A DNA stretch of 64,000 bases, from NCBI GenBank assembly GCA_021405325.1, contig QWII01000015.1, positions 62,001 to 126,000 on the forward strand. The letters are read 5' to 3'. Position 1 is the first letter of the stretch; each line of letters begins with the position of its first letter. A program made the position numbers and the translations under genes. The notes below the pieces were generated by a model. That model saw only the letters and a list, made by a program, of their open reading frames with translations, made no database searches and had not been told where the DNA came from. The DNA comes from Caldilinea sp. CFX5 (GTDB lineage: Bacteria > Chloroflexota > Anaerolineae > Caldilineales > Caldilineaceae). This document shows, piece by piece, positions 1 through 64,000 of the stretch.

Positions 1-1341
1 CATGGGCGCAGCGACGCCAATGTTGATGCCGACGTTGCCGGCGTCCACTTCGTGGCGGAATTTGCGGGCGACCGAACCACTGGATGTAAAGAGGCTGGCC
101 TGGTTGCCATAGGCGCGATTGTTAACCAGTTGAATGGCCTCGTCCACATTGCTGGCGTGCATCAGGCTGAGCACCGGGCCAAAGATTTCGGTCTTGGCAA
201 TTTCACCGGCCGGGTTGACATTGTCGAGAATGGTCGGGTAGACCCAGTAGCCGTCATCATAGCCGGCAACCGCCTTGTTACGACCATCGACCAGTACGTT
301 GGCCCCTTCTTGCGCGCCCTTGGCGATCAGGCTCTCAATGCGCGCCTTGCTCTCCTTGGTGATGACCGGCCCCATTTCGACGCCGCTGTCCAGGCCATAG
401 CCCACTTTGCGGCTGGCCGCAATATCGGCGATCTGTTCGGTGAAGGCGTGCTTGGCCTCACCCACCGTCACCGCCACCGCGACGGCCAGACAGCGCTGAC
501 CGGCGCAACCAAAGGCCGAATCGGCCAGAATTTTGGTGGTCGTATCCATATCAGCGTCGGGCATGATGACGACGGGGTTCTTGGCGCCGCCCTGGCACTG
601 GGCACGCTTGCCATTGGCCGTAGCGCGGCTGTAGACATACTTCGCCACCGGCGTCGAACCGACAAAGCTGATCGCCTTGACGCCGGGGTGGTCGAGTAGC
701 GCATCGACCGTCTCTTTGCCGCCGTTGACCAGTTGGACAACGCCCGCGGGGAAGCCCGCCTTTTCCAGCAAGCCAAAGAGCTTCTGTGAAGTCATCGAGA
801 CCTTTTCGCTCGGCTTGAGGATAAAGCAGTTGCCGGTGACCAACGCATAGGGCAGGAACCAGAGCGGGATCATGCCGGGGAAGTTGAAGGGGGTGATCGC
901 CGCCACCACGCCCAACGGCTGGCGGAACATGTGCTCATCGATGCCGCGGGCAATGTCTTCGTTGTTGTAGCCCTGCATCAGAATGGGTGCGCCACAAGCC
1001 ACTTCCACATTCTCAATGCCGCGGCGCATTTCGCCTACGCTCTCGCCGTAGGTCTTGCCGCACTCGTTGGTGATGGTGCGGGCAATATCGTCGAGATTCT
1101 CTTCCAACAACATCTTCAGCTTGAACATGGGCTGGATGCGGTCGCCCACCGGCGTCTCTTTCCAGTCGGCAAAGGCTTTCTGCCCCGCCGCCACCGCCGC
1201 CGCCACCTCCGCCCCCGGCGAGAGCGGGACGTGGGTCAACGCTTGCGCCGTGGCGGGGTTCAGAATGTCCATAAACGAAGCGGCGCTGGACTTGGTCCAC
1301 TGGCCGTTGATAAAGTTGAGAAGCTGTCCGTTTTGTTGCAT
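1..1341 (-). CDS. mmsA: Methylmalonate-semialdehyde dehydrogenase (IolA/MmsA), C-terminus outside window
   Basis: CoA-acylating aldehyde dehydrogenase. It converts malonate or methylmalonate semialdehyde to acetyl- or propionyl-CoA, the last step of myo-inositol breakdown and also a step in valine catabolism; cytoplasmic. Translating the reverse strand from the ATG at 1341 gives 447 codons with no stop before the left edge. The family is about 490 residues, so roughly 45 C-terminal residues are missing. Visible motifs are the aldehyde-dehydrogenase stretch ITPFNFPGMIPLWF near residue 150, the Rossmann segment SFVGSTPVAKY, and the catalytic cysteine in FGCAGQRCLA. The ribosome binding site AGGGGA lies in the last codons of the upstream ATPase ORF, with one base between that stop and this ATG. 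It is cotranscribed with, or coupled to, the iolD block upstream. Function by family is secure; linkage to inositol use is inferred from iolD, E, C and B nearby. Confidence 0.95.
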   Translation of the reverse strand, partial: MQQNGQLLNFINGQWTKSSAASFMDILNPATAQALTHVPLSPGAEVAAAVAAGQKAFADWKETPVGDRIQPMFKLKMLLEENLDDIARTITNECGKTYGESVGEMRRGIENVEVACGAPILMQGYNNEDIARGIDEHMFRQPLGVVAAITPFNFPGMIPLWFLPYALVTGNCFILKPSEKVSMTSQKLFGLLEKAGFPAGVVQLVNGGKETVDALLDHPGVKAISFVGSTPVAKYVYSRATANGKRAQCQGGAKNPVVIMPDADMDTTTKILADSAFGCAGQRCLAVAVAVTVGEAKHAFTEQIADIAASRKVGYGLDSGVEMGPVITKESKARIESLIAKGAQEGANVLVDGRNKAVAGYDDGYWVYPTILDNVNPAGEIAKTEIFGPVLSLMHASNVDEAIQLVNNRAYGNQASLFTSSGSVARKFRHEVDAGNVGINIGVAAPM

Positions 1342-1342
1342 G

Positions 1343-2140
1343 TTATTCCCCTTTGGGTGTGATAATAGATTTACCTTCAGTTGCAGCACTCACGATTTCT
1401 TCAAAAGCATGATACAATCGTCGAAATGAGCGCGATTTTACGTAACTTACTTGAAAATCAACCACATCAGGTAATGCTGCATTGAGTGATTCACGTAATG
1501 ACGCCATACGCGAACCATTGGCCCGTTGCATTTCACGAAGGGTTGAGGCAAAATTGCTACCCTGTTCATCAAGCGGATAAGGATTGGCGGGCTTTTGTGG
1601 CCCAACCATCGCACCAGGGGAAATGTTATAAAAAGCAAAGGAAGTCACATAGTTATAAAGCATTGTGTAAGGCTGGGTTGTGGCTAACAATGGGAGTACC
1701 AAGGTGCGATTGGTTAGCGAGGGAGTAACGTCTTTCAGTGCATAAACCCAAACACCGTTGTTAGTTTCATAGCGAACTTCTTGTCCAGTTGTAGATTCTT
1801 TGATAGTACACTGTTCGCGCTTTACCATATACTCGCCTCGACGCTCACCACCGAGTGTAAAGCTATAAGCGCCAATGAAAGTAGCTGTTTCAAAGGTAAA
1901 CCCAATTTCAACTTCATAGGGACGACCTTTGGCAGACCACCGGCGTAGCGCACTCATACCATCACGGTTAGCAATGGCAATATCCAAGCCAAGCCGAAAC
2001 GCGTCGTAGATAAAGCGAAAAACATCGACAAAGTTGCTTTTGCCGGAACCATTATGGCCAACTAAGATGGTCACCGGTTCCAGATTGACCTGGATGTCGG
2101 CAATGCTACGATAGTTTTTGACCCAAACGCTCTTGATCAT
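1343..2140 (-). CDS. AAA family ATPase (RecF/SMC-like), C-terminal half missing
   Basis: The N-terminus is typical of stand-alone SMC/RecF-type AAA ATPases (AAA_15/AAA_21 kind): a short beta strand with the KNYRSI motif followed by the Walker A motif GHNGSGKSN near residue 30. Such proteins run about 350-430 residues, with a signature SDG motif and a Walker B (CIEEPE-like) near the end. This ORF ends after about 265 residues in IITPKGE, and neither of those motifs is present. Its final codons are the ribosome binding site of mmsA, and its stop lies one base from the mmsA ATG. The start at 2140 (MIKSVWV) has AAGGA five bases upstream; an ATG at 2146 is too close to that site. Its codons look AT-richer than those of iolD and mmsA. 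It probably cannot hydrolyse ATP and is likely a relic of an insertion between iolD and mmsA. Confidence 0.75.
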   Translation of the reverse strand: MIKSVWVKNYRSIADIQVNLEPVTILVGHNGSGKSNFVDVFRFIYDAFRLGLDIAIANRDGMSALRRWSAKGRPYEVEIGFTFETATFIGAYSFTLGGERRGEYMVKREQCTIKESTTGQEVRYETNNGVWVYALKDVTPSLTNRTLVLPLLATTQPYTMLYNYVTSFAFYNISPGAMVGPQKPANPYPLDEQGSNFASTLREMQRANGSRMASLRESLNAALPDVVDFQVSYVKSRSFRRLYHAFEEIVSAATEGKSIITPKGE

Positions 2141-2155
2141 GATCATCCTTATGTT

Positions 2156-2191
2156 GCCTGTCGGCAGAACATGACTTGTCTACCGACAGGC
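2156..2191 (-). terminator. Small hairpin between iolD and the truncated ATPase
   Basis: The arms GCCTGTCGG (2156-2164) and CCGACAGGC (2183-2191) are perfect complements with an 18-base loop. The hairpin lies just past the iolD stop and ahead of the ATPase start. There is no T-tract, so it may weaken rather than end transcription. Confidence 0.35.
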
Positions 2192-2201
2192 GTGGTCTGC
2201 T

Positions 2202-4091
2202 CTACAGGAAATAGCGTTCCTTCGCCCGCATCTCTTCCCACTCTTCACGCGCGGCCCGCACGCTGTCCCGTTCGCTCACTTCGGCAATCGGCACATCCCA
2301 CCAGCTTTCGTAGCCGGGGACGCCCAGGTAGCGGTCGCTGCGGATGTGGATGACGGTGGTGTGATCGATGCTCTTGGCCGTTTGTAGCGCCTGCACCACC
2401 TCGTCATAGCTACTGCACTCAATGACATGGGCGCCCAGGCTGCGGGCGTTCATGGCCAGATCGACCGGCAAATCGTCCACATTATAGCCCACTTCATCGG
2501 TCGGGTGGCCGTTCTTCGTGTAGACATAGCGAGTGCCAAAGCCTTGGTCACCAACTGAGCGGCTGAGGGAGCCGATGCTCTTGTAGCCGCGATTATCGAG
2601 CAGCACAACGGTCAGCTTATAGCCTTCCTGCACCGAGGTGATAATGTCATTCGCCATCATCAAATAACTGCCGTCACCCACCATGACATAGACTTCACGG
2701 CTCGGCTCGGCCATCTTGATGCCCAGGCCGCCGGCGATCTCATAGCCCATGGTGCTGTAACCATATTCCAGGTGATATTGGCGCGGATGGCGAGTGCGCC
2801 AGAGTTTATGCAGATCGCCCGGCAAGCTACCGGCGGCGCAGACCATCACTGCGGCGGGGTCGCCTTGGTCGTTGACCGCGCCGATGAGCGCGCCTTGGGC
2901 CGGTAGACCGCTATCGGCGCTCTTGATGGCGTAGATGCGACTCACTTCGGCTTCCCACTTGTCATGCAACTGGCGCGCCTGTTGTTGATTGGCGTCGCTA
3001 TTCGTGTAGCCATGCAAAGCTGCCGCTAACTCAGTCAAGGTCACTTTGGCGTCGCCCACCACCGGCAGGGCATTGTGCTTGTAGGCGTCAAACTCGGCCA
3101 CGTTGATGTTGATAAAGCGCACGTCCGGGTGTTGGAACTGGGTCTTGCTGGCGGTGGTAAAGTCGCTGTAGCGGGTGCCGATGCCGATGATCAGGTCGGC
3201 TTCCTTGGCGATGATGTTGGCGGCCAGCGTACCTGTTGCACCGACCGCACCGAGCGCGAGCGGGTGGTCATAGCGCATACTGCCCTTGCCGGCCATCGTC
3301 TCGCCCACGGGGATGCCGGTCTGCTCGACAAACTGGCGCAGCGTTTCACTGGCTTCGCTGTACAGCACACCGCCGCCGGCAATGATCAGCGGCTTCTTGG
3401 CCGCCCGAATCCATTCTGCCGCTCGTTGCAAGGCGCCCTGGTCGGCGCGGTTGCGGGGAATGCGCCAGACCCGTTTTTCAAAGAGCGCCGCCGGGTAGTT
3501 ATAGGCTTCGGCCTGCACATCCTGCGGCAGCGCCAGGGTGACAGCGCCGGTTTCTGCCGGGCTGGTCAACACGCGCATGGCTTCGGGCAACGACGTGATG
3601 ATCTGGTCAGGCCGGTTGATGCGATCCCAGTAGCGGCTGACGGGGCGGAAGCAATCGTTGACCGAGACATCCTGGCTATGTTCCGATTCCAGTTGTTGCA
3701 AGACCGGGGCCACATTGCGCCGGGCAAAGATGTCGCCGGGCAGGAGCAGCACCGGCACGCGATTGACCGTGGCCGCTGCCGCGCCGGTGATCATATTCGT
3801 GGCGCCGGGACCAATCGAGGTGGTGCAGACCAGAGTGCGCAGGCGGTTGCTGTGCTTGGCAAAGGCCGCCGCCGTATGCACCATCGACTGCTCATTGCGC
3901 GTCTGGTAGTAGCGGAAATCAGGGTATTGGTGAAGCGCCTGCCCCAAACCGGCGACATTGCCATGCCCAAAGATGCCGAAACAACCGGCAAAGAAGCGCT
4001 GTTCTACGTCGTCGCGCTCGGTATACTGGTTTTGCAAAAAGCGCATGACCGCCTGCGCCATCGTCAAGCGGATAGTGGATGGGTTACTCAT
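2202..4091 (-). CDS. iolD: 3D-(3,5/4)-trihydroxycyclohexane-1,2-dione hydrolase (IolD)
   Basis: Thiamine-diphosphate-dependent enzyme that opens the ring of the inositol intermediate THcHDO to 5-deoxy-glucuronate; cytoplasmic. The 629-residue product follows the family length. The N-terminal ThDP (PYR) domain starts at TIRLTMAQAVMRFL. The phrase GPGATNM is followed by the central domain with GIGTRYSDFTTASKT. The C-terminal domain holds the ThDP/Mg motif VMVGDGSYLMMANDI, ending in the asparagine of LLDNRGYKS. The start at 4091 (MSNPSTIRLTM) fits homologues; the reading frame stays open 32 codons further upstream, but that stretch looks like leader. A GAGG lies about ten bases upstream. It is the first gene of the left inositol block (iolD, truncated ATPase, mmsA). 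A hairpin in its leader (4124-4149) could be regulatory. Confidence 0.95.
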   Translation of the reverse strand: MSNPSTIRLTMAQAVMRFLQNQYTERDDVEQRFFAGCFGIFGHGNVAGLGQALHQYPDFRYYQTRNEQSMVHTAAAFAKHSNRLRTLVCTTSIGPGATNMITGAAAATVNRVPVLLLPGDIFARRNVAPVLQQLESEHSQDVSVNDCFRPVSRYWDRINRPDQIITSLPEAMRVLTSPAETGAVTLALPQDVQAEAYNYPAALFEKRVWRIPRNRADQGALQRAAEWIRAAKKPLIIAGGGVLYSEASETLRQFVEQTGIPVGETMAGKGSMRYDHPLALGAVGATGTLAANIIAKEADLIIGIGTRYSDFTTASKTQFQHPDVRFININVAEFDAYKHNALPVVGDAKVTLTELAAALHGYTNSDANQQQARQLHDKWEAEVSRIYAIKSADSGLPAQGALIGAVNDQGDPAAVMVCAAGSLPGDLHKLWRTRHPRQYHLEYGYSTMGYEIAGGLGIKMAEPSREVYVMVGDGSYLMMANDIITSVQEGYKLTVVLLDNRGYKSIGSLSRSVGDQGFGTRYVYTKNGHPTDEVGYNVDDLPVDLAMNARSLGAHVIECSSYDEVVQALQTAKSIDHTTVIHIRSDRYLGVPGYESWWDVPIAEVSERDSVRAAREEWEEMRAKERYFL

Positions 4092-4123
4092 AGGTCTGCC
4101 TCGTACTTTCCTCTCTTTGTCTT

Positions 4124-4149
4124 TGCGCACCTGCTCGATGAGGTGCGCA
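4124..4149 (-). promoter_or_regulatory. Hairpin in the iolD leader
   Basis: A perfect inverted repeat, TGCGCACCT (4124-4132) and AGGTGCGCA (4141-4149), with an 8-base spacer, lies about 33 bases upstream of the iolD start and next to the divergent promoter region. It could be an operator or a leader hairpin. It does not match the LacI-type operator at 15591-15608. Confidence 0.35.
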
Positions 4150-4165
4150 GTTTTGCACTTTCTTG

Positions 4166-4171
4166 TATAAT
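4166..4171 (+). promoter_or_regulatory. Candidate -10 box of the antitoxin gene
   Basis: A consensus TATAAT lies 51 bases before the antitoxin ATG. No good -35 was found at the usual distance. A reverse-strand TATACA overlaps it (4169-4164) and could serve iolD, so two promoters may sit back to back. Confidence 0.35.
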
Positions 4172-4221
4172 GATTCGTGTTAATCAATGCCGTTATGGTA
4201 CTTGCTCAAGGAGAGCAGCTA

Positions 4222-4560
4222 ATGGTTACATCTGCCTTGCTCGAATCGGTGTGCACGTTGTCTGTTACTGATAAATTGGCCCTGATTGAAGCCATTTCGC
4301 AAATGTTGCAAAGCGAACTGCAAAATAAAACACATGTTAATGGCGTTGCCAAGAAATCTGTTACAGTCCCAGAATTGGCATCGGTAAAGCCTAAATCACG
4401 CAGTATCCAGGAATTACTTGCAGAAGCCGCAAACCGACCTAAACCTACGCCCGATAAAATGATTCGTCTCGGTATGTTTCAGGGGCGCATACCCACGGAC
4501 GAAGAATTATTCAAAGCCGCTGAATGGCATCCCACCGACGAGGAGTTAGCCAGTGTCTAA
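4222..4560 (+). CDS. Antitoxin-like protein of a VapBC-type pair
   Basis: A 112-residue acidic protein that resembles the non-AbrB antitoxins preceding PIN toxins. It has a helical N-terminus (TLSVTDKLALIEAISQML), a linker rich in Lys and Pro, and a C-terminal stretch DKMIRLGMFQGRIPTDEELF that would wrap the toxin. The start at 4222 was chosen because AAGGAG lies eight bases upstream; an upstream in-frame ATG at 4177 has no such site. Its end overlaps the beginning of a broken PIN gene (GTG at 4553), the usual gene coupling in these operons. With the toxin destroyed, the antitoxin is probably a leftover or works against related toxins elsewhere. Confidence 0.7.
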   Translation: MVTSALLESVCTLSVTDKLALIEAISQMLQSELQNKTHVNGVAKKSVTVPELASVKPKSRSIQELLAEAANRPKPTPDKMIRLGMFQGRIPTDEELFKAAEWHPTDEELASV

Positions 4561-4715
4561 CATGTACGTTACAGTGTAAAGCTGTTCCTGAAATGCACGA
4601 CCGCCAAATTGTTGCCACTGCGTTGTTGGCCCAAGCTACGGGCAATCCGGTTGCCATTCTAACGCGGGACGAAAGTATTCAGAACTGCGGCCTGATTCAA
4701 ACGATTTGGTCGTAA
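4553..4715 (+). pseudogene. PIN-domain toxin (VapC-like) with internal deletion
   Basis: The GTG at 4553 opens VSNMYVTV, the usual beginning of such toxins (normally followed by the first catalytic Asp), and then hits a stop at 4577. In another frame the sequence from about 4580 to 4715 encodes the typical PIN C-terminus: PEMHDRQIVATALLAQATG, then AILTRDESIQ and GLIQTIW. About 75-80 residues, with most of the acidic active site, are lost between the two parts. The frame changes at the joint, so no toxin can be made. Confidence 0.8.
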
Positions 4716-4742
4716 AGACTTATGGGAGTTAAAAATTTGTTT

Positions 4743-4820
4743 CGGTAATCGTAGGTGCGGTTTGTAACCGCACGGTTCCCAGGGAGCAAGTGCGGTTACA
4801 AACCGCACCTACGATTACCG
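4743..4820. repeat. Long palindrome, 30-bp perfect arms, 18-base loop
   Basis: The arms 4743-4772 and 4791-4820 are exact reverse complements, beginning CGGTAATCGTAGGTGCGG. Each arm also holds a smaller palindrome (GTGCGGTT, three bases, AACCGCAC). It lies between converging genes, six bases past the stop of the DUF4350 gene. It would form a strong hairpin in RNA from either side but has no T-tract. Confidence 0.9.
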
Positions 4821-4826
4821 GTTTAT

Positions 4827-7271
4827 TTACCTGTTGATCAGGGTTGTACCTGCTTCTTCCGGCAAGCCGGTCACGGCAAAGCCCACAATCATAAACCGGG
4901 CATTGCTATCTTCCGCCGCGGCGTCGGTTAAGACGGCCACAAGCGGCGCTTCGGCCTTGTCACTCTCCGGGCCGCGCCGCAGGGCGATTTGGACGCCGCT
5001 TTCATCGGCCGCCAGCGGGGAGAGATCGGCGGCGGTTTGTTCTTCGGTGAGCGTCATTGGCTCGTCGGGCAGGCCATCGGTCAGCGCCGTCAGCCCGCTA
5101 TCGACCACCACATCGCGCACAGTCGAGGCTTCTTCCAGACCGGGCAACGGGTAGCGGCTGCTGACCGTTAGGCGACCCCCTTGGCGAATGTAGCCGAAGA
5201 TCAGATCCATATCTTCCAGTGTAACTTTACCCTCCGCATAGCCGGCATTGCTCCAGATCACCCAGGCATAGTTGGCCAGATCATCGGCTGTGGGACTGCC
5301 CTGCCCTTTGGTGCTCCAAAGATCAACGCTATGCTCTGCTCCCATCAAAGTCTGCAAATAGAAATCGGCTTCGCTGCTCTCGCCATCAGCAGCGGCGCGA
5401 TTGTCGTCAATCAACAAAATGCCCGTGCGCTCGTTGGGCGCCGGGGACGGTTTGCTGCCGCCGCTGCCGTCCCCTTCGTTCCCGTTGCCGGTATCGTCGG
5501 CTTCACTGCCGCTGCCTTCGTCGCTTTTACCGGCATCACTGCTCCCGTTGTCACCGGATGTGCTATCGCCGGGGGGCAACGAACAGAAGGTCAGCTTTTC
5601 CCCGATGACACAGTCGCTAAAGTCGTTGCTCAACAGGCGCACTACACCAGCGTCGATGCCCCGGCGGTCAGCGCCCAACACCGCCAGCAAGAGGCTCTCA
5701 TCGTCCCGTTTATGCTGCGCCACCAAGACCGTCTCGTCGGCCAGGAAGCGCAAACCCTCAGCGGTGACAAGATAGGTGGTAATTTGGACGCTGACTTTCG
5801 GTTCACTGGTTGTCATTACGTCGGATGCGGTGATCGCTGCCGTCACGGTTAGCGTTTCAGCGGCTTCCGCTGCGGGCGCCGGACGGGGGCGGGTGACTGT
5901 ACGAGTGACGGTTACCGTCGTGGTGGTCGTCACCGCCGCCGTATCTGTGATCGGTGCGCTTTCTTCGACGGTATCGTCGGTCGCGGCTGGTTCGGCTGGC
6001 GTTTCCTCCGTTGACTCCGCGACGGGCGCCACTTCCACCGGAATGGTGACCGTGACCGCCTCTGTGATCACCTGAAGACCCAAGTCGGTTAAGAGCGTCG
6101 TCGTGGAAAAGACGGTTGTATAATCGGCCAAGTAGATGAGATCCTTGCCGTCGCGGGCGGTCAGGGCGTGACCATTGGTGAGCGTCAGGGTGCGCCCACT
6201 TTCCTCTAAGCGTTTTTGCAGTTGCGCCCCTTGCGCCAGCAAGTCCGCGCCGATGGCCGTCTGCGTGCCATAGGAGAGCGCTACCGCTTTGCCCAAGTAG
6301 TTGGGGAAGTCGGGCATGGTATTGTTGCGCTGATCGCCACTGAGGAAGTCAGCGACAAATTCGACCATGCGCTGATTGTCATAGCGCACGCGATAGGCTT
6401 CGGTCAGCACATCAAAGTCACTGAGCGCCAGGACGCGACCGGCGGTGCCATGTCCAGCGATGCCGCCGACGGCAACTGTGGTAAAGCCATTTTTGCCGGC
6501 GCGTAGGCTGCTGAGGGTGCTGGCGGCGCTACGCATTTGGGGAATGACGGCGCCGCTGATGCTACGACCCCCATAAAAGGCGATGGTGGCGTCGGCTAAG
6601 GGTTCGGCGTCGGCGCCTTCGACAAAGAAGAAGGTAAAGTTGCCGTCATTGTGACTCGTATCGTAGAGATAGTCATCGTTGAAGACAACGCCAAAGGGTT
6701 CGGCCAGAATGTTGACCAGCGACGGAAAATCGCCCAGCACATCGGGGTCGCTTACCAGCAGCAAGCGCCCGCCGTCGGCGACAAAGTGTTCGGCCACAGC
6801 AATTTCCTGGGGCGTCCAGAGGAAAAAGGGGCTGATGACGATCAGGGCGCTGGCATCCTGCAATTGCGTTGCCAGATCCTCCGACTGATCGGGAAACTGA
6901 GCGGCGCTTTCCAACGCCATTGGATCGACCTGGGAGATCCAATAGCGCAAACCCAGCCCGCGATCGGCCAGCGCATCGGCCAGTGGTTGCAAGTTGCCGG
7001 GGTTGAGGAAGCTAAAGTGGGCAAAATCGACCACCACGGACCCGCGGCGCAATTCGCCATCGTCGGTCAAGCTCGGATCGTTGACGGGCAGGGGCGTTGG
7101 CGTTGGCATAGGGGTGGCGGCGAAACTGAGATCCGGCACTTCCGGCGGTGCATAGTTGCTCGCGATGGTTTGCCAGCGCCAGTCGTTGTAGCCCCAATCG
7201 CGGGCCAGGGTGGGCAGGGCCAAGAGGGCCAAACCCAGCAGAAAAATTAATAAGCGACGGAAAAAAATCAT
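4827..7271 (-). CDS. Membrane-anchored DUF4350-type protein with low-complexity linker
   Basis: An 814-residue protein. The N-terminus is a signal/anchor (residues 5-22, RRLLIFLLGLALLALPTLA), so the bulk is extracytoplasmic. Residues about 60-330 resemble DUF4350/GldG-like domains, which are flavodoxin-fold regions that bind no known cofactor: VVVDFAHFSF, ALIVISPFFLWTPQEI, LLLVSDPDVLGDF. The centre is a Thr/Val/Ala-rich linker and then a Gly/Ser/Asp-rich stretch near residues 590-640. A second flavodoxin-like segment follows (ILLIDDNRAA, WVIWSNAGYAE). It starts two bases after the SppA-like gene, so the MazG-like, SppA-like and DUF4350 genes form one operon. A role in envelope transport or quality control is inference only. 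Confidence 0.7.
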   Translation of the reverse strand: MIFFRRLLIFLLGLALLALPTLARDWGYNDWRWQTIASNYAPPEVPDLSFAATPMPTPTPLPVNDPSLTDDGELRRGSVVVDFAHFSFLNPGNLQPLADALADRGLGLRYWISQVDPMALESAAQFPDQSEDLATQLQDASALIVISPFFLWTPQEIAVAEHFVADGGRLLLVSDPDVLGDFPSLVNILAEPFGVVFNDDYLYDTSHNDGNFTFFFVEGADAEPLADATIAFYGGRSISGAVIPQMRSAASTLSSLRAGKNGFTTVAVGGIAGHGTAGRVLALSDFDVLTEAYRVRYDNQRMVEFVADFLSGDQRNNTMPDFPNYLGKAVALSYGTQTAIGADLLAQGAQLQKRLEESGRTLTLTNGHALTARDGKDLIYLADYTTVFSTTTLLTDLGLQVITEAVTVTIPVEVAPVAESTEETPAEPAATDDTVEESAPITDTAAVTTTTTVTVTRTVTRPRPAPAAEAAETLTVTAAITASDVMTTSEPKVSVQITTYLVTAEGLRFLADETVLVAQHKRDDESLLLAVLGADRRGIDAGVVRLLSNDFSDCVIGEKLTFCSLPPGDSTSGDNGSSDAGKSDEGSGSEADDTGNGNEGDGSGGSKPSPAPNERTGILLIDDNRAAADGESSEADFYLQTLMGAEHSVDLWSTKGQGSPTADDLANYAWVIWSNAGYAEGKVTLEDMDLIFGYIRQGGRLTVSSRYPLPGLEEASTVRDVVVDSGLTALTDGLPDEPMTLTEEQTAADLSPLAADESGVQIALRRGPESDKAEAPLVAVLTDAAAEDSNARFMIVGFAVTGLPEEAGTTLINR

Positions 7272-7273
7272 AG

Positions 7274-8344
7274 TTACTTTCCACTTCCTTCCGCCGCTTG
7301 CTGGGCAGGGGCGGCCTGTAACGAGGCAGGCGACTGGTTCGCTGCGCCGGCATGAAGCTGACTGGTCGGCGCCCGCAACATGGGTGACGCCGCGCGCAAT
7401 TGTAAGAGATGTTGTTCAATTGCCGAGCGGGGCGTGATGCTGGGGAGCGGAATGCGGCTATCTAAGAAGTAGATGGCATTCTCCGGCGCACCGGCAAAGA
7501 CCTGGGCGCTCACATCGGCAAAGCTAACCGTCGGCTCCTGGTACTCAATGCGAAAGTCAAAACCGTAATAGTCAATCAGATCGACTACCTCGTAATCAGT
7601 CATCCCTGCTAACTCGGCGGCGGCGTTGATGGCGTCGCTGCGGCTGCCTTCAGCGTCAATATAGCCGATGCCCAGCGCTTGACTGCCGGGGTAGAGTTTG
7701 GCTTCGGCGACCGCGGCGGCATCGATCTTGAGCGGGTTGACCACGGCATGGCTGCGCTGATGCACCACATTGCCGACAAAGGCCGTTTTGAGCAATTCCA
7801 GTTGCTGAATCTGGTCAAAGCGGCTGGCGCCGGCCAGCTTATAGGGGCCGGTGCTGAGTTCCATCGGGTCAATGTAGGGGTCAAAGGGCCGCGGCCCCCG
7901 CACGCCGACATTGCCGATGTAGCTGCTGGGCGCGGCATAAATGCGATTCGCCGCTACGGCCATGTAATAACCACCGCTGGCCGCCATGCCATCAATGTTG
8001 ACGATCAGTGGTTTGGCTTTGCGCAGTTGCAGCAAGCTGTAAAAGATGCTCTCGCTGCTGGTAGCATAGCCGCCGGGGCTGTCAATCTCTAAAACGACAC
8101 CGACAATCGAGTCGTCGTTACGGGCGGCGTTGACCACTTGGAGCAGCCGATCCGCCGACTCCGGGTAGATGATGTCGGCAAAGCGCACGACGCCAATGAC
8201 CGGTTTGGGCGGATTGGCGGCGTCGATCATCAACCCGGCGACCAGACAGAGAATGAGAAAGCCGATGGCCAGGGGGAATTCCCAGGGATTGTTTTTCATA
8301 AAACCTACTTCTTCTACAGAATCCAACGTATCACGATTTGTCAT
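7274..8344 (-). CDS. SppA-like S49 family serine protease
   Basis: Membrane-bound protease of the signal peptide peptidase A type, cleaving leftover signal peptides or membrane proteins. After a short cytoplasmic N-terminus there is one membrane helix (residues about 24-40). The S49 fold follows: VLEIDSPGGYATSS, the nucleophile Ser123 in GMAASGGYYMAVAANRIY, and the probable catalytic Lys169 in STGPYKLAG. At 356 residues it is the short single-domain form. The C-terminal 30 residues are Ala/Gln-rich and extra. The ATG at 8344 overlaps the stop of the MazG-like gene by four bases (ATGA), which supports this start over MKNNPWEF at 8299. The next gene follows after two bases. Confidence 0.85.
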   Translation of the reverse strand: MTNRDTLDSVEEVGFMKNNPWEFPLAIGFLILCLVAGLMIDAANPPKPVIGVVRFADIIYPESADRLLQVVNAARNDDSIVGVVLEIDSPGGYATSSESIFYSLLQLRKAKPLIVNIDGMAASGGYYMAVAANRIYAAPSSYIGNVGVRGPRPFDPYIDPMELSTGPYKLAGASRFDQIQQLELLKTAFVGNVVHQRSHAVVNPLKIDAAAVAEAKLYPGSQALGIGYIDAEGSRSDAINAAAELAGMTDYEVVDLIDYYGFDFRIEYQEPTVSFADVSAQVFAGAPENAIYFLDSRIPLPSITPRSAIEQHLLQLRAASPMLRAPTSQLHAGAANQSPASLQAAPAQQAAEGSGK

Positions 8345-8685
8345 GCTGCTTCACTGGTTGTTAATGGTTTGACTAACCCTTCGTCAACAACCCGTTGATA
8401 AGAATCCTCAATGGAGGCAGTCAACGCGTCTTGTAAATTGTAATGCAGGGCCAGCGCTAGGGCGGCACGAATCACCTGTTGCAGTTCCTTGGCTAATTTT
8501 TGCGGGTCAGGTTCACCCAACAAGTCTACTTTGCGCCCTTTGCGCTCAAAGTGGTTGACTTCGGCGGCTACTTCCCCACACTCTTCGGCCAGACGGGTGA
8601 CGATCATGAATGGTTCGTTGCCATCGGGGTACCTTGTGTTTAAGCCTTCGACAATTTTATAGAGCTTGGCGAAAGTTGCATCCAT
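8341..8685 (-). CDS. MazG-like nucleotide pyrophosphohydrolase
   Basis: A 114-residue all-alpha protein with the MazG-type acidic motif RLAEECGEVAAEVNHFE (residues about 31-47) that binds Mg. The second acidic cluster is weak: the equivalent helix reads AKELQQVIRAALALALHY. The family removes pyrophosphate from non-canonical or surplus NTPs. It overlaps the SppA-like gene by four bases and is the first gene of that operon. The substrate cannot be told from the sequence. Confidence 0.75.
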   Translation of the reverse strand: MDATFAKLYKIVEGLNTRYPDGNEPFMIVTRLAEECGEVAAEVNHFERKGRKVDLLGEPDPQKLAKELQQVIRAALALALHYNLQDALTASIEDSYQRVVDEGLVKPLTTSEAA

Positions 8686-8701
8686 CCAACCCTCCTATAA
8701 C

Positions 8702-9547
8702 TTATCCATAGGAAACCCCAGCCACCTTCGGCCACTCCGCAATGGGTGGCGGCACCGGTTGCGCCCCGCCGCCGATGACCGATTGGTCAAAGTCGATCAG
8801 GGCGCCGGTCATCATGCCCGATTCATCAGAAGCCAGATAGGCAATGGCGCGCGCCACTTCATCCGTCTTTAGCAAGCGGCCAAAAGGTTGGGCTGCTTCG
8901 GCGGCGGCCAACCAATCCTGGCCGTTGCTGTGATATTTGCGTTGGATAATATCTTCCGCCGGCGTATCCATCCACCCGATGTTGAGGGCATTGACCCGAA
9001 TGCGATAGCGCATCACCGCATAGGCCACATTCTTGGTCAAAATATTAAGCGCCCCTTTGGAGATAGCATAGGGTGCCAGAAACGGCACGCTGCCATAGGA
9101 AGCCACACTGGAAATATTGATGATCGACCCGCCAATGCCTTCCCGCTGCATAATTTTGATCGCCGCCTGGATCAAAAAGTAGGGCGCCCGCACGTTGATG
9201 TCCATCATCTGATCCCACTGTTCCACCGGCGTGTCCCAAATGGAACTGCGCTCGGTATAGGCGGCGCCATTGACCAAAATATGGAGCGCGCCAAAGTGCT
9301 GATCGGCGGCGGCGATAATGCGTTGGCAATCGTCGATATTGGCAAGCTCGGCCTGGACAAAATGGGCCGCGCACCCTTGCCCCCTCAAGTCTGCCGCCAC
9401 CGCTTCACCCCGGTCGGCATTGCGGCCGGTAATGATCATGCCGGCCGCGCCCCGCTCGGCAAAGAGTCGGGCCGTGGCCTCGCCCAATCCCTGTGTACTG
9501 CCGGTAATGACGGCGTATCTGCCCTGTAATGAACTCAGGTTTATCAA
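8702..9547 (-). CDS. Short-chain dehydrogenase/reductase
   Basis: Classical SDR of 281 residues. It has the NAD(P) motif TGSTQGLG (15-22), the NGAA motif near residue 93 (variant of NNAG), and catalytic Ser147, Tyr160 and Lys164 in PYAISKGAL. The C-terminus extends about 25 residues with a Pro-rich tail. It acts on an alcohol or sugar alcohol. Proximity to inositol genes allows a role in polyol metabolism, but it is not of the IolG (GFO/IDH/MocA) family. The 450 bp upstream hold two palindromes and no gene. Confidence 0.85.
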
Positions 9548-9632
9548 AGCGTACTCCTTTTACAAAAAGTCGTCAATGGGCGACAATCGATTCAGTAGTT
9601 TCCCAATTCGTTGTCGTTTGTAACTACTCAGC

Positions 9633-9704
9633 CTCAGGTGCGTGGCACTGGTCAAACAATGGTCGGATAAACAAGCTACTCCTGACCAGTGCCACGCACC
9701 TGAG
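9633..9704. repeat. Long palindrome, 22-bp perfect arms, 28-base loop
   Basis: Arms 9633-9654 (starting CTCAGGTGCGTGGCACTGG) and 9683-9704. It lies upstream of both the SDR and the divergent dehydrogenase gene, so unlike most others it is not next to a stop codon. Confidence 0.9.
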
Positions 9705-9823
9705 CAGTTACGTCGTTTTATGCAAAACTGCCGCCATTTGTTTGGGCCAAGGCTCCATGCTATCAAAGCGTAGCGCTTTCCACAAACAAGAGCAGGCATG
9801 ATACAATGCTTTAAGTCCATAGC

Positions 9824-9895
9824 GAGATGGAGCGATACAGAGAAGTAGGTGAAAACCATTGAATCTCTCTATCGCTCCATCTCTGTATCACCTAC
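9824..9895. repeat. Interleaved inverted repeat with 8-bp period
   Basis: GAGATGGAGCGATA (9824-9837) is complementary to 9870-9883, and GTAGGTGA (9845-9852) to 9888-9895. The pairs are in the order A-B-A'-B', so both can form together only as a pseudoknot. Units spaced by eight bases (GAGATG, GCGATA, GAGAAG) link it to the repeats at 57724 and 63544. The 9705-9996 stretch contains no gene. Confidence 0.65.
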
Positions 9896-9996
9896 TCTCC
9901 GTAGAACGCAATGTCGCCGCGATAGCCATAGACCGACTCTGGACTATGCGACTACATGACTGCGGACTACTAACGCTCAAATAGAAAGATTTCATC

Positions 9997-10968
9997 ATGA
10001 GTCCGAAACCAAAAGTTAACGTCATTGTCCCCATTGAAGCCGATCTGCAAGCGCAGGTCGAGGCCGTGGCGGATGTCCGCTATATTGACTGGACGGTCGC
10101 CCGCGCCGACCTATTAGCCGCCATGCGTGACGTTGAAGGCGTATTGTTGACCCCCAGAGTGCGGGGCGACGCCGAATTTTTTGACGCGTCGCCAAAGTTA
10201 CGCGTCCTCTCCACTACCAGCGTCGGCTACGATGCCTTTGACATTGGCGAAGCGACCAAACATGGTGTGGTCGTCTGCCATACGCCGGGCGTGCTGACCA
10301 ATGCCGTCGCCAACTTAACCGTCGCCTTGATCCTCAACCTGGCGCTCAAACTGCGGGAAAACGAAGCCTATGTGCGTGACGGCAACTGGGCCGCGAATGC
10401 CACCCGTCCCGGCCTGGGCATCGACATTCAGGGTAAGACCCTGGGCGTCGTCGGCTTTGGGCGCATCGGCCAGACGGTCACCCGCTTTGTGCAGGCGCTC
10501 GGCATGAAGACCATCTGGTACGACATCTTCGACACGCCCCACCCCAGCGCCCCCAAGAGCGAATATCGCCCATTTGACGCGCTGCTGGCTGAGTCCGACT
10601 TTGTCACCCTCCATACCAACCTGGACGCCAACTCGCGCCACCTGATCGGCGCCGCCGAGTTGGCGAAAATGAAGCGGACGGCCTTCCTGATCAACACGGC
10701 GCGTGGCGGGCTGGTCGATCAGGTCGCACTCACCGAAGCGCTGCGCAATGGCGTGATCGCCGGCGCCGGTCTCGACGTGTTGGAAAGCGAACCGCCGGCG
10801 GCCGACGATCCGATCTACAAATTGCCCAACGTCGTCTGCTACCCCCACATCGGCTCGGCCACCCACGAAACCCGCCGCGCCATGCGCGAACTGGCCGTGC
10901 AAAATCTGGTGGCCGTGTTGACTGGTCAACGCCCGCCGGCGCCGGTTAATCCGGAAGTGCTGAAGTGA
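9997..10968 (+). CDS. D-isomer specific 2-hydroxyacid dehydrogenase (glyoxylate/hydroxypyruvate reductase-like)
   Basis: A 323-residue NAD(P)-dependent enzyme that reduces 2-oxoacids such as glyoxylate or hydroxypyruvate. The nucleotide-binding motif VVGFGRIGQTV lies at about 151-161, the substrate-binding Arg236 in LINTARGGLVD, and the catalytic His284 in CYPHIGSATHE. VGYDAFD near residue 77 is typical of the GRHPR branch. The start ATG at 9997 has AGAAAG ten bases upstream. The stop codon (10966-10968) lies inside the first arm of the hairpin at 10965-11017. The exact substrate is uncertain; a glyoxylate link with the glycolate oxidase genes at 57.8-62.6 kb is possible. Confidence 0.9.
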   Translation: MSPKPKVNVIVPIEADLQAQVEAVADVRYIDWTVARADLLAAMRDVEGVLLTPRVRGDAEFFDASPKLRVLSTTSVGYDAFDIGEATKHGVVVCHTPGVLTNAVANLTVALILNLALKLRENEAYVRDGNWAANATRPGLGIDIQGKTLGVVGFGRIGQTVTRFVQALGMKTIWYDIFDTPHPSAPKSEYRPFDALLAESDFVTLHTNLDANSRHLIGAAELAKMKRTAFLINTARGGLVDQVALTEALRNGVIAGAGLDVLESEPPAADDPIYKLPNVVCYPHIGSATHETRRAMRELAVQNLVAVLTGQRPPAPVNPEVLK

Positions 10969-11017
10969 TTCGTGATTCGTGGCCTGAGCCTGTCGAAGGC
11001 CACGAATCACGAATCAC
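10965..11017. repeat. Empty GTGATTC-heptamer hairpin, 20-bp perfect arms
   Basis: Arms 10965-10984 (two GTGATTC units then GTGGCC) and 10998-11017, with a 13-base loop. The first arm contains the TGA stop of the upstream gene, and the second ends ten bases from the iolE stop. The arm sequence matches the repeats flanking the four-helix-bundle gene at 42709-43179. Confidence 0.9.
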
Positions 11018-11026
11018 GCATCATAC

Positions 11027-11926
11027 CTACCACCCCAACTCATTGCGCAAAAAGGCCCGATTCTGCTTGGCGCTTTCCAGTGCGTCAATGCCCATTTCCG
11101 GCAAAATATCCTGTTCGACCGTGCCCCAGCCCTGGTAGTGGATCTCCTCCAGGATGCGGCGAATGCCTTGCCAGTCGATGGTGCCTTTGCCCAAGGCTGG
11201 AAAGACGCCGGCTTTGACACCATCAAAATAGTCGCCGGCCCGAGCGATGACCTGCTCGCGGACACGGGTGTCGCACTCTTTGATGTGCATATACCAGACC
11301 CGGTCGCGCCATTTGTCCAGCACCGCCACCGGATCGCCGCCCCCGTAGGCCACATGGGCCATGTCAAAGCAGAGACCGACCAGCGCCGGGTTTGTCCGTT
11401 CGAGAAAGGCGTCCAACTCAAAAGCAGTCTCCAAATAGCCGCCGACATGGGGATGGGCGGCGCATTTCATGCCATACTCTTCGTGGACAATTTTGGCAAA
11501 TTCGTTGACATTTTGGGCCGCCTGATCCCACTCGGCGCCACTGAGCGAATCTTCCGGGCGGATACGACCGGCGCGCCGGGCGCGGTTTTCGATGACAAAG
11601 AGCGTGTCGGAAAGGACAATGTATTCACAGCCCAGCGCTGACAGCACTTGCATGGTTTCAAACGCTTCACGATAGACCGTTTCATCTGCTTTGCCGCGGA
11701 GAAAGTTGAAGATCGTAAAAGCCGAAATCAATTGTAGTCCGCGACTGTCCAACTCGTCGCGCAATTTGGGAATGTCAAAGGGCAGGTAGCCATAGGGGCC
11801 AAGCTCGGTGCCGGTGTAGCCGGCGGCCTTGATCTGGTCTAACACCACATTGTAGGGTGGAACGTTAGGGGTATCTTTCATGAGGACGCCCCAGGAGACG
11901 GGGGCAGTTGCAATATTAATGTTCAT
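11027..11926 (-). CDS. iolE: Inosose dehydratase (IolE)
   Basis: A xylose-isomerase-like TIM barrel of 299 residues that dehydrates 2-keto-myo-inositol to the trihydroxycyclohexanedione used by IolD. The start NINIATAPVSWGVL and the following GYTGTELGPYGYLP are typical of IolE. Metal-binding acids are expected in CFDMAHVAYGGGDP and in the late segment YQGWGTVEQDI. It follows iolC with a 28-base gap and ends the right inositol block. Assignment as IolE rather than a related sugar epimerase rests on the neighbours iolC and iolB. Confidence 0.9.
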   Translation of the reverse strand: MNINIATAPVSWGVLMKDTPNVPPYNVVLDQIKAAGYTGTELGPYGYLPFDIPKLRDELDSRGLQLISAFTIFNFLRGKADETVYREAFETMQVLSALGCEYIVLSDTLFVIENRARRAGRIRPEDSLSGAEWDQAAQNVNEFAKIVHEEYGMKCAAHPHVGGYLETAFELDAFLERTNPALVGLCFDMAHVAYGGGDPVAVLDKWRDRVWYMHIKECDTRVREQVIARAGDYFDGVKAGVFPALGKGTIDWQGIRRILEEIHYQGWGTVEQDILPEMGIDALESAKQNRAFLRNELGW

Positions 11927-11954
11927 AGATGTTTACTCGTAATTGGTGGATTGA

Positions 11955-12983
11955 TTAGTCGAGACCGCCGCGTTCATTGACAAACGTCATCACCTCGTCC
12001 AATGTCGGCATGAAGTTGGCGCAGCCATGAGCCATGACGACGATGGCGCCACAGGCATTGCCCAGCCGGGCGGCGCGGCGCAAGTCCCAGCCGTTGACAT
12101 AGCCATAGATAAAACCGGCGCCAAAGGCGTCACCGGCGCCGAGAATGTTGTAGACTTTTACCGGATAGCCGGGCGCTTCGATGGGTTCTTCCTGACCGGC
12201 CAGATGAATGCGCGAACCGAGCGCGCCCACCTTTTCCACCACCACTTTCGGCCCCAGCGTCAAGAGCGTGCGGATAGCGGCGTAGGTGTCGCCCTTCACC
12301 TTGGTATCTGAGACCTGGGAGTGGGTGAGGGACATCTGGCTGGTGTCTTTGAGCATGGCGGCGTTGATCTCGTCATTGGTGCCAATGACAATGTCCACCG
12401 AATGTAAAACCGACCGCACGACGACCCCAAAGGCGCGTGGGTCATGCCACTGGTCGGGGCGGAAATCAACATCAAAGATCACTTGGGTGCCGACCTGCTT
12501 GGCTAACTCGGCGCCGAACATGGTAGCGCTGCGGCTCGGTTCTTTGCTCAGGTTGGTGCCGGCAAATTGGAAGACTTTGCTGTCGGCAATCGGTGCGGCC
12601 AACACATCGTCAATACTCAACTGAATATCGGCGCAGTTGTCGCGATAGTAGACCAGCGGGAACTTGTTCGGCGGCTCAATGCCCAATACCACCGCGCTGG
12701 TACGATAACCAGGCTTGCGTGGGCTAAATTTGGTCTCGACCCCTTCCTTGTTCAGAAAGTTCAAGATAAAGTCACCAACCGGATCGACGCCCAGCCCGGT
12801 AATTAGAGCCGTTTTCAACCCCAGCCGCCGCCCGCCGACGCTAATGTTAGTGGGCGAACCGCCGACATAGGCGGCAAAGCTGGTAATGTCAACAAAGGGC
12901 GAGCCGACATCGTTGCTGTAGAGGTCAATCGATGAACGGCCCATGTGGAGCGAGTCATAGGTGTGTGTGGAATTATTGCTCAT
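11955..12983 (-). CDS. iolC: 5-dehydro-2-deoxygluconokinase (IolC)
   Basis: PfkB/ribokinase-family kinase of 342 residues that phosphorylates 5-dehydro-2-deoxygluconate. The N-terminal motif SSIDLYSNDVGSPFVDITSF and GGSPTNISVGGRRLG are typical of IolC. The PfkB anion hole and catalytic Asp are in NILGAGDAFGAGFIYG near residue 290. The start overlaps the end of the four-helix-bundle gene by four bases (ATGA), so translation may be coupled to that inserted gene. That cassette separates iolC from iolB. Confidence 0.93.
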   Translation of the reverse strand: MSNNSTHTYDSLHMGRSSIDLYSNDVGSPFVDITSFAAYVGGSPTNISVGGRRLGLKTALITGLGVDPVGDFILNFLNKEGVETKFSPRKPGYRTSAVVLGIEPPNKFPLVYYRDNCADIQLSIDDVLAAPIADSKVFQFAGTNLSKEPSRSATMFGAELAKQVGTQVIFDVDFRPDQWHDPRAFGVVVRSVLHSVDIVIGTNDEINAAMLKDTSQMSLTHSQVSDTKVKGDTYAAIRTLLTLGPKVVVEKVGALGSRIHLAGQEEPIEAPGYPVKVYNILGAGDAFGAGFIYGYVNGWDLRRAARLGNACGAIVVMAHGCANFMPTLDEVMTFVNERGGLD

Positions 12984-13498
12984 TGGTCAGTCTCCGTGTT
13001 GCGTATTGCGTGTTGCGTGTACTGGTTTTCGGGGATTGGAATGTCTGTTAGTAAGTCCGATATGATGGTGGTGTCATAGGATGCTTTCTCTTCGGCGATA
13101 GAAGAGCCACGTGCTTTGGGTACTATGCGCAGGAGATTGCGGATGATTTGTGCTGATAGTTTTAAGCGATGCTGGGTGACTTCAGGGCCAAGGACATGAC
13201 GGGATTTGAAATACCAATCGCGCGTTTCGCGTGCTGAACCGAGTGCGTATTCATAAAAGCGAGCCTGATCCTTTCCAGATGCGCGGCTATACCCTTCACA
13301 GGTATTAGCACTGATACTACCTGCGGCTCGGTAGAGTTGATCTGATAAAGACCGTGTTGGCGGCTTTAGCGATAACTTCATGGCATCATGCCACGCCAGA
13401 TCACCAAGAAAAAGCCCAAGTCGATAAACCTCCATCTTCCAAAGAGGATCATCCTTGATCTCTGTCGGCACATTCGCCAACCATTCCTGATAATTCAT
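12980..13498 (-). CDS. Four-helix-bundle (IVP/S23-type) protein inside the iol operon
   Basis: A 172-residue relative of the four-helix-bundle proteins first known from 23S rRNA intervening sequences and of the Avd accessory proteins of diversity-generating retroelements. The family core is visible: QLYRAAGSISANTCEGY, then the basic [19 protein letters not shown] and a late helix RLKLSAQIIRNLLRI. It is clearly related to the protein at 42709-43179. The last residues (TQHAIRNTETDQ) are read from tandem heptamers at 12995-13020, so the element's repeat forms part of the coding end. The stop overlaps the iolC start. No reverse transcriptase or rRNA is nearby. Likely a nucleic-acid-binding passenger gene; its role is unknown. 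Confidence 0.85.
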   Translation of the reverse strand: MNYQEWLANVPTEIKDDPLWKMEVYRLGLFLGDLAWHDAMKLSLKPPTRSLSDQLYRAAGSISANTCEGYSRASGKDQARFYEYALGSARETRDWYFKSRHVLGPEVTQHRLKLSAQIIRNLLRIVPKARGSSIAEEKASYDTTIISDLLTDIPIPENQYTQHAIRNTETDQ

Positions 13499-13563
13499 GC
13501 CAACTACTTTCTAACGGTTCACGCAACGTTCGGCTGAGCTCACGTCGAAGCCACGCAACACGC
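12995..13563 (-). mobile_element. Candidate IVP cassette bounded by GTGTTGC heptamers
   Basis: On one side lies the tandem array GTGTTGC-GTATTGC-GTGTTGC-GTG (12996-13019). On the other lies its complement CACGCAACACGC (13552-13563, 12 bp perfect with 13008-13019). The four-helix-bundle gene lies between them. The whole lies between iolB (stop at 13569) and iolC (start at 12983). Mobility is inferred from position and from the second cassette at 42649-43213; no target-site duplication was identified. Confidence 0.55.
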
Positions 13564-13568
13564 CAAGT

Positions 13569-14465
13569 CTAGTAGAGCGGCAACCGACTATCCACACCCG
13601 TGTATGTGGTTTTTACCCAAGTCGCATTGGGATCATCCTGATTCGCCAGGCTCTGGGCACTACCGGCCAACACATTGAGATAATAGGTCGTATACCCCGG
13701 CGCGCTTACCACCGGATGATACCCTTCCGGCACTAGCACCGCTGTGTTATCGGTGGCGCGCACCAACGCATCAATCGGATAGCCGACCTGGTGCAATGGC
13801 GACCGTTCATCGGTGTAAACGCGTTGGTAGGCATAGCCATTCGGGCGGTCGATCTTATAGAAGTAGACCTCTTCCAGATCGGCTTCGATCAGCTTGCCGT
13901 TCTCTTCAATGTGGACATCGTGCTTGTGGCCGGGGTAGCTGCTCCAATTGCCGCTGGGGGTGTAAACCTCCACCAGCACCAGCCGATGCACCGGCGAGCC
14001 GGGCGGCAACAGGTCGTTGATCTGCCGGCTCACATTGTCGCCGCCGCGGATGGAGATCGGCACCACTTCCGGTTTGATGAGCCAGGGCGCATGGTCTTCA
14101 TCGGTCGGAACCCAGGTGACGGCAAAGTCGCCGCCTTGTTCGGCGGCGATAGTAAAATCGGTGTGACGGGGTAGATAGAGCGCGTGAGCGGCGCCGGTAA
14201 AAACGCTCGTGCGCCCACCAATGCCCCGCCATTCGCCCCGGTTCGACGTGACGCTGTAGATGCCGGTAAAGTTGACAATCGCCAGTTCGTTCTCGCCGCT
14301 GCTGAAGGACCAGCGTTGACCGGTCGCCAGCCGGCGCGCCTGGAAGGAGATATAGTCCCAACCGGCCTCCTCCGGTGTAACCGACAAAATGCGATCGGGA
14401 TCGTTGGGATTGGGCGTTGGCCGGACGAGAATGTTTTCGGCGGTGTATTGCATCTGCTTTTGCAT
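13569..14465 (-). CDS. iolB: 5-deoxy-glucuronate isomerase (IolB)
   Basis: Cupin-fold isomerase of 298 residues converting 5-deoxy-glucuronate to 5-dehydro-2-deoxygluconate, between IolD and IolC in the pathway. The family phrase WSSYPGHKHDVHIEENGK carries the metal-binding His-His-Glu set. EEVYFYKIDRPNGYAYQRVY and PVVSAPGYTTYYLNVLAG are characteristic of KduI/IolB. It is separated from LacI by an 87-base gap holding a long hairpin, and from iolC by the four-helix-bundle cassette. Confidence 0.95.
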   Translation of the reverse strand: MQKQMQYTAENILVRPTPNPNDPDRILSVTPEEAGWDYISFQARRLATGQRWSFSSGENELAIVNFTGIYSVTSNRGEWRGIGGRTSVFTGAAHALYLPRHTDFTIAAEQGGDFAVTWVPTDEDHAPWLIKPEVVPISIRGGDNVSRQINDLLPPGSPVHRLVLVEVYTPSGNWSSYPGHKHDVHIEENGKLIEADLEEVYFYKIDRPNGYAYQRVYTDERSPLHQVGYPIDALVRATDNTAVLVPEGYHPVVSAPGYTTYYLNVLAGSAQSLANQDDPNATWVKTTYTGVDSRLPLY

Positions 14466-14486
14466 GGTGCTTCCCCTAAAGTCAAG

Positions 14487-14549
14487 CGTTCCATCGGCTC
14501 TGCTCAGGGCAGGCCCTACGGGCTTGTCCTGAGCAGAGCCGATGGAACG
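14487..14549. repeat. Long palindrome, 22-bp perfect arms, 19-base loop
   Basis: Arms 14487-14508 (CGTTCCATCGGCTCTGCTC then AGG) and 14528-14549. It begins three bases past the lacI stop and ends ahead of iolB. It could end or attenuate transcription between the regulator and the catabolic genes. Confidence 0.9.
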
Positions 14550-14552
14550 GGT

Positions 14553-15566
14553 TTATGTTGAACTACGGATGATGAGATCGCCGACCATAACGGTTGCGCG
14601 TGGTTGGCTTTCTTGTTGGCCATTGATTAGATTGAGCAGGACACGCATCGCTTGGGCGCCCATTGCGCGCCGTGGTTGATGCAAGGTTGTCAGGGGCGGC
14701 GCGGTAAAAGCGGCCACATCGACATCGTCAAAGCCGGTGACGGCGACATCGTCAGGAATTTGCAGACCGCGTTGGGTCAACACCGATAAGACGCCAATCG
14801 CCATCATATCATTATAACAGCAGATAGCTTCGGGAGGCCGCCCCCATTCGGCTTGCGCTGCCTGTAATAGGTGTGCAGCGGCGGCCGCGCCACTCTCCAA
14901 CCGCCCGTCGGCGCCGTTGACGGCGACTTTGGCGGCTAACCCGGCTTCTTGCAAAACATCAGCCCAGGCCCGTCGTCGTTCGACTGTGATGCGCCCGCCA
15001 CGGGCGTCGCCAATATAGGCAATACGGCGATAGCCACGAACCAGCAGATGCTTCATCAAGAGACGCCCACCCTGGTAGTCATCGTGGTAGACGGCATGAA
15101 TGTTGTCATTCTCGACATGCGTATTGATCAGGACGAGCGGAATGCCACTGTCCTGCAAGAGGTCGGCGTACCGATTGCCCACCCGGCTCGACGATACAAT
15201 CACGCCATCGACCTGGCGGCCTTGCAAACTGCGCACTACTTTGACCTCGCGCTCCGGGTCAACATCGGTGCTGGCGAGAAAGAGGCTAAAGTCGTGGCGC
15301 TGCGCTTCTTCTTCCACCCCCTGCGCTACCTCACTGTGAAAGGGATCGGCAAAACTGGTCACCACCAGCCCGACGCTATGGCTGCGCTGCGTCACCAATC
15401 CGCGGGCCACGAGGCTCGGTGTGTAGCCAAGCTGTTGCGCCACCGTTAAAATCTGTTGGCGCGTCTGTTCGCTCATCCGCCCATTGCCCTGTAAGGCGCG
15501 GCTCACCGTCGGCGCACTGACGCCGGCCACGTCGGCAATATCCTTGATCGACACACGGTGTTTCAT
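14553..15566 (-). CDS. LacI family transcriptional regulator
   Basis: A 337-residue repressor. The N-terminal LacI helix-turn-helix reads SIKDIADVAGVSAPTVSRAL (6-25), followed by a periplasmic-binding-protein-like sensor domain with GLVVTSFADPFHSEVAQG and CCYNDMMAIGVL. The probable ligand is inositol or an intermediate, judged from iolB, iolC and iolE immediately downstream on the same strand. An 18-bp perfect palindromic operator lies on its own transcription start (15591-15608), so it should repress itself and, if read-through occurs, the iol genes. The ligand is inference. Confidence 0.92.
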   Translation of the reverse strand: MKHRVSIKDIADVAGVSAPTVSRALQGNGRMSEQTRQQILTVAQQLGYTPSLVARGLVTQRSHSVGLVVTSFADPFHSEVAQGVEEEAQRHDFSLFLASTDVDPEREVKVVRSLQGRQVDGVIVSSSRVGNRYADLLQDSGIPLVLINTHVENDNIHAVYHDDYQGGRLLMKHLLVRGYRRIAYIGDARGGRITVERRRAWADVLQEAGLAAKVAVNGADGRLESGAAAAAHLLQAAQAEWGRPPEAICCYNDMMAIGVLSVLTQRGLQIPDDVAVTGFDDVDVAAFTAPPLTTLHQPRRAMGAQAMRVLLNLINGQQESQPRATVMVGDLIIRSST

Positions 15567-15590
15567 GCGTATTCAGACTTTGGTATAAGC

Positions 15591-15608
15591 TGCGCAAACG
15601 TTTGCGCA
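15591..15608. promoter_or_regulatory. LacI-type operator
   Basis: TGCGCAAACGTTTGCGCA is a perfect 18-bp palindrome with the central CG typical of LacI-family sites. It lies 25 bases before the lacI ATG and just downstream of the -10 box, a position that blocks initiation. Confidence 0.85.
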
Positions 15609-15612
15609 AGCC

Positions 15613-15642
15613 AGGATAACACACCCTAGCGCCCCTTGTCAA
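15613..15642 (-). promoter_or_regulatory. lacI promoter
   Basis: On the reverse strand, the -35 box TTGACA (15642-15637) and the -10 box TATCCT (15618-15613) are 18 bases apart. The start point would fall at the edge of the operator. Confidence 0.65.
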
Positions 15643-15650
15643 ACCGACAA

Positions 15651-15714
15651 AACACAACAACGGATTAAGGTGGGAACGGACGCATCTACGCCGACCTTAA
15701 TCCGTTGTTGTGTT
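15651..15714. repeat. Long palindrome, 21-bp perfect arms, 22-base loop
   Basis: Arms 15651-15671 and 15694-15714 begin AACACAACAACGGATTAAGG. The outer 16 bases are identical to those of the palindrome at 53072-53202. The second arm contains the last codons and stop of the hydrolase gene (15697). Confidence 0.9.
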
Positions 15715-16557
15715 ACCTGCTCCCTGCTCCGCCGCCATCTCGCGCACTTCTGCAAACTCAGCATAATCTTCGCTAATAAAGTCGATCAACCGTTCGGCCA
15801 GACCAAGCGGCGCTTCGATCATGGGTGAGTGGCCGACATTGCGCATCACCTCCAAGTTGTTGGCGCCGGGGATAGCAATCAAACTGCGGGTCATGGCGTC
15901 ACGCGTCACCAGATGATCCTGATCGCCCCAGACCAGCAGGGTGGGCAATGTTAACGCTTTGGCTTCGCGGAAGCGGTTCCAGTGATTGAGACTTTCTGCC
16001 ACCCCCGTAAAGGCCGCCGGCGCCATTTGTTGTGCATCGGCCACCAGTTGCTCAAAAAAGGCGGTGTGGTCAGGCGTGTCCACTGCAAAGGTCGGCATCA
16101 GCGACGCCAGCGCCTGCCGCAGCAACCCTTTGTCGTTCTTCAACTGTTCCAATACCATGATGGCTTCCAGCGGCGTAAAGATTCCCTCAATCGGCGCGGG
16201 ATCGATCAACGCTAAGGTGTTGACCACGTTAGGGTGCTCTAGCGTAAATTCTATTGCAATGGCCCCCCCACTAGCGTGTCCGACGAGATCGAAATCCGCC
16301 CACCCAATCGCCTGGACAAAGGCCCACAAATCCGCCGCCTGTTCCTCAATCGTATAGCCGTCTGCCGGCTTCTCACTTTGCCCACAGCCACGCAGATCCA
16401 ACGCGATCGCATGAATCGCCGCCGGCAGAAGCGCTAAGAGCGGCTCCCACCAGCGGCTACTGCCAAAACTCCCATGCACCAATAACAGCGGCACCCCATC
16501 CGCCTCTCCCTGCTCGCGATAATGAACCCGCAACCGCCCCGTCTCAATCACTGCCAT
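15697..16557 (-). CDS. Alpha/beta-fold hydrolase
   Basis: A 286-residue hydrolase. It has an oxyanion segment LLLVHGSFGSSRWW, the nucleophile elbow GHASGGA (Ser near residue 95), an acid in LVWGDQDHLVT, and His in NVGHSPMIEAP. The substrate is not predictable. Its last residues (NTTTD) and stop are read from the right arm of the palindrome at 15651-15714, suggesting that the original end of the gene was replaced when the palindrome arrived. Confidence 0.88.
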   Translation of the reverse strand: MAVIETGRLRVHYREQGEADGVPLLLVHGSFGSSRWWEPLLALLPAAIHAIALDLRGCGQSEKPADGYTIEEQAADLWAFVQAIGWADFDLVGHASGGAIAIEFTLEHPNVVNTLALIDPAPIEGIFTPLEAIMVLEQLKNDKGLLRQALASLMPTFAVDTPDHTAFFEQLVADAQQMAPAAFTGVAESLNHWNRFREAKALTLPTLLVWGDQDHLVTRDAMTRSLIAIPGANNLEVMRNVGHSPMIEAPLGLAERLIDFISEDYAEFAEVREMAAEQGAGNTTTD

Positions 16558-16707
16558 ATTCCCTGCTTCTTGTCTTCTTGTCTTTTATCCGCTTTCCGCC
16601 CGAAAGACCCCTTGCTTTAGCTATGGGGATGTAAGGGCGCAGACGGTACTCCGTCTGGATATAGTTTCAAGGCTGTACGAATATCTTTTTATATAAAATA
16701 TCCACAC

Positions 16708-16736
16708 TTGACATTTTGTATAAAATGCGATATACT
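16708..16736 (+). promoter_or_regulatory. tnpB promoter, near consensus
   Basis: TTGACA (16708-16713), a 17-base spacer, and TATACT (16731-16736). The ATG at 16743 is about seven bases past the -10, so the transcript would have almost no leader. Confidence 0.8.
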
Positions 16737-16742
16737 ACAGCT

Positions 16743-17918
16743 ATGAAAACGTACAAGTATCGTATCTACCCAACCAAAGCACAGGAGACAAGCCTTGAGC
16801 GGATGCTTGAGGAATGTCGCTGGCTGTACAATAAGATTTTGGAGACCCGCAAAAACTCCTATGAGCACCCGGGAATCTCCTTGGGTAATTACGATACGAT
16901 GGTCATGATTCCAGGCTGGAAAAAAGAACGTCCATCCTTGAAATCGGTTCATTCTCAGGTCTTGCAAAACGTGAATGTCCGTGTCGAACTGGCCTACCAA
17001 GCCTTTTTTCGTCGTGTCAAAGCAGGCGAAGACCCTGGCTACCCACGCTTCAAGGGACATGGTCGCTATGATTCGATGTGCTATCCTCAGTACGGCAATG
17101 GTGTACGGCTGGAAGGCAACATGCTGATCCTCTCTAAGCTTGGTAGCGTCAAAGTCAAACTGCACCGGGATTTGTGTGGTACGCCGAAAACGGTTTGCTT
17201 GCGCCGTAGTTCTACAGGTAAATGGTTTGTTACCTTTTCCTGTGTTTGCGAGTCTCAACCACTGCCCGATGAACTCAAGCGGATCGGCGTTGATGTTGGC
17301 ACCCAGTGGGTTCCCGAAACCTTTGCGACGCTCAGTAATGGGGAGAAGATCGCCAACCCGCGCTTTTTCAAGAAAGAGCAAGACGCGCTTGCCAAAGCCC
17401 AGCGCAAGATGAGTAAACTTGCTAAGGGTACACCCGAACGGGCCAGAGCGCGCAAGGTTGTTTCTCGCATTCATGAACGAATCACCAACAAGCGCACGGA
17501 TTTTGCTCATCAGCAGTCCCGCCGCTTGGTCAACACCTACGGCGTACTGGTCTTTGAAAAGCTGGCCGTAGTCGATATGATGTCGAATCACACTCAGGTC
17601 TTTGGCAACAAACTCAACAAGAGCATTGCTGACGTTGCTTGGAGCCAACTGGCACAGTTCGCAGCCTACAAAGCGGAAGATGCTGGTAGGTTGTTCTTGC
17701 AAGTTGACCCACGCAATACTAGCAAGAAATGCTCTCGTTGCCAGTCGATTGTTCCGAAAGACCTGAATGTCCGTACTCATGATTGTCCTCATTGCGGGTT
17801 GGTTCTCGACCGAGACCACAACGCCGCTATCAATATTCTCGCGCTGGGATTACAGAGCGTCAACGCCAGTTATCTGGATGAAGTTGTAGAAGCCCCCGGC
17901 TTTAGCCGTGGGGAGTAG
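16743..17918 (+). CDS. tnpB: TnpB family RNA-guided endonuclease
   Basis: A 391-residue OrfB/TnpB protein, ancestor-type of Cas12 nucleases. It cuts DNA under guidance of an RNA made from the element's right end. It has the N-terminal helix-turn-helix segment MKTYKYRIYPTKAQETSLER and the RuvC-like nuclease with Asp184 (IGVDVGTQ), Glu272 (LVFEKLAVVDM) and Asp358 (DRDHNAAINI). A zinc finger with Cys330, Cys333, Cys348 and Cys351 (CSRCQ, CPHCG) is inserted. All catalytic residues are present, so it may be active. The start at 16743 fits homologues and the promoter; an in-frame ATG nine codons upstream is less likely. The gene end overlaps the right-end hairpin. Confidence 0.93.
   Translation: MKTYKYRIYPTKAQETSLERMLEECRWLYNKILETRKNSYEHPGISLGNYDTMVMIPGWKKERPSLKSVHSQVLQNVNVRVELAYQAFFRRVKAGEDPGYPRFKGHGRYDSMCYPQYGNGVRLEGNMLILSKLGSVKVKLHRDLCGTPKTVCLRRSSTGKWFVTFSCVCESQPLPDELKRIGVDVGTQWVPETFATLSNGEKIANPRFFKKEQDALAKAQRKMSKLAKGTPERARARKVVSRIHERITNKRTDFAHQQSRRLVNTYGVLVFEKLAVVDMMSNHTQVFGNKLNKSIADVAWSQLAQFAAYKAEDAGRLFLQVDPRNTSKKCSRCQSIVPKDLNVRTHDCPHCGLVLDRDHNAAINILALGLQSVNASYLDEVVEAPGFSRGE
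17894..17913 (+). ncRNA. Right-end hairpin, likely part of the TnpB guide RNA region
   Basis: The stem CCCCGGC, loop TTTA, and GCC-GT-GGGG lie in the last codons of tnpB. In the family the guide RNA comes from the 3' end of tnpB and its flank, so the guide would begin beyond this point. The precise RNA ends cannot be seen. Confidence 0.4.
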
Positions 17919-18326
17919 TCACCTTGCCATCCGTTTATTCGCCTCAGCATCATCGGGCAGGAAAAGCAAGAGGAGCGCCGCCGCTGCCGCTGCCGGCTGT
18001 GGGCCATCGACACGCCCGACTTCTTCTTCACCCAGGATCAACCCACCTTGCACCACCACCCCATCGGGATCGACCCAGCCAAGCGCGCCCCCTTCAAAGA
18101 GACCATGACTATAAACCTGCCCGGTGGTGGTGAAGCGCCCCAACTCGCGTTCATCGTGGGCCGTTTTCCGAAAAACGTGACCCTGATCATCGACGCGGCC
18201 AACGACGACTCCTTGCCCCCACCGCAGCTTGTAAATCACCTGATCGGGGCCGATATAGCCCAGTTGCTCTTCGCCGTACTGACTTAGCTTAAAGATTTTG
18301 GTTTGTGTTTGTCCCGCGGTGCTCAT
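17919..18326 (-). CDS. Small beta-repeat protein (4-fold beta-flap-like)
   Basis: About 135 residues built of four or five similar short beta units: GYIGPDQVIYKL, GRVDDQGHVFR, GRFTTTGQVYSHG, GWVDPDGVVVQGG, GRVDG. This resembles the 4-fold beta flap proteins of unknown function. The C-terminus has an Ala/Leu-rich stretch that could touch the membrane. The start MSTAGQTQTK (18326) is preferred; an ATG eight codons upstream exists. The stop codon is immediately next to the end of tnpB, so the insertion may have altered its last residues. Confidence 0.55.
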   Translation of the reverse strand: MSTAGQTQTKIFKLSQYGEEQLGYIGPDQVIYKLRWGQGVVVGRVDDQGHVFRKTAHDERELGRFTTTGQVYSHGLFEGGALGWVDPDGVVVQGGLILGEEEVGRVDGPQPAAAAAALLLLFLPDDAEANKRMAR

Positions 18327-18350
18327 AGCCTGCTCACTTTCTCTGTTCAC

Positions 18351-18770
18351 GCTCCTGCCATTGTAAACGCAACCAGGCCATGACCAAAACTCAGTAACCC
18401 GCCGTCGTTCAGTCGCGTAGTCCAGCGTCGGCTTATGCTACTGCGATTACGTTGCGCTCTACCAAAACTAGCCAGCCAACCAACTAACTAACCAATTCAC
18501 CAAAAAATCTGCTTAATTTTGCTTTTCCCTGCAAAGAGATTGACCAAAGTAGCTGATTGTGGTACAACCTATGTGTAGCGGCGAACATTCACATACCAGG
18601 AAATTCGATCACTGTTCAGGTGTATAGCGTCCTTTCGCCGGCGCTTCGCTTACCACCAAACTATGACCAAGGCCGACCCGCCGCGGCTGCTGATCGACAG
18701 GTGATCGACAAAAGTCCGTTCTTCCAGCGCATCGCATTGTACTATCGCTCTGAAAATTTGGGGGGTCCAC
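18351..18770 (+). other. 420-bp intergenic stretch with candidate promoter at 18540-18568
   Basis: No gene seen. A promoter with TTGACC (18540-18545), a 17-base spacer and TACAAC (18563-18568) could drive the HHH protein and the giant surface protein, leaving a leader of about 200 bases. A small CCAACCAACTAACTAACC run lies near 18475. GGGGGG five bases before 18771 is the ribosome binding site. Confidence 0.45.
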
Positions 18771-19190
18771 ATGATCTTTTGGCTTGGTCTCTTTGCGGGC
18801 CTGATTATTGGTTGGCTCATTGAATGGATTATCGACTGGCGCTTCTGGCGGCAGGAACAGAATGTCAGTGTGGATGAAGAGAGTCGGCTCCGACGGGAAT
18901 TGGAAGCTGCTCGCCTTGAAATAAGCCGTCTGCAAAGCCAGGCGCCCGCACCTCCTGTTCCGGCGCCCGCCCCGGCGCGTCCGGACCACTTACCGGACAT
19001 TCATGGCATCGGCCAGGTCTATGCCAAACGGCTCAACGATGTCGGCATCTACACCTTTGCCCAACTGAGTGAACTCTCGGTCGAGCGCCTGCGCGAGATC
19101 ATCCAACCGCAGGAGTGGCAATCGCTCGATTTTGCATCATGGATCACCCAAGCCCGCACCTTCGCCCAAAAAGCCCAAAAAGGCAGCTAA
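18771..19190 (+). CDS. Membrane-anchored helix-hairpin-helix protein
   Basis: A 139-residue protein. It has an N-terminal membrane helix (FWLGLFAGLIIGWLIEWII), a short coiled coil (RLRRELEAARLEISRLQ), a Pro/Ala linker, then an HHH domain of the flap-endonuclease-like/DUF4332 type (LPDIHGIGQVYAKRLNDVG, then SELSVERLREII). Such domains bind DNA or mediate protein contacts. It is separated by three bases from the giant surface-protein gene, so the two are one transcription unit. Confidence 0.75.
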   Translation: MIFWLGLFAGLIIGWLIEWIIDWRFWRQEQNVSVDEESRLRRELEAARLEISRLQSQAPAPPVPAPAPARPDHLPDIHGIGQVYAKRLNDVGIYTFAQLSELSVERLREIIQPQEWQSLDFASWITQARTFAQKAQKGS

Positions 19191-19193
19191 GTT

Positions 19194-22100
19194 ATGCCCA
19201 GATTCCGCAACCCACAAGCCGTCCAACGGCGTGACCTGTCCAAGTTATACACGCTGCTTGCCCTGATCGCTGGTTTTATTATCTTCCTGATTGCGCGCGG
19301 CTGCCAAAATATGCGCGCCGATTTGACCGGTAGCGCCACTCCTGTCCCCACCTATACCTTTGATCTCGCCATTGTGCGCCCGGTCATGATCGCACCGGCC
19401 AGCTCTGCGATCACGGTGATTACCGACACCCTTACCATTGCCGGCGCCGGTTCGCCCAATTCACGCCTGCAACTGTTGCAGAACAGTGCGCCGATTGCCA
19501 CCCTCACCGTCGATCCGGCGGGGCAGTGGCAGACAACGGTGAGCATTACGGAAGATGGCGATTACACCTTTGTCGCACAGGCGTTAGATGCCAACAACGC
19601 CGTGTTGAGTGAAGCGCAACCGCTCACCCTGGTGATTGCCGTCCCCACGGCCACCCCGACCCCAATCCCAACCGCCACCCCGATTCCAACGGCAACCTTT
19701 ACGCCCACCCCCGTTCCCACCCGACCGCCGCTTTCGGTGGAATCGCTGGTCTTTGATCTGGCGGAACAACCGAGCCTGGTGCGGATGACGGGCGCCGGGG
19801 CGCCGGGGGTGGTGGCCCAACTGTTGGCCAACGCAACGATCATCAACACCACCACCGTTGGGCTGGATGGTTCCTGGTCATTGATCACGCCACTGGAAAA
19901 CCCCACTGAATATGACATCGGTCTGACGGCCTTGCTCACCGACGGGCAAGCGGTCGCGGTGACTGTACCCATGAACGCGCTGGTGCTCGCCTTGCCTACC
20001 GCCACCGAAACCGCCACGGTCGCACCGACGGCCACACCGACACCGGTCGCGACGCCAACCATCCCGGCGCCCAGCGTCGGTGACTTTAGCTTTACCCGCG
20101 GTGTGACTACCACCACCGTCACCCTCACCGGCAGTGGTCAACCGGAGAGCCAATTGCAGGTGCTGGTAGCCGATACGCTGGTCGCTACCACGACCATCAA
20201 CGCCCAGGGCGTCTGGACCGTGACCGCACCATTGGGCGGCCCCGGCGGGTACGGCCTCACCGTGCAAGCGTTGGCGGCTGATGGCGCCGTTGTCGCCAGT
20301 GCGCCGTTGCAGTTGATCGTCGCCCCGCCCGCAGCAACCGACACCCCCACGCCCGCACCGGTTGTCACCGCCACACCGACGCGCCTGCCGCCCGCTTTTG
20401 AAATTTCAAAGAGCGCCTTACAGGTAGGTGAGGCGCTGCAACTGCGCGGGCGCGGCCTGCCTGGCGAACTGATCGAAGTGATTGTCGGCGGCAACGTGAT
20501 CGGCAGTACAACGGTGCAACCCGACGGCTCCTTCACTTTTAACCTGAATTTTACTTCGCCTGGTGTGCAGTATATCGGCATCCGTGCCGTTAACGCAGCC
20601 GGTGAACCGCTTGTCGGGCGCACCTTTGCCTACATTGTCGTCAACCCGGCGCCTACGGCCACCCCCACCGTTACCGCGACGCCATTGCCCACCGCCACTG
20701 AAACCGCAACGGAGACGGCCACTGCCGTCGCTACGGAAACGGCTACGGTCGCCCCAACCGCTACCGAAACTGTCACAGCGACGGCTGCGCCGACCACTAC
20801 TGCGACTGTGACGGCAGCGCCGGTGGTGACCGCGGCCACACCCGGTATCACCGCAACAGCCCCACTGACGGCGGCACTAGCGCCCACGGCCACCATCGTT
20901 TCGACGGTGACGACGGGCGCGGCAACGGTCGCACCGGCGACAGCCACCGTGACGGCAACAACAACCGTTACCGTGGTGGAAATGAATGCGGCGGCAGCAA
21001 CCCTGACCGTCACAACGCCCAGTGCGACTGCCGCTGCAACCACCGTCGCCACGGCAACGGCGACCGCCACGCCATTGCCGACCGCTACTACGACCCCCGC
21101 GCCGACGGATACCGCAACGGCGACAGCTACCGATACACCGGCGCCGACGGATACGGCCACACCATTGCCAACGGACACAGCAACGGCGGCGCCAACCAAC
21201 ACAGCCACTGATACGCCTGCGCCGACCGATACAGCAACACCTGTGCCAACCGATACAGCCACGGACACACCAGCGCCGACTGATACAGCAACACCTGTAC
21301 CAACCGATACAGCGACCGCTACCAATACGCCGGCGCCAACTGCCACGGCGACCGCTACGGATACACCGGCGCCAACGGCTACGCCAACCGCCACCGCAAC
21401 CGATACGGCCACGCCACGCCCAACGGCGACCGCAACAGCCTCCGCCACCCCGACCCCTGTGCCAACGGCAACCGCAACGGCCACAGCCACGCGTGTGCGG
21501 CCAACCTTTACGCTTTCTGCCACCACGTTGCAAGTGAGCCAACTCCTCACGGTGACCGGGCAAGGCGCACCGGGCGAGACGATTGAGTTGATTGTCGGCA
21601 ATACCGTCTTGGAACGCACACAGGCCGCTGCCGACGGGGCTTTTGCGTTTGATCTGGCCTTTGCTTCGCCAGGAGTGCAATTTTTGACCGTGCGTGCTGT
21701 GGATGCCGCCGGGAATGCGCTGCTTGGCAACAGCGTCGCCTATATCATCGTCAACCCGGAACCGACGCCGACCTCAACCGCTGTGCCACCCCAGGCTGAT
21801 ATTGACCGCTTGCGCAATGGTCTGGTCGTGCGTGCGGAAACGCAACTTACGGGGCGAGGCGAACCAGGCGCAACGGTGCGCCTTTTGCTGGGCGATCAGG
21901 TGATCAGCGAAGGCAAGGTTGCGGCTGACGGGCGGTGGGTTTTGCCCCTTTCCGTCAGCCGCGCCGGTCAATATGCGTTGAGTGTGCAACTGGTCGATAG
22001 CGCCGGCGTCGTCATTGCCACTGCGACGCCGCTGGCCTTTACCGTTTTGGCGCCGACGCCCACTGCCACCGATCCACCGACGGCGACTGCCACCGCAACA

Positions 22101-24521
22101 ACCACGCCCACGCCAAGACCAACTGCCACCGCTACGGCAACGCCAACCGCCATCCCGACACCGACCAATACCCCAACCGCAACCCCAACCTATACACCGA
22201 CCAGTACGCCGACCCATACGCCGATTGCACCGACCTGTACCTTCTCCGCCGTACAGCTTACCATGGGGGATCCCCTGACCATTACGGGGCGCGGGGAGCC
22301 TAACACCCAGGCGCAACTCATCATCGGCGGTGAACCTTACGCAACCATGCCCATCGATCAGGCCGGTACATTCAGCACAACGCTCCGTTTTGCCGGGGGC
22401 GGCATACAATACATTGGTTGTCAGGGCGTTGATGCGGCCGGGAATGTGATCGCCAGTCAAAGCGCCGCTTATGAGACCGCTACCCCCACCCCAACCGCTA
22501 CCCCACAGCCAACGGCCACCGCCACGCCTACAGTGACGCCTACAGTGACGCCTACCTTCACCAATACGGCCACGCCGCGCCCAACAGCGACCGCCACCAT
22601 AACCCCCACCCCAACCAATACTGCGACGGCCACGTCTACGGCAACGCCAACGCCGCTCCCGCCCACTTGTCTGGTTGAGGAGCCGCAACAGATGGTCGGC
22701 GAACCGGTGGTGATTACCGGCAGCGGCGCGCCCAATACGGCTGTGGAGGTCATTGCCGGCGAACAGCTTCTTACCACGACAACTGTGGCGGCGAGCGGGC
22801 GCTTTAGCTACACGGTTACCTTTGTCACGCCGGGGATTCAATATATTGCATGCCGCGCCGTTGGCCAGACCCAACCGGTGCGTCTGATTTCCTATATTTT
22901 TGTGCGTCCCCAACCGACCAGTACGCCGACCGTCACGCCCAGCCCCACTCCCGTGCCAACGGCCACCGCGACCATGACGCCGACCGCAACACCGACCCCT
23001 ATTCCCACGGCCACGCCGACGCCGACGGCTACCCCAACACTGACACCCACCGCGACGGCAACGCATACCGCCACGCCGCTGCCGACCAATACAGCGACGG
23101 CGACCGCCACCGCTACCGCCACCGCTACCGCAACGCCGATTCCAACGCCAACGGCGACCGCCACCGCTACCGCCACGGCGACCGCCACCGTAACCCCGGT
23201 TCCGACACCGACGGCCACACCAACCCCGCCGCCGACGCCAACCGCCACCGCCACGGCGACCCCGATCCCAACGCCGACGGTCACCAATACGCCGGTCGTG
23301 CCGCAATGCTCTCTGGCCACAGCCCAACTTACCGTTGGTGATCCGTTGCTTGTCATCGGCCACGGTGAACCGGCGAGCGCAGTACAAATTCTGGTAGGCG
23401 GCCAGGTGTTGGATACCGTTGCCGCCGACGCCACCGGTAACTTTACGGCGACTGTGCAATTTGCCGGCGCCGGCGTGCAATATATTGCCTGTCAACGCGC
23501 CGATGGACAGGCGCGCGCGCCAATGGGCAACCTTGCCGGTTATGTCATCGTGTTGGCGCCGACAGCCACACCGACGGCGACGGCTACCCCAACGCCATTG
23601 CCCACGGCCACCCCCACGGCAACGGCGACCCCCACCAGCACCAATACGCCGATCCCGACCGACACGCCGACCCCCAGACCGACGGCGATGCCAACCGCAA
23701 CCGAGACCCCGACCCCTAGTCCAACGGCCACGCCGGAACCGACCAATACGCCAACGGCTACCAATAGCGCCACAGCGGAGCCAACGGCCACCCCCACCGT
23801 AACCAACACGGCCACCGCAGAACCGACCAATACGCCGGCCGTTACCAATACGCCGCGCCCAACCAACAGCCCGACGGCTACGCACACGCCGGCGCCAACT
23901 GATACGCCGACTGCCACCAACACGGCAACCGCCGCACCAACCAATACACCAACCAATACAGCAGAACCAACCAACACGTCGACTGTCACAAAGACGGCCA
24001 CCGTAGAACCAACCGCCACCGCGACCGAAACGGCGACGCCGGCGCCGACCGCCACTGCAACGCCACTGCCAACGGCGACCAATACCGCTACCGTCCAACC
24101 GACCAATACGCCGACGGCCACCAATTCGCCGGCGCCAACCGCGACAGAGCCGCCAACTGTCGTCCCAACCGCCACGGCCATGCCGACAGCAGCCGCCACT
24201 GCTACGGCTACCCAAGCCGCACCGTCAACGAGCGCGATCACCATGACAATGCCACTTACGGGTGCAGCTCCAGTCACAGCTACGATTGGTATCACTGGTG
24301 TTGATCGGCTTACAGCCACGGCGACCCTGACTGAGAGCGCCATGCTGACCGCTACAGCCGAACGAACACCGGCGGTGCGACCAGGCCAACTGCCCCATAC
24401 CGGCCAAGCCTTTGGCGCGCTGGATAGCCGCAGCCTCAGCGTTTTGTTGCTGCTCTTCCTGCTCATCGTCAGCGCCGGGCTATGGGATCGCCGCCGTTTG
24501 GGCAAATGGGGAAGTAGCTGA
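19194..24521 (+). CDS. Giant Thr/Pro-rich surface protein with nine Ig-like modules and LPHTG anchor
   Basis: A 1775-residue exported protein. A membrane helix lies at about 22-40 (LLALIAGFIIFLIARGC). Nine Ig-like modules of about 80 residues follow, each with a VTGxGxPG-type turn and a DGxF/W strand. They begin near residues 80, 180, 290, 400, 770, 860, 1020, 1160 and 1370, and are joined by stretches of TxTxTP repeats; the longest linkers lie at about 485-765 and 1460-1720. Modules 4, 5 and 7-9 share SPGVQYIG-like ends, and modules 7-9 contain paired Cys. The C-terminus carries LPHTG, a hydrophobic helix (LSVLLLLFLLIVSAGLW) and RRR, a classic sortase signal. Probably a stalk-like adhesin or wall protein, with the linkers possibly glycosylated. 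No sortase is in the window. Confidence 0.8.
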   Translation: MPRFRNPQAVQRRDLSKLYTLLALIAGFIIFLIARGCQNMRADLTGSATPVPTYTFDLAIVRPVMIAPASSAITVITDTLTIAGAGSPNSRLQLLQNSAPIATLTVDPAGQWQTTVSITEDGDYTFVAQALDANNAVLSEAQPLTLVIAVPTATPTPIPTATPIPTATFTPTPVPTRPPLSVESLVFDLAEQPSLVRMTGAGAPGVVAQLLANATIINTTTVGLDGSWSLITPLENPTEYDIGLTALLTDGQAVAVTVPMNALVLALPTATETATVAPTATPTPVATPTIPAPSVGDFSFTRGVTTTTVTLTGSGQPESQLQVLVADTLVATTTINAQGVWTVTAPLGGPGGYGLTVQALAADGAVVASAPLQLIVAPPAATDTPTPAPVVTATPTRLPPAFEISKSALQVGEALQLRGRGLPGELIEVIVGGNVIGSTTVQPDGSFTFNLNFTSPGVQYIGIRAVNAAGEPLVGRTFAYIVVNPAPTATPTVTATPLPTATETATETATAVATETATVAPTATETVTATAAPTTTATVTAAPVVTAATPGITATAPLTAALAPTATIVSTVTTGAATVAPATATVTATTTVTVVEMNAAAATLTVTTPSATAAATTVATATATATPLPTATTTPAPTDTATATATDTPAPTDTATPLPTDTATAAPTNTATDTPAPTDTATPVPTDTATDTPAPTDTATPVPTDTATATNTPAPTATATATDTPAPTATPTATATDTATPRPTATATASATPTPVPTATATATATRVRPTFTLSATTLQVSQLLTVTGQGAPGETIELIVGNTVLERTQAAADGAFAFDLAFASPGVQFLTVRAVDAAGNALLGNSVAYIIVNPEPTPTSTAVPPQADIDRLRNGLVVRAETQLTGRGEPGATVRLLLGDQVISEGKVAADGRWVLPLSVSRAGQYALSVQLVDSAGVVIATATPLAFTVLAPTPTATDPPTATATATTTPTPRPTATATATPTAIPTPTNTPTATPTYTPTSTPTHTPIAPTCTFSAVQLTMGDPLTITGRGEPNTQAQLIIGGEPYATMPIDQAGTFSTTLRFAGGGIQYIGCQGVDAAGNVIASQSAAYETATPTPTATPQPTATATPTVTPTVTPTFTNTATPRPTATATITPTPTNTATATSTATPTPLPPTCLVEEPQQMVGEPVVITGSGAPNTAVEVIAGEQLLTTTTVAASGRFSYTVTFVTPGIQYIACRAVGQTQPVRLISYIFVRPQPTSTPTVTPSPTPVPTATATMTPTATPTPIPTATPTPTATPTLTPTATATHTATPLPTNTATATATATATATATPIPTPTATATATATATATVTPVPTPTATPTPPPTPTATATATPIPTPTVTNTPVVPQCSLATAQLTVGDPLLVIGHGEPASAVQILVGGQVLDTVAADATGNFTATVQFAGAGVQYIACQRADGQARAPMGNLAGYVIVLAPTATPTATATPTPLPTATPTATATPTSTNTPIPTDTPTPRPTAMPTATETPTPSPTATPEPTNTPTATNSATAEPTATPTVTNTATAEPTNTPAVTNTPRPTNSPTATHTPAPTDTPTATNTATAAPTNTPTNTAEPTNTSTVTKTATVEPTATATETATPAPTATATPLPTATNTATVQPTNTPTATNSPAPTATEPPTVVPTATAMPTAAATATATQAAPSTSAITMTMPLTGAAPVTATIGITGVDRLTATATLTESAMLTATAERTPAVRPGQLPHTGQAFGALDSRSLSVLLLLFLLIVSAGLWDRRRLGKWGSS

Positions 24522-24564
24522 CAGCATCCGGTCGCCGTCGCGATTAGGCTAAGGAGCAACTACG

Positions 24565-25368
24565 ATTAACGTTGAAGAAATTCGGGTCAACAATTGGCAT
24601 GAACTGAATGAGCAACTCTATGCCCGCGCCTGGCAGGAGCAGATCCGGCGTTACCGGTCGTCCTATGTCTATCGCGGGTTGCCGGACATTGGGTATGATC
24701 TGCAGACGAGTTTGATGCGCTTGGGTGGGGCTTATGCGAATCTGGAAGGCCCCATGTTGCGCACCTTTCGCCGCTATGCCCAGCGCAGCGCCGTCCCCGG
24801 CGACTCGATCTGGAACTGGTTGGCGGTGGCGCAACATCATGGTCTACCTACGCGCTTGTTGGACTGGACTTACTCGCCCTTTGTGGCGCTCCACTTTGCC
24901 ACCCAGGATGTCGCCACCTTTGACCGCGACGGCATTATCTTATGCATCGACTATGTTGGGGCCAGCGAGTTTTTACCACCCTGTCTGAATGCCATTTTGG
25001 AAGAAGAGGACGCCGCCGTCTTCACCACCGAGATGCTCAACCGGATTGCGAAAACCTTAGCCGAGTTTGGTAAGCTGGCGGAAGAACCCTTTGTCGCCTT
25101 TTTAGAGCCGCCGGCCTTGGATGATCGGATCACCAACCAATATGCCCTCTTCTCGCTCATGTCCAGCGCCACCGCTAGTCTGGATGATTGGATCCGCCAA
25201 CATCCTAACTTCTACCGCCGCATTATCATCCCCGCGGCCCTCAAATGGGAAGTGCGCGACAAACTCGACCAGGCCAACATCACCGAACGCGTTCTTTTCC
25301 CTGGGCTTGACGGTCTCAGCCGCTGGCTAAAACGGTACTATAGTCCGGGACCGGTGAATGGGCGATAG
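24565..25368 (+). CDS. FRG domain protein, apparent ATT start
   Basis: About 267 residues with the FRG domain: WHELNEQLYARAW, SSYVYRGLPDIG, RTFRRYAQ, and the hallmark AQHHGLPTRLLDWTYSPFVA. The domain is often found in phage-defence and toxin-like contexts but its activity is unknown. The reading frame opens just after a stop at 24550-24552 and contains no ATG, GTG or TTG ahead of the domain. AAGGAG (24551-24556) stands exactly eight bases before ATT at 24565, so ATT is the likely initiator; the next ATG in frame (24679) would cut into the domain. Confidence 0.75.
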   Translation: MNVEEIRVNNWHELNEQLYARAWQEQIRRYRSSYVYRGLPDIGYDLQTSLMRLGGAYANLEGPMLRTFRRYAQRSAVPGDSIWNWLAVAQHHGLPTRLLDWTYSPFVALHFATQDVATFDRDGIILCIDYVGASEFLPPCLNAILEEEDAAVFTTEMLNRIAKTLAEFGKLAEEPFVAFLEPPALDDRITNQYALFSLMSSATASLDDWIRQHPNFYRRIIIPAALKWEVRDKLDQANITERVLFPGLDGLSRWLKRYYSPGPVNGR

Positions 25369-25396
25369 TTGGTTGGCGTAAACAGTGTAAGGTGAT

Positions 25397-25540
25397 TTGC
25401 CGCTTTGTTTAGATGTAATACAACTTATGAAAGCGTAACTTCCTCTGTGGTGAATCGTCAACAGAGATAGTCTACCTGTTCAACGATGCTCACCGCACCA
25501 TGAGATCGCAATTATATCTCTGTGAAGGGAAGTACGCTTT
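25397..25540 (+). promoter_or_regulatory. Candidate promoter and two-step leader hairpin of the beta-propeller gene
   Basis: TTGCCG (25397-25402), 16 bases, TACAAC (25419-25424) is a weak promoter. AAAGCGTAACTTCC near 25430 pairs, with one bulged base, with GGAAGTACGCTTT just before the ATG; inside it ACAGAGATA (25461-25469) pairs with 25515-25523. The hairpin would cover the AGGGAAG ribosome site. Confidence 0.4.
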
Positions 25541-26623
25541 ATGAAAAAGGTTGTCTATCGTTGTTTACTAGGGGTCTGTTTTTTATTGCTGTTGGCGCCG
25601 ACTAGTCGCGGCCAGAGTTCGTCCAATGGTTATTTCCTACCCTATATTGTGAATGGTCGGGGCGTCACCCTTTTGCCGCCCGCCAATGCCTATAACATCG
25701 CCTTTGTTGCGCCCGATGGCGCCTGGCTGATCAACGCCGACGGCAGCGGCAAGAGCCGGTTGACTGACAGTGCGTTATTGACCGGGCTGATCGCCCCATC
25801 ACCGGCCGGTGATCAGGTTGCGATTGATACAGGCAGCGGTTGGTCGGTCTTTGATCGCCAGGGCAAGCGGCTGGCGGATCGGGTGGGCGCCGGCACGACC
25901 TTACGCTGGCATCATGATAACCAATCGCTCTTGCTGGCACGGCTCAGTCATGGCATCGACCGCTATGATCTAACAACCGGGCAAAGCACCCCCTATCTCG
26001 CCACGAGCGACGAAACCAACGATCACAGCCCTGTTTGGAGCGCCAACAACCAGCAGTTGCTCTTTGCCCATCAGGAGTTTGGGGAAAAACTCTTTGTCAC
26101 CCTGATCGACAACTTCGATGTGAACAAAATCCCTTATGTTGGCGAAAATCACACTGGCGCTAAACGGAACCCCAATTTTGCCTTGCTGCTGGAGACCATC
26201 TCCTGGCATGACCAAACGATTGATTTTCACTGGGCAAGCGCCGAACAAAAGGTGGTCTTTGGCGCCAAAACGACCATTCATGTGATTGATCGTTTTACCG
26301 GCAAGGCGCTTAAGATCGAGCCGCCGGGCTTTGGGCAACGGGACTCTAGCCGGATGGTCGATGTGGCGAATGAGCGGATCGTCTATGTGGGCGGCGACGG
26401 CATCTACACCGTCGATCTACAAGGGCAAAACACCCGTCTCATCCAACCGGGCAACGACCTACACTACCCGCGCTGGACGCCGAATGGGGATGCCATCATC
26501 TTCACTGGCGCTGATCACTTTTTATATGTGATTGACCTGCATGGCAACCAGGCCACCGTCATCCCCAACACCACCGGCGCCCAACATTTTGCGGTTTTCA
26601 AGGCGGCGAACAGCGCACGCTGA
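25541..26623 (+). CDS. Secreted TolB-like beta-propeller protein
   Basis: A 360-residue protein with a signal peptide (KKVVYRCLLGVCFLLLLAPTSRG) and repeated propeller blades of the TolB/WD40-like PD40 type: IAFVAPDGAWLINADGSG, HSPVWSANNQQLLFAHQE, LHYPRWTPNGDAIIFTGAD. It is exported and perhaps a binding scaffold. The partner is unknown. A ribosome site AGGGAAG lies ten bases ahead. Confidence 0.75.
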   Translation: MKKVVYRCLLGVCFLLLLAPTSRGQSSSNGYFLPYIVNGRGVTLLPPANAYNIAFVAPDGAWLINADGSGKSRLTDSALLTGLIAPSPAGDQVAIDTGSGWSVFDRQGKRLADRVGAGTTLRWHHDNQSLLLARLSHGIDRYDLTTGQSTPYLATSDETNDHSPVWSANNQQLLFAHQEFGEKLFVTLIDNFDVNKIPYVGENHTGAKRNPNFALLLETISWHDQTIDFHWASAEQKVVFGAKTTIHVIDRFTGKALKIEPPGFGQRDSSRMVDVANERIVYVGGDGIYTVDLQGQNTRLIQPGNDLHYPRWTPNGDAIIFTGADHFLYVIDLHGNQATVIPNTTGAQHFAVFKAANSAR

Positions 26624-26632
26624 TCGACCCCA

Positions 26633-26704
26633 TAGAGGAGTAGGCACGCCTCGTGCCGGCCCGTTCTTGGGGTTGACTCGGTACGAGGCGTGCCTACTCC
26701 TCTA
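26633..26704. repeat. Long palindrome, 22-bp perfect arms, 28-base loop
   Basis: Arms 26633-26654 (TAGAGGAGTAGGCACGCCTC then GT) and 26683-26704. It lies between converging genes, nine bases past the beta-propeller stop. Confidence 0.9.
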
Positions 26705-26752
26705 CGTTAGAAATCTTTGCACCTTCACCGAACGTACCATGGCGAATGATAA

Positions 26753-27199
26753 TTACCACATTGCATCACGAGCGCGACGACGTTTGTCAAGCACTATCAT
26801 GCTGCCCAGAATGACAACCGAACTGATCATCCAGGGAACAAAAGCAAATATTGCTGTAACTTTCCATAGACCTAATATGGCGCAACATAGAAAGCTATCG
26901 ATTAAAATGCCCAGGTAGTTGGATAATACGCCGCTCACGCCATGCTGACGTTGCTGGTAGCGGCGGTAAGAGGTTGACGCGCGCAAGCTGCGCCTTCCTT
27001 CCGCAAATAGAAGCAATAAGGCGCCAATGAAGAAGGCGGTCGTGGTCGCCCCAGTAGTAGCAACTAGTGCCTGCACCACTGGCGCACCAACGTATTGCAA
27101 AAAGATCAAGGAAAGAAACAAAGCGCCGACCCACACCATGATCAACAGCAGAAAACTGATAATCCCTAGCCCTATCGTGAAGAGCCTTTCGCCAACCAT
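26753..27199 (-). CDS. Small four-helix membrane protein, unknown function
   Basis: A 148-residue protein with four predicted membrane helices (about residues 8-34, 42-66, 92-112, 116-136) and a basic loop RRYQQRQHG between helices two and three. No family recognised. Gene ends converge with the beta-propeller gene across a palindrome. Confidence 0.55.
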   Translation of the reverse strand: MVGERLFTIGLGIISFLLLIMVWVGALFLSLIFLQYVGAPVVQALVATTGATTTAFFIGALLLLFAEGRRSLRASTSYRRYQQRQHGVSGVLSNYLGILIDSFLCCAILGLWKVTAIFAFVPWMISSVVILGSMIVLDKRRRARDAMW

Positions 27200-27281
27200 C
27201 GTTACCTACCTAGTTTGAACATTTATTATGGATTGGCTTGAGTATAGCAGAATGGCAAGCGCGATTGCTCCCTTGTAGATC

Positions 27282-27923
27282 CTAATTTTCTGACAAATGG
27301 CTGACTGGCGCTTTCGGCTGTTGCGTCTTCATGCGCTTGGGTTTTGGCCGTAATTGTTCATAGCGTGGCCCACCAGGGGTGAACCAACCGGCAATCTTGC
27401 GCACGACGGGGTGAGCATCATGCTGGCGGGCTTGTTCGAGCGCCTGCAACACGTCAGGGCGGCGATGGACGCTGGGGCCTAACAGTCCCGCCGCCATCTG
27501 GCGCACGCGCCGGCTTTTGTCGGTCAACAGCATTTCTACGGCCAGGGGAATCACATCCGCCTCACCGGGGCGACAGACGCCCTCTTTGCATTTGTCGCAG
27601 GCCAGGGCGTGTAAGGCCCATGAACGCACTTCTTCATCGGGGTGGGCCAGATTCTCGATCAATTCGGGCAGGGCGCTTTCGTCGAGATAGTGATCCAGCA
27701 CCTTGCAACAACCAACCCGCACGGCTGGATTCGGATGTTGTAAACCCTGGCGCACAATGGGTGTCGCCAACGGGCCGGCGTCCATTAAACCGCGCAATGC
27801 CGCCTGGGCGCGATGGTTGATGCCAAGCTCTTCCACCCAGCGGGCAAAGTCAGCCAGACTCTGTTCCGGTATGCTTTCGACTTCTATCGCAACTGGGGTT
27901 GGTTCGTTTTGTTCAATGAGCAT
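27282..27923 (-). CDS. HEAT-repeat protein
   Basis: About 213 residues of alpha-helical HEAT-type repeats (LQHPNPAVRVGCCKVLDHY, LAHPDEEVRSWALHALACD, DKSRRVRQMAAGLLG), a scaffold for protein contacts, with a basic C-terminal tail. A CDKCKEGVC motif might bind metal. The start MLIEQNEP (27923) lies inside the end of the Dus-like gene (11-bp overlap) with AGGA upstream; the open frame upstream of it is coding for the neighbour. Cotranscribed with that gene. Confidence 0.7.
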   Translation of the reverse strand: MLIEQNEPTPVAIEVESIPEQSLADFARWVEELGINHRAQAALRGLMDAGPLATPIVRQGLQHPNPAVRVGCCKVLDHYLDESALPELIENLAHPDEEVRSWALHALACDKCKEGVCRPGEADVIPLAVEMLLTDKSRRVRQMAAGLLGPSVHRRPDVLQALEQARQHDAHPVVRKIAGWFTPGGPRYEQLRPKPKRMKTQQPKAPVSHLSEN

Positions 27924-28746
27924 GCGCTTTTCCTTTAGCCAGTTTGGCGATATATTGGGCGTCATGGAGCGTCGGCTCTGCAATGCCAATCATATCGACG
28001 CCAGCGGCAAACAGCGCTTGGACATCGTCAGGCGAACGCACATAGCCACTCACGAGCAAGAACCACGGGTACGTTGCTTTCAACTTGTGGACGAAGGGGA
28101 GATCCGGTTTTTTCGTTTTGGCATCCCGAATATCCATGTGAATGGCAAAGAGGTCATAGGTGATGAGTTGGTCTAATGCCTGAAGCAGGAGACGACGATT
28201 GTGCTTGCCGTGGAATTTGAGGATCAGCGGAATGGGCAAGGCGGTGAAGGCTTTTACCCAGGTAAAAAGTTCAGCTTGTTGTTCCGCCAACACCATTGCG
28301 CGCATCTTCCCTTCAATGAGGTAACGCCAATAGCCGCCATGTACATTCAATTCGACAAAATCACCGCCGGCCTGATAAAAGCTTTCTGCCGCCTGCAAGG
28401 CCCATTGCAATTCCAGCGCTGCCAGACTCAAACAAGTGTACGTTTGGCATGACTGCTGTATGACCTGGAGTTCTTTGGCAAAAAAGGGCAGATACTCATC
28501 TGGGTTGTCCGGCAGGAAGGTGCGGACATACAACCCCTTTTCTTTGGGGGTCGCCGTCGGTTCGGCAAACCAGATCCCCAACTGCACCATCGCGCAACCT
28601 TCGCCTCTTTCCACACAAAATTGCCCATCCGTAACCTCCTGCATGGCGGACAAGAAGAAACCCTGGCGCAAATCACGGTAATAGTGTGCAAACCGCCCTT
28701 GAACTGCCGGCAGCGGCCGTTGTTGCAAAATGTTGTCTGCCACCAT
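27913..28746 (-). CDS. Dihydrouridine-synthase-like TIM-barrel protein
   Basis: A 277-residue protein with the fold and order of Dus-type flavoproteins: FFLSAMQEVTDGQFC at the start, GGDFVELNVHGGYWRYLIEG in place of the usual NxGCP active-site loop, LILKFHGKHN, then LVSGYVRSPDDVQALFAAG and DMIGIAEPTL. The catalytic Cys of true Dus enzymes is not evident, so the reaction is uncertain. Overlaps the HEAT gene by 11 bp. Confidence 0.6.
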   Translation of the reverse strand: MVADNILQQRPLPAVQGRFAHYYRDLRQGFFLSAMQEVTDGQFCVERGEGCAMVQLGIWFAEPTATPKEKGLYVRTFLPDNPDEYLPFFAKELQVIQQSCQTYTCLSLAALELQWALQAAESFYQAGGDFVELNVHGGYWRYLIEGKMRAMVLAEQQAELFTWVKAFTALPIPLILKFHGKHNRRLLLQALDQLITYDLFAIHMDIRDAKTKKPDLPFVHKLKATYPWFLLVSGYVRSPDDVQALFAAGVDMIGIAEPTLHDAQYIAKLAKGKAHAH

Positions 28747-28850
28747 TGCGCACCCCTTTGCTGAATGATAAGTCGCTCCTCAAGACTGTCCAAATAAAAG
28801 AGCCAACTTCTGATGAAAAGGTTTCGCCTAATCGGGAAGGTGTACGATTC

Positions 28851-29849
28851 TCATCGTAGCAAGTGCTCATCTTCCCACTTGCGCAGAAAGTTGATCCGTT
28901 GGGCAAAATAGTCATCCTTCACCCACCAGTGACCGCGTAACGTTGCCGCATAGACTTGCTGACCGATGATCCAAAATTCACGTAAGCCGACAAAAACCGA
29001 CACGGCGTCTAGATCCACATCTGCCAATGGTCGGACAGCGCGATAGCCTTGGAGATATGCTTGCCACTCGGTTGCGGCCTGCTCCGGTGCATACCAGCTT
29101 CTGATCCAAAGAAAAGCGGCCAGGTCATACGCGCGCCAGCCAGGGCCGCAATCGTTAAAGTCGAAATGGGTGATCGTGTCGCCGGCCAGATGGGCATTGC
29201 TGCCAAGTGCGTCGCCATGACAAAAGCCCCAATCCAAGTCACGTTCGCTATGGGTCGCCAACCGCTGCCGAAAGCGGGCAGCAATCGCCAGCAAAGCCTG
29301 CCACTCGTCTGGCCGATCCGCAAGAAACGGTTGCATCCAGCGCAAAGGCCGTTCAAGAAGGATGGCGGCGTCAAGCTGAAAACGCCCGTGGGGACAAACA
29401 AAGTCATCGGCGGCATTGTGCAGTTCCGCCATGCTGCGCCCGAAGCGTTCAGCGTAACCCTCCTCCAGATAGGCTTCCCGACCCTCGGCATAGGTAAAGA
29501 GAACCTGCTGGCGCGATCCCTCTGGCGCCTCAATGGTCCTAAACCAGGCGCCATCACGCCGACGGATTGGTACGGCAACGCTAACGCCTTTTTGCTGTAG
29601 ATGTTGGAGCGCCATCAGTTCGTAGCGAATGTCATCATCGGTCCGCGTAGTTGCCCCATACAAGCGCAGTATGTAGCGCCCCTGTGTCGTCGTCACGAGA
29701 TAGCTATCCGTCGTGCCTATGAACCAAAGCTGACAGCCCTGGAGTGTGCCAAGATCATAGGCTGTTGTCAACTCTTCCGCGATCATATCAGGCGAAAGCA
29801 CAGATGAAATGACCCTAAACCTTGCATGATTTTTGCCCATAGCTTTCAT
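28851..29849 (-). CDS. Aminoglycoside phosphotransferase/homoserine kinase-like kinase
   Basis: A 332-residue small-molecule kinase of the APH fold. N-lobe YILRLYGA holds a candidate ATP-anchoring residue. The catalytic loop is FCHGDALGSNAHL, followed by the metal motif ITHFDFNDCGPGWRAYDL. It may phosphorylate a sugar, amino acid or homoserine. The substrate is not predictable. Six bases separate it from the metallophosphoesterase upstream, so the two are likely cotranscribed. Confidence 0.8.
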   Translation of the reverse strand: MKAMGKNHARFRVISSVLSPDMIAEELTTAYDLGTLQGCQLWFIGTTDSYLVTTTQGRYILRLYGATTRTDDDIRYELMALQHLQQKGVSVAVPIRRRDGAWFRTIEAPEGSRQQVLFTYAEGREAYLEEGYAERFGRSMAELHNAADDFVCPHGRFQLDAAILLERPLRWMQPFLADRPDEWQALLAIAARFRQRLATHSERDLDWGFCHGDALGSNAHLAGDTITHFDFNDCGPGWRAYDLAAFLWIRSWYAPEQAATEWQAYLQGYRAVRPLADVDLDAVSVFVGLREFWIIGQQVYAATLRGHWWVKDDYFAQRINFLRKWEDEHLLR

Positions 29850-29855
29850 ACCAGT

Positions 29856-30632
29856 TTATAACGGCTGCCACTTGGGGCCATGCAGCCCGCGCAATTTGTC
29901 AACCAGATATTCACCATTGGGATAATTAACCCGTCGGATCTGCGCAATCACGGCTTCACGGTCATAGTCCGCCTGCCGGTGTTCAATCTGATAGCCAGTT
30001 TCGTCGGCATCGAGAACCGCGTAACAGGCGCGCAGATCGGGCGGCAAGGGGTTGCTGACACAGCCGAGGTTGACCAGGTGTATGTCATCCAGGTGAAAAT
30101 TCAGCGGCCAGTGCGTATGGCCGACACAAACCAGATCCGCCTCACACCCGGCCAGCAGGGTGCGCATCTGCTCCGTCGTCAAGCCGGGGTGAATGCCGGT
30201 TCCGTCATATCGCCCTGGGGAAGCATGAACCCCCAACAGGCGTGTCCCATCGGGCAGGGTCAACCGTTGTTCAAAGGGCAACGCCTTGATCCAGTCGAGC
30301 CAGCCCGTTGTGGTGACGGCGCCTTGTGTCCAGCCGATCTGTTTGGCAACAATGCCATACAAACCGAGCAGCGTGAAATCTTTTTCTACCGCTTGGGCAT
30401 GGGGGCCAGGACGCTCGTCCGCCACCATATAGTGATCGGTGTTGCCGCGAATGATGACGGCATTCTCTAGCCGCGCCAGCCGCTCGATCACCCCGACGGG
30501 ATCTGGACCAAGACCGGCCAGATCGCCCAGTACCCAGTAGGCGGTGACAGCGCCAAGCGATTGCGCGTCAGCAAGGACGGCATCAAGGGCGATGGCGTTG
30601 CCATGAATGTCAGATAAGAGTACGATGCGCAT
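29856..30632 (-). CDS. Metallophosphoesterase (YfcE/CpdA-like)
   Basis: A 258-residue calcineurin-fold phosphoesterase with the five metal blocks in order: LLSDIHGNAIAL, WVLGDLAGLGPDP, IIRGNTDHY, GVHASPGRYDG (histidine block) and VCVGHTHWPLNF. Cytoplasmic; substrates in the family are phosphodiesters or phosphoproteins. It lies in a run RidA, phosphoesterase, kinase on one strand with short gaps. Confidence 0.85.
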   Translation of the reverse strand: MRIVLLSDIHGNAIALDAVLADAQSLGAVTAYWVLGDLAGLGPDPVGVIERLARLENAVIIRGNTDHYMVADERPGPHAQAVEKDFTLLGLYGIVAKQIGWTQGAVTTTGWLDWIKALPFEQRLTLPDGTRLLGVHASPGRYDGTGIHPGLTTEQMRTLLAGCEADLVCVGHTHWPLNFHLDDIHLVNLGCVSNPLPPDLRACYAVLDADETGYQIEHRQADYDREAVIAQIRRVNYPNGEYLVDKLRGLHGPKWQPL

Positions 30633-30641
30633 GAGAATTGC

Positions 30642-31037
30642 CTATTCGCGTGTAACCGCTGTCAAGTTCATGGTGAGCCGGAAGCCGGGCTTGGGCAGTT
30701 CATGAACGCCAATCACCGTGCGTGCCGGACGGTGGTCGCCCATCATCTCAACGTATGCCTGGTTCATGCGCTCGAAATCTTGCATATCCTTGAGGAAGAC
30801 ATTGATGTGAAGTACGTGCTGTAAATCAGACTCAACCGCCGCCAGCATCACCTGGAACGAGGTCAGAATTTGTTTCGCCTGCGCGTAGACATCCGGCCCC
30901 GCCAGTTGACCGGTCGCCGGGTTGACGCCAGCAGTGCCGCCAATCGTGATAAACTGACCGACTTTGGCAATATGGTTGTAAGGGCCAATCGGGATGGGGG
31001 TGTTTGGGGGCGTGAAGGTTTCAACTCTCGTCGGCAT
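30642..31037 (-). CDS. RidA family protein
   Basis: A 131-residue YjgF/YER057c/UK114-type protein. The family hydrolyses reactive enamines and imines left by PLP enzymes. Typical stretches are PIGPYNHIAKVGQFITIGG, the helix QILTSFQVMLAA, and the ligand arginine in ARTVIGVHELP. Start MPTRVETF (31037) has GAGGA three bases ahead; an ATG directly before it is also possible. The far upstream ATG at 31115 is not supported. Confidence 0.85.
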   Translation of the reverse strand: MPTRVETFTPPNTPIPIGPYNHIAKVGQFITIGGTAGVNPATGQLAGPDVYAQAKQILTSFQVMLAAVESDLQHVLHINVFLKDMQDFERMNQAYVEMMGDHRPARTVIGVHELPKPGFRLTMNLTAVTRE

Positions 31038-31178
31038 CATTCCTCTTTTCTGGAAAAATTGCAAGTGGTTGCATGAATTGTAGCGCAAATGGGCCTTTCG
31101 ACAAAACCAACGCAATCTGCTAGACTTTGCTCAGTCAATCACCCCCAGCAAGCAACGTGAAAGCGAGTCGTACTTTCC

Positions 31179-32423
31179 ATGTCTTCCATCAATCGTGATC
31201 TGTCGTCGCCAGGGGTGAACACCCAACAGGTGGGGTGGCAACCGGCCCTCTTGCTGATCTTTGCCCAATTTGCCGCCGGTCTGCGTGATATGCCCCAGTT
31301 TGCCTTCTTTCTGATCTATCTACAAGAACAGCTTGTGTTGTCACCTGTAACGATTTCAACCGTTGTCGCCGGCGCACAAATCGCCAGCATGGTCGCCGCC
31401 TTGTGGAGTGGTGCGGTGACGGCGCGGCTGGGCAGCAAGTGGGTGATGGTGGGCGGGTTGGCGCTCTCTGGTCTGAGCAGCTTGGTCTTCCAACTCGATG
31501 CTTTCTGGGTGGTGGCTTTGCTGTGGGTAACCGGTGGGGCTGGCGCCGCCCTGGTGACGGTCGGCAGCTCCAGCTACTTAACCCGCCTCAGTAGACAGGG
31601 GACGTTGGGCATCCTGGCCGCAGTTTACGCCCTGAGCATGACCATCGGCGGCGCCATCGGCAACCCGATTGCCGGCGTGTTGATTGAACAAGCTGGCTTT
31701 GGCCGCTTTGGCTGGACAGCGGTTGCGCTCACCGTCACCACCACGCTAATTCTCGCCTGCTGGATGCCGAATCTGCACGACTATGCCGCCGCACCGGTTG
31801 GGTTGCGTGCCTTTGGCGCCAGCCTCTTGCCGACGCTACGCCAACCGACGGTACGCCTGTTAATCGGCTTGCGCGGCCTGCCGACCCTCTTCTATGGCAC
31901 ACTTACCGTGCTGATTCCGCTGTTGCTTAATGAATTATCGGGCAGCAAGGTGACGATTGCGGCCTATGGCACGGCCACGTTGGTTCTTGCCTCGGTTGCC
32001 CAACTGCTGGCCGGCAAGGCCGCCGACCGCTGGGGTGCGCAACGCCCGACCCTGGTCGCCTATGGCACGATTATCGTTGTCGGTTGTGGGCTGTTCTTCG
32101 GTGCGGGACGGGTGGAAACGCTCTTCTTCTTCGGTGTGTTAGGCATTGCCGCCGCCTGGTCGCTCTCGACACTCATGTATGTCTGGGTGGCGGATGGCCT
32201 GCCCAGGGAAGAACATCCTGCCACCTTTGGTCTGCTCCACGCGGTTTGGAGCCTCTGTATGATCGGCGGCTCGCTGATTGGCGGTTGGCTGGTGCGGCTG
32301 ACGCCTGGGTTGCCTTTTCTCGTCGGCGCGCTGCTCAATGTCGGCGCTTGTTTGCTGGTCGTTCTCTACTACCGGCAGCACGCAAGCGCGGCGACGGCAC
32401 AGCCACTCTCTGTTGGCGATTAG
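31179..32423 (+). CDS. Major facilitator superfamily transporter
   Basis: A 414-residue protein with about twelve membrane helices in two halves. A typical loop follows helix 2-3 (ARLGSKWVMVGG), and the matching loop in the second half is AGKAADRWGAQRP. The substrate is unknown; the drug-efflux or sugar branch is possible. Single gene, divergent from ridA. Confidence 0.85.
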   Translation: MSSINRDLSSPGVNTQQVGWQPALLLIFAQFAAGLRDMPQFAFFLIYLQEQLVLSPVTISTVVAGAQIASMVAALWSGAVTARLGSKWVMVGGLALSGLSSLVFQLDAFWVVALLWVTGGAGAALVTVGSSSYLTRLSRQGTLGILAAVYALSMTIGGAIGNPIAGVLIEQAGFGRFGWTAVALTVTTTLILACWMPNLHDYAAAPVGLRAFGASLLPTLRQPTVRLLIGLRGLPTLFYGTLTVLIPLLLNELSGSKVTIAAYGTATLVLASVAQLLAGKAADRWGAQRPTLVAYGTIIVVGCGLFFGAGRVETLFFFGVLGIAAAWSLSTLMYVWVADGLPREEHPATFGLLHAVWSLCMIGGSLIGGWLVRLTPGLPFLVGALLNVGACLLVVLYYRQHASAATAQPLSVGD

Positions 32424-32444
32424 GCGCACTGAACGGGTCAGCGG

Positions 32445-32954
32445 TTAATAATCAATTGCGTATAATTTGAGTTCGCTGCCATCGGCCGGCCAGGTGATCA
32501 TCTCGGCAAAGGTTAGCCCCAGTTTTTCGAGGAGTCGAATGGAGCGTTCATTATCGGGGGTGACAATGGCGACAATCCGCTTGCGTTTGAGGGCATCCTT
32601 GCCGTAGGCCATCACCGCGGTCGCAGCTTCATAGGCGTATCCTTGTCCCTGAAATTGGGATAAGAACGCATAGCCGATGTCCACATCCGGCAAGTTGTCA
32701 CGCTTGATCAGCCCACACATGCCAACCGGAAGCTGATCGGCCTTGGTTTCCACCAGGTACAGCCCGAAGCCATGCCGTTGGTAGCTGGCGATTGGCCCAT
32801 TGCGCAGGTAGGTGCAGGCGTCTTCTGCCGAACGTACATTGCGGTCGGCAATAAAGCGAATGTAGGCCGGTTCATTTAGCAATGTACAGGTAAAGGGCGC
32901 GTCGTCAAGGGTTAATTCGCGCAGCGTCAAGCGGTCTGTCTCTACGATCTTCAC
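32445..32954 (-). CDS. GNAT acetyltransferase (RimJ/RimL type)
   Basis: A 169-residue N-acetyltransferase: TDRLTLRELTLDDAPF at the start, IGYAFLSQFQGQGYAYEAA as the acetyl-CoA loop, and IVAIVTPDNERSIRLLEKLG near the end. Acts on a protein N-terminus or small amine; target unknown. Confidence 0.85.
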   Translation of the reverse strand: MKIVETDRLTLRELTLDDAPFTCTLLNEPAYIRFIADRNVRSAEDACTYLRNGPIASYQRHGFGLYLVETKADQLPVGMCGLIKRDNLPDVDIGYAFLSQFQGQGYAYEAATAVMAYGKDALKRKRIVAIVTPDNERSIRLLEKLGLTFAEMITWPADGSELKLYAIDY

Positions 32955-32978
32955 TAGCGTTTCCTCTGTTTCCGTTTG

Positions 32979-33344
32979 TTAAGCATTATCACGCGCAAAA
33001 AAGGCGCGTTGTTGAAAGCGCATCCCGGCAAAGATCTGCTCGACTCGCTCCCGGCTGAGGGTTCCAATGTATTCGACTAGCTGCGTTTTTTCGACCGCTT
33101 CCACCTGTGACACCACGACGACGCTCTGCTTGGGTAAATGTGCTTCACCGGCGTCTAGTAAAACATTGCCCGGTTCCGTCACGCGGTTGCGGTTCGAGGT
33201 CAACGCGCAAACGACGACGGTCTTGACGCGACTCTGGTTAATTACATCGTCTTGAATCACGACATACGGATGGGCATAGTCCACGGCCACCCCACCTGAT
33301 CCGGCAGCGTGCAGCCAGTAAATATCCCCTTGCCGAAGGTTCAT
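32979..33344 (-). CDS. MazF/PemK-type endoribonuclease toxin, no antitoxin seen
   Basis: A 121-residue protein with the CcdB/MazF fold: LRQGDIYWL at the start, HPYVVIQDDVIN, TVVVCALTSNRNR with the conserved Thr/Ser, and a late VSQVEAVEKTQLVEYIG. The family cuts mRNA. Normally a small antitoxin gene precedes it; the 63 bases before the start and the gene further upstream (ankyrin protein) do not encode one, so it is a solitary copy. Confidence 0.8.
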   Translation of the reverse strand: MNLRQGDIYWLHAAGSGGVAVDYAHPYVVIQDDVINQSRVKTVVVCALTSNRNRVTEPGNVLLDAGEAHLPKQSVVVVSQVEAVEKTQLVEYIGTLSRERVEQIFAGMRFQQRAFFARDNA

Positions 33345-33407
33345 AGCTTATCGCTCCCGCAAGTGAAATAGTTGAAGCCGCGTGGTTAGAGAGCGCTTGC
33401 CACCTAC

Positions 33408-34946
33408 TCACTCACGGCGCCAAAGCAAGCGCTCCAGGTCGAGCGTGAAGACGCCAAGATTCGGTGCGTACGCTTCACCATTGTCCTGTTTGGTGATGAT
33501 CTCGCCGCCCCAAACGCGAATTACATGTGGCGTGATGCACCGGGCGCGGTGCTTGTAAAGCCAGCCCGGCGCTTCGCCATGTAGTGACAAGCGCTCCATC
33601 TGTAACGTGTGAATGTTCAAGCGGTATACCGGCGTCGTCCCAAAGTGACGGCGTCCCCGATACCCCAGGCCGCCGATCACATAAATTGCATCGCCGACCA
33701 GGGTGGCGGTGTGAAAGTCGGTCGGCGGAAAGATGGACTCCGGGTAGCCGTAAATGGCTACCGAACGATCATGTGCATAGACGAAGAGATCATTATAGAT
33801 GCAGAAGTCGGGATCATAGAAGTCCTCATGTTCGCCACCGATCTGTATGGCGCGACCATCGGGGAGAAGGGTCAGCGATTGGCCGAAACGTTCGGCTGAC
33901 CAAATTGGCGCGGTAAAAGGGCCATAGCGCTCGAACTGTGTGCGTGCTGTGTACGCCGAGACTCCGGCCCGGATCATGGTTGCCCAAAACGGCTCATCCA
34001 TCCGTTCAGGGTTATGCTTACCAAATCGCTGGCTGTACGCACGTTGAAACTCCGCCGGTGTGATCGCGTCCAGCGCGTTGGGATTCCAGTGTGGCAGGCC
34101 AAGAAGAACCCGTTGGTTGGCATCTGCCGGGTCGGCATCGGCGTCAAGCAGCCGCAGGATGATGGCCGGTGAGCTTGCGCGACTTAGAGCCGTGCCATTG
34201 AAATCCACGGCGCTATCGGCCCCAGCGCCGAGCAGGATCTCGACGCACGCAAGGTCATCTGCTTCGACCGCCTCGATCAGCGCCGTGGCGCCAAACTCGT
34301 CCACCTGGTGAAGGTCCGCTCCTTCTTGCAGTAACCAACGCAACAGGGCGGGGTGGTGTCCCTGGATCGCATAGAAAAGGGGTGGGCGACCACAACGCCC
34401 GCGTGCCTCTGGGTTCGCACCCCATTCACGCAGTAGCTGCGCCTTGGCGATGTCGCCGGTTAGCAGCGCGATCAACCAAGCGGTGCGCTCCCACATATCT
34501 TGCTCTTCGAGCGCCGCCCCTTGGGCAAGCGCCGCCTGCACATCGGCAAGCGACCCCAAGGCAACCGCTGCCATGAGGGGCGTCCACTTAAGGACGCGTT
34601 TATTCGCCCCTGCGTCCAGCAGAAAGCGGATTGCATCAAAGCGCCCGCTCCACGAGAACGAGCGTAAGGCGCTCTCGCCGTAGGTGGTGACGCCAGCCAG
34701 ATCGACGCCATGCGCCACGAGTAATGCCAACAAATCCAGCAGTTGCGGGTTACGCAAACTATCACGCCCGTGGGCCGCGTCCAACAAGGCGTCGTATCCT
34801 TCTGGCGTTTTATAGCGAATATCGGCGCCAGCCGCGATCAAGGATTGCACTTTCGGCAGATCCCCTTCCTTGAGCGCCGCGCGTAAATCCGTCACCAGTG
34901 TTGGCTCTGCTAAAGAAGGATGATCGGGCGCGTTGCTGTCAGCCAT
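33408..34946 (-). CDS. Ankyrin-repeat protein with C-terminal kelch-like region
   Basis: About 512 residues. Residues 20-290 hold some seven ankyrin repeats (KVQSLIAAGADIRYKTPEG, ALLRWLLQEGADLHQVDEFG, CVEILLGAGADSAVDFNG). Residues 340-512 look like kelch/beta-propeller strands (LTLLPDGRAIQIGGEHE, HTATLVGDAIYVIGGLGYRG, HVIRVWGGEIITKQDNG). A protein-contact scaffold. The start at 34946 (MADSNAPD) has AAGGA nine bases upstream and follows an extended -10 promoter at 35003-34995; the ORF is open further upstream but that part overlaps the terminator. Confidence 0.75.
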   Translation of the reverse strand: MADSNAPDHPSLAEPTLVTDLRAALKEGDLPKVQSLIAAGADIRYKTPEGYDALLDAAHGRDSLRNPQLLDLLALLVAHGVDLAGVTTYGESALRSFSWSGRFDAIRFLLDAGANKRVLKWTPLMAAVALGSLADVQAALAQGAALEEQDMWERTAWLIALLTGDIAKAQLLREWGANPEARGRCGRPPLFYAIQGHHPALLRWLLQEGADLHQVDEFGATALIEAVEADDLACVEILLGAGADSAVDFNGTALSRASSPAIILRLLDADADPADANQRVLLGLPHWNPNALDAITPAEFQRAYSQRFGKHNPERMDEPFWATMIRAGVSAYTARTQFERYGPFTAPIWSAERFGQSLTLLPDGRAIQIGGEHEDFYDPDFCIYNDLFVYAHDRSVAIYGYPESIFPPTDFHTATLVGDAIYVIGGLGYRGRRHFGTTPVYRLNIHTLQMERLSLHGEAPGWLYKHRARCITPHVIRVWGGEIITKQDNGEAYAPNLGVFTLDLERLLWRRE

Positions 34947-34994
34947 TTGTTGAGTTCCTTGTTCCCAGTGGTTACAAGACGATTGCCTGTCCCC

Positions 34995-35060
34995 ATTATA
35001 ACAAAAAAGTTGGGCCGATGCTACCCAACTTTTCTTTTGCCGATTTGATTGTATGGCTAC
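34995..35060 (-). terminator. Terminator plus extended -10 promoter module, copy 1
   Basis: Read on the minus strand: stem AAAAGTTGGG (35033-35024 complement) with CCCAACTTTT, followed by a T-run, then TGT-TATAAT (extended -10, 35003-34995). It ends the Rpn operon and starts the ankyrin gene. A matching 66-bp copy lies at 40315-40380. Confidence 0.75.
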
Positions 35061-35067
35061 ATCTCGC

Positions 35068-35736
35068 TCAGACCGTTGTGCGTTCCGCTGACGGCACATA
35101 GCCAAGCACAGCTTGCTCAAAGGCCGCTAGGGTGGGGGCGATCAATAGCTGATCGACCAGATGCGCCAGCTGTTCAGCATTCTCAATGCTGGCAAAATGA
35201 CGGACGAACTCTTCCTGTTGCTCGGTGGTCAGGGAGAAATAATGGGGCAACAACTGTTGCAAAACCCCCCGCTGCCCCGCCAGCTTGCCGCGTTCAATGC
35301 CCAGCTTGAAGCCTTTCTCGAACCATTGCTGGGCTAAGGCCTTGCCTGTGGTGGCGTCGGCTTCCGGTTTTGTTTTCCTCGGGATTGCCGGCGCTCTCTT
35401 CTGTTGGCGCGGTAGGCAAGCCAACACCGCTTGTTCAAAGGCGGCAAGCGTTGGCGCATTGAGTAGTTGATCGAGCAAGCGCGTCAACTGCTCTGTGTTG
35501 GCAATGCTGGCAAAGGCGCGCCCGAACCATTCCTGTTGCCGGGGTGTTACGGGAAAGTAATGGCACAACACTTTCTGCAAAACCTCCCGTTGCCCCGCCA
35601 GCTTGCCCTTTTCAATCCACTTGTCGATCCATGGTGGCGCAGCCGTTGCCATTTCCTGTTGCGCTAGTCGCCTGCCCTGCTCCATCCATTGCTGTGCTAA
35701 GGTCTTGCCCACTTGCGCTACCGGTTGGCTGCTCAT
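35068..35736 (-). CDS. Stand-alone tandem of Rpn C-terminal units
   Basis: A 222-residue protein made of two copies of a unit of about 100 residues that also forms the C-terminus of the Rpn nuclease just upstream: GKLAGQREVLQ, HYF, then QLLNAPTLAAFEQAVL. It has no nuclease domain. The ATG overlaps the Rpn stop by four bases (ATGA), so translation is coupled. Likely a partner or regulator of the nuclease created by duplication. Confidence 0.75.
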   Translation of the reverse strand: MSSQPVAQVGKTLAQQWMEQGRRLAQQEMATAAPPWIDKWIEKGKLAGQREVLQKVLCHYFPVTPRQQEWFGRAFASIANTEQLTRLLDQLLNAPTLAAFEQAVLACLPRQQKRAPAIPRKTKPEADATTGKALAQQWFEKGFKLGIERGKLAGQRGVLQQLLPHYFSLTTEQQEEFVRHFASIENAEQLAHLVDQLLIAPTLAAFEQAVLGYVPSAERTTV

Positions 35737-36923
35737 CGTTGCTCCTTTGTCGGCAGACAGGCCAGCACTGCTTGTTCAAAGGCTGCCAAGTTCGGTGTTG
35801 CCAGCAGGTGATCGACCAATTGCACCAGTTGGTCAATGTTATCAATGCGAGCAAAGTTACGGGTAAACTGTTCCTGTTGCTCGGTGGTCAGGGAGAAGCG
35901 ATGGGACAATATCTGTTGCAACGTTTCCCGTTGCGTCACCAACCGGCCGCGTTCAAAGCCCTTTTCAATCCCCTTGTCGATCCATTGTGGGGCTAAGGTT
36001 TTTTCCATCTCCTGTTGGGCTAACAGCTTACCCTTTTCGATCCCCTTGTCGATCCACTGTTGGGCTAAGGTCTTTTCCATCGTAGCGCCTCCTTTCGGTA
36101 ACATACGGTTGACGACACGAAACAACTCATCTTCGCTCACATACTTGCTGGCGGTGGAGATATAGATCAACAAAGTGTAGAGCATCTCCAAGCCGCTCTC
36201 TTGTTGCGCCATCTCGACCAGCAGCCCCAAAATGGTCGGCAGCTTGTGAATGAGATCAGGGTCAAAGATGTGCTTGAGCAACAACAAATTGGCACGCAAC
36301 CACACTTCGCCGCGAATCTCCTTATCCGAATGGGCCGACAGATCAATCAACAGGTGTTGAAAGTCTGGTGTATAGGGGCGCAAGGCTGCCGGCGCTTGCA
36401 CCAGATCGGCAAAAGCCAGGGTGTAGTGCCACTTATCCAAACCATGATAAAAGACAATGGGCAGAATGGCCGACAACAGCTTACGCCGTTTCCACTCCTT
36501 TTCCCAAATCCGCGTCATGTAGCGCAGAAGTTGCAAGCGGACGCCGCCATCAGGTTGGCTCTTGTGTTCAAAGAGCAAATAGATGTAAACCCGTCCCTCG
36601 TCCGGATCTGCCTGTTTTTTGCGGCGTTTGCCCCGCGGCTTTTTGCCGGGTTGCGCGTCTGATGCAACGATTGGCGTCGCCGCAGGCAGGAGACCCGGCC
36701 GCAACGGCACGCTGTAGAGAACATCCGAATAGTGCTTGCGCAGCCGGGCATCGACAAAGGTGTCCTTCTCGATACGCAACTGCGTCAGATCCAGCAATTC
36801 GACTACCGGCGCCGGCAAGTAATTCGCCACAAAGTCCATCGCCGTCTTTGGTTCCGACAGCATCTGGCGAAAAAAGGTATCGTGCGGGTCGAGCAGGTCG
36901 GCTTGCTCTACGGGTTTGCTCAT
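35733..36923 (-). CDS. Rpn family recombination-promoting nuclease/putative transposase
   Basis: A 396-residue protein of the YhgA/Rpn (Transposase_31) type, a PD-(D/E)XK DNA endonuclease linked to recombination. The nuclease domain begins LLDPHDTFFRQMLSEPKTA; YSDVLYSV and YIYLLFEHKSQPDG supply the metal site (Asp, Glu, Lys). A helical C-terminus with repeated ALAQQWIDKGIEKG-like phrases ends in one copy of the unit duplicated in the next gene. Operon with 35068-35736. Confidence 0.85.
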   Translation of the reverse strand: MSKPVEQADLLDPHDTFFRQMLSEPKTAMDFVANYLPAPVVELLDLTQLRIEKDTFVDARLRKHYSDVLYSVPLRPGLLPAATPIVASDAQPGKKPRGKRRKKQADPDEGRVYIYLLFEHKSQPDGGVRLQLLRYMTRIWEKEWKRRKLLSAILPIVFYHGLDKWHYTLAFADLVQAPAALRPYTPDFQHLLIDLSAHSDKEIRGEVWLRANLLLLKHIFDPDLIHKLPTILGLLVEMAQQESGLEMLYTLLIYISTASKYVSEDELFRVVNRMLPKGGATMEKTLAQQWIDKGIEKGKLLAQQEMEKTLAPQWIDKGIEKGFERGRLVTQRETLQQILSHRFSLTTEQQEQFTRNFARIDNIDQLVQLVDHLLATPNLAAFEQAVLACLPTKEQR

Positions 36924-36982
36924 CTACTTTGTTATCTCCTCCGTTCCTGTGATGATAGCACAAAGCGCCAACAAAAGAAAGT

Positions 36983-37660
36983 TCATCCTCGTTTGGACAG
37001 GATCTCTGTAAGGCGGAGTAGGTCTTCTTCGCTAATATCCACAAAGGAGTCGATTGATTTGATGGCCGCCACAACTTCGGCGTGGGTGGGGGTTGTCCCC
37101 GTGGCGGTGAGCGGCTTGGGGGGCGCAACGTGCCAGCCGATTGGATAGCGTCGCCAGGGGAAGGCGCGGTTGAGGAGAACAGCCAGCGTCACCATGACCA
37201 AGGCATTGGCGAGGACCGGAAAGAGGACAAAACGCAAGCCGAGCTGCCGAATGGCATTGCCACCCATCACGGCGGCAAAGGCGGTCGCCCCACCCGGCGG
37301 ATGAATACATTTGAACTGGTGCATCACCAGAATCGCCAGACCCACCGCACAGGCGCCGGCAAGGGGCTGCGGTTGAATGTAGCGAGCGCAGGCGACACCG
37401 ATGATGGCGGAAAGGCTATGCCCGGCCAGGACCGGCCAGGGTTGCGAGAGCTGCCCATGCGGCACGGCAAAGAGGAGAACGGCGCTAGCCGCCATTGAGG
37501 TGATGACCGCCGTCGCCCCCGCCTCTGGAAATGCCCAAAATGCCGAACCAACCAAGATAAGGATAGACAACCCGCCACCGATCGCCGCAATGAGTCGTTC
37601 CGTCGTACTCACGTTGACCAGTTCGATGCCAAGGAATTGCCGAAATTTCAGAAAGAACAT
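36983..37660 (-). CDS. HPP family membrane protein
   Basis: A 225-residue protein with four membrane helices and the family motif IHPPGGATAFAAVMGG near residue 118. HPP proteins have been linked to nitrite or other anion transport in chloroplasts and cyanobacteria; the bacterial role is unclear. The C-terminal 50 residues are soluble. Confidence 0.85.
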   Translation of the reverse strand: MFFLKFRQFLGIELVNVSTTERLIAAIGGGLSILILVGSAFWAFPEAGATAVITSMAASAVLLFAVPHGQLSQPWPVLAGHSLSAIIGVACARYIQPQPLAGACAVGLAILVMHQFKCIHPPGGATAFAAVMGGNAIRQLGLRFVLFPVLANALVMVTLAVLLNRAFPWRRYPIGWHVAPPKPLTATGTTPTHAEVVAAIKSIDSFVDISEEDLLRLTEILSKRG

Positions 37661-37738
37661 GCGCTACTGATCCAAACTCTGTTCGTTGTTGTTTTTGCTT
37701 TTGCGTTGACAAATTCCTGTGATGCGGTTGGGTTTGAC

Positions 37739-38041
37739 TTAGACAACCATCACAGTAACTTCACGAGCTAACCGTTCACCAAGGGTATCCTCAGCAATGT
37801 CTAAATCATAGTCCATCTGCAAGCCAAGCCAGAATTGCGGTGACATACTGAAATAGCGGGCGAGGCGGAGGGCCGTGTCCGCTGTAATCCGACGCTTGCC
37901 ATGAATGATTTCATTGATACGACGCGCAGGTACACGAATGGACAAAGCCAATTGATTCTGGCTCAAGCCCATCGGTTTCAAAAATTCTTCTAATAGGATC
38001 TCGCCTGGGTGAACCGGCTCTAATTTCTCTTCTTTGTTCAT
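37739..38041 (-). CDS. higA: HigA family antitoxin, no HigB seen
   Basis: A 100-residue XRE-type helix-turn-helix protein with the HigA opening VHPGEILLEEFLKPMGLSQ, recognition region ALSIRVPARRINEIIHGKR and the ending SMSPQFWLGLQMDYDLDIA. HigA usually follows higB directly; here the flanking genes are a monooxygenase and an HPP protein with no room for higB, so it is solitary. Confidence 0.85.
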   Translation of the reverse strand: MNKEEKLEPVHPGEILLEEFLKPMGLSQNQLALSIRVPARRINEIIHGKRRITADTALRLARYFSMSPQFWLGLQMDYDLDIAEDTLGERLAREVTVMVV

Positions 38042-38065
38042 GCGTTACCCTCAGTGGTAATCCAC

Positions 38066-39526
38066 TCAGCGGGGAGGGCGTGCAAACTCCAGCGTCCCAT
38101 CATCCACCTTCCCAAAGCGTAGCGTTACCAGATCAAGCAGATAGTTCTGATGGAGCTTCCAGGGTCGTTGCGATCCCTGATGCGGAAGTTGATCAAGCGC
38201 TCGTTTGACATAGCCGGAGGTGAAATCGAGCATCGGCTCTTCGACCACGGCTGGGTCGCGACGGGGCATACAGTGCGTATAGCCATGCCGCGCCATATAG
38301 TTCAACACCCGACAGATATATTGACAGACCAACTCGCACTTCAGCGTCCACGAGGCGTTGGTATAGCCGACGACAAAGGCCAGGTTAGGGATGTCGCTGA
38401 ACATCAATCCCTTGTAGTTCATCGTCTGGCCCAACGCCACCGGCTGGCCATCGACGCTCAGTTGCACGCCGCTAAAGAGCTTCATCACCAACCCCGTTGC
38501 CGTCACAATGATGTCGGCGTCCAGGTGTTGACCCGATTGCAACTGAATGCCGCTTTCGGTGAACGTTTCGATCTGATCGGTGACCACCGCTACCTTACCC
38601 GCCTTCATCGCCTTGAAGAAATCGGCATCAGGCACCAGACAAACCCGCTGATCCCACACGTTGTAGCGGGGCGAGAAATGGGTATCGACATCATAGTCGG
38701 GGCCAAGCTCGTTGCGGATGCCTTGCAGAATCATCGCCTTGGCCTCCGCCGGTTTGCGGCGGGCGGCAGTGTATAGGTAGCTGCTGACGACAATATTCCT
38801 CCAGCGCGCCAGACTATGGGCCAGTCGGGCGGGTAGCCGTTTGCGCAACCGGTCGGCAAAAGGGTCTTGCGAGGGGCCAGAGACAAGGTAGGTGGGTGAA
38901 CGCTGGAGCATGGTCACATGGGCGGCCTGTTCCGCCATCGCCGGCACCAGCGTCACTGCCGTCGCTCCGCTGCCGATGACCACCACCCGCTTGTCGGTAT
39001 AGTCGAAATTGGTCGGCCACCGCTGGGGATGGATGATCTGCCCCTGAAAGCGCTCGACGCCCGGCCAGGTTGGCGTATAGCCCTGCGCGTAGTCATAATA
39101 ACCGCTGCACATGAAGAGGAAATTGCAGGTGAACTGGACTGGCTCCTGCGCCGGCCCCTGTTCGGCTTCCACCGTCCACTGGCTATCTGCCGAAGACCAA
39201 CTTGCCCGTCGCACCCGGTGTTGGAAGCAGATCTGCCGGTCAATGCCATAGATCGCCGCTGTCTCCCGAATATAGTTCAAGATCGACGGCCCATCGGCAA
39301 TCGCCTTCGCCTCCGGCCACGGGCGAAAGCTATAGCCAAGCGTGAACATATCTGAATCCGAACGCACGCCCGGATAACGGAACAAATCCCAGGTGCCGCC
39401 AATCGCCGTCCGTCCTTCCAAGATCGTATAGCTTTTGCGCGGACACTTTTTCTGCAAATAATAGGCCGCCGCAATCCCAGAGAGACCAGCGCCGACAATC
39501 AAAACATCAACATGGGTGGTTGTCAT
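38066..39526 (-). CDS. Baeyer-Villiger type flavin monooxygenase
   Basis: A 486-residue FAD/NADPH monooxygenase. The FAD motif VLIVGAGLSGIAAAYYL is at the start, GTWDLFRYPGVRSDSDMF follows, and the BVMO fingerprint is complete as FQGQIIHPQRWP. The NADPH motif is VVVIGSGATAVTL. Oxidises ketones to esters or heteroatoms; substrate unknown. The start MTTTHVD (39526) is preferred over an ATG six codons upstream. Confidence 0.9.
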   Translation of the reverse strand: MTTTHVDVLIVGAGLSGIAAAYYLQKKCPRKSYTILEGRTAIGGTWDLFRYPGVRSDSDMFTLGYSFRPWPEAKAIADGPSILNYIRETAAIYGIDRQICFQHRVRRASWSSADSQWTVEAEQGPAQEPVQFTCNFLFMCSGYYDYAQGYTPTWPGVERFQGQIIHPQRWPTNFDYTDKRVVVIGSGATAVTLVPAMAEQAAHVTMLQRSPTYLVSGPSQDPFADRLRKRLPARLAHSLARWRNIVVSSYLYTAARRKPAEAKAMILQGIRNELGPDYDVDTHFSPRYNVWDQRVCLVPDADFFKAMKAGKVAVVTDQIETFTESGIQLQSGQHLDADIIVTATGLVMKLFSGVQLSVDGQPVALGQTMNYKGLMFSDIPNLAFVVGYTNASWTLKCELVCQYICRVLNYMARHGYTHCMPRRDPAVVEEPMLDFTSGYVKRALDQLPHQGSQRPWKLHQNYLLDLVTLRFGKVDDGTLEFARPPR

Positions 39527-39576
39527 GTCGTCCTCATTTTCCAAACCCAGTCACGGCGTGGCAGCCGGGAAGGCTT

Positions 39577-40008
39577 TTACCGGCGATGTGTGTACCGACG
39601 ATCTCCGGTTTGCCCATTATCACTTTGCCAGTTTACGCGAACACTATCGGTAGCATGTAACTCCCAAATGATCAACCCGGCGTAAGAAACGTTGATTACC
39701 TTGCCCATCCGTTTTGCTGTGGTGTTGAGATCAGGATGTTTGAGGGTTCTACGTACAAAGGCGGCCGCTTCATACTGCGCTACATCAAGGTAGATTAGGC
39801 AATACTGCCCATGACGTAGCCTTGGCCTGAAGAAATCTTCGTCCAGTGTGAAGAACGTTGGTCGGTTCAAGCTATGCCACAACGGAATGATTTCATCATC
39901 CTTGATGCCTTCCCGTCCGATCTCAAAAGCAACCTGCTTGAAAGGAACACGCCATCCTTTCAAGATCTGACGTTGACTGTCTGGAAAGTTTTCATCAAGG
40001 ATGATCAT
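39577..40008 (-). CDS. DUF5615-type PIN-like protein (toxin candidate)
   Basis: A 143-residue protein with the PIN-like acidic pattern of DUF5615: MIILDENFPDSQ at the start, GIKDDEIIPLWHS in the middle, and FFTLDEDFFRP. Partners of DUF433 proteins of this kind are treated as toxins (probable RNases). ATG overlaps the stop of the DUF433 gene by four bases. The C-terminal 20 residues look added. Confidence 0.75.
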   Translation of the reverse strand: MIILDENFPDSQRQILKGWRVPFKQVAFEIGREGIKDDEIIPLWHSLNRPTFFTLDEDFFRPRLRHGQYCLIYLDVAQYEAAAFVRRTLKHPDLNTTAKRMGKVINVSYAGLIIWELHATDSVRVNWQSDNGQTGDRRYTHRR

Positions 40009-40259
40009 GCCGGTTCCAACGTAAATGCGTAGTCGTCGGCATGTTCAACAAAAGCCTGACTAGCCAGTTGCACGGCTTCGGCAATGGCCTGTTTAGTCAC
40101 TTTGCCGCGCCATTCCTCCTCAATCGTTTCCCACGCCATGCCACTGGCAACCTGCTCTAAGACTTGCCAGACCATAATCCGTGTTCCACGAAACGTTGGT
40201 TTCCCATGACAAATTTCCGGATCAGCTATAATATAACGACCGATGATCTTCTGTTTCAT
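40005..40259 (-). CDS. DUF433 antitoxin candidate
   Basis: An 84-residue protein with the DUF433 signature ADPEICHGKPTFRGTRIMV and a helix-turn-helix-like remainder. It pairs with the DUF5615 gene. The start MKQKIIGR was chosen from homologues; a TTG 12 codons upstream keeps the frame open. It is preceded by the second copy of the terminator/promoter module (40315-40380). Confidence 0.8.
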   Translation of the reverse strand: MKQKIIGRYIIADPEICHGKPTFRGTRIMVWQVLEQVASGMAWETIEEEWRGKVTKQAIAEAVQLASQAFVEHADDYAFTLEPA

Positions 40260-40314
40260 TGATCCTCGCATACTACCTTTACTGTCACGCTGCAAAATTC
40301 CGATTGTTACCGCT

Positions 40315-40380
40315 ATTATAACAAAAAAGTTGGGGAGATGCCACCCAACTTTCCTCTAGACGATTTGGTTACATGGTATT
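40315..40380 (-). terminator. Terminator plus extended -10 promoter module, copy 2
   Basis: On the minus strand the stem AAAGTTGGG/CCCAACTTT (40344-40352 and 40326-40334) is followed by a T-run and TGT-TATAAT (40323-40315). The sequence matches 34995-35060 closely, including a GATTTG-TATGG-like flank. It would end the CadD transcript and start the DUF433/DUF5615 pair. Confidence 0.75.
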
Positions 40381-40463
40381 GCCGTAGCGGCATGGAACTG
40401 CTAGGACAGGCAAGCTGAACCCCACTTGATAGTATATTGCTATTCTCAGTCACCACGCCATCG

Positions 40464-41075
40464 CTAAAACACCCAAAACAGCGTGTACGCTTCACTTTCG
40501 ACCAAGATATAGACGCCCAGACCAATGAGCACGAAAGGCACGATGCGATGACCGTACTCGGTCAATGCCTTTGCCACAAGCTTGTGATGGGTGAGAAAAT
40601 AGCTGACCACGCACCAGACGCCGACCAGCAGATAAAAGATGAGCAGGATGATCAACAAGCGGGGAAGGTCACTGGTGGCAAAGAGGGGCGTGTAGATGCC
40701 GATGTTGTCGCCGCCATTGGCAAAGGTCACCGCCGCCACACTCAGAATAGCTGTCATGACGCTCGTCTTGGCGACAGCCTGTTCCGCTGGTGTATCTTCC
40801 TCCTGTTTGTGCTGCCACCAATGGCGCAACCCAATGGCAATGGGCAGCACCCCAAGCAACCCAATCCACTCACGGGGAATCAGCAAACCACCCACAAACC
40901 CCAGCAGACTAATCGCCACCAATGCTGTGAAGCCAAGATATTGCCTAATCACCACATGCCAACGGGTAAAGGTGGCGTTGGTCTGGGCATAGAAGAGCAT
41001 CAACACAAAAAGGTCATCAATGTTGGTGGCGGCAAAGGTGATCACCGCGGTGACGATTGTCCGTAATATTTCCAT
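40464..41075 (-). CDS. CadD-type cadmium/heavy-metal transporter
   Basis: A 203-residue membrane protein with six helices, characteristic of the CadD family: AATNIDDLFVLMLFY in helix two and FANGGDNIGIYTPLFA in the middle, which hold paired Asn-Asp metal-binding residues. Start at 41075 (MEILRTIV); the open frame upstream lies over zwf. It follows zwf with eight bases between. Confidence 0.85.
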   Translation of the reverse strand: MEILRTIVTAVITFAATNIDDLFVLMLFYAQTNATFTRWHVVIRQYLGFTALVAISLLGFVGGLLIPREWIGLLGVLPIAIGLRHWWQHKQEEDTPAEQAVAKTSVMTAILSVAAVTFANGGDNIGIYTPLFATSDLPRLLIILLIFYLLVGVWCVVSYFLTHHKLVAKALTEYGHRIVPFVLIGLGVYILVESEAYTLFWVF

Positions 41076-41083
41076 AGAAAGTG

Positions 41084-42634
41084 TTACGGCTTTACATTCC
41101 GCCAATACCTTCCATCCCGCGCCAGTAAGCGATCCGCCTCTGGCGGCCCCCAGGTGCCGGCGGGGTATTGGGGCAGACGCAGCCGGCGACCAGCTTGCCG
41201 CGCCGCCGCATCCTCCGCTTCCCAGCCGGCCAGGATGTTGGTGACCCGATCCCACGCTACCTCGATCTCGTCGCGGCGGATAAAGAGGGTACTATCACCC
41301 AGCAGCGCGTCGAGCAGGAGCCGTTCGTAGGCGTCGGCGGGCTTTTGGCCGAAGCTGGCGCTGTAGGTAAAGCTCATCTGCACCGGATCGACCTCGACCA
41401 GGGGGCCGGGGCGCTTGGCGTCAAAGCTGAGGACAATGCTCTCATCGGGCTGGATGCGCATGGTGAGGACATTGCTGGGCAGGTGAAACTGGTCGTAAAT
41501 CTTCTCAAAGAGCAGCAGCGGCGGCTTGCGGAAAACAATGTTGATCTCGCTCAACTTGGCCGGCATCGCCTTGCCGGTGCGCAGGTAAAAGGGCACCCCT
41601 TTCCAGCGCCAGTTGTCGATCTCCAGCTTCCACGCCACGTAGGTATCGGTGGTCGAATTGGGCGCAATTCCTTTGCTCCCCAGATAGCCCTGCATGGCCG
41701 CACCGTTGACCAACCCCGCTTCATACTGGGCGCGCACCACATCTTCGCGCACGGCGCTGGGGTCGAGGCGGCGAATCGAGTGCATCACATTGACCTTCTG
41801 GTCGCGCACCGCTTTGGCGTCAAAGGCGACCGGCGGTTCCATCGCCGTCAACGCCACGAGTTGCATAACATGATTCTGCACCATATCGCGAATCGCACCC
41901 GACTCGTCGTAGTAGCCGCCCCGGTCGCCGACACCCAGGCTCTCGGCCACGGTGATCTGGACATGGTCAATATAGTTGCGATTCCAGATTGGCTCAAAAA
42001 TGCCGTTGCCAAAGCGGAAGACCAGAATGTTCTGCACCGTCTCCTTGCCCAGGTAGTGGTCGATGCGATAGATCTGGTCTTCGTGGAAGCGGCGCAGGAG
42101 ATGTTCGTTGAGGGCTTGGGCGCTTTGCAAGTCGCGGCCAAAGGGCTTTTCGATGATCAGCCGTGTCCAGCCGCTGGTCTGCCCATTATTCTGCCGACCG
42201 GCCAGCCCGATCTCCTGTAACAGCGCCGTGATCGGTTCAAAAACATCCGGTGGCGTCGCCAGGTAGAAGAGGATGTTGGGCGTGTTGCGTTCCCGTTGTA
42301 GCGTGCGGATGCGTTCAGCCAGGGCGGCAAAGGCGGCAGCGTCATCATACTGACCGCTCTGGTAGAAAAGATTCTGCGCAAAGTCCGCCCACTGGGTTTC
42401 ATCCACCCCGCCGGCCCCATGCTCGGTGGTCATATGGTCGCGCAACCCTGTTGCGGCCAGCTCGCGAAATTGCTCATCGCTGTAGGCGGTGCGTGCATAG
42501 CCCAACAAGGTAAAGCCGGCCGGTAATAACTTCTGCGCCGCCAGGTGATAGACGGCAGGAATCAACTTCCGTTTTGCCAGATCGCCCGACGCGCCAAAGA
42601 CGACAATCAGGACCGGCTCGGTCATTCGTTTCAT
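41084..42634 (-). CDS. zwf: Glucose-6-phosphate 1-dehydrogenase
   Basis: A 516-residue NADP enzyme opening the oxidative pentose phosphate route. The nucleotide motif [19 protein letters not shown], the active-site [13 protein letters not shown] and [13 protein letters not shown] are all present. The length is usual. Followed closely by the CadD-like gene and preceded by a four-helix-bundle cassette that separates it from the ABC transporter genes. Confidence 0.97.
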
Positions 42635-42648
42635 GGGAATCCTTGCTA

Positions 42649-43213
42649 CGTGATTCGTGATTCGTGATTCGTGATGCGTGATGCGTGATGCGTGATGCGT
42701 GTCACTAATTATGGAATGGCGTTAAAAAGCTCTAAGGGAATTGTACTGTAAGTAACCTTCTCTTCTTGAATTTTGCTATCGCGTTGATCAGGAATGACCG
42801 TGAGCAGTAAACGAATGACTTGTGTACAGAAGTCTAACCGATGATTCGTTACTGTGCTGCCAAGGATGTGTCGTCCTTTGTGATACCAATCGCGACTTTC
42901 GCGCGCAGAACCAAGCGCATACTCGTAAAAGCGTACTCGATCCCGCCCAGAGCTACGCCTATAACCTTCGGCAATATTGGCACTGATTGAACCAACCGCA
43001 CGATAAAGTTGATTTGATAAATCAAGTGTACGCGGATCTTTGTACAGCTTTGTTACATCATGCCAGGCAATGTCGCCAAGAAAAAGCGCCAGCCGATAAG
43101 CCTCCATCTTCCACAGTAAATCGCCTTTAATAAAAGATGACACATCCTGCTCCCACTCCGCGTAACTCTGATAACTCATCCATCTCCCCCAATTCCACGA
43201 ATCACGAATCACG
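42649..43213 (-). mobile_element. Candidate IVP cassette bounded by GTGATTC heptamers
   Basis: One side is a tandem array of three GTGATTC and four GTGATGC units (42650-42698). The other holds two inverted GAATCAC units (43199-43212). The arms 42649-42666 and 43196-43213 are 18-bp exact complements, enclosing one four-helix-bundle gene. The second arm supplies the stop codon of the ABC ATPase (43202-43204). The array ends 14 bases before the zwf start. Same architecture as 12995-13563. Confidence 0.6.
42709..43179 (-). CDS. Four-helix-bundle (IVP/S23-type) protein, second copy
   Basis: A 156-residue protein of the 23S rRNA intervening-sequence protein kind: [38 protein letters not shown], then [19 protein letters not shown] and a final helix [11 protein letters not shown]. 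It is closely similar to the product of 12980-13498 over most of its length. The start [11 protein letters not shown] (43179) aligns with that copy; the open frame extends upstream across the ABC gene but is not coding there. Family members form basic pentameric barrels that bind nucleic acid; a role here in stabilising or moving the hairpin is inference. Confidence 0.87.
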
Positions 43214-44410
43214 TCGATACGCCATGACCGGCCCTTTGACCCGCAGTTGGACGGCTTGACCGGTTTGAAATTGTTGGAAGGCGTCGGCGCGGACGCGGAG
43301 GCGGAGACCGTTGTCGAATTGGACGGTGACCAGTTGATCGTGACCAAAGAAGAGAACCTGCTGCACCTGACAATTGGTCGGCGTGGCGGCGGGTTCGGCG
43401 TGGATATTTTCGGGGCGCAAGAGGACATCGACCGCGCCCTGGTTTTCGTTGAGCGTTGCCAGCCGACCAAGCGCACATTCGGCCACCTTGCCTGTCGCCT
43501 GACCGGGCAAAAAGTTGACATCGCCCAGAAACTCGGCCACCTGGCGATTGGCCGGCTGGATGTAAAGTTGTTGGGGGGCAGCCTGCTGCTGGACAACGCC
43601 GTTGATCAGCACCGCCACCTGATCGACCAGACTGAGCGCCTCTTCCTGGTCATGGGTGACAAAGATGGCAGTGGCGTTGGCTTCACGCAAAATAGCGCGC
43701 ACCTCGGCGCGCACGCGCACCCGCAACCCGGCGTCGAGATTGCTAAAGGGTTCATCCAGCAACACCACATCCGGCTCCGGCGCTAAGGCGCGCGCCAGCG
43801 CTACCCGCTGCTGTTGGCCGCCGCTCAACTCGTTGGGCATCCGCTTTTCCAGCCCAGCCAAACCGACCAGATCCAGCACCGCCGCCACGCGCTTTGGCTT
43901 GTCGCCGCCGTAATGGTGCAGCCCAAAAGCCACATTCTGCGCCACGGTCAAATGGGGAAAGAGAGCGTACTCCTGAAAAACCATCCCCACTCGGCGCTTT
44001 TCCGGCGGCAGATGGACATGCGGGTGACAGGCGACACACTGGCCGTTGATCTTGACCTCACCGGAGTCCACCTGTTCAAAGCCGGCAATGAGGCGCAGTG
44101 TGGTTGTCTTGCCACAGCCGCTGGGGCCAAGCAGCGCCATCAACTGGCCGCGTTGGAGATGGAAGGAAACGCCGTTGGCCGCGCCCACCTCGCCGTAACG
44201 CTTGCGAACTTGGTGTAGACGAATGCCGGCCTCTTCCGCGATGATCTCTTCCGTTTCCATCAATTCGATGTTGGGCTGCGGTGCAACAGCGGGCGCGTTG
44301 CGAAACAGGGCCGGTTGGTTGACCGCCGCTTTGCCGACAGGGGCCGCTAATTGATTTGCGCTGCTTTGCCAGAGCGCACCAAAGGGTAGACGGGTAGCTT
44401 TCCAACTCAC
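43202..44410 (-). CDS. ABC transporter ATP-binding protein (FbpC/PotA-like)
   Basis: A 402-residue ATPase: Walker A GPSGCGKTTTLR, Q-loop in VFQEYALFP, signature LSGGQQQRVALARA, Walker B VVLLDEPF, switch His in IFVTHDQEEAL, and a C-terminal TOBE region. Powers iron(III)-type or related uptake with the permease upstream. The frame starts at GTG (GTGA overlap with the permease stop); about 50 extra N-terminal residues precede the conserved part, so an inner start near 44260 is possible. The last residues and stop are read from the cassette arm. No substrate-binding protein gene is in the window. Confidence 0.9.
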   Translation of the reverse strand: MSWKATRLPFGALWQSSANQLAAPVGKAAVNQPALFRNAPAVAPQPNIELMETEEIIAEEAGIRLHQVRKRYGEVGAANGVSFHLQRGQLMALLGPSGCGKTTTLRLIAGFEQVDSGEVKINGQCVACHPHVHLPPEKRRVGMVFQEYALFPHLTVAQNVAFGLHHYGGDKPKRVAAVLDLVGLAGLEKRMPNELSGGQQQRVALARALAPEPDVVLLDEPFSNLDAGLRVRVRAEVRAILREANATAIFVTHDQEEALSLVDQVAVLINGVVQQQAAPQQLYIQPANRQVAEFLGDVNFLPGQATGKVAECALGRLATLNENQGAVDVLLRPENIHAEPAATPTNCQVQQVLFFGHDQLVTVQFDNGLRLRVRADAFQQFQTGQAVQLRVKGPVMAYRRDS

Positions 44411-46035
44411 GAAACGCCTCGTTCCTCTTGTCGTAAGATAATCACAATACTACAGGCCGAAACCGCCAGCAAAAGCAGAGCCGGTGCGGCGGCGCGGGCA
44501 AAGAAGGCTTCCTCGGTGGCCGCCCAGATTTGAATTGCCAACGTTGTAAAGCCGGTTGGTCCCAGCAACAAAGTCGCCGGCAACTCTTTGATGGTACTGA
44601 GAAAGACCAGTGCTACGCCGGCCCACAGCCCAGGGCGCAACAGCGGCGCCGTCACTTGCCACAAGGTCTGACGTTGCGTCAAGCCTAAACTGCGCGCTGC
44701 TTCCTCCAGCCGCGGGCTGATCTGCAAGAGATTCGCCCGCAACGTCCCCATCGCTTGGGGGAGGAAGCGCACGGCATAGCCAAAGACCAACATCGTCAGC
44801 GTCTGGTAAAGCGGCGTCAGATAGTTGGCGCCCAAAAAGACCAGGCTTAACGCAATCACAATCCCCGGCAGCCCATAGCCCATGTAGACCAACCGGCTCA
44901 ACCAGAGCGAGAGACGACTGGGAAACCGCACCGCCAGGTAAGCTACCGGCAGTGCCCCAATCACTGTCACCAACGCCGCCAACCCCGACGCCTTGACACT
45001 GTTGAGCGTCGCCTGCCAGACCGGTTGCAACGATTCGCCGGCGGCGATACCCCGCAGCAGCCAGTAGACGATCACTCCGGTCGGCATGATAAGCGCCATG
45101 CTCACAATCAAGCCGCAAAAGAGCAAGGCCGGCCAGCGCCAGCCGCCGAGCGCCACCACTTGCTGCTTGCGCGCTGTGCCGACACCACTCCGGTAGGTTG
45201 TGCGCCGCCCCTGAATCCGTTGCGCCGCAAAGAGCAACAACAAGGTCACGATCACCAACACCAACGCCAGCAACGCCGCCAGACTGCGGTCAAAGCTGTT
45301 GAGATACTGGACGTAGATTGCTCTGGTAAAAGTTGTAAAGCGCATAGTGGCGACCGCGCCGAAATCGCTGATCACATAGAGCGCCACCAGCAACGCCCCA
45401 GCCACAATCGACTGACGCAATCCCGGCAAAGTGACCCGCCAGAAGCTCTGCCAGGGTGTATAACCCAACCCCCGCGCCGCCTCAATCAGCGTTGGATCCA
45501 AATTGCGCAGACCGGCCCGAATGCTCAACAGCAGATAGGGATAGGTAAAAAGCGTCAGCGTCCACGTTGCGCCGCCAAAGCCATAGATCGGCGGCAATCG
45601 TTCGACCCCCAACGGTTCCAGCCACCCCTGCACCATCCCGCGCGGCCCAATCAGGGCAATCAAGGCAAAAGCGCCGATGTAGGTGGGAAAGACCAGCGGC
45701 AAGGTGGATAACACGCTCCACACCTTGCGCCCCGGCAGATCGGTCATGACCGTGAGCCAGGCCAACGGCAGGGCAATCAACAGCGCCGCAACCGTCACCG
45801 TCACCGCCAGCAAAATACTATTGCCGATAATGGTCAAGGTGCGTGGACGCAGGAGCAGATCGACGGCTTCCTCTGCGCCAACACCCAGCGCCCGCCAGCA
45901 TAAATACCCCAACGGCAGGAGCATCAAACAGGCAACAAGAATGCTGCTTACGGTCAATAGACCGTTTTTGCGCCACAGGGTGGATGCCCTGGCTAACTGG
46001 ATGGCGGGGGTGGTGAGGATGGTTTGACTTTGCAT
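44407..46035 (-). CDS. Iron-type ABC transporter permease (FbpB-like, fused two-domain)
   Basis: A 542-residue protein with about twelve membrane helices. It consists of two homologous permease halves; each carries an EAA loop (EAARGLGYTPWQSFWRVTLPG and EAARSLGLTQRQTLWQVTAP, both contacting the ATPase). This is typical of the Fe(III)/thiamine class. Operon: small membrane protein, permease, ATPase with gaps of four bases or overlap. The substrate is inferred from class only. Confidence 0.9.
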   Translation of the reverse strand: MQSQTILTTPAIQLARASTLWRKNGLLTVSSILVACLMLLPLGYLCWRALGVGAEEAVDLLLRPRTLTIIGNSILLAVTVTVAALLIALPLAWLTVMTDLPGRKVWSVLSTLPLVFPTYIGAFALIALIGPRGMVQGWLEPLGVERLPPIYGFGGATWTLTLFTYPYLLLSIRAGLRNLDPTLIEAARGLGYTPWQSFWRVTLPGLRQSIVAGALLVALYVISDFGAVATMRFTTFTRAIYVQYLNSFDRSLAALLALVLVIVTLLLLFAAQRIQGRRTTYRSGVGTARKQQVVALGGWRWPALLFCGLIVSMALIMPTGVIVYWLLRGIAAGESLQPVWQATLNSVKASGLAALVTVIGALPVAYLAVRFPSRLSLWLSRLVYMGYGLPGIVIALSLVFLGANYLTPLYQTLTMLVFGYAVRFLPQAMGTLRANLLQISPRLEEAARSLGLTQRQTLWQVTAPLLRPGLWAGVALVFLSTIKELPATLLLGPTGFTTLAIQIWAATEEAFFARAAAPALLLLAVSACSIVIILRQEERGVS

Positions 46036-46039
46036 GAAC

Positions 46040-46528
46040 CTACTTTTTAATTCCGTACACCCGCATCGTCACCGGCCAGAAGAGCCACAACAACCCCAGC
46101 AGCGGTTGGAAGAGCGGGAAGTAACCATAATCAGCGCCAAAGTGTCGCCAGACCGTGCTGCCGATCAAGGCGGGATCGATGTAACTCCATGTACCCACAA
46201 TCAGGGTCAACAGCGTTTCTAGCCCTAAGACTGCCACCGAGAGCCACCACGACCACTTGCGGCGGTAGACAAAGCCGATCGTCGCTGTCAGGTAACAGAG
46301 GGCCGCAATGCCACTCATCGCCGGCGGCAAATAGTCGGTGACGCCTTCTTTTAAAAAGAGTTGATAGAGCGCCCGCACTCCGGTGGACAGGGCCAGAACC
46401 GGATAGGAGACGGCCAAAATATACCCGGCCGGCTTGGCGACATTGTCCCACAGTTCAGTCATTTTGTTCGTTGCCGTTTGCTCCCCAGTCGCAGCGCGAT
46501 CCGGGGCGGCTTGTAAAGATTTGTTCAT
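46040..46528 (-). CDS. Small membrane protein linked to the ABC permease
   Basis: A 162-residue protein with four predicted membrane helices ([72 protein letters not shown]). It ends four bases before the permease start. No named family was recognised. Start MNKSLQAAP (46528); a further upstream ATG is open but outside the conserved part. Confidence 0.65.
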
Positions 46529-46666
46529 AGCACTTTCAACAATGGTTTCAGCGTGACAGTTTTCCGGTAAACCAAATGGTAAACGCGTCAGCGCCAACCG
46601 TCAAGTTAATTTTTTCCCAAATCGGATGAGTAATCATTGCGGTAACGGTGAAATTATTCACAAAGG

Positions 46667-46690
46667 GCGGTTAAAAAAAAAGTTAACCGC
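46667..46690 (-). terminator. Hairpin GCGGTTAA / TTAACCGC
   Basis: Perfect 8-bp stem with an A-rich loop (46675-46682), lying between the IlvD-like gene and the membrane-protein gene, 23 bases beyond the long palindrome at 46715. Confidence 0.5.
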
Positions 46691-46714
46691 TCTTAATTAT
46701 GACACACCGATGAC

Positions 46715-46790
46715 CGTAGGGGCATGAGGTCGGGCGAAACCAATCTAGTTCGATGAACAAGTCTCATTCGCCCGACCTTATGCCCCTACG
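46715..46790. repeat. Long palindrome, 24-bp arms with one mismatch, 28-base loop
   Basis: Arms 46715-46738 (CGTAGGGGCATGAGGTCGGG then CGAA) and 46767-46790. It lies 30 bases past the stop of the IlvD-like gene. GTAGGGGC also begins the hairpin at 56921. Confidence 0.9.
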
Positions 46791-46820
46791 CGCTGACTGA
46801 AAGTAACGTTTGCTGTAGGT

Positions 46821-48554
46821 TTAGTGCGAATCGCGCGGAATAAACGCTCCCGACTTACCGACCAGGAAATCAAAATCGACCCCACGGTCTGCTTGCAAGA
46901 CGTGTTGCGTGTATAATTTTGCATAACCGCGTTCGGTGTATGGCACTTCCGGCGGTTGCCACGCCGCTCGCCGACGGGCCAACTCTGTCTCCGGTACATC
47001 AAGATGCAACCGGCGGTTGGCGACATCCAGTTCGATCATATCGCCATTTTGCACCAGCGCCAGCGTCCCCCCAATCGCCGCTTCGGGCGCGACGTGGAGG
47101 ATCACCGTGCCAAAGGCGGTGCCGCTCATGCGCCCGTCGGAGATGCGCACCATGTCGCTGACCCCTTTTTGCAGCAGCTTCTTAGGAATGCCCATGTTGC
47201 CCACCTCCGGCATACCGGGGTAGCCACGCGGGCCGACATTTTGCATCACCATCACACACGTTTCGTCAATATCCAGATCAGGGTCATCGACGCGGGCGTG
47301 ATAATCCTCGACGTTCGCAAAGACCACGGCGCGCCCCCGATGTTTCATCAACGCCGGCGACGCCGCCGAGGGCTTGATAATCGAGCCCTTTTCACAGAGG
47401 TTGCCCTTGAGAACGGCAATACCGGCTTCAGGAATCACGGGTGCGTCGAGGGTGGCAATGACGTCGCGGTTATAGCATTCGGCCTCGGCAATATTTTCGC
47501 CCATCGTTTTGCCGTTGACCGTGATGGCGTCCAGGTGGAGCAGATCGCCCATTGCCTGCATCACCACCGGCAAGCCGCCGGCATAGTAGAAATCTTCCAT
47601 GAGATATTTACCCGACGGCATCAAATTGGCAAGCAGGGGCAGATGGCTGCCCAGCCGGTCAAAGTCTTCCAGTTCCAGTTGCACGCCAACCCGGCCGGCA
47701 ATCGCCAGCAGATGGACGACAAAGTTGGTCGAGCCGCCGATAGCGGCGTTGACCCGGATGGCATTCTCAAAGGCTTTGCGGGTCAAGACCTTGGAGAGGC
47801 GCAAATCTTCCTTCACCATCTCGACAATGCGATTGCCGGCCAGGTGCGATAAACGCTTGCGCCGCGCATCTGACGCCGGAATGGCCGCATTGCTCGGCAA
47901 ACCCAGCCCCAACGACTCGACCATACAGGCCATTGTTGAAGCTGTGCCCATTGTCATACAGTGGCCGTCACTGCGCGACATACACGCTTCGGCCTCTTGA
48001 TACTCTTCCAGACTCATGCGCCCGGCGCGCACATCGTCGCTAAATTTCCAGACATCGGTGCCGGAGCCAATCTGGCGACCACGGAACTGCCCGTTGAGCA
48101 TCGGCCCGCCGGAGACGACAATCGTCGGCAGGTCTACGCTGGCTGCGCCCATGATGGTGGAGGGGGTGGTCTTGTCGCAGCCGGCCAGGATGATCACGCC
48201 GTCGAGCGGGTTGGCGCGGATGCTCTCCTCCACATCCATACTCGCCAGGTTGCGATAGAGCATGGTCGTCGGGCGCATGAGCGCTTCGCCCAGCGACATG
48301 ACCGGAAATTCGAGCGGATAGCCGCCCGCCTCATAGACGCCCCGCTTGACCTGTTCGGCCAGAATGCGGAAATGCCCATTACAGGGCGTCAAATCCGACC
48401 AGGTGTTGCAGATGCCGATCACCGGTCGCCCGTCAAACATCTGGTCGGGATGACCCTGGTTTTTGATCCAACTGCGATGGATAAAGCCCAGTTGGTCGGG
48501 CCGGCCAAACCAGGCGTCGCTGCGCAGGCCGGAGCCGTTGGTGGTGTGTGCCAT
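46821..48554 (-). CDS. IlvD/Edd family dehydratase (sugar-acid dehydratase branch)
   Basis: A 577-residue iron-sulfur dehydratase. RSDAWFGRPDQLGFIHRSW and VIGICNTWSDLTPCNGHFR near the start match the arabonate/xylonate-type branch more than biosynthetic IlvD. Cluster cysteines are expected in ICNTW, LAGCDKTTPS and ACMSRSDGHCM. Removes water from an aldonic acid or dihydroxy acid. No other valine/isoleucine genes are near, which fits sugar-acid use. Confidence 0.88.
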   Translation of the reverse strand: MAHTTNGSGLRSDAWFGRPDQLGFIHRSWIKNQGHPDQMFDGRPVIGICNTWSDLTPCNGHFRILAEQVKRGVYEAGGYPLEFPVMSLGEALMRPTTMLYRNLASMDVEESIRANPLDGVIILAGCDKTTPSTIMGAASVDLPTIVVSGGPMLNGQFRGRQIGSGTDVWKFSDDVRAGRMSLEEYQEAEACMSRSDGHCMTMGTASTMACMVESLGLGLPSNAAIPASDARRKRLSHLAGNRIVEMVKEDLRLSKVLTRKAFENAIRVNAAIGGSTNFVVHLLAIAGRVGVQLELEDFDRLGSHLPLLANLMPSGKYLMEDFYYAGGLPVVMQAMGDLLHLDAITVNGKTMGENIAEAECYNRDVIATLDAPVIPEAGIAVLKGNLCEKGSIIKPSAASPALMKHRGRAVVFANVEDYHARVDDPDLDIDETCVMVMQNVGPRGYPGMPEVGNMGIPKKLLQKGVSDMVRISDGRMSGTAFGTVILHVAPEAAIGGTLALVQNGDMIELDVANRRLHLDVPETELARRRAAWQPPEVPYTERGYAKLYTQHVLQADRGVDFDFLVGKSGAFIPRDSH

Positions 48555-48614
48555 AGGTATACCTTACTTCTTATGGTGTTGATGAAGAATGAAATTATGA
48601 TTCGTTGCGCAACC

Positions 48615-49700
48615 CTAGCGTGACGCGACCGACAACCCCTGCAATCTGGTCTGGAAGTCCGGCAGCACAATGACTTCCAGTGCCAGATCAACTAATTGGT
48701 ATAAAACATCTTCGTCGCTGATCTGCGTCAGTTGCTGCGCCAGCCCTTGTAGGCTCTCCTCTGATGCTTGGAACCGACGTTGCAAGATACGGAGGATCGT
48801 AGTGCGTTGACTTTCTTGTCGTCCTTCTTGCCGTCCAAATCGTTTGCCCTCTTCGATCCACTCTTCAGCCATCGTTTGCATAAGCGATCCTCCCTCTTTG
48901 GGTAACAACGCTAACAACTTCTGCGCCATTTCTTCTTTTTTCACTTGAACCCCAGCACGACCCAGGTAACGTAGTAGCGCCACAACCATCGCAATGCCGT
49001 TTGATTGACGCAACACCTCGGCAGCCATTGACAGGATTTCATCTAGCTGTCCACCCAAGCCCTGTTCAAAGATATGTTTTAATACCAACACAAAAAGCCG
49101 GGTGACGACCTCGCCCTGAATTTCTTCATCTGGTAGTGCGCTGAGATTGACCAAATGCGGCTCAAAGTCGGGAACATAAGGCGCTAATGCCTTCGCCAAT
49201 GGGGATTCGGGGTCTTGCATGCCAGTCAGATGACGGGCAAAGCGCAGCGAGACATGCCACTCCTCCTTGCCATGATAGACCAGCAAGACCAGAATCGGCG
49301 TAAGGGTCTGGACACGCGCCAGGCGACCTGGTTTGGCTTGCGCCTGCTTGGCTGCCTTGTGCGCCGCCTGAATTTCGGCAAACTCCTGTTCCCACATCCG
49401 CATTTCGTAGCGTAAGACCTGGAAGTCAACCCACTCGTCAGGGTAACTCTTGTGCTCAAAGAGCAAGGAGAAGGCCACCGGCGTTTCCTCGGTGGTCACC
49501 GTGCGGTAGACCAGATCGCTAAAGTGGTTACGTAACTGCTCATCGACAAAAGAGTCTTTGGCGAGTTCCAGCCGCGTCAAGTCCACTAAAGCAACCACCG
49601 TCGCCGGCAGATGGTTGCGCAAAAAATCAGCCGCTGCTACCGGGTGACTGAGGTATTGTTTGAAAAAGAGATCATGCGGATTGATCGGTTCGGTTGTCAT
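48615..49700 (-). CDS. Rpn family nuclease/putative transposase
   Basis: A 361-residue YhgA/Rpn-type protein: INPHDLFFKQYLSHPVAAAD, FSDLVYRTVT and SLLFEHKSYPDEWVDFQVL holding the Asp, Glu and Lys of the nuclease core. The C-terminus is helical with an EWIEEGKRFGRQEGRQE linker, but lacks the duplicated unit seen at 35-36 kb. Single gene. Confidence 0.85.
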   Translation of the reverse strand: MTTEPINPHDLFFKQYLSHPVAAADFLRNHLPATVVALVDLTRLELAKDSFVDEQLRNHFSDLVYRTVTTEETPVAFSLLFEHKSYPDEWVDFQVLRYEMRMWEQEFAEIQAAHKAAKQAQAKPGRLARVQTLTPILVLLVYHGKEEWHVSLRFARHLTGMQDPESPLAKALAPYVPDFEPHLVNLSALPDEEIQGEVVTRLFVLVLKHIFEQGLGGQLDEILSMAAEVLRQSNGIAMVVALLRYLGRAGVQVKKEEMAQKLLALLPKEGGSLMQTMAEEWIEEGKRFGRQEGRQESQRTTILRILQRRFQASEESLQGLAQQLTQISDEDVLYQLVDLALEVIVLPDFQTRLQGLSVASR

Positions 49701-49748
49701 GGTTAGTAGTATACACCAGGATTGACCAAGTCGGCAACGAAGTGTGCG

Positions 49749-50583
49749 CTAAACCGGCGACTCCTGTGTCAACAGCATTTTAACAAGTTCATCGATGCTG
49801 TTTGTTTGCTCCTGCTGTGCTGCGAAGCTGATTGGGTGGGAACGTTCAAATGCCGGTTCTGCCAAAAGTTGGGTGGCTTTTTCTCTGACTGCATGTTTGG
49901 TGGCCGGATGATCGCGCACGGCAAGCAGTAACCGCCGCGCTTCTTCGACCCGTCCTTGCCGCCATAGGAGTTGCGCCCAACTCAACAGAATATCCAGGGT
50001 GAGCGGAACGCTGCCACCTGTTTGCGCAATGTGCAGGGCGCGCTGGAGATGCTGGCGGGCTTCGATATACTGCCCTTGCGCACAGGCGATAGTTGCCAGG
50101 GCGTTAAGGGTAGCGGCTATATTGGGCGGCGTGCCCTTGTGCTGCTCAAATTGCCTGAGGGTAGCCTCTAAAAACTGTCTTGCTTGCGGGTATTCCCCTG
50201 ATTCATAATGAACCCAGCCCAGCCCGTATTGACATGCTTCGCCGATGGCGTGTAATCCGGCCTTTTCCGCAAGCTCAAGCCCATGCTGATAATAGTGCTG
50301 CGCTTGTTCAAATTTCCTTTGCGCACGCATAATGTGACCTAAACTGCTCAAGGTATAGGCTGTACCGACGAGGTCATTTAGTTCTTGCTGAATTTGATAG
50401 CACGCTTTGGCTAATTCTTCTGCTTTTGCGTAATCACCTTGGGCTTGGGCGACATGGGCTAATGCTCGCCGCCCAAAACCATCGCTGCCGTAGATTTGCG
50501 CGGTACGCCAGGCGGCGCGATGTTGCCCAAATAAAAATTCCGCCTCTGTATAGTCGCCCGTCGCATAACGAATTGAACCTAAT
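49749..50583 (-). pseudogene. TPR-repeat protein, N-terminus lost at a palindrome
   Basis: From 50583 down there are about six tetratricopeptide repeats (RYATGDYTEAEFLFGQHRAA, ALAHVAQAQGDYAKAEELA, LGHIMRAQRKFEQAQHYYQ, GWVHYESGEYPQARQFLEA). They look like the end of a large ATPase/TPR regulator. The repeats begin immediately next to the palindrome 50584-50651. An ATG at 50723 keeps the frame open but reads the palindrome and the wrong frame of another gene, so the true N-terminus is gone. Confidence 0.7.
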
Positions 50584-50651
50584 AAATCGCAAAACGAGGA
50601 GTTCGTGCCCAATAGGCGCCCGCCACGTGCGAACTCCTCGTTTTGCGATTT
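50584..50651. repeat. Long palindrome, 22-bp perfect arms, 24-base loop, at a gene junction
   Basis: Arms 50584-50605 (AAATCGCAAAACGAGGAGTT then CG) and 50630-50651. It separates the 3' part of a TPR gene from the 5' part of an unrelated small gene, both truncated exactly at the palindrome. Confidence 0.9.
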
Positions 50652-50865
50652 GCACCGCGGCCCGTTCCATGGCCAGGGGCGGCGAACAGTAATCCTCTTC
50701 TTCCCAAATGGCGACCGTGTCACTTTCCCAGCGGGCGTTGTTGAGGCCGTGACTCACCGCCGGGCCAAAGGGGCGCAGATTGACAAACGCGTTCTGCCGC
50801 AATTTTTCCGCCAGTTCGGGCAGGCGATCCGGTTTGGGGGTGGCGCGCACGAGATAGTAGGCCAT
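50652..50865 (-). pseudogene. Small conserved protein, C-terminus lost at a palindrome
   Basis: Opens MAYYLVRATPKPDRLPELAE and continues to WEEEDYCSPPLAMERAAVQ, where the palindrome arm begins. A complete homologue would be expected to continue past this helix. Function unknown. After the arm the frame runs on into the TPR gene out of frame. Confidence 0.6.
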
Positions 50866-50911
50866 GATGTTACCTCCGTTTTCTCACCCAGTACTGGTTT
50901 TAGTATACTTG

Positions 50912-50920
50912 TGCTATAAT
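50912..50920 (+). promoter_or_regulatory. Extended -10 promoter of the nucleotidyltransferase pair
   Basis: TGC-TATAAT, the TGn extended form, about 50 bases ahead of the first start. No clear -35. Confidence 0.55.
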
Positions 50921-50970
50921 GGAAAAGCAAGTGGGTTCGCTGAGTTTATTGCTAACATGAGGTGAATCAA

Positions 50971-51213
50971 ATGGCCGTTCGTGATCCGCAAACCGAGTGG
51001 CAGCGCGTTCAAATTTATCGACGTATGACGCCTCAACAACGCATATTGATCGCTGCGCAGATGTATGAGGATGGGGTGGCGACAGCGCGTGCTGCGATTT
51101 TGGATCGTCGTCCTGACATTTCTCCAAGTGAGTTGGCACGACAACTACGACGGCGGTTCCTGACACGTAACCTTTTTGAAAAAGTAGAAGCTGCACTTGA
51201 GCAGCGGAGGTAA
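50971..51213 (+). CDS. Small protein paired with a nucleotidyltransferase
   Basis: An 80-residue basic, helical protein (EWQRVQIYRRMTPQQRILIA, then ELARQLRRRFL). No family name. Its stop precedes the next ATG by one base, so the two genes are coupled, as in antitoxin/toxin pairs. Start MAVRDPQ preferred to MNQ three codons upstream. Confidence 0.65.
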   Translation: MAVRDPQTEWQRVQIYRRMTPQQRILIAAQMYEDGVATARAAILDRRPDISPSELARQLRRRFLTRNLFEKVEAALEQRR

Positions 51214-51214
51214 C

Positions 51215-51787
51215 ATGACTCAGAAAGATGTTCTGTTAACTGTGCTAAATGCCCTGGAGAAGCTTAACATTCCATACATGATTGTCGGTTCGTTTGCTTC
51301 AAATTATTGGGGACGACCGCGCAATACGCATGACGCCGATCTCGTGGTCGAGATCCTGCCAACAAAGGCGACAGGGTTAGCAAAGTTGTTAGAGAGCGAA
51401 TTTTATGCGCGTGATTTTGTCATTCTGGAAGCCGCTCAACGCAAAGATCATTTCAATGTCATTCATTTCCAAACCGGCTTCAAGGTTGATTTCTGGGTAA
51501 GAAAAAACACACCATACGACCAAACTTGCTTTCAACGTCGTTTCCAGGGCACGATGTTTGACCGGCCTGTATGGCTAACCAGCGCCGAAGACATCATCCT
51601 CAGTAAACTCGCCTGGTATAAAATTTCGCCTGTTCTTGATCGGCAATTACAAGACGTGCTGGAAGTTTATGAAATTCAGGAGGATGAGCTAGATCAAGCG
51701 TACCTAAATCGGTGGGCTACTACGCTTGGTGTCGCTGACCTCTTGGATAAGATCCGTGCGCAAGCGGCTCATTCACCGGAATCATAA
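51215..51787 (+). CDS. Nucleotidyltransferase-fold protein (DUF6036/AbiEii-like)
   Basis: A 190-residue protein: helix QKDVLLTVLNALEKLNIPY, the nucleotidyltransferase motif MIVGSFASNYWGRPRNTHDADLV split as GS..S and DAD, then VDFWV and LTSAEDIILSKLAWY. This class includes minimal nucleotidyltransferases of toxin-antitoxin and abortive-infection systems. GGAGG lies just upstream. Partner: 50971-51213. Confidence 0.75.
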   Translation: MTQKDVLLTVLNALEKLNIPYMIVGSFASNYWGRPRNTHDADLVVEILPTKATGLAKLLESEFYARDFVILEAAQRKDHFNVIHFQTGFKVDFWVRKNTPYDQTCFQRRFQGTMFDRPVWLTSAEDIILSKLAWYKISPVLDRQLQDVLEVYEIQEDELDQAYLNRWATTLGVADLLDKIRAQAAHSPES

Positions 51788-51812
51788 TCCCTATATTTTT
51801 GGTATGCTAAAG

Positions 51813-53042
51813 CTATGCTGCTACCGCACCTTCTGTAATCAGAATATTTATTTCATCCGCACTATACCCGGCTTCCAACAAAATCTCCCGCGTATGCTCC
51901 CCCAGCACCGGCGCACCGTGACGAACGCCCCCCGGCGTCTCCGAAAACTTCACCGGCAGCCCCATTGTCTTTACTTTCCCGACGCGACTATGTTCCACCT
52001 CAACCAACATTTCGCGCGCCAGGGTTTGCGGGTCGGTGTGCATTTCGGCGATGGACAGCACCGGCCCGGCGGGTAGACCGATTTCCTCAAAAATGTGCAT
52101 CCACTCGGCGGTGGTGTGGTGATGAAAATAGGGCGTCAACAGCTTGACCAACTCCGGCAAATTCGTCAGGCGACCGGCGTTGTTGACAAAGCGGGGATCA
52201 GCGCCCAAATGCTCGGCGTCCAGCGCTTTGATCAGCTTCTCCCAGTTGGCCTGGTTGGCGGCCCCGATGTTGATCCACCCATCCGCCGTCTGAAAGGCTT
52301 GATAGGGGGCCATAAGCGGGTGCGCCGACCCCAACGGCCCCGGCGACACCCCTGTCGCCAGACAGATGGCTGACTGCCAATAGGTGTGAGTAATGCCGGC
52401 TTCAAAGAGTGAGGTGTCCACTTGTTGTCCCAACCCGGTCTGCTGCCGGCGATAGAGCGCCGCCAGAATACCCATTGCAGACAAGATGCCGGCGGTAATG
52501 TCCGTCATCGGCGCACCGACTTTGACTGGGGCCGGGTTGCGGTTTTCCGCGGTCGGCATGTCGCCAGTGATGCTCATCAGGCCGCTCATGCCCTGGGCGA
52601 TCAGGTCGAAGCCGCCTCGTTCGGCGTAAGGGCCGGTAAGGCCAAAGCCGGTGATGGAACAGTAGATCAGGCCGGGGTGTTCGGCCTTGAGCGTTTCATA
52701 GCCCAAGCCGTAATGGGCCAGCGCACCGGTGCGCAGATTTTCCACCAGAATATCGGCTTGCAGAATCAAACGACGTAGCGCCGCGATCCCCGCCGGCTGC
52801 TTAAAATCAATGGCAATACCCCGTTTGTTGCGGTTCATCATCATAAAGGCCGCCGATTCACCGTCGATAGTTGGGGGAATGGTGCGACGGGTATCATCGC
52901 CTCTGGGCAAGCGCTCCACTTTGATCACATCAGCGCCCATGTCGGCCAACATCAGGCCACAAGTCGGCCCGGCCATGATATGGGTGATTTCGACGACTTT
53001 GAGTCCGGTGAGCGGACCGTAGTGTGGGTGGTGGGTTGTCAT
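51813..53042 (-). CDS. CaiB/BaiF family CoA-transferase
   Basis: A 409-residue class III CoA-transferase: LTGLKVVEITHIMAGPTCG, LADMGADVIKVERLPRGDD with the catalytic Asp, NRNKRGIAIDFK, and the late domain APYQAFQTADGWINIGAAN. Moves CoA between organic acids. Start MTTHHPHY (53042). Located beside an enoyl-CoA hydratase, which points to fatty or organic acid breakdown. Confidence 0.92.
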   Translation of the reverse strand: MTTHHPHYGPLTGLKVVEITHIMAGPTCGLMLADMGADVIKVERLPRGDDTRRTIPPTIDGESAAFMMMNRNKRGIAIDFKQPAGIAALRRLILQADILVENLRTGALAHYGLGYETLKAEHPGLIYCSITGFGLTGPYAERGGFDLIAQGMSGLMSITGDMPTAENRNPAPVKVGAPMTDITAGILSAMGILAALYRRQQTGLGQQVDTSLFEAGITHTYWQSAICLATGVSPGPLGSAHPLMAPYQAFQTADGWINIGAANQANWEKLIKALDAEHLGADPRFVNNAGRLTNLPELVKLLTPYFHHHTTAEWMHIFEEIGLPAGPVLSIAEMHTDPQTLAREMLVEVEHSRVGKVKTMGLPVKFSETPGGVRHGAPVLGEHTREILLEAGYSADEINILITEGAVAA

Positions 53043-53071
53043 GCTCTTTGTTCCGAAAAATAATAGGGTCA

Positions 53072-53202
53072 AACACAACAACGGATTTAGGAAGCAGCGG
53101 ATGGCTTGCCTGTTTATCGAAAACGGATTTTAAAAACATATTATTTCTAATTGTACAGTGCCGTAAAGAAAATCCGCTGCTTCCTAAATCCGTTGTTGTG
53201 TT
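53072..53202. repeat. Very long palindrome, 31-bp perfect arms, 69-base AT-rich loop
   Basis: Arms 53072-53102 (AACACAACAACGGATTTAGG onwards) and 53172-53202. The outer 16 bases are the same as in the palindrome at 15651. The second arm holds the last codons and stop of the HD-domain gene (53184). Confidence 0.93.
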
Positions 53203-53789
53203 CCTCCCGCCGCCAGAAACCCCTGGTCAACAGCGTCCTGAATCTTGCCCTGAATAAAACGCCAGAGGTCAGCAGAACCGTCTTCGATGACGCGGTTGGC
53301 CGCCAGCACTTGCTGTTGGTGGATATTATGTTCTCGCCAGCCCCGACCCTGCGTATAATAGTTATGCAGCACCGGCAGCAGCCGATCCACCGCCCGGGCA
53401 AATTTCGCTTCGGGTGTGACCCGCTCTTCAAATTCCTGCCATAGCTTGCGGTATGCTTCACCCTGCTCTGGTGGGAGTAACCCAAAGATGCGTTCGGCGG
53501 CCAGCGTTTCCCGGTCAAATTGATCAACCTTGCCGGTCGTATCATAGACAAAGGTGTCACCCGCGTCGATCTCGACAATGTCATGGATCAGGAGCATCTT
53601 GATGACATGGCTGATGTCCACCGGCTCGTTGGCATGTTCGGCCAGGGTCAGCGCAGCCAGAGCGATGTGCCAACTGTGTTCCGCCGAATTTTCCCGCCGA
53701 TTGGCATGGGTAACATAGGAGCGGCGCAAAACGCTTTTCAGCTTGTCCAACTCCATGATGAAAGCAATTTGTTGCGCTAGGCGTTCCAT
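53184..53789 (-). CDS. HD-domain phosphohydrolase (YfbR/HDDC2-like)
   Basis: About 201 residues. HD-type metal residues lie in NRRENSAEHSWHIA and KMLLIHDIVEIDAGD, resembling 5'-deoxynucleotidases. The start MERLAQQIAF (53789) lies five bases past the enoyl-CoA hydratase stop. The end (GGTQQRI) is read from the palindrome arm. Confidence 0.85.
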   Translation of the reverse strand: MERLAQQIAFIMELDKLKSVLRRSYVTHANRRENSAEHSWHIALAALTLAEHANEPVDISHVIKMLLIHDIVEIDAGDTFVYDTTGKVDQFDRETLAAERIFGLLPPEQGEAYRKLWQEFEERVTPEAKFARAVDRLLPVLHNYYTQGRGWREHNIHQQQVLAANRVIEDGSADLWRFIQGKIQDAVDQGFLAAGGTQQRI

Positions 53790-53793
53790 GCGG

Positions 53794-54573
53794 CTACTGT
53801 CCTGTAAAGCGGGGTTGGCGCTTTTCGACAAAGGCGCGGTAGCCTTCCTGATAGTCGGCAAAGTTGGCGCTGGCAAAGCCTTCGTCAAATTCGGCGGGCG
53901 TCAAAGGTTGTGGATTGCGCAGACGACGAGCAAATTGTTTATGCAGCCGGTTGGCATGGGGCGCACCATCAGCAATGCGACGGGCGGTGGCATAGGCTTC
54001 GGCCTCGACCTGATCATCCGGCACGACGCGGGTGACTAACCCTTTATCTTTCGCTTCCTGGGCATCAAAAACCCGCCCTTCGAGCAGAATTTCCAGTGCG
54101 GTCGCCCGCCCCACCAGGTCGATCAACGCTTCAATTTCCGGGTAGGCCATGATGACGCCGATGCGGTTGATCGGCACACCAAACCGACTCGACGCACCGC
54201 AGATGCGCAGATCGCACATGATCGCCAGTTCCAACCCGCCGCCGACACAGATGCCTTTAATCAACGCAACGGTGGGAATCGGACAATCGCGGATGGCAGC
54301 CATTGTATTGTGCATGACCGTGCCATAGGCTTTGGCTTGAGCAAAGTTGGCCCGTTCACTCTCAAATTCTTTGATGTCAGCGCCGGGCGAAAAAGCGCGA
54401 TCGCCGGCCCCGCGCAGGACAACACAGCGCAAGGAGGGATCGTTGCCTAACGTTGCCATCGTCTCGCCCACGCCCTGCCAGAGCGCTTTGCTCAACGCAT
54501 TGAGCTTCTCCGGTCGGTTGAGGATCACCGTGGCAATGTCGCCCTCCCGTTCAACGCGTACAATCTCATCCAT
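53794..54573 (-). CDS. Enoyl-CoA hydratase/isomerase
   Basis: A 259-residue crotonase: VILNRPEKLNALSKAL, oxyanion hole RAFSPGADIKEFE, and IKGICVGGGLELAIMCDLR with SSRFGVPINRIGVI. In true hydratases a Glu in this last region is catalytic; here the equivalent stretch lacks an evident one, so a related isomerase or decarboxylase role is possible. Start MDEIVRVERE (54573). Confidence 0.85.
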   Translation of the reverse strand: MDEIVRVEREGDIATVILNRPEKLNALSKALWQGVGETMATLGNDPSLRCVVLRGAGDRAFSPGADIKEFESERANFAQAKAYGTVMHNTMAAIRDCPIPTVALIKGICVGGGLELAIMCDLRICGASSRFGVPINRIGVIMAYPEIEALIDLVGRATALEILLEGRVFDAQEAKDKGLVTRVVPDDQVEAEAYATARRIADGAPHANRLHKQFARRLRNPQPLTPAEFDEGFASANFADYQEGYRAFVEKRQPRFTGQ

Positions 54574-54694
54574 GATCGTTCTCGTTTCGTTTGCTATGGC
54601 TCTCTTCAAAAAGCCTGATTGCTTCCCCGCCGCTTGCGCTTTCCATTGTACTGGCTCACCGGCATTGCCACAAACTTACCGGTGCAAAAGCTGG

Positions 54695-55393
54695 TTATAA
54701 AATGTTGACCGCACGCGCCGCCAGCAGCACAATCACCGTAAGCGAAATTAACGCTTGCACCATCATCAGCAACTTGGCCCAGCGCGAGAGAACCGGCACA
54801 TCGGTGGGTGACAGGGCGGTGCTGGTGTTAAAAGCGAGAAAGAGATAATCGACAAAGTTGGGTGACCACATGGGCGTGTTGGTCGCCGCCATTGCTTCAT
54901 CGCTCATCATTTGGGGAAATAAAAACGCGCCGGTGGCATGGCCCGGTCGTTGGTCGCGATGGTTGGGGCCGCCGGCATCCAGGCGCCAGTACCAGAGGGC
55001 AAAGACCAGAATGTTACTGATCCATAACGCCGCGGCTGACCATAATAACTCAGTCGGCGTCTCTTGACGGGTGGGTAGCGCGCGCACGAGTAAGACGAGT
55101 GAGCTGATCAACGCTAGGGTAATCACCCCGTTGATCAGATAGCCTAGCATCTGGTTGGTGCTGTGGCGGTGATACATACGGGTGATGACGGTAGGAATCA
55201 GGAGCAAAATGATAATCAACAGCAGCCCCCAATCGGGGATCACCGCCAGATGCGACGGCAGCGCTGCATAAAGACCGCCGACGGCCAGTAGAGCGACCAA
55301 CGCCGGCCAGCGCGGTTCTTGCTCCAGCGGATCGTCTTCTGTTGCCGTGGCTTTTGTCATCGGGGTTTCTGCCCCTGTGGTTTGCTTCTCCAC
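54695..55393 (-). CDS. DUF1345-like membrane protein
   Basis: A 232-residue protein with about five membrane helices. It has the DUF1345 ending: FVDYLFLAFNTSTALSPTDV, then WAKLLMMVQALISLTVIVLLAARAVN. This resembles the pore/gate part of small ion channels. The first 30 residues are soluble and acidic. Start may instead be 55360. Confidence 0.7.
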   Translation of the reverse strand: MEKQTTGAETPMTKATATEDDPLEQEPRWPALVALLAVGGLYAALPSHLAVIPDWGLLLIIILLLIPTVITRMYHRHSTNQMLGYLINGVITLALISSLVLLVRALPTRQETPTELLWSAAALWISNILVFALWYWRLDAGGPNHRDQRPGHATGAFLFPQMMSDEAMAATNTPMWSPNFVDYLFLAFNTSTALSPTDVPVLSRWAKLLMMVQALISLTVIVLLAARAVNIL

Positions 55394-55516
55394 AAGCGCC
55401 TCTTTCTTGAATCACTTGCGATTGCTGAACACAGACGTAAGTATGACGTTAGTATAGCTGAGAACCCAAGCGTCGCCAAGCCATCCTATCCCCGCTCGCG
55501 TCCCTTTGCAACTCTG

Positions 55517-55545
55517 TTGACCCCCGGCCGCGCCCGTGCTACAAT
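55517..55545 (+). promoter_or_regulatory. Promoter of the GH172 gene
   Basis: TTGACC (55517-55522), 17 bases, TACAAT (55540-55545). AGGAG lies ahead of the ATG at 55601. Confidence 0.7.
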
Positions 55546-55600
55546 GGGCAAGCTAAATCTTATCTTCACACCTGAATAACGCAATGACAGGAGAACAGTT

Positions 55601-56683
55601 ATGAGTAGCTTTAACGGCCTGGGCATGAACCTGGGCAATCTAGCGCGCCTTTCCAACGCCCAAAGCCGGTCGATCAGCCCGGAGAACTTCACCGGCGAAA
55701 AGGGCAAGGGCGGCATGGCGACCACCGGCACCGGCGCCGACTGCGCCCGCGACCTGGGCCAGGGCTGGAAACTCTCCCCCTCGGTCGCCATTCACCCCGG
55801 CGAAACCTTCACACTGGCCGACATTGAAGGACAGGGTGCGATCCAACAGATCTGGATGACGCCGACCGGCAACTGGCGCTACAGTATCCTGCGCATCTAC
55901 TGGGACGACCAGGAGCAACCGGCGGTTGAATGCCCCGTTGGCGACTTTTTCTGCATGGGCTGGGGTAAATTTGCGCCTCTCTCGTCGCTGGCCGTCTGTG
56001 TCAACCCCGGCAGCGCCTTTAACTGTTACTGGGAGATGCCCTTCCGCCGTCGCGCCCGCATCACCATGACCAACATCGGGGAAGAGGCCATGCGCCTCTA
56101 CTACCAGATCAACTACACCGTCACCGAAGTGCCGGAGGACTGCGCCTATTTCCATGCCCAGTTCCGCCGCACGAATCCACTGCCCTACAAAGATGTCTAT
56201 ACCATTCTGGATGGCGTCCAGGGCCGTGGTCACTATGTCGGCGTCTATATGGCCTGGGGCGTCAACAATTCGGGCTGGTGGGGCGAAGGCGAGATCAAAT
56301 TCTACATTGATGGCGACGGTGCATGGCCCACCATCTGCGGCACCGGCACCGAAGATTACTTCTGCGGCTCCTACAACTTTGAGAACAAAGAGACCAAGCA
56401 ATACCAGGAGTTCACCACCCCCTACGCCGGTCTCAACCAGGTGCTGCGCCCCGATGGCGTCTACCGCTCGCAACAGCGCTTTGGCATGTACCGCTGGCAC
56501 ATCACCGACCCGATCCGCTTCCAACAAGATCTGCGGGTGACGATCCAGGCGCTTGGTTGGCGCAGCGGCCACCGCTATCTACCTTTGCAAGATGACATTG
56601 CCTCTGTTGCCTTCTGGTATCAAACGCTGCCGACGGCTCCCTTCCCCGCCTTGCCGGATAAGGATTACCTGGAGGTGATTTAG
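55601..56683 (+). CDS. GH172 (DUF2961) glycoside hydrolase family protein
   Basis: A 360-residue jelly-roll enzyme of the family that includes difructose-anhydride synthase and arabinofuranosidases. ARLSNAQSRSISPENFTGEK, GQGAIQQIWMT, WDDQEQPAVECPVGDFFCMG and ICGTGTEDYFCGSYNF are hallmarks; Glu in GTGTEDYF is expected to be catalytic. No signal peptide, so it acts in the cytoplasm on imported sugars. Single gene with its own promoter. Confidence 0.9.
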   Translation: MSSFNGLGMNLGNLARLSNAQSRSISPENFTGEKGKGGMATTGTGADCARDLGQGWKLSPSVAIHPGETFTLADIEGQGAIQQIWMTPTGNWRYSILRIYWDDQEQPAVECPVGDFFCMGWGKFAPLSSLAVCVNPGSAFNCYWEMPFRRRARITMTNIGEEAMRLYYQINYTVTEVPEDCAYFHAQFRRTNPLPYKDVYTILDGVQGRGHYVGVYMAWGVNNSGWWGEGEIKFYIDGDGAWPTICGTGTEDYFCGSYNFENKETKQYQEFTTPYAGLNQVLRPDGVYRSQQRFGMYRWHITDPIRFQQDLRVTIQALGWRSGHRYLPLQDDIASVAFWYQTLPTAPFPALPDKDYLEVI

Positions 56684-56991
56684 CTCATTATATTGGCACG
56701 AAGAGATTAGTCATTTGTCAGAGGCGATTGTCCCACGTTGATGCTACGATAGACTGGATCGTTTTAGCATAGGGCTTATGCACTTTTCGGCATCTTTACG
56801 GTCGTCACCGAGGGCGCGCAAATGCTGTAAGCCCTGCTTGATCTGGTGGAGCGCGCTTCACCACTTTGCGTAATAACCGGTAAGGCGATTGCCAAGAATG
56901 CGCAATACGATGCACAACACGTAGGGGCGTCCCCTTGCGGGCGCCCCTACCGCCATCGATTGCTTAGCAATCACCTAAAGATTAGAAAACA
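56684..56991 (+). other. Intergenic stretch with a GTAGGGGC hairpin at 56921-56950
   Basis: No gene in these 308 bases. GTAGGGGCG (56921-56929) pairs with CGCCCCTAC (56942-56950) across a 12-base spacer. The core equals the beginning of the arm at 46715. Smaller palindromes (GATTGCTTAGCAATC) lie just before the regulator gene. Confidence 0.6.
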
Positions 56992-57666
56992 ATGGACAAT
57001 CAGATGAAAGAGCCGATTCGTGTTCTCCTTGCCGAGGATCATCATGTAGTGCGGGGCGGGTTGCGGGCCTTGCTTGCCCACCAGGATGACATTACGGTCA
57101 TTGATGAAGCGGTGGATGGGGTGGAAGCCGTCTTCAAAGCGCGTGATCTGCAACCCGATGTCATCTTGATGGATCTGATGATGCCCCGGAAAACGGGGAT
57201 TGAGGCCATCATCGAGATCAAGCAGCTTGAGCCAGTCAGCCGTATTTTGGTTCTGACAAGTTATGCGGAAGATGAGCAAGTCTTTGCCGCCATCAAAGCG
57301 GGGGCGCTGGGCTATCTCCTCAAGGAAACCACGCCGACCGAGCTATTGCAGGCGATCCACGATGTCTACCGGGGCGAAGCCTCTTTGCACCCATCCATTG
57401 CCCGTCGCCTCTTGCGCGAATTCAATCGTCCCACGCCTACCCCTGCTACCGATGAACCATTAACGGAACGCGAAGTCGAAGTGATTGTCCTGATTGCGCA
57501 AGGCTATTCTAACCAGATGATTGGCGATCTGCTCTTTATTAGTGAGCGCACCGTCCGCACCCATGTCAGCAACATTTTGAGCAAACTGCATCTCGCCAAT
57601 CGCACGCAGGCCGCATTGTATGCGCTGAAGGAGCGGCTGACCGACTTAGCGGTCAAGTCCCGGTAA
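56992..57666 (+). CDS. NarL/FixJ-type response regulator
   Basis: A 224-residue regulator. Receiver domain: acids in LLAEDHH, phospho-acceptor Asp61 in VILMDLMMP, then LVLTSYAEDEQV and Lys in GYLLKETTP. LuxR-type helix-turn-helix: LTEREVEVIVLIAQGYSNQM, then SERTVRTHVSNILSKL. No histidine kinase is next to it, so its partner lies elsewhere. Confidence 0.93.
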   Translation: MDNQMKEPIRVLLAEDHHVVRGGLRALLAHQDDITVIDEAVDGVEAVFKARDLQPDVILMDLMMPRKTGIEAIIEIKQLEPVSRILVLTSYAEDEQVFAAIKAGALGYLLKETTPTELLQAIHDVYRGEASLHPSIARRLLREFNRPTPTPATDEPLTEREVEVIVLIAQGYSNQMIGDLLFISERTVRTHVSNILSKLHLANRTQAALYALKERLTDLAVKSR

Positions 57667-57723
57667 AACGCCCTTGGCATCCCAACGTTGCTTCAGCTCA
57701 CCACGCCACTTGCTTGAGGATAT

Positions 57724-57778
57724 GAGATTGAGAGATAAAGAGATTGAGAGATTACGTCACAGAGCATCTCTCAATCTC
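57724..57778. repeat. Octamer-period inverted repeat (GAGATT core)
   Basis: GAGATT/GAGATA units at 57724, 57732, 57740 and 57748 are exactly eight bases apart. ATCTCTCAATCTC (57766-57778) is the complement of either of two upstream 13-mers. It lies between converging genes, seven bases past the glcDE stop. Confidence 0.8.
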
Positions 57779-57785
57779 CCCAAGC

Positions 57786-60341
57786 TTACATGACAGGCAG
57801 AACCCCTTGCGGATCCCACCGCTGCTTCAACTGTTGCATCAGTGCGCGGCTGGTTGACGCGTAGCCGACGCTGTCGAGTTGTGAAGCCAAAGTCGGCGGC
57901 GTTTGCATGAGAACAGTGTAGCCCTGGTTGGTCAACGCCGGTTGGCGTAGCGCGCTCAACCATTGTTGAGCCTGTTGACTATCGGCGACCTGAGTGGCAT
58001 AAGCCAGACCGTGGGCCAGATCCACAAACCATTCGGTCTGGGCGATGGGCGTAACTTGGGCCAGGTAGGCGGCAAGCGTTTTGGTTGGTACACCGCTACG
58101 TGCAAGCAGTTGCTCCGGCTGGACATTGCCGACAAAGGTGGCCCACAACTCGCTACTGGTAATTGTAACCGCGGCTGGCGTTGGCGCGTTGGCGGTACGC
58201 AACCGGGCAACAACCTCTTCTAGTTCACTTTCGACATCTTCCGCCATCCCCTCGGCTGTCACCACCAATGTATAGGGCGAATTGCTATCGGCGGCGAGCA
58301 GCCGACCGGGGCAAAGCACCAGCCCCGACGCCACCAACAAAGACGGCAAGATTGCCTCGCCCCAGGTTATCCCTTGCGCTAAAGAATCAACCGGGATGGT
58401 CAATGTCCGTTGCGCACGCGGCTTGGGAATGAGTTTCAGCGTCGCATCAGCCATCATCCCCAGTGTACCCTGCGCGCCGACAAAGAGTTTGGTGACATCA
58501 TAGCCCGCCACATTTTTGACCACAACCCGACCCGCCTGAATCACACGCCCATCGGACAGCGCAACTGTCGTGCTGAGGAGGTTATCGCGCACGCCGCCAT
58601 AGCGCATTCGTTGCGGCGCGTTGACATTGGTTGCAATCAACCCACCCACCGTTGCGTCCGGCCAAGGGCTGACGAAAGCCGTTTGTAGTTGGTGTTCGGC
58701 CAGGAAAGCATGAACCTCGGCCAGCGGCATTCCTGCGCCAACCGTGATGTAGAGATCATCGGGCGCAAAGGTGTGGACGCCACGCAGTTTGGCTGTACTC
58801 AGTTGACACATGTCACTGATGGTCGCTTGGGGTTGACTGCTGATCCGAACGGCTTTGCCGGCCTGCGATAAGGCCGCCAGCCCTGCTGCGGCTTCCTCGA
58901 CGTTAGCGGGCGCAAATAGGTTATCACTGGGTAGCTTGGGGGTGGCATAAGCCGCCGCCGGCACCTTTTCTGGAAAAACTTTGCCGGGGTTGAGTAGCGT
59001 GTTCGGGTCAAAGATCGCTTTGAGATCAAGCATAGCGGCCAGTTCGGCACCACTGTACATGGCCGGCATATAACGCCGCTTTTCAATGCCCACGCCATGC
59101 TCGCCGGTGATGCTGCCTTGGCGCTCGACACAGAGCGCAATAATCTCATCACAAGCCGTAAAGACCCGTTCCATGAGCGCCTTGTCACGCGCATCGCAGA
59201 GGATGATCGGGTGGAGATTGCCATCGCCGGCATGAAAGACATGGCCGGTTGTCAGCGCATGGCGGTCGCACACCTCGTTAACCGCGGTCAGCATATCGGC
59301 CAACCGACTGCGCGGCACCGTCACATCAACCAGATAGAAGCTAGGCGCCAGGCGCGACATCGCCCCGGCCGCGCTCTTGCGACCATACCAAATCTTCTGC
59401 CGTTCCTCTTCACTTTGGGCAATGCGCAAGGTGTGGCCGCCATGTTGGGTTAAGAGATCGGCCACCTCTTCGATCTGCCCGTCGAGACTGGCTGGGTAGC
59501 CATCCACCTCGACAATCAGCCCCGCTTCCGCCTCCACTGGCAAACCGGCGCCGGAGTACGCTTCGATCATGCCCATGATCTTCTTGTCCATCATCTCCAG
59601 CGTCGCCGGCACCAGCCCCGCCGCGATCACCGCCGAAACCGCGCGTCCGGCCTGTTCCAGCGCATCAAAGGCGATCATGAGCGTTTTGACGTCCGGCGGA
59701 TTGCGGATCATGCGTACAAACGCCTTGGTGACAATGCCGAGCGTTCCCTCGCTGCCCACCATAATACCACAGAGATCATACTCCGGGTAGTCGAGCGCCG
59801 GCCCGCCCAGTTGTACGACGCTGCCATCGGCCAGGACAACTTCCAGACCGGTGACATAGTTGGTCGTCACGCCATATTTGAAGCAGTGCGGCCCCCCCGA
59901 ATTTTCGCCAATATTGCCCCCTAGCACCGACGAGCGTTGACTGGACGGGTCGGGCGGAAAGTAGAGACCGCGGCGCTTGGCCTCGCCATCGAAGACCAGA
60001 TTGACCAGCCCCGGCTCCACCACGGCACTGCGCCCGGTGATATCCAGCTCCAAAATCCGGTTCATACGGGCAAATTCGACGATAATGCCGCCATGTTCCG
60101 CCACCGCGCCGCCGGAAAGACCCGTGCCGGCGCCACGCGCGATCAGCGGGACGCGCTGTTCACTGGCCCAGCGCATAATCCGGCTGACATCGGCGGTGGA
60201 CTCTGGGTAGAAGACGCCGTCGGGCTTGCCCCGGTCAAAGCCGGCATCGACTTCGTAGGTGATCAATTCCACTTTGTCGGTGGCGAGCTGGCGTTTGTTG
60301 AAAAGTTTGGTGAGCGGTTGCAGTTGGGTTTGGGTCAACAT
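57786..60341 (-). CDS. Fused GlcD-GlcE glycolate oxidase subunit
   Basis: An 851-residue protein joining two glycolate oxidase subunits. Residues about 1-470 are GlcD: FAD motif PLIARGAGTGLSGGAVAEHG, SVLGGNIGENSGGPHC, and TGHVFHAGDGNLHPII with metal/substrate histidines. Residues about 490-851 are GlcE-like, with its own FAD-binding part: WPDATVGGLIATNVNAPQRM and VVKNVAGYDVTKLFVGAQG. Oxidises glycolate (or D-lactate) to glyoxylate with electrons passed to GlcF. The three usual genes glcD, E, F are here two, with a DUF4058 gene between. Fusion is read through without a break. Confidence 0.9.
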   Translation of the reverse strand: MLTQTQLQPLTKLFNKRQLATDKVELITYEVDAGFDRGKPDGVFYPESTADVSRIMRWASEQRVPLIARGAGTGLSGGAVAEHGGIIVEFARMNRILELDITGRSAVVEPGLVNLVFDGEAKRRGLYFPPDPSSQRSSVLGGNIGENSGGPHCFKYGVTTNYVTGLEVVLADGSVVQLGGPALDYPEYDLCGIMVGSEGTLGIVTKAFVRMIRNPPDVKTLMIAFDALEQAGRAVSAVIAAGLVPATLEMMDKKIMGMIEAYSGAGLPVEAEAGLIVEVDGYPASLDGQIEEVADLLTQHGGHTLRIAQSEEERQKIWYGRKSAAGAMSRLAPSFYLVDVTVPRSRLADMLTAVNEVCDRHALTTGHVFHAGDGNLHPIILCDARDKALMERVFTACDEIIALCVERQGSITGEHGVGIEKRRYMPAMYSGAELAAMLDLKAIFDPNTLLNPGKVFPEKVPAAAYATPKLPSDNLFAPANVEEAAAGLAALSQAGKAVRISSQPQATISDMCQLSTAKLRGVHTFAPDDLYITVGAGMPLAEVHAFLAEHQLQTAFVSPWPDATVGGLIATNVNAPQRMRYGGVRDNLLSTTVALSDGRVIQAGRVVVKNVAGYDVTKLFVGAQGTLGMMADATLKLIPKPRAQRTLTIPVDSLAQGITWGEAILPSLLVASGLVLCPGRLLAADSNSPYTLVVTAEGMAEDVESELEEVVARLRTANAPTPAAVTITSSELWATFVGNVQPEQLLARSGVPTKTLAAYLAQVTPIAQTEWFVDLAHGLAYATQVADSQQAQQWLSALRQPALTNQGYTVLMQTPPTLASQLDSVGYASTSRALMQQLKQRWDPQGVLPVM

Positions 60342-60350
60342 AAATGGGTC

Positions 60351-61340
60351 CTAAGCTTGCTGGAAGGCTTCAATGCGAGTGAGCGCTTCTTCCAGAGAAA
60401 TGGGCTGGGTCGGGAAGGGGCCGGTCTCTAAGTCAAGGCCCTGTTGGGTGGCTTCGAGGACGGCGATCATGCGGGCAGCAATGCGTTGTTGGTCGGCTGG
60501 GTTATAGCGATTAAAGTTATTGGGTAACTGTGTATAATCGACTAACTCCAACGTGAAAAGTTCCATTTCTAACATGCGTTCATAGGGGACGCCAAAGTCA
60601 AAGTCAATCCGATCAGCACGACTCAGCGGGATAGTTACGATTGGAATAGGCTGGTCAACATCAAAATGATAGACATACAATTTGCCATAGGTGATCAGCG
60701 GACGCGGGTCGATCACTAAAATTCGGTAGGGATGTGCCTTGGGCAAAGGGTTGCCATCTTTATCGCGCGCCCGATAGGCCGGCAGTTGATTAAAGGTGGG
60801 GGCTGATTCGTGCAAGTAATCGATTTCTACGAAAACGATGCCACTGTCTAATAACTTACGCCTTTTTGTGCGGTATGCATGTGCATGTTGCCCACCAGCT
60901 TTGTTGGCTGGCGAAAGCACCTCAATCCAGGCCACTGGTTCCCCTTTTCCCTGGCCGGTTTGGTCGGCTGTATAAATGGCAATTGCCCAGTAGTCAACCG
61001 GGTTTTCTTCGGCAGCCAGCACTTCGGGTAAGGTTAGTACGAGATCATAGGCACCGCTTTGCCCCGGCGTTACACGAGATTGCGCACGTGTCCGATCCAG
61101 ATCATAGATCGAGACATCAGAACGCGGAACACTGTCAGGTTGATCTAAGCGACGTATTTGCAAGGAGCGTTCTTTCCCAGTTGTATAGCCCAAAGGGAGT
61201 AATTGCGCCTTTAATGCTGCACTAATGTGAACAATGTAACTCGTATGAAACTCACTCCAATCCTCGTCGTTTTGCCAGTAGCTGTTCAAATGGGCATTGA
61301 TGCCCAGATATTGATTTTTGAGCGCTTTCACTGCTTTCAT
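60351..61340 (-). CDS. DUF4058 protein
   Basis: A 329-residue protein of a family common in Chloroflexota, Cyanobacteria and Planctomycetes, often in many copies: LGINAHLNSYWQNDEDWSEF at the start, DVSIYDL, WIEVLSPANKAGGQHAHAYR and FVEIDYLHE. The last two segments resemble PD-(D/E)XK nuclease/Uma2-like strands, which is inference. It is inserted between glcF and glcDE on the same strand with gaps of one and nine bases. Confidence 0.85.
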   Translation of the reverse strand: MKAVKALKNQYLGINAHLNSYWQNDEDWSEFHTSYIVHISAALKAQLLPLGYTTGKERSLQIRRLDQPDSVPRSDVSIYDLDRTRAQSRVTPGQSGAYDLVLTLPEVLAAEENPVDYWAIAIYTADQTGQGKGEPVAWIEVLSPANKAGGQHAHAYRTKRRKLLDSGIVFVEIDYLHESAPTFNQLPAYRARDKDGNPLPKAHPYRILVIDPRPLITYGKLYVYHFDVDQPIPIVTIPLSRADRIDFDFGVPYERMLEMELFTLELVDYTQLPNNFNRYNPADQQRIAARMIAVLEATQQGLDLETGPFPTQPISLEEALTRIEAFQQA

Positions 61341-61341
61341 T

Positions 61342-62616
61342 TTACCCTCCCGCTCTATACGACCGATCTAGTAACTCTACTAGATGCACCACCTCGGCCT
61401 GTAACCCAGCCCTGCGCACGCCGTAGATCATCTGCATATGACAGCCCGTGTTGGCCGTCACCACAATCTCGGCTTGCGTGCCGGCAATATCCGCCATCTT
61501 GGCATCCAACACCTGGTTGGCCGTCTCCGCCTGAACGATGTTGTAGACGCCGGCGCTGCCGCAACAGCGATCCGGCTGCTGCAGTTCAACCAGCGTCAGG
61601 CCAGGGATGGCATTGAGCAGTTGGCGCGGTTGCTTGACCACCTTCTGGCCGTGGCGCAGGTGACAGGAATCGACATAAGTGACGCGCTTGGCAACTTTTC
61701 CGGTCGGCGGCTTGTGCAGATGACCGGCCAGAAATTCGCTGACATCCTGGAGTTTGGCGACAAAGGTGCGCGCTTTTGCTGCGTAAGCCGGATCGTCTGC
61801 GAGGAGATGGGCGTACTCCTTGAGCGTAGCGCCACAACCGCCGGCGTTGTTGATGATCGCCACATAGTCGCGGTCGCCAAAGGCGTCAACATTCTGGCGC
61901 GCCAGATCGCGGGCCAGGCCCCCTTCGCCGACATGGAGCGGCGCCGCGCCACAACAGGTCTGGGTACGGGGGAAGTGAACTTCATAGCCGTTCTGTTGCA
62001 AGACGCGCACCGTCGCCGCATTGACGCCGCTCAGGAAGGCGTCCTGCACGCAGCCATAGAGAAAAGCAACATCGCCTTGTTTTTCACCGATGGCGGGGGC
62101 CGGCTTTGCATAGCTGAGCGACTGGCCATTGAGGGGCGGCAAGAGCGCTTCCATCGCGGCCATATCTTTGGGCAGTAGTTTGAACTTGCGCACCAGCATC
62201 GAGAGGCCCACCGTTTGGTAGAGCCGGAGCAACTGCGCCATCACCTGCAAGCGGCTGCGATGGGGCAACAGTTGGCGCAGCGCCAGCCAACGGATCAAGC
62301 GTTCACGCCGACTCTGTGGTTGAGTTTCGGCGATGGCGGCGCGGGCTGTTTCAAAGAGCAGCCCATATTGCACACCGGAAGGACAAGCCGTCTCACAAGC
62401 GCGACAGCCCAGGCAGAGGTCAATATGTTCCTGGAAAGCGCCACTGGTGTCAATCCGTCCGTCAGCGGCGGCCTGCATGAGTTGAATTCGTCCGCGCGGG
62501 CTATCCATTTCCGTATGAAAGACTGCGTAGGTCGGGCACGCCGGCAAACAAAGCCCGCAATGTACGCATTGGTCGAGTAATTTAGAAAATTCTGGTGATT
62601 GTAAAGTGGTTTTCAT
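61342..62616 (-). CDS. glcF: Glycolate oxidase iron-sulfur subunit (GlcF)
   Basis: A 424-residue protein: two 4Fe-4S motifs, CVHCGLCLPACPTY near residue 17 and CLGCRACETACPSG near residue 68, followed by two CCG domains (TCCGAAPLHVGEGG and DRCCGSAGVYNIVQ). Passes electrons from the GlcDE flavins to the quinone pool. First gene of the glcF-DUF4058-glcDE group. Confidence 0.93.
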   Translation of the reverse strand: MKTTLQSPEFSKLLDQCVHCGLCLPACPTYAVFHTEMDSPRGRIQLMQAAADGRIDTSGAFQEHIDLCLGCRACETACPSGVQYGLLFETARAAIAETQPQSRRERLIRWLALRQLLPHRSRLQVMAQLLRLYQTVGLSMLVRKFKLLPKDMAAMEALLPPLNGQSLSYAKPAPAIGEKQGDVAFLYGCVQDAFLSGVNAATVRVLQQNGYEVHFPRTQTCCGAAPLHVGEGGLARDLARQNVDAFGDRDYVAIINNAGGCGATLKEYAHLLADDPAYAAKARTFVAKLQDVSEFLAGHLHKPPTGKVAKRVTYVDSCHLRHGQKVVKQPRQLLNAIPGLTLVELQQPDRCCGSAGVYNIVQAETANQVLDAKMADIAGTQAEIVVTANTGCHMQMIYGVRRAGLQAEVVHLVELLDRSYRAGG

Positions 62617-63313
62617 AATCGATTTTGATTAGCCGTCAATTTAATCTTGCAGATAAGGTGTATAAGTGCCGAATACAAAACAGTAATGTACTCATTATAA
62701 CAGATGCTCTCGCCAATTCAGGATTAACGATTGACTGTTGCAATGGCGTCTTGACAACTAATTCTTACCTCTTCCCTAGTTGCTTCGCACCTTCATCTGT
62801 GTTACCATTCTACTACTGCGACACGCAAGGAGCTAAATCTAGCCGGCTCATGTACGGAAAGCGTGAATACCTGTCAGGTTTCGCAAACCTGACAGGTGTG
62901 GCTGGTTGAGACCTCACACTTTCTGTACATGAGCCAATCTAGCCAGGTAACGCATTGTCAATGATAGCCAAAAGTACTTGTTTGCACACGAAGTAATCGG
63001 GCCAAGACGGCCAACTTTGATACGCAAAACTGTCATCGATTGTAATATACACCTGCTTTGTTTGTGTGTTATATTAAGCCTTACTGTTCTTGAATAAGTG
63101 AAGGTAAGGGGTTCTGCACACGAACCGTTGTTCAGGTAAAACCTTGAACGTATCAGAGAACAGACTTGATAGCTCACGCAGCTATCCGCCCGGCAGTGGC
63201 TACATCGGGCGTAATCGCTCGTGGACAGAATGTCAGACTGGGTTTCCAGCAATTTTGGATGAAGCGAGTACTTTTGCGTACCTTTGTGTACAAGAAAGAT
63301 AGCAGAGAAAGAG
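62617..63313. other. About 700 bp without a recognisable gene
   Basis: Both strands lack a convincing coding frame. The base composition is more AT-rich than the neighbours. It contains the nested palindrome at 62845-62935. The stretch 62940-63300 could be decayed coding sequence but no family was recognised. Confidence 0.6.
62845..62935. repeat. Nested palindrome: 22-bp outer arms, 12-bp inner arms
   Basis: Outer arms 62845-62866 (GGCTCATGTACGGAAAGCG onwards) and 62914-62935, two mismatches. Inside, CCTGTCAGGTTT (62870-62881) and AAACCTGACAGG (62885-62896) form a perfect hairpin with a three-base loop. Confidence 0.85.
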
Positions 63314-63520
63314 ATGAATTGCCCCAATTGTAACACATGGAATCCTGAGGATAAAACCGTCTGTTGGCGCTGCCAACATGAGCTGCCCCGACCGCAGCCG
63401 AAGAAGAAGACGCGCACCACCTTTGCCGGTCTGCCGGTCTGGGTTTGGGTCGCCTTTGCCCTCTTTTTTGTCGTCACCACCCTTGGTCAATGTATGATGG
63501 TGGGCGCGCCAACAGGGTAG
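63314..63520 (+). CDS. Small zinc-ribbon membrane protein
   Basis: A 68-residue protein: four Cys in MNCPNCNTWNPEDKTVCWRC form a zinc ribbon; a basic stretch PRPQPKKKTRTT precedes one membrane helix (VWVWVAFALFFVVTTLG). The start at 63314 places the first Cys at residue three as in relatives. The role is unknown. Confidence 0.75.
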   Translation: MNCPNCNTWNPEDKTVCWRCQHELPRPQPKKKTRTTFAGLPVWVWVAFALFFVVTTLGQCMMVGAPTG

Positions 63521-63543
63521 ACAGCGGTGGTTGCTGCTGCAAG

Positions 63544-63607
63544 GGGAGATTAAGAGATTCAGAGATTGAGAGATTCCAGCCTTATCTCTTCAATCTCTGA
63601 ATCTCTT
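63544..63607. repeat. Octamer-period hairpin (GAGATT core)
   Basis: GAGATT at 63546, 63554, 63562 and 63570, exactly eight bases apart. AAGAGATTCAGAGATTGA (63552-63569) is the complement of 63590-63607. It lies between the zinc-ribbon gene and mutY. Confidence 0.85.
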
Positions 63608-63630
63608 TTAAGAACACAAGAGCAGGCTCC

Positions 63631-64000
63631 ATGCATTCACCTGAAATTGCCCAGCGTTTGGTCGCCTGGCACGCCGCCTATCAACGCGAGTTGCCCTGGC
63701 GACTAACGCCGGCGGGGGCGCGTGATCCTTACGCCGTCTGGATCAGCGAGATCATGCTGCAACAGACGCGGGTCGAAACGGTGGTAGGCTACTTTCAACG
63801 CTGGATGACGCACTTCCCTACTATTGAAGCGCTGGCGAAGGCTGATCAACAGGCCGTCTTGAAGGTGTGGGAAGGGTTAGGCTATTATGCCCGCGCCCGT
63901 AACCTCCACAAAGCTGCGCAACAACTTGTGGCTGAATACGGCGGAGTTGTCCCGAATGAGCGACGCGCCCTACTGGCCCTGCCCGGTATCGGTGATTACA
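63631..64000 (+). CDS. mutY: A/G-specific adenine DNA glycosylase (MutY), N-terminal part
   Basis: The first 123 residues before the right edge. They match MutY: LPWR, then DPYAVWISEIMLQQTRVETV with the catalytic Glu40, WEGLGYYARARNL, and the beginning of the helix-hairpin-helix LALPGIGDY. Removes adenine opposite 8-oxoguanine. The catalytic Asp and the iron-sulfur cysteines lie beyond the window. Confidence 0.95.
   Translation, partial: MHSPEIAQRLVAWHAAYQRELPWRLTPAGARDPYAVWISEIMLQQTRVETVVGYFQRWMTHFPTIEALAKADQQAVLKVWEGLGYYARARNLHKAAQQLVAEYGGVVPNERRALLALPGIGDY

Follow-up and report, generated by a model that had tools for sequence, protein, structure and literature searches.

The S23/IVP gene that lies between an ABC transporter ATPase gene and zwf in the Caldilinea sp. 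CFX5 DNA analysed here (64,000 nt, hereafter the window) probably belongs to a widespread family of intergenic cassettes that act as selfish or addictive hairpin elements. In such a cassette, two inverted arrays built from 7- or 8-nt units would enclose an S23/IVP gene in the loop between them, the whole being packed from the stop codon of one gene to the start codon of the next and usually following the direction of the upstream gene. Judged by sequence comparison, IVP genes were shown to be associated with paired arms far beyond control ORFs. The observation made on the window cassette was confirmed as correct and general, and recurrence of the arrangement in several bacterial phyla suggests that a type of gene cassette gained and lost between genes has been overlooked. 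The interpretation offered by an earlier first-pass annotation of the same DNA was partly supported.

The cassette and its neighbours occupy the following positions in the window:

42709..43179, minus strand: S23/IVP four-helix-bundle gene, 156 aa, by PF05635 and TIGR02436 profile matches
43196..43214, minus strand: 5′ arm, GTGATTC heptamers on the coding strand, by inverted-repeat search
42648..42701, minus strand: 3′ arm, a tandem array that reads as three GAATCAC and four GCATCAC heptamers on the coding strand
43202..44410, minus strand: upstream neighbour, ABC transporter ATPase (ABC_tran, TOBE_2), by profile scan
41084..42634, minus strand: downstream neighbour, zwf, glucose-6-phosphate dehydrogenase, by profile scan

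The ABC ATPase gene, the IVP gene and zwf share one common direction. Assignment of the 156-residue product to the IVP/S23 family, made in the first-pass annotation, was borne out by PF05635 (E 5.3e-15, 56 bits against a curated cut-off of 33.8) and TIGR02436 (E 1.8e-17, 63.5 bits against a curated cut-off of 24). The arms are exactly inverted, as had been claimed, but measure 19 nt (42648-42666 and 43196-43214) and not 18. All heptamers described before were located on the + strand, namely three GTGATTC units at 42650, 42657 and 42664, four GTGATGC units at 42671, 42678, 42685 and 42692, and two GAATCAC units at 43199 and 43206 on the opposite side. As the ABC ATPase ORF ends at 43202, within the 5′ arm, this arm supplies the stop codon of the gene, and the downstream heptamer array begins 14 nt from the zwf start codon; both points had been read correctly in the earlier annotation. 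Allowing up to two mismatches, CGTGATKCGTGATKC has 11 matches in the window against 0.70 expected, a number reached by none of 100 shuffles. The IVP gene has a GC content of 45%, compared with 57% for the window. In the predicted RNA fold of the cassette a 20-bp terminal stem is present, and the folding energy is mildly unusual (z -1.78), 4 of 100 shuffles being equally good. Rfam gave no gathering-level match within the window. A search of 400 Chloroflexota genomes gave no close relative with which the zwf-ABC junction could be compared, the best identity of zwf among the matches listed being 58%. About 5.4 kb from the cassette lies a Transposase_31 (YhgA-like) gene (48615-49700, minus strand, Pfam 5e-47).

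The window holds a second IVP gene and a heptamer hairpin devoid of a gene, both absent from the first-pass annotation:

12980..13498, minus strand: second S23/IVP gene, PF05635 51.8 bits
12995..13020, minus strand: 3′ array of this second element, with heptamers GTGTTGC, GTATTGC and GTGTTGC on the + strand
13552..13563, minus strand: 5′ arm of this element, exactly complementary to 13008-13019
10965..11017, no strand: gene-less heptamer hairpin, 21-nt exact arms (10965-10985 and 10997-11017) with an 11-nt loop

The second gene shares its strand with both neighbours, a KduI/IolB gene and a PfkB gene. At its 3′ end it extends across the heptamer array and overlaps the pfkB ORF (11955-12983) by 4 nt. 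With 12 nt (13008-13019 and 13552-13563), its exact inverse arms are weaker than those of the first cassette. The gene-less hairpin stands between convergent genes, and its left arm contains the stop codon of a dehydrogenase gene (9997-10968). Elsewhere in the window, long tandem repeats are clustered at 21153-24074, where ACC/GCC-type codons are abundant.

The generality of the arrangement rests on three sets of IVP loci. Set A comprises the best 80 of 238 loci obtained with the window protein against genome contigs, set B 90 loci matching PF05635 in 24 genomes that were reached via IVP loci and carry 1 to 22 copies each, and set C 30 loci from Bacteroidia. Sets B and C are the better matches of each search, sets A and B have at least three places in common, and the initial IVP profile failed to hit 5 of the 90 set-B loci. 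IVP genes less than 150 nt from a contig end, uncalled ORFs and genes without a profile hit were left out of scoring; scored were 56 IVP genes in set A, 78 in set B and 29 in set C. Inverted arms, defined by an ungapped score of at least 12 within 150 nt of the gene, flank 111 of the 163 scored IVP genes and 16 of 690 control ORFs when the sets are pooled. The corresponding values are 45/56 against 13/641 in set A, 52/78 against 3/46 in set B and 14/29 against 0/3 in set C, the controls of which are too few to stand alone. An initial count of exact 12-mers in 150-nt flanks gave inverted repeats at 46 of 72 IVP genes, compared with 6 of 613 control ORFs drawn from these loci. Neither window IVP gene scored positive in the automated flank test (inverted-repeat scores 9 and 7), the first because its start codon was called too far upstream and the second because its array lies inside the ORF end; the positives counted are outside the window.

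The spacing of the arm units is equally distinctive. A period of 7 or 8 nt (score at least 12) was found in the flanks of 74 of 163 IVP genes and 66 of 690 controls, that is 34/56 against 58/641 in set A, 29/78 against 8/46 in set B, a modest excess (p = 0.025), and 11/29 against 0/3 in set C. The remaining periods from 4 to 12 reached the same score at only 2 of the 163 IVP genes and 4 of the 690 controls. Among 192 IVP genes, a few places being counted twice, 114 had a clear period in the range from 5 to 11, which was 7 in 93 cases, 8 in 21 and no other value in any. On inspection, most of the best set-A loci carry degenerate heptamer arrays, whose units include CGTGATG, CGTAATG, CGTATTG, AGTAGAA and AGTGGAA. 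At a few set-A loci, mainly from Bacteroidota and Gemmatimonadota, the period is longer or none is clear. The expectation that the heptamers of the window would flank other IVP genes thus holds for inverted 7/8-nt arrays and fails for the letters GTGATTC; only period and grammar are conserved.

Mapped on a tree of 110 IVP proteins, the period changes 11 times, compared with a shuffled mean of 17.8, and none of 500 shuffles was as low, near-copies contributing to this result. Protein similarity predicts the 6-mer similarity of arms at unrelated sites (r = 0.27 over 152 genes, at most 0.05 in 500 permutations), and closely related IVPs at unrelated sites have similar units in just 16.6% of cases. 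Such limited sharing makes strict sequence recognition doubtful and, taken with the correlation, indicates that the arms belong to the gene while their letters turn over fast. The match between the two arms of a locus is better than that obtained after swapping arms among loci whose flanks are related, with means of 14.3 and 11.6, respectively, for 206 non-independent pairs. For 42 disjoint pairs the means were 14.4 and 12.5, with 25 pairs for and 13 against (p = 0.011), and the advantage stems mainly from the more diverged pairs. Across the loci compared, the period was shown to be constant at 7 or 8 while the unit letters vary, and both arms of one cassette were shown to tend to change together.

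Heptamer arrays also occur apart from IVP genes. In 400 kb of genome G002, tandem arrays were found at period 7 (23), period 8 (7) and the 14-nt harmonic (15), with 4 arrays at the remaining periods from 4 to 15 and none in one shuffled copy. All 4 IVP genes of this stretch lie at most 4 nt from an array, and 25 of 30 arrays stand without an adjacent IVP gene. Heptamers that are largely intergenic have been described before, TAACTGA in the excerpt of PMC4679880, GGGAATC of Xanthomonas and GGGGA(C/T)T of Nostoc in that of PMC4692102, and GATAGRA of Chloroflexus is given in part of PMC6749651. We found the TAACTGA array in 5 of 295 Bacteroidia genomes. At 9 inspected sites, drawn from the 29 listed out of 40 matches, no IVP gene lies within 1.5 kb, and among the array-bearing genomes one (G726) lacks IVP genes altogether. 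Enrichment of IVP genes in TAACTGA genomes was considered and dropped, 4 of 5 carrying one compared with 33 of 40 comparison genomes. That all heptamer arrays are IVP arms is ruled out by the lone G002 arrays and the TAACTGA sites.

These lone arrays fit a reading in which the arrays are an independent intergenic satellite of 7/8-nt hairpins that arise through slippage or the formation of palindromes, with IVP genes settling there because such sites are tolerant. The published heptamers are compatible with it as well, S23 being unmentioned in the searched text of PMC4679880 and PMC4692102. We nevertheless regard a pure satellite as unlikely. It accounts poorly for mutually matching arms around the gene (111/163 against 16/690 control ORFs), for a period that follows the IVP protein tree and for the position of all four G002 genes beside an array. 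Furthermore, 20 Chloroflexota genomes free of IVP genes, drawn from 30 such genomes and sampled at 20 kb each (400 kb), yielded no array of period 7/8, compared with 10 arrays in 6 of 10 PF05635-bearing Chloroflexota genomes sampled at 40 kb each (400 kb), a contrast that is confounded by lineage. Arrays of other periods numbered 6 in the IVP-free and 3 in the IVP-bearing samples. E. coli K-12 had no 7/8-nt array in 50 kb.

The placement of the window cassette is typical of IVP elements. Of 160 IVP genes, 144 share the direction of the upstream gene (465 of 665 controls), and 112 of 158 share that of the downstream gene (413 of 668 controls). Of 103 elements with an arm score of at least 12, 92 have a codirectional ORF of 120 aa ending within 250 nt upstream; in 65 of these 92, by a count without control, the left arm starts at most 15 nt from the upstream stop codon, the median distance being 4 nt. 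The upstream arm is also polar, with G exceeding C in 90 of the 103 elements and C exceeding G in 7. Polarity of the arm and an orientation that follows the upstream gene would be compatible with cassettes that are non-autonomous retroelements copied via RNA, the IVP protein serving as a reverse transcriptase accessory like Avd. Homology of PF05635 and Avd of diversity-generating retroelements is described in the excerpt of PMC10053308, and one IVP protein of the junction discussed below (G026) weakly matches the bAvd model with 22.5 bits, below the 40-bit cut-off. No reverse transcriptase was present among the 8 window proteins scanned, and we hold the retroelement origin to be improbable.

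Codirectional placement between stop and start codons and the 20-bp terminal stem in the predicted RNA might instead reflect a regulatory or RNA-processing device, in which pairing of the arms within the operon transcript keeps the expression of the two neighbours apart, without any mobility. The fate of individual junctions in related genomes bears on this. Judged by comparison, whole cassettes were shown to occupy a junction in some species and to be missing from it in others. In the Adhaeribacter genome G019, an IVP cassette with octamer arms lies between two MacB/FtsX permease genes. The same junction is empty in G029, whose flanks are 89-90% identical to those of G019, and filled in G027 by a cassette with an IVP protein 71% identical to that of G019. 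In G026 the cassette has heptamer arms and encodes a different IVP type (31% over 72 aa). Yet another type occurs in G028 (38% over 64 aa when compared with the G026 protein), where the polarity of the arms is reversed. Together, the five genomes present one empty site and three unlike IVP types. A separate dispersed repeat (L164:1-130) occurs on both strands in dozens of copies in G019 and G029.

Two junctions of a Chloroflexota family, taken only where both flanks were listed on one contig, behave similarly. A cassette is present in 7 of 28 genomes at the junction of two epimerase/dehydratase genes and in 8 of 24 at the rpiB-transaldolase junction. Unfilled junctions are short in 19 of 21 and 10 of 16 cases, respectively, and the rest hold other inserts. 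By eye, gene-less 7/8-nt arrays or hairpins were recognised at the short unfilled junctions of L220, L230, L246, L247 and L255. Three loci without IVP at the epimerase junction (L213, L218 and L221) carry a different repeat of the ...GTCATTGCGAGG... type. Simple vertical inheritance was set aside for both junctions, as IVP identity tracks flank identity loosely (correlations of 0.48 over 7 loci and 0.12 over 8 loci); with these 7 and 8 loci, the loose correlation hints at exchange. In G190, again by eye, the right arm has no stop in the frame of the next gene and would provide it with a new N-terminus, which looks like intrusion and not like a tuned device. A junction that is filled or empty among related species and a single site occupied by several unlike IVP types likewise speak against a device of this kind, and we consider it rather improbable, even though close cassette copies, as such a device would have it, share their flanks.

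The first-pass annotation had also suggested a mobile element. Empty and filled sites at conserved junctions support this part of the suggestion; recent jumping is not supported. Among the 40 closest of 74 IVP pairs (at least 74% DNA identity; 3 of the 40 being one place fetched twice), only 3 lacked flank homology, and the best of these reached 79% identity. As nearly all close copies share their flanks, recent transposition was not seen. Compared with what is expected of MITEs or insertion sequences, empty sites do exist in relatives (G029 and the two Chloroflexota junctions), but arm units vary by locus, no fixed terminal inverted repeat is common to the copies, and the 40 closest pairs offered no near-identical copies at unrelated sites. 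No target-site duplication was recognised in the one empty site inspected, that of G029. Carriage by phages or plasmids was rejected, as searches with the window protein found no match among phage records and just 2 among 72,556 plasmid records. Inverted arms accompany one of the two plasmid loci (L262), and none are visible at the other (L261). At the former, on a Picosynechococcus plasmid (L262:1393-1749), the IVP gene is flanked by cas10 and cmr3 within a type III-B CRISPR operon, and its inverted arms are, by eye, of the GGAGATTA type.

A selfish or addictive cassette of the kind we favour could be tolerated by the host, its arms pairing in the transcript and isolating the insert. By analogy with RNase III acting on S23-bearing 23S inserts, the paired arms may let the host process the insert out. 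In sequence searches the window IVP protein matches 2gsc and, weakly (E 0.01), 2rld, each of which contains five chains per entry. To our knowledge, no nuclease function has been assigned to S23 proteins. In the excerpt of PMC4990558 these proteins, familiar from rRNA inserts, are said to have no known function, and the X. campestris S23 protein is described as a homopentamer. A ring of five, as in a solved relative, might bind single-stranded repeat units in step, and such binding might maintain or spread the arrays. Gene-less 7/8-nt arrays and hairpins would then be deletion products or dependents of cassettes.

Taken further, S23/IVP proteins could be repeat-reading pentamers by which inverted arrays with 7- or 8-nt units are made, maintained and spread between genes, and could define a new class of bacterial mobile elements. 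The 23S rRNA IVSs would be a branch that settled in rRNA, and the intergenic heptamer repeats known from Chloroflexota, Bacteroidota and Cyanobacteria would be arms and scars of the same elements. We offer this wider scheme tentatively, with somewhat less than even confidence. Its appeal is that S23 proteins and intergenic heptamer repeats, for which the excerpt of PMC4679880 sees no evident mechanism of spread, would be tied together in a common, testable explanation. A five-subunit ring beside a rigid 7-/8-nt step suggests a new mode of repeat reading. In titles and abstract beginnings of open-licence articles, we found no joint report of S23/IVP genes outside rRNA and inverted 7/8-nt arrays.

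REP/RAYT systems and MITEs are palindromic intergenic repeats tied to one protein family, and gene-less copies of them exist. Unlike these, the cassettes have no fixed terminal sequence, and no target duplication was recognised. The closest parallel is the 23S rRNA IVS, as the first-pass annotation had rightly recognised; the 23S rRNA IVP is also named in a legend of PMC10910872. According to the excerpt of PMC4990558, the IVS of Coxiella burnetii, termed a selfish element, contains an S23 ORF inside a stem cut by RNase III; its terminal stem measures 28 bp, and tandem heptamers (GACAGAT) directly precede the S23 ORF. The window cassette likewise has an S23 ORF in the loop of a long inverted-repeat stem, with exact arms of 19 nt. 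In contrast to the IVS, it lies outside rRNA, between zwf and the ABC ATPase gene, both cassette arms are heptamer or octamer arrays with locus-specific units, and excision, which RNase III cleavage provides for in Coxiella, is here inferred. Avd belongs to a four-helix-bundle family related to IVP (PMC10053308, in part), whereas no retroelement parts were present among the 8 window proteins scanned. Finally, the cassette arrays resemble the heptamer repeats described in the excerpts of PMC4679880, PMC4692102 and PMC6749651 in being built from tandem 7-nt units, but differ from them in that, for roughly two thirds of the scored IVP genes, they serve as cassette arms.
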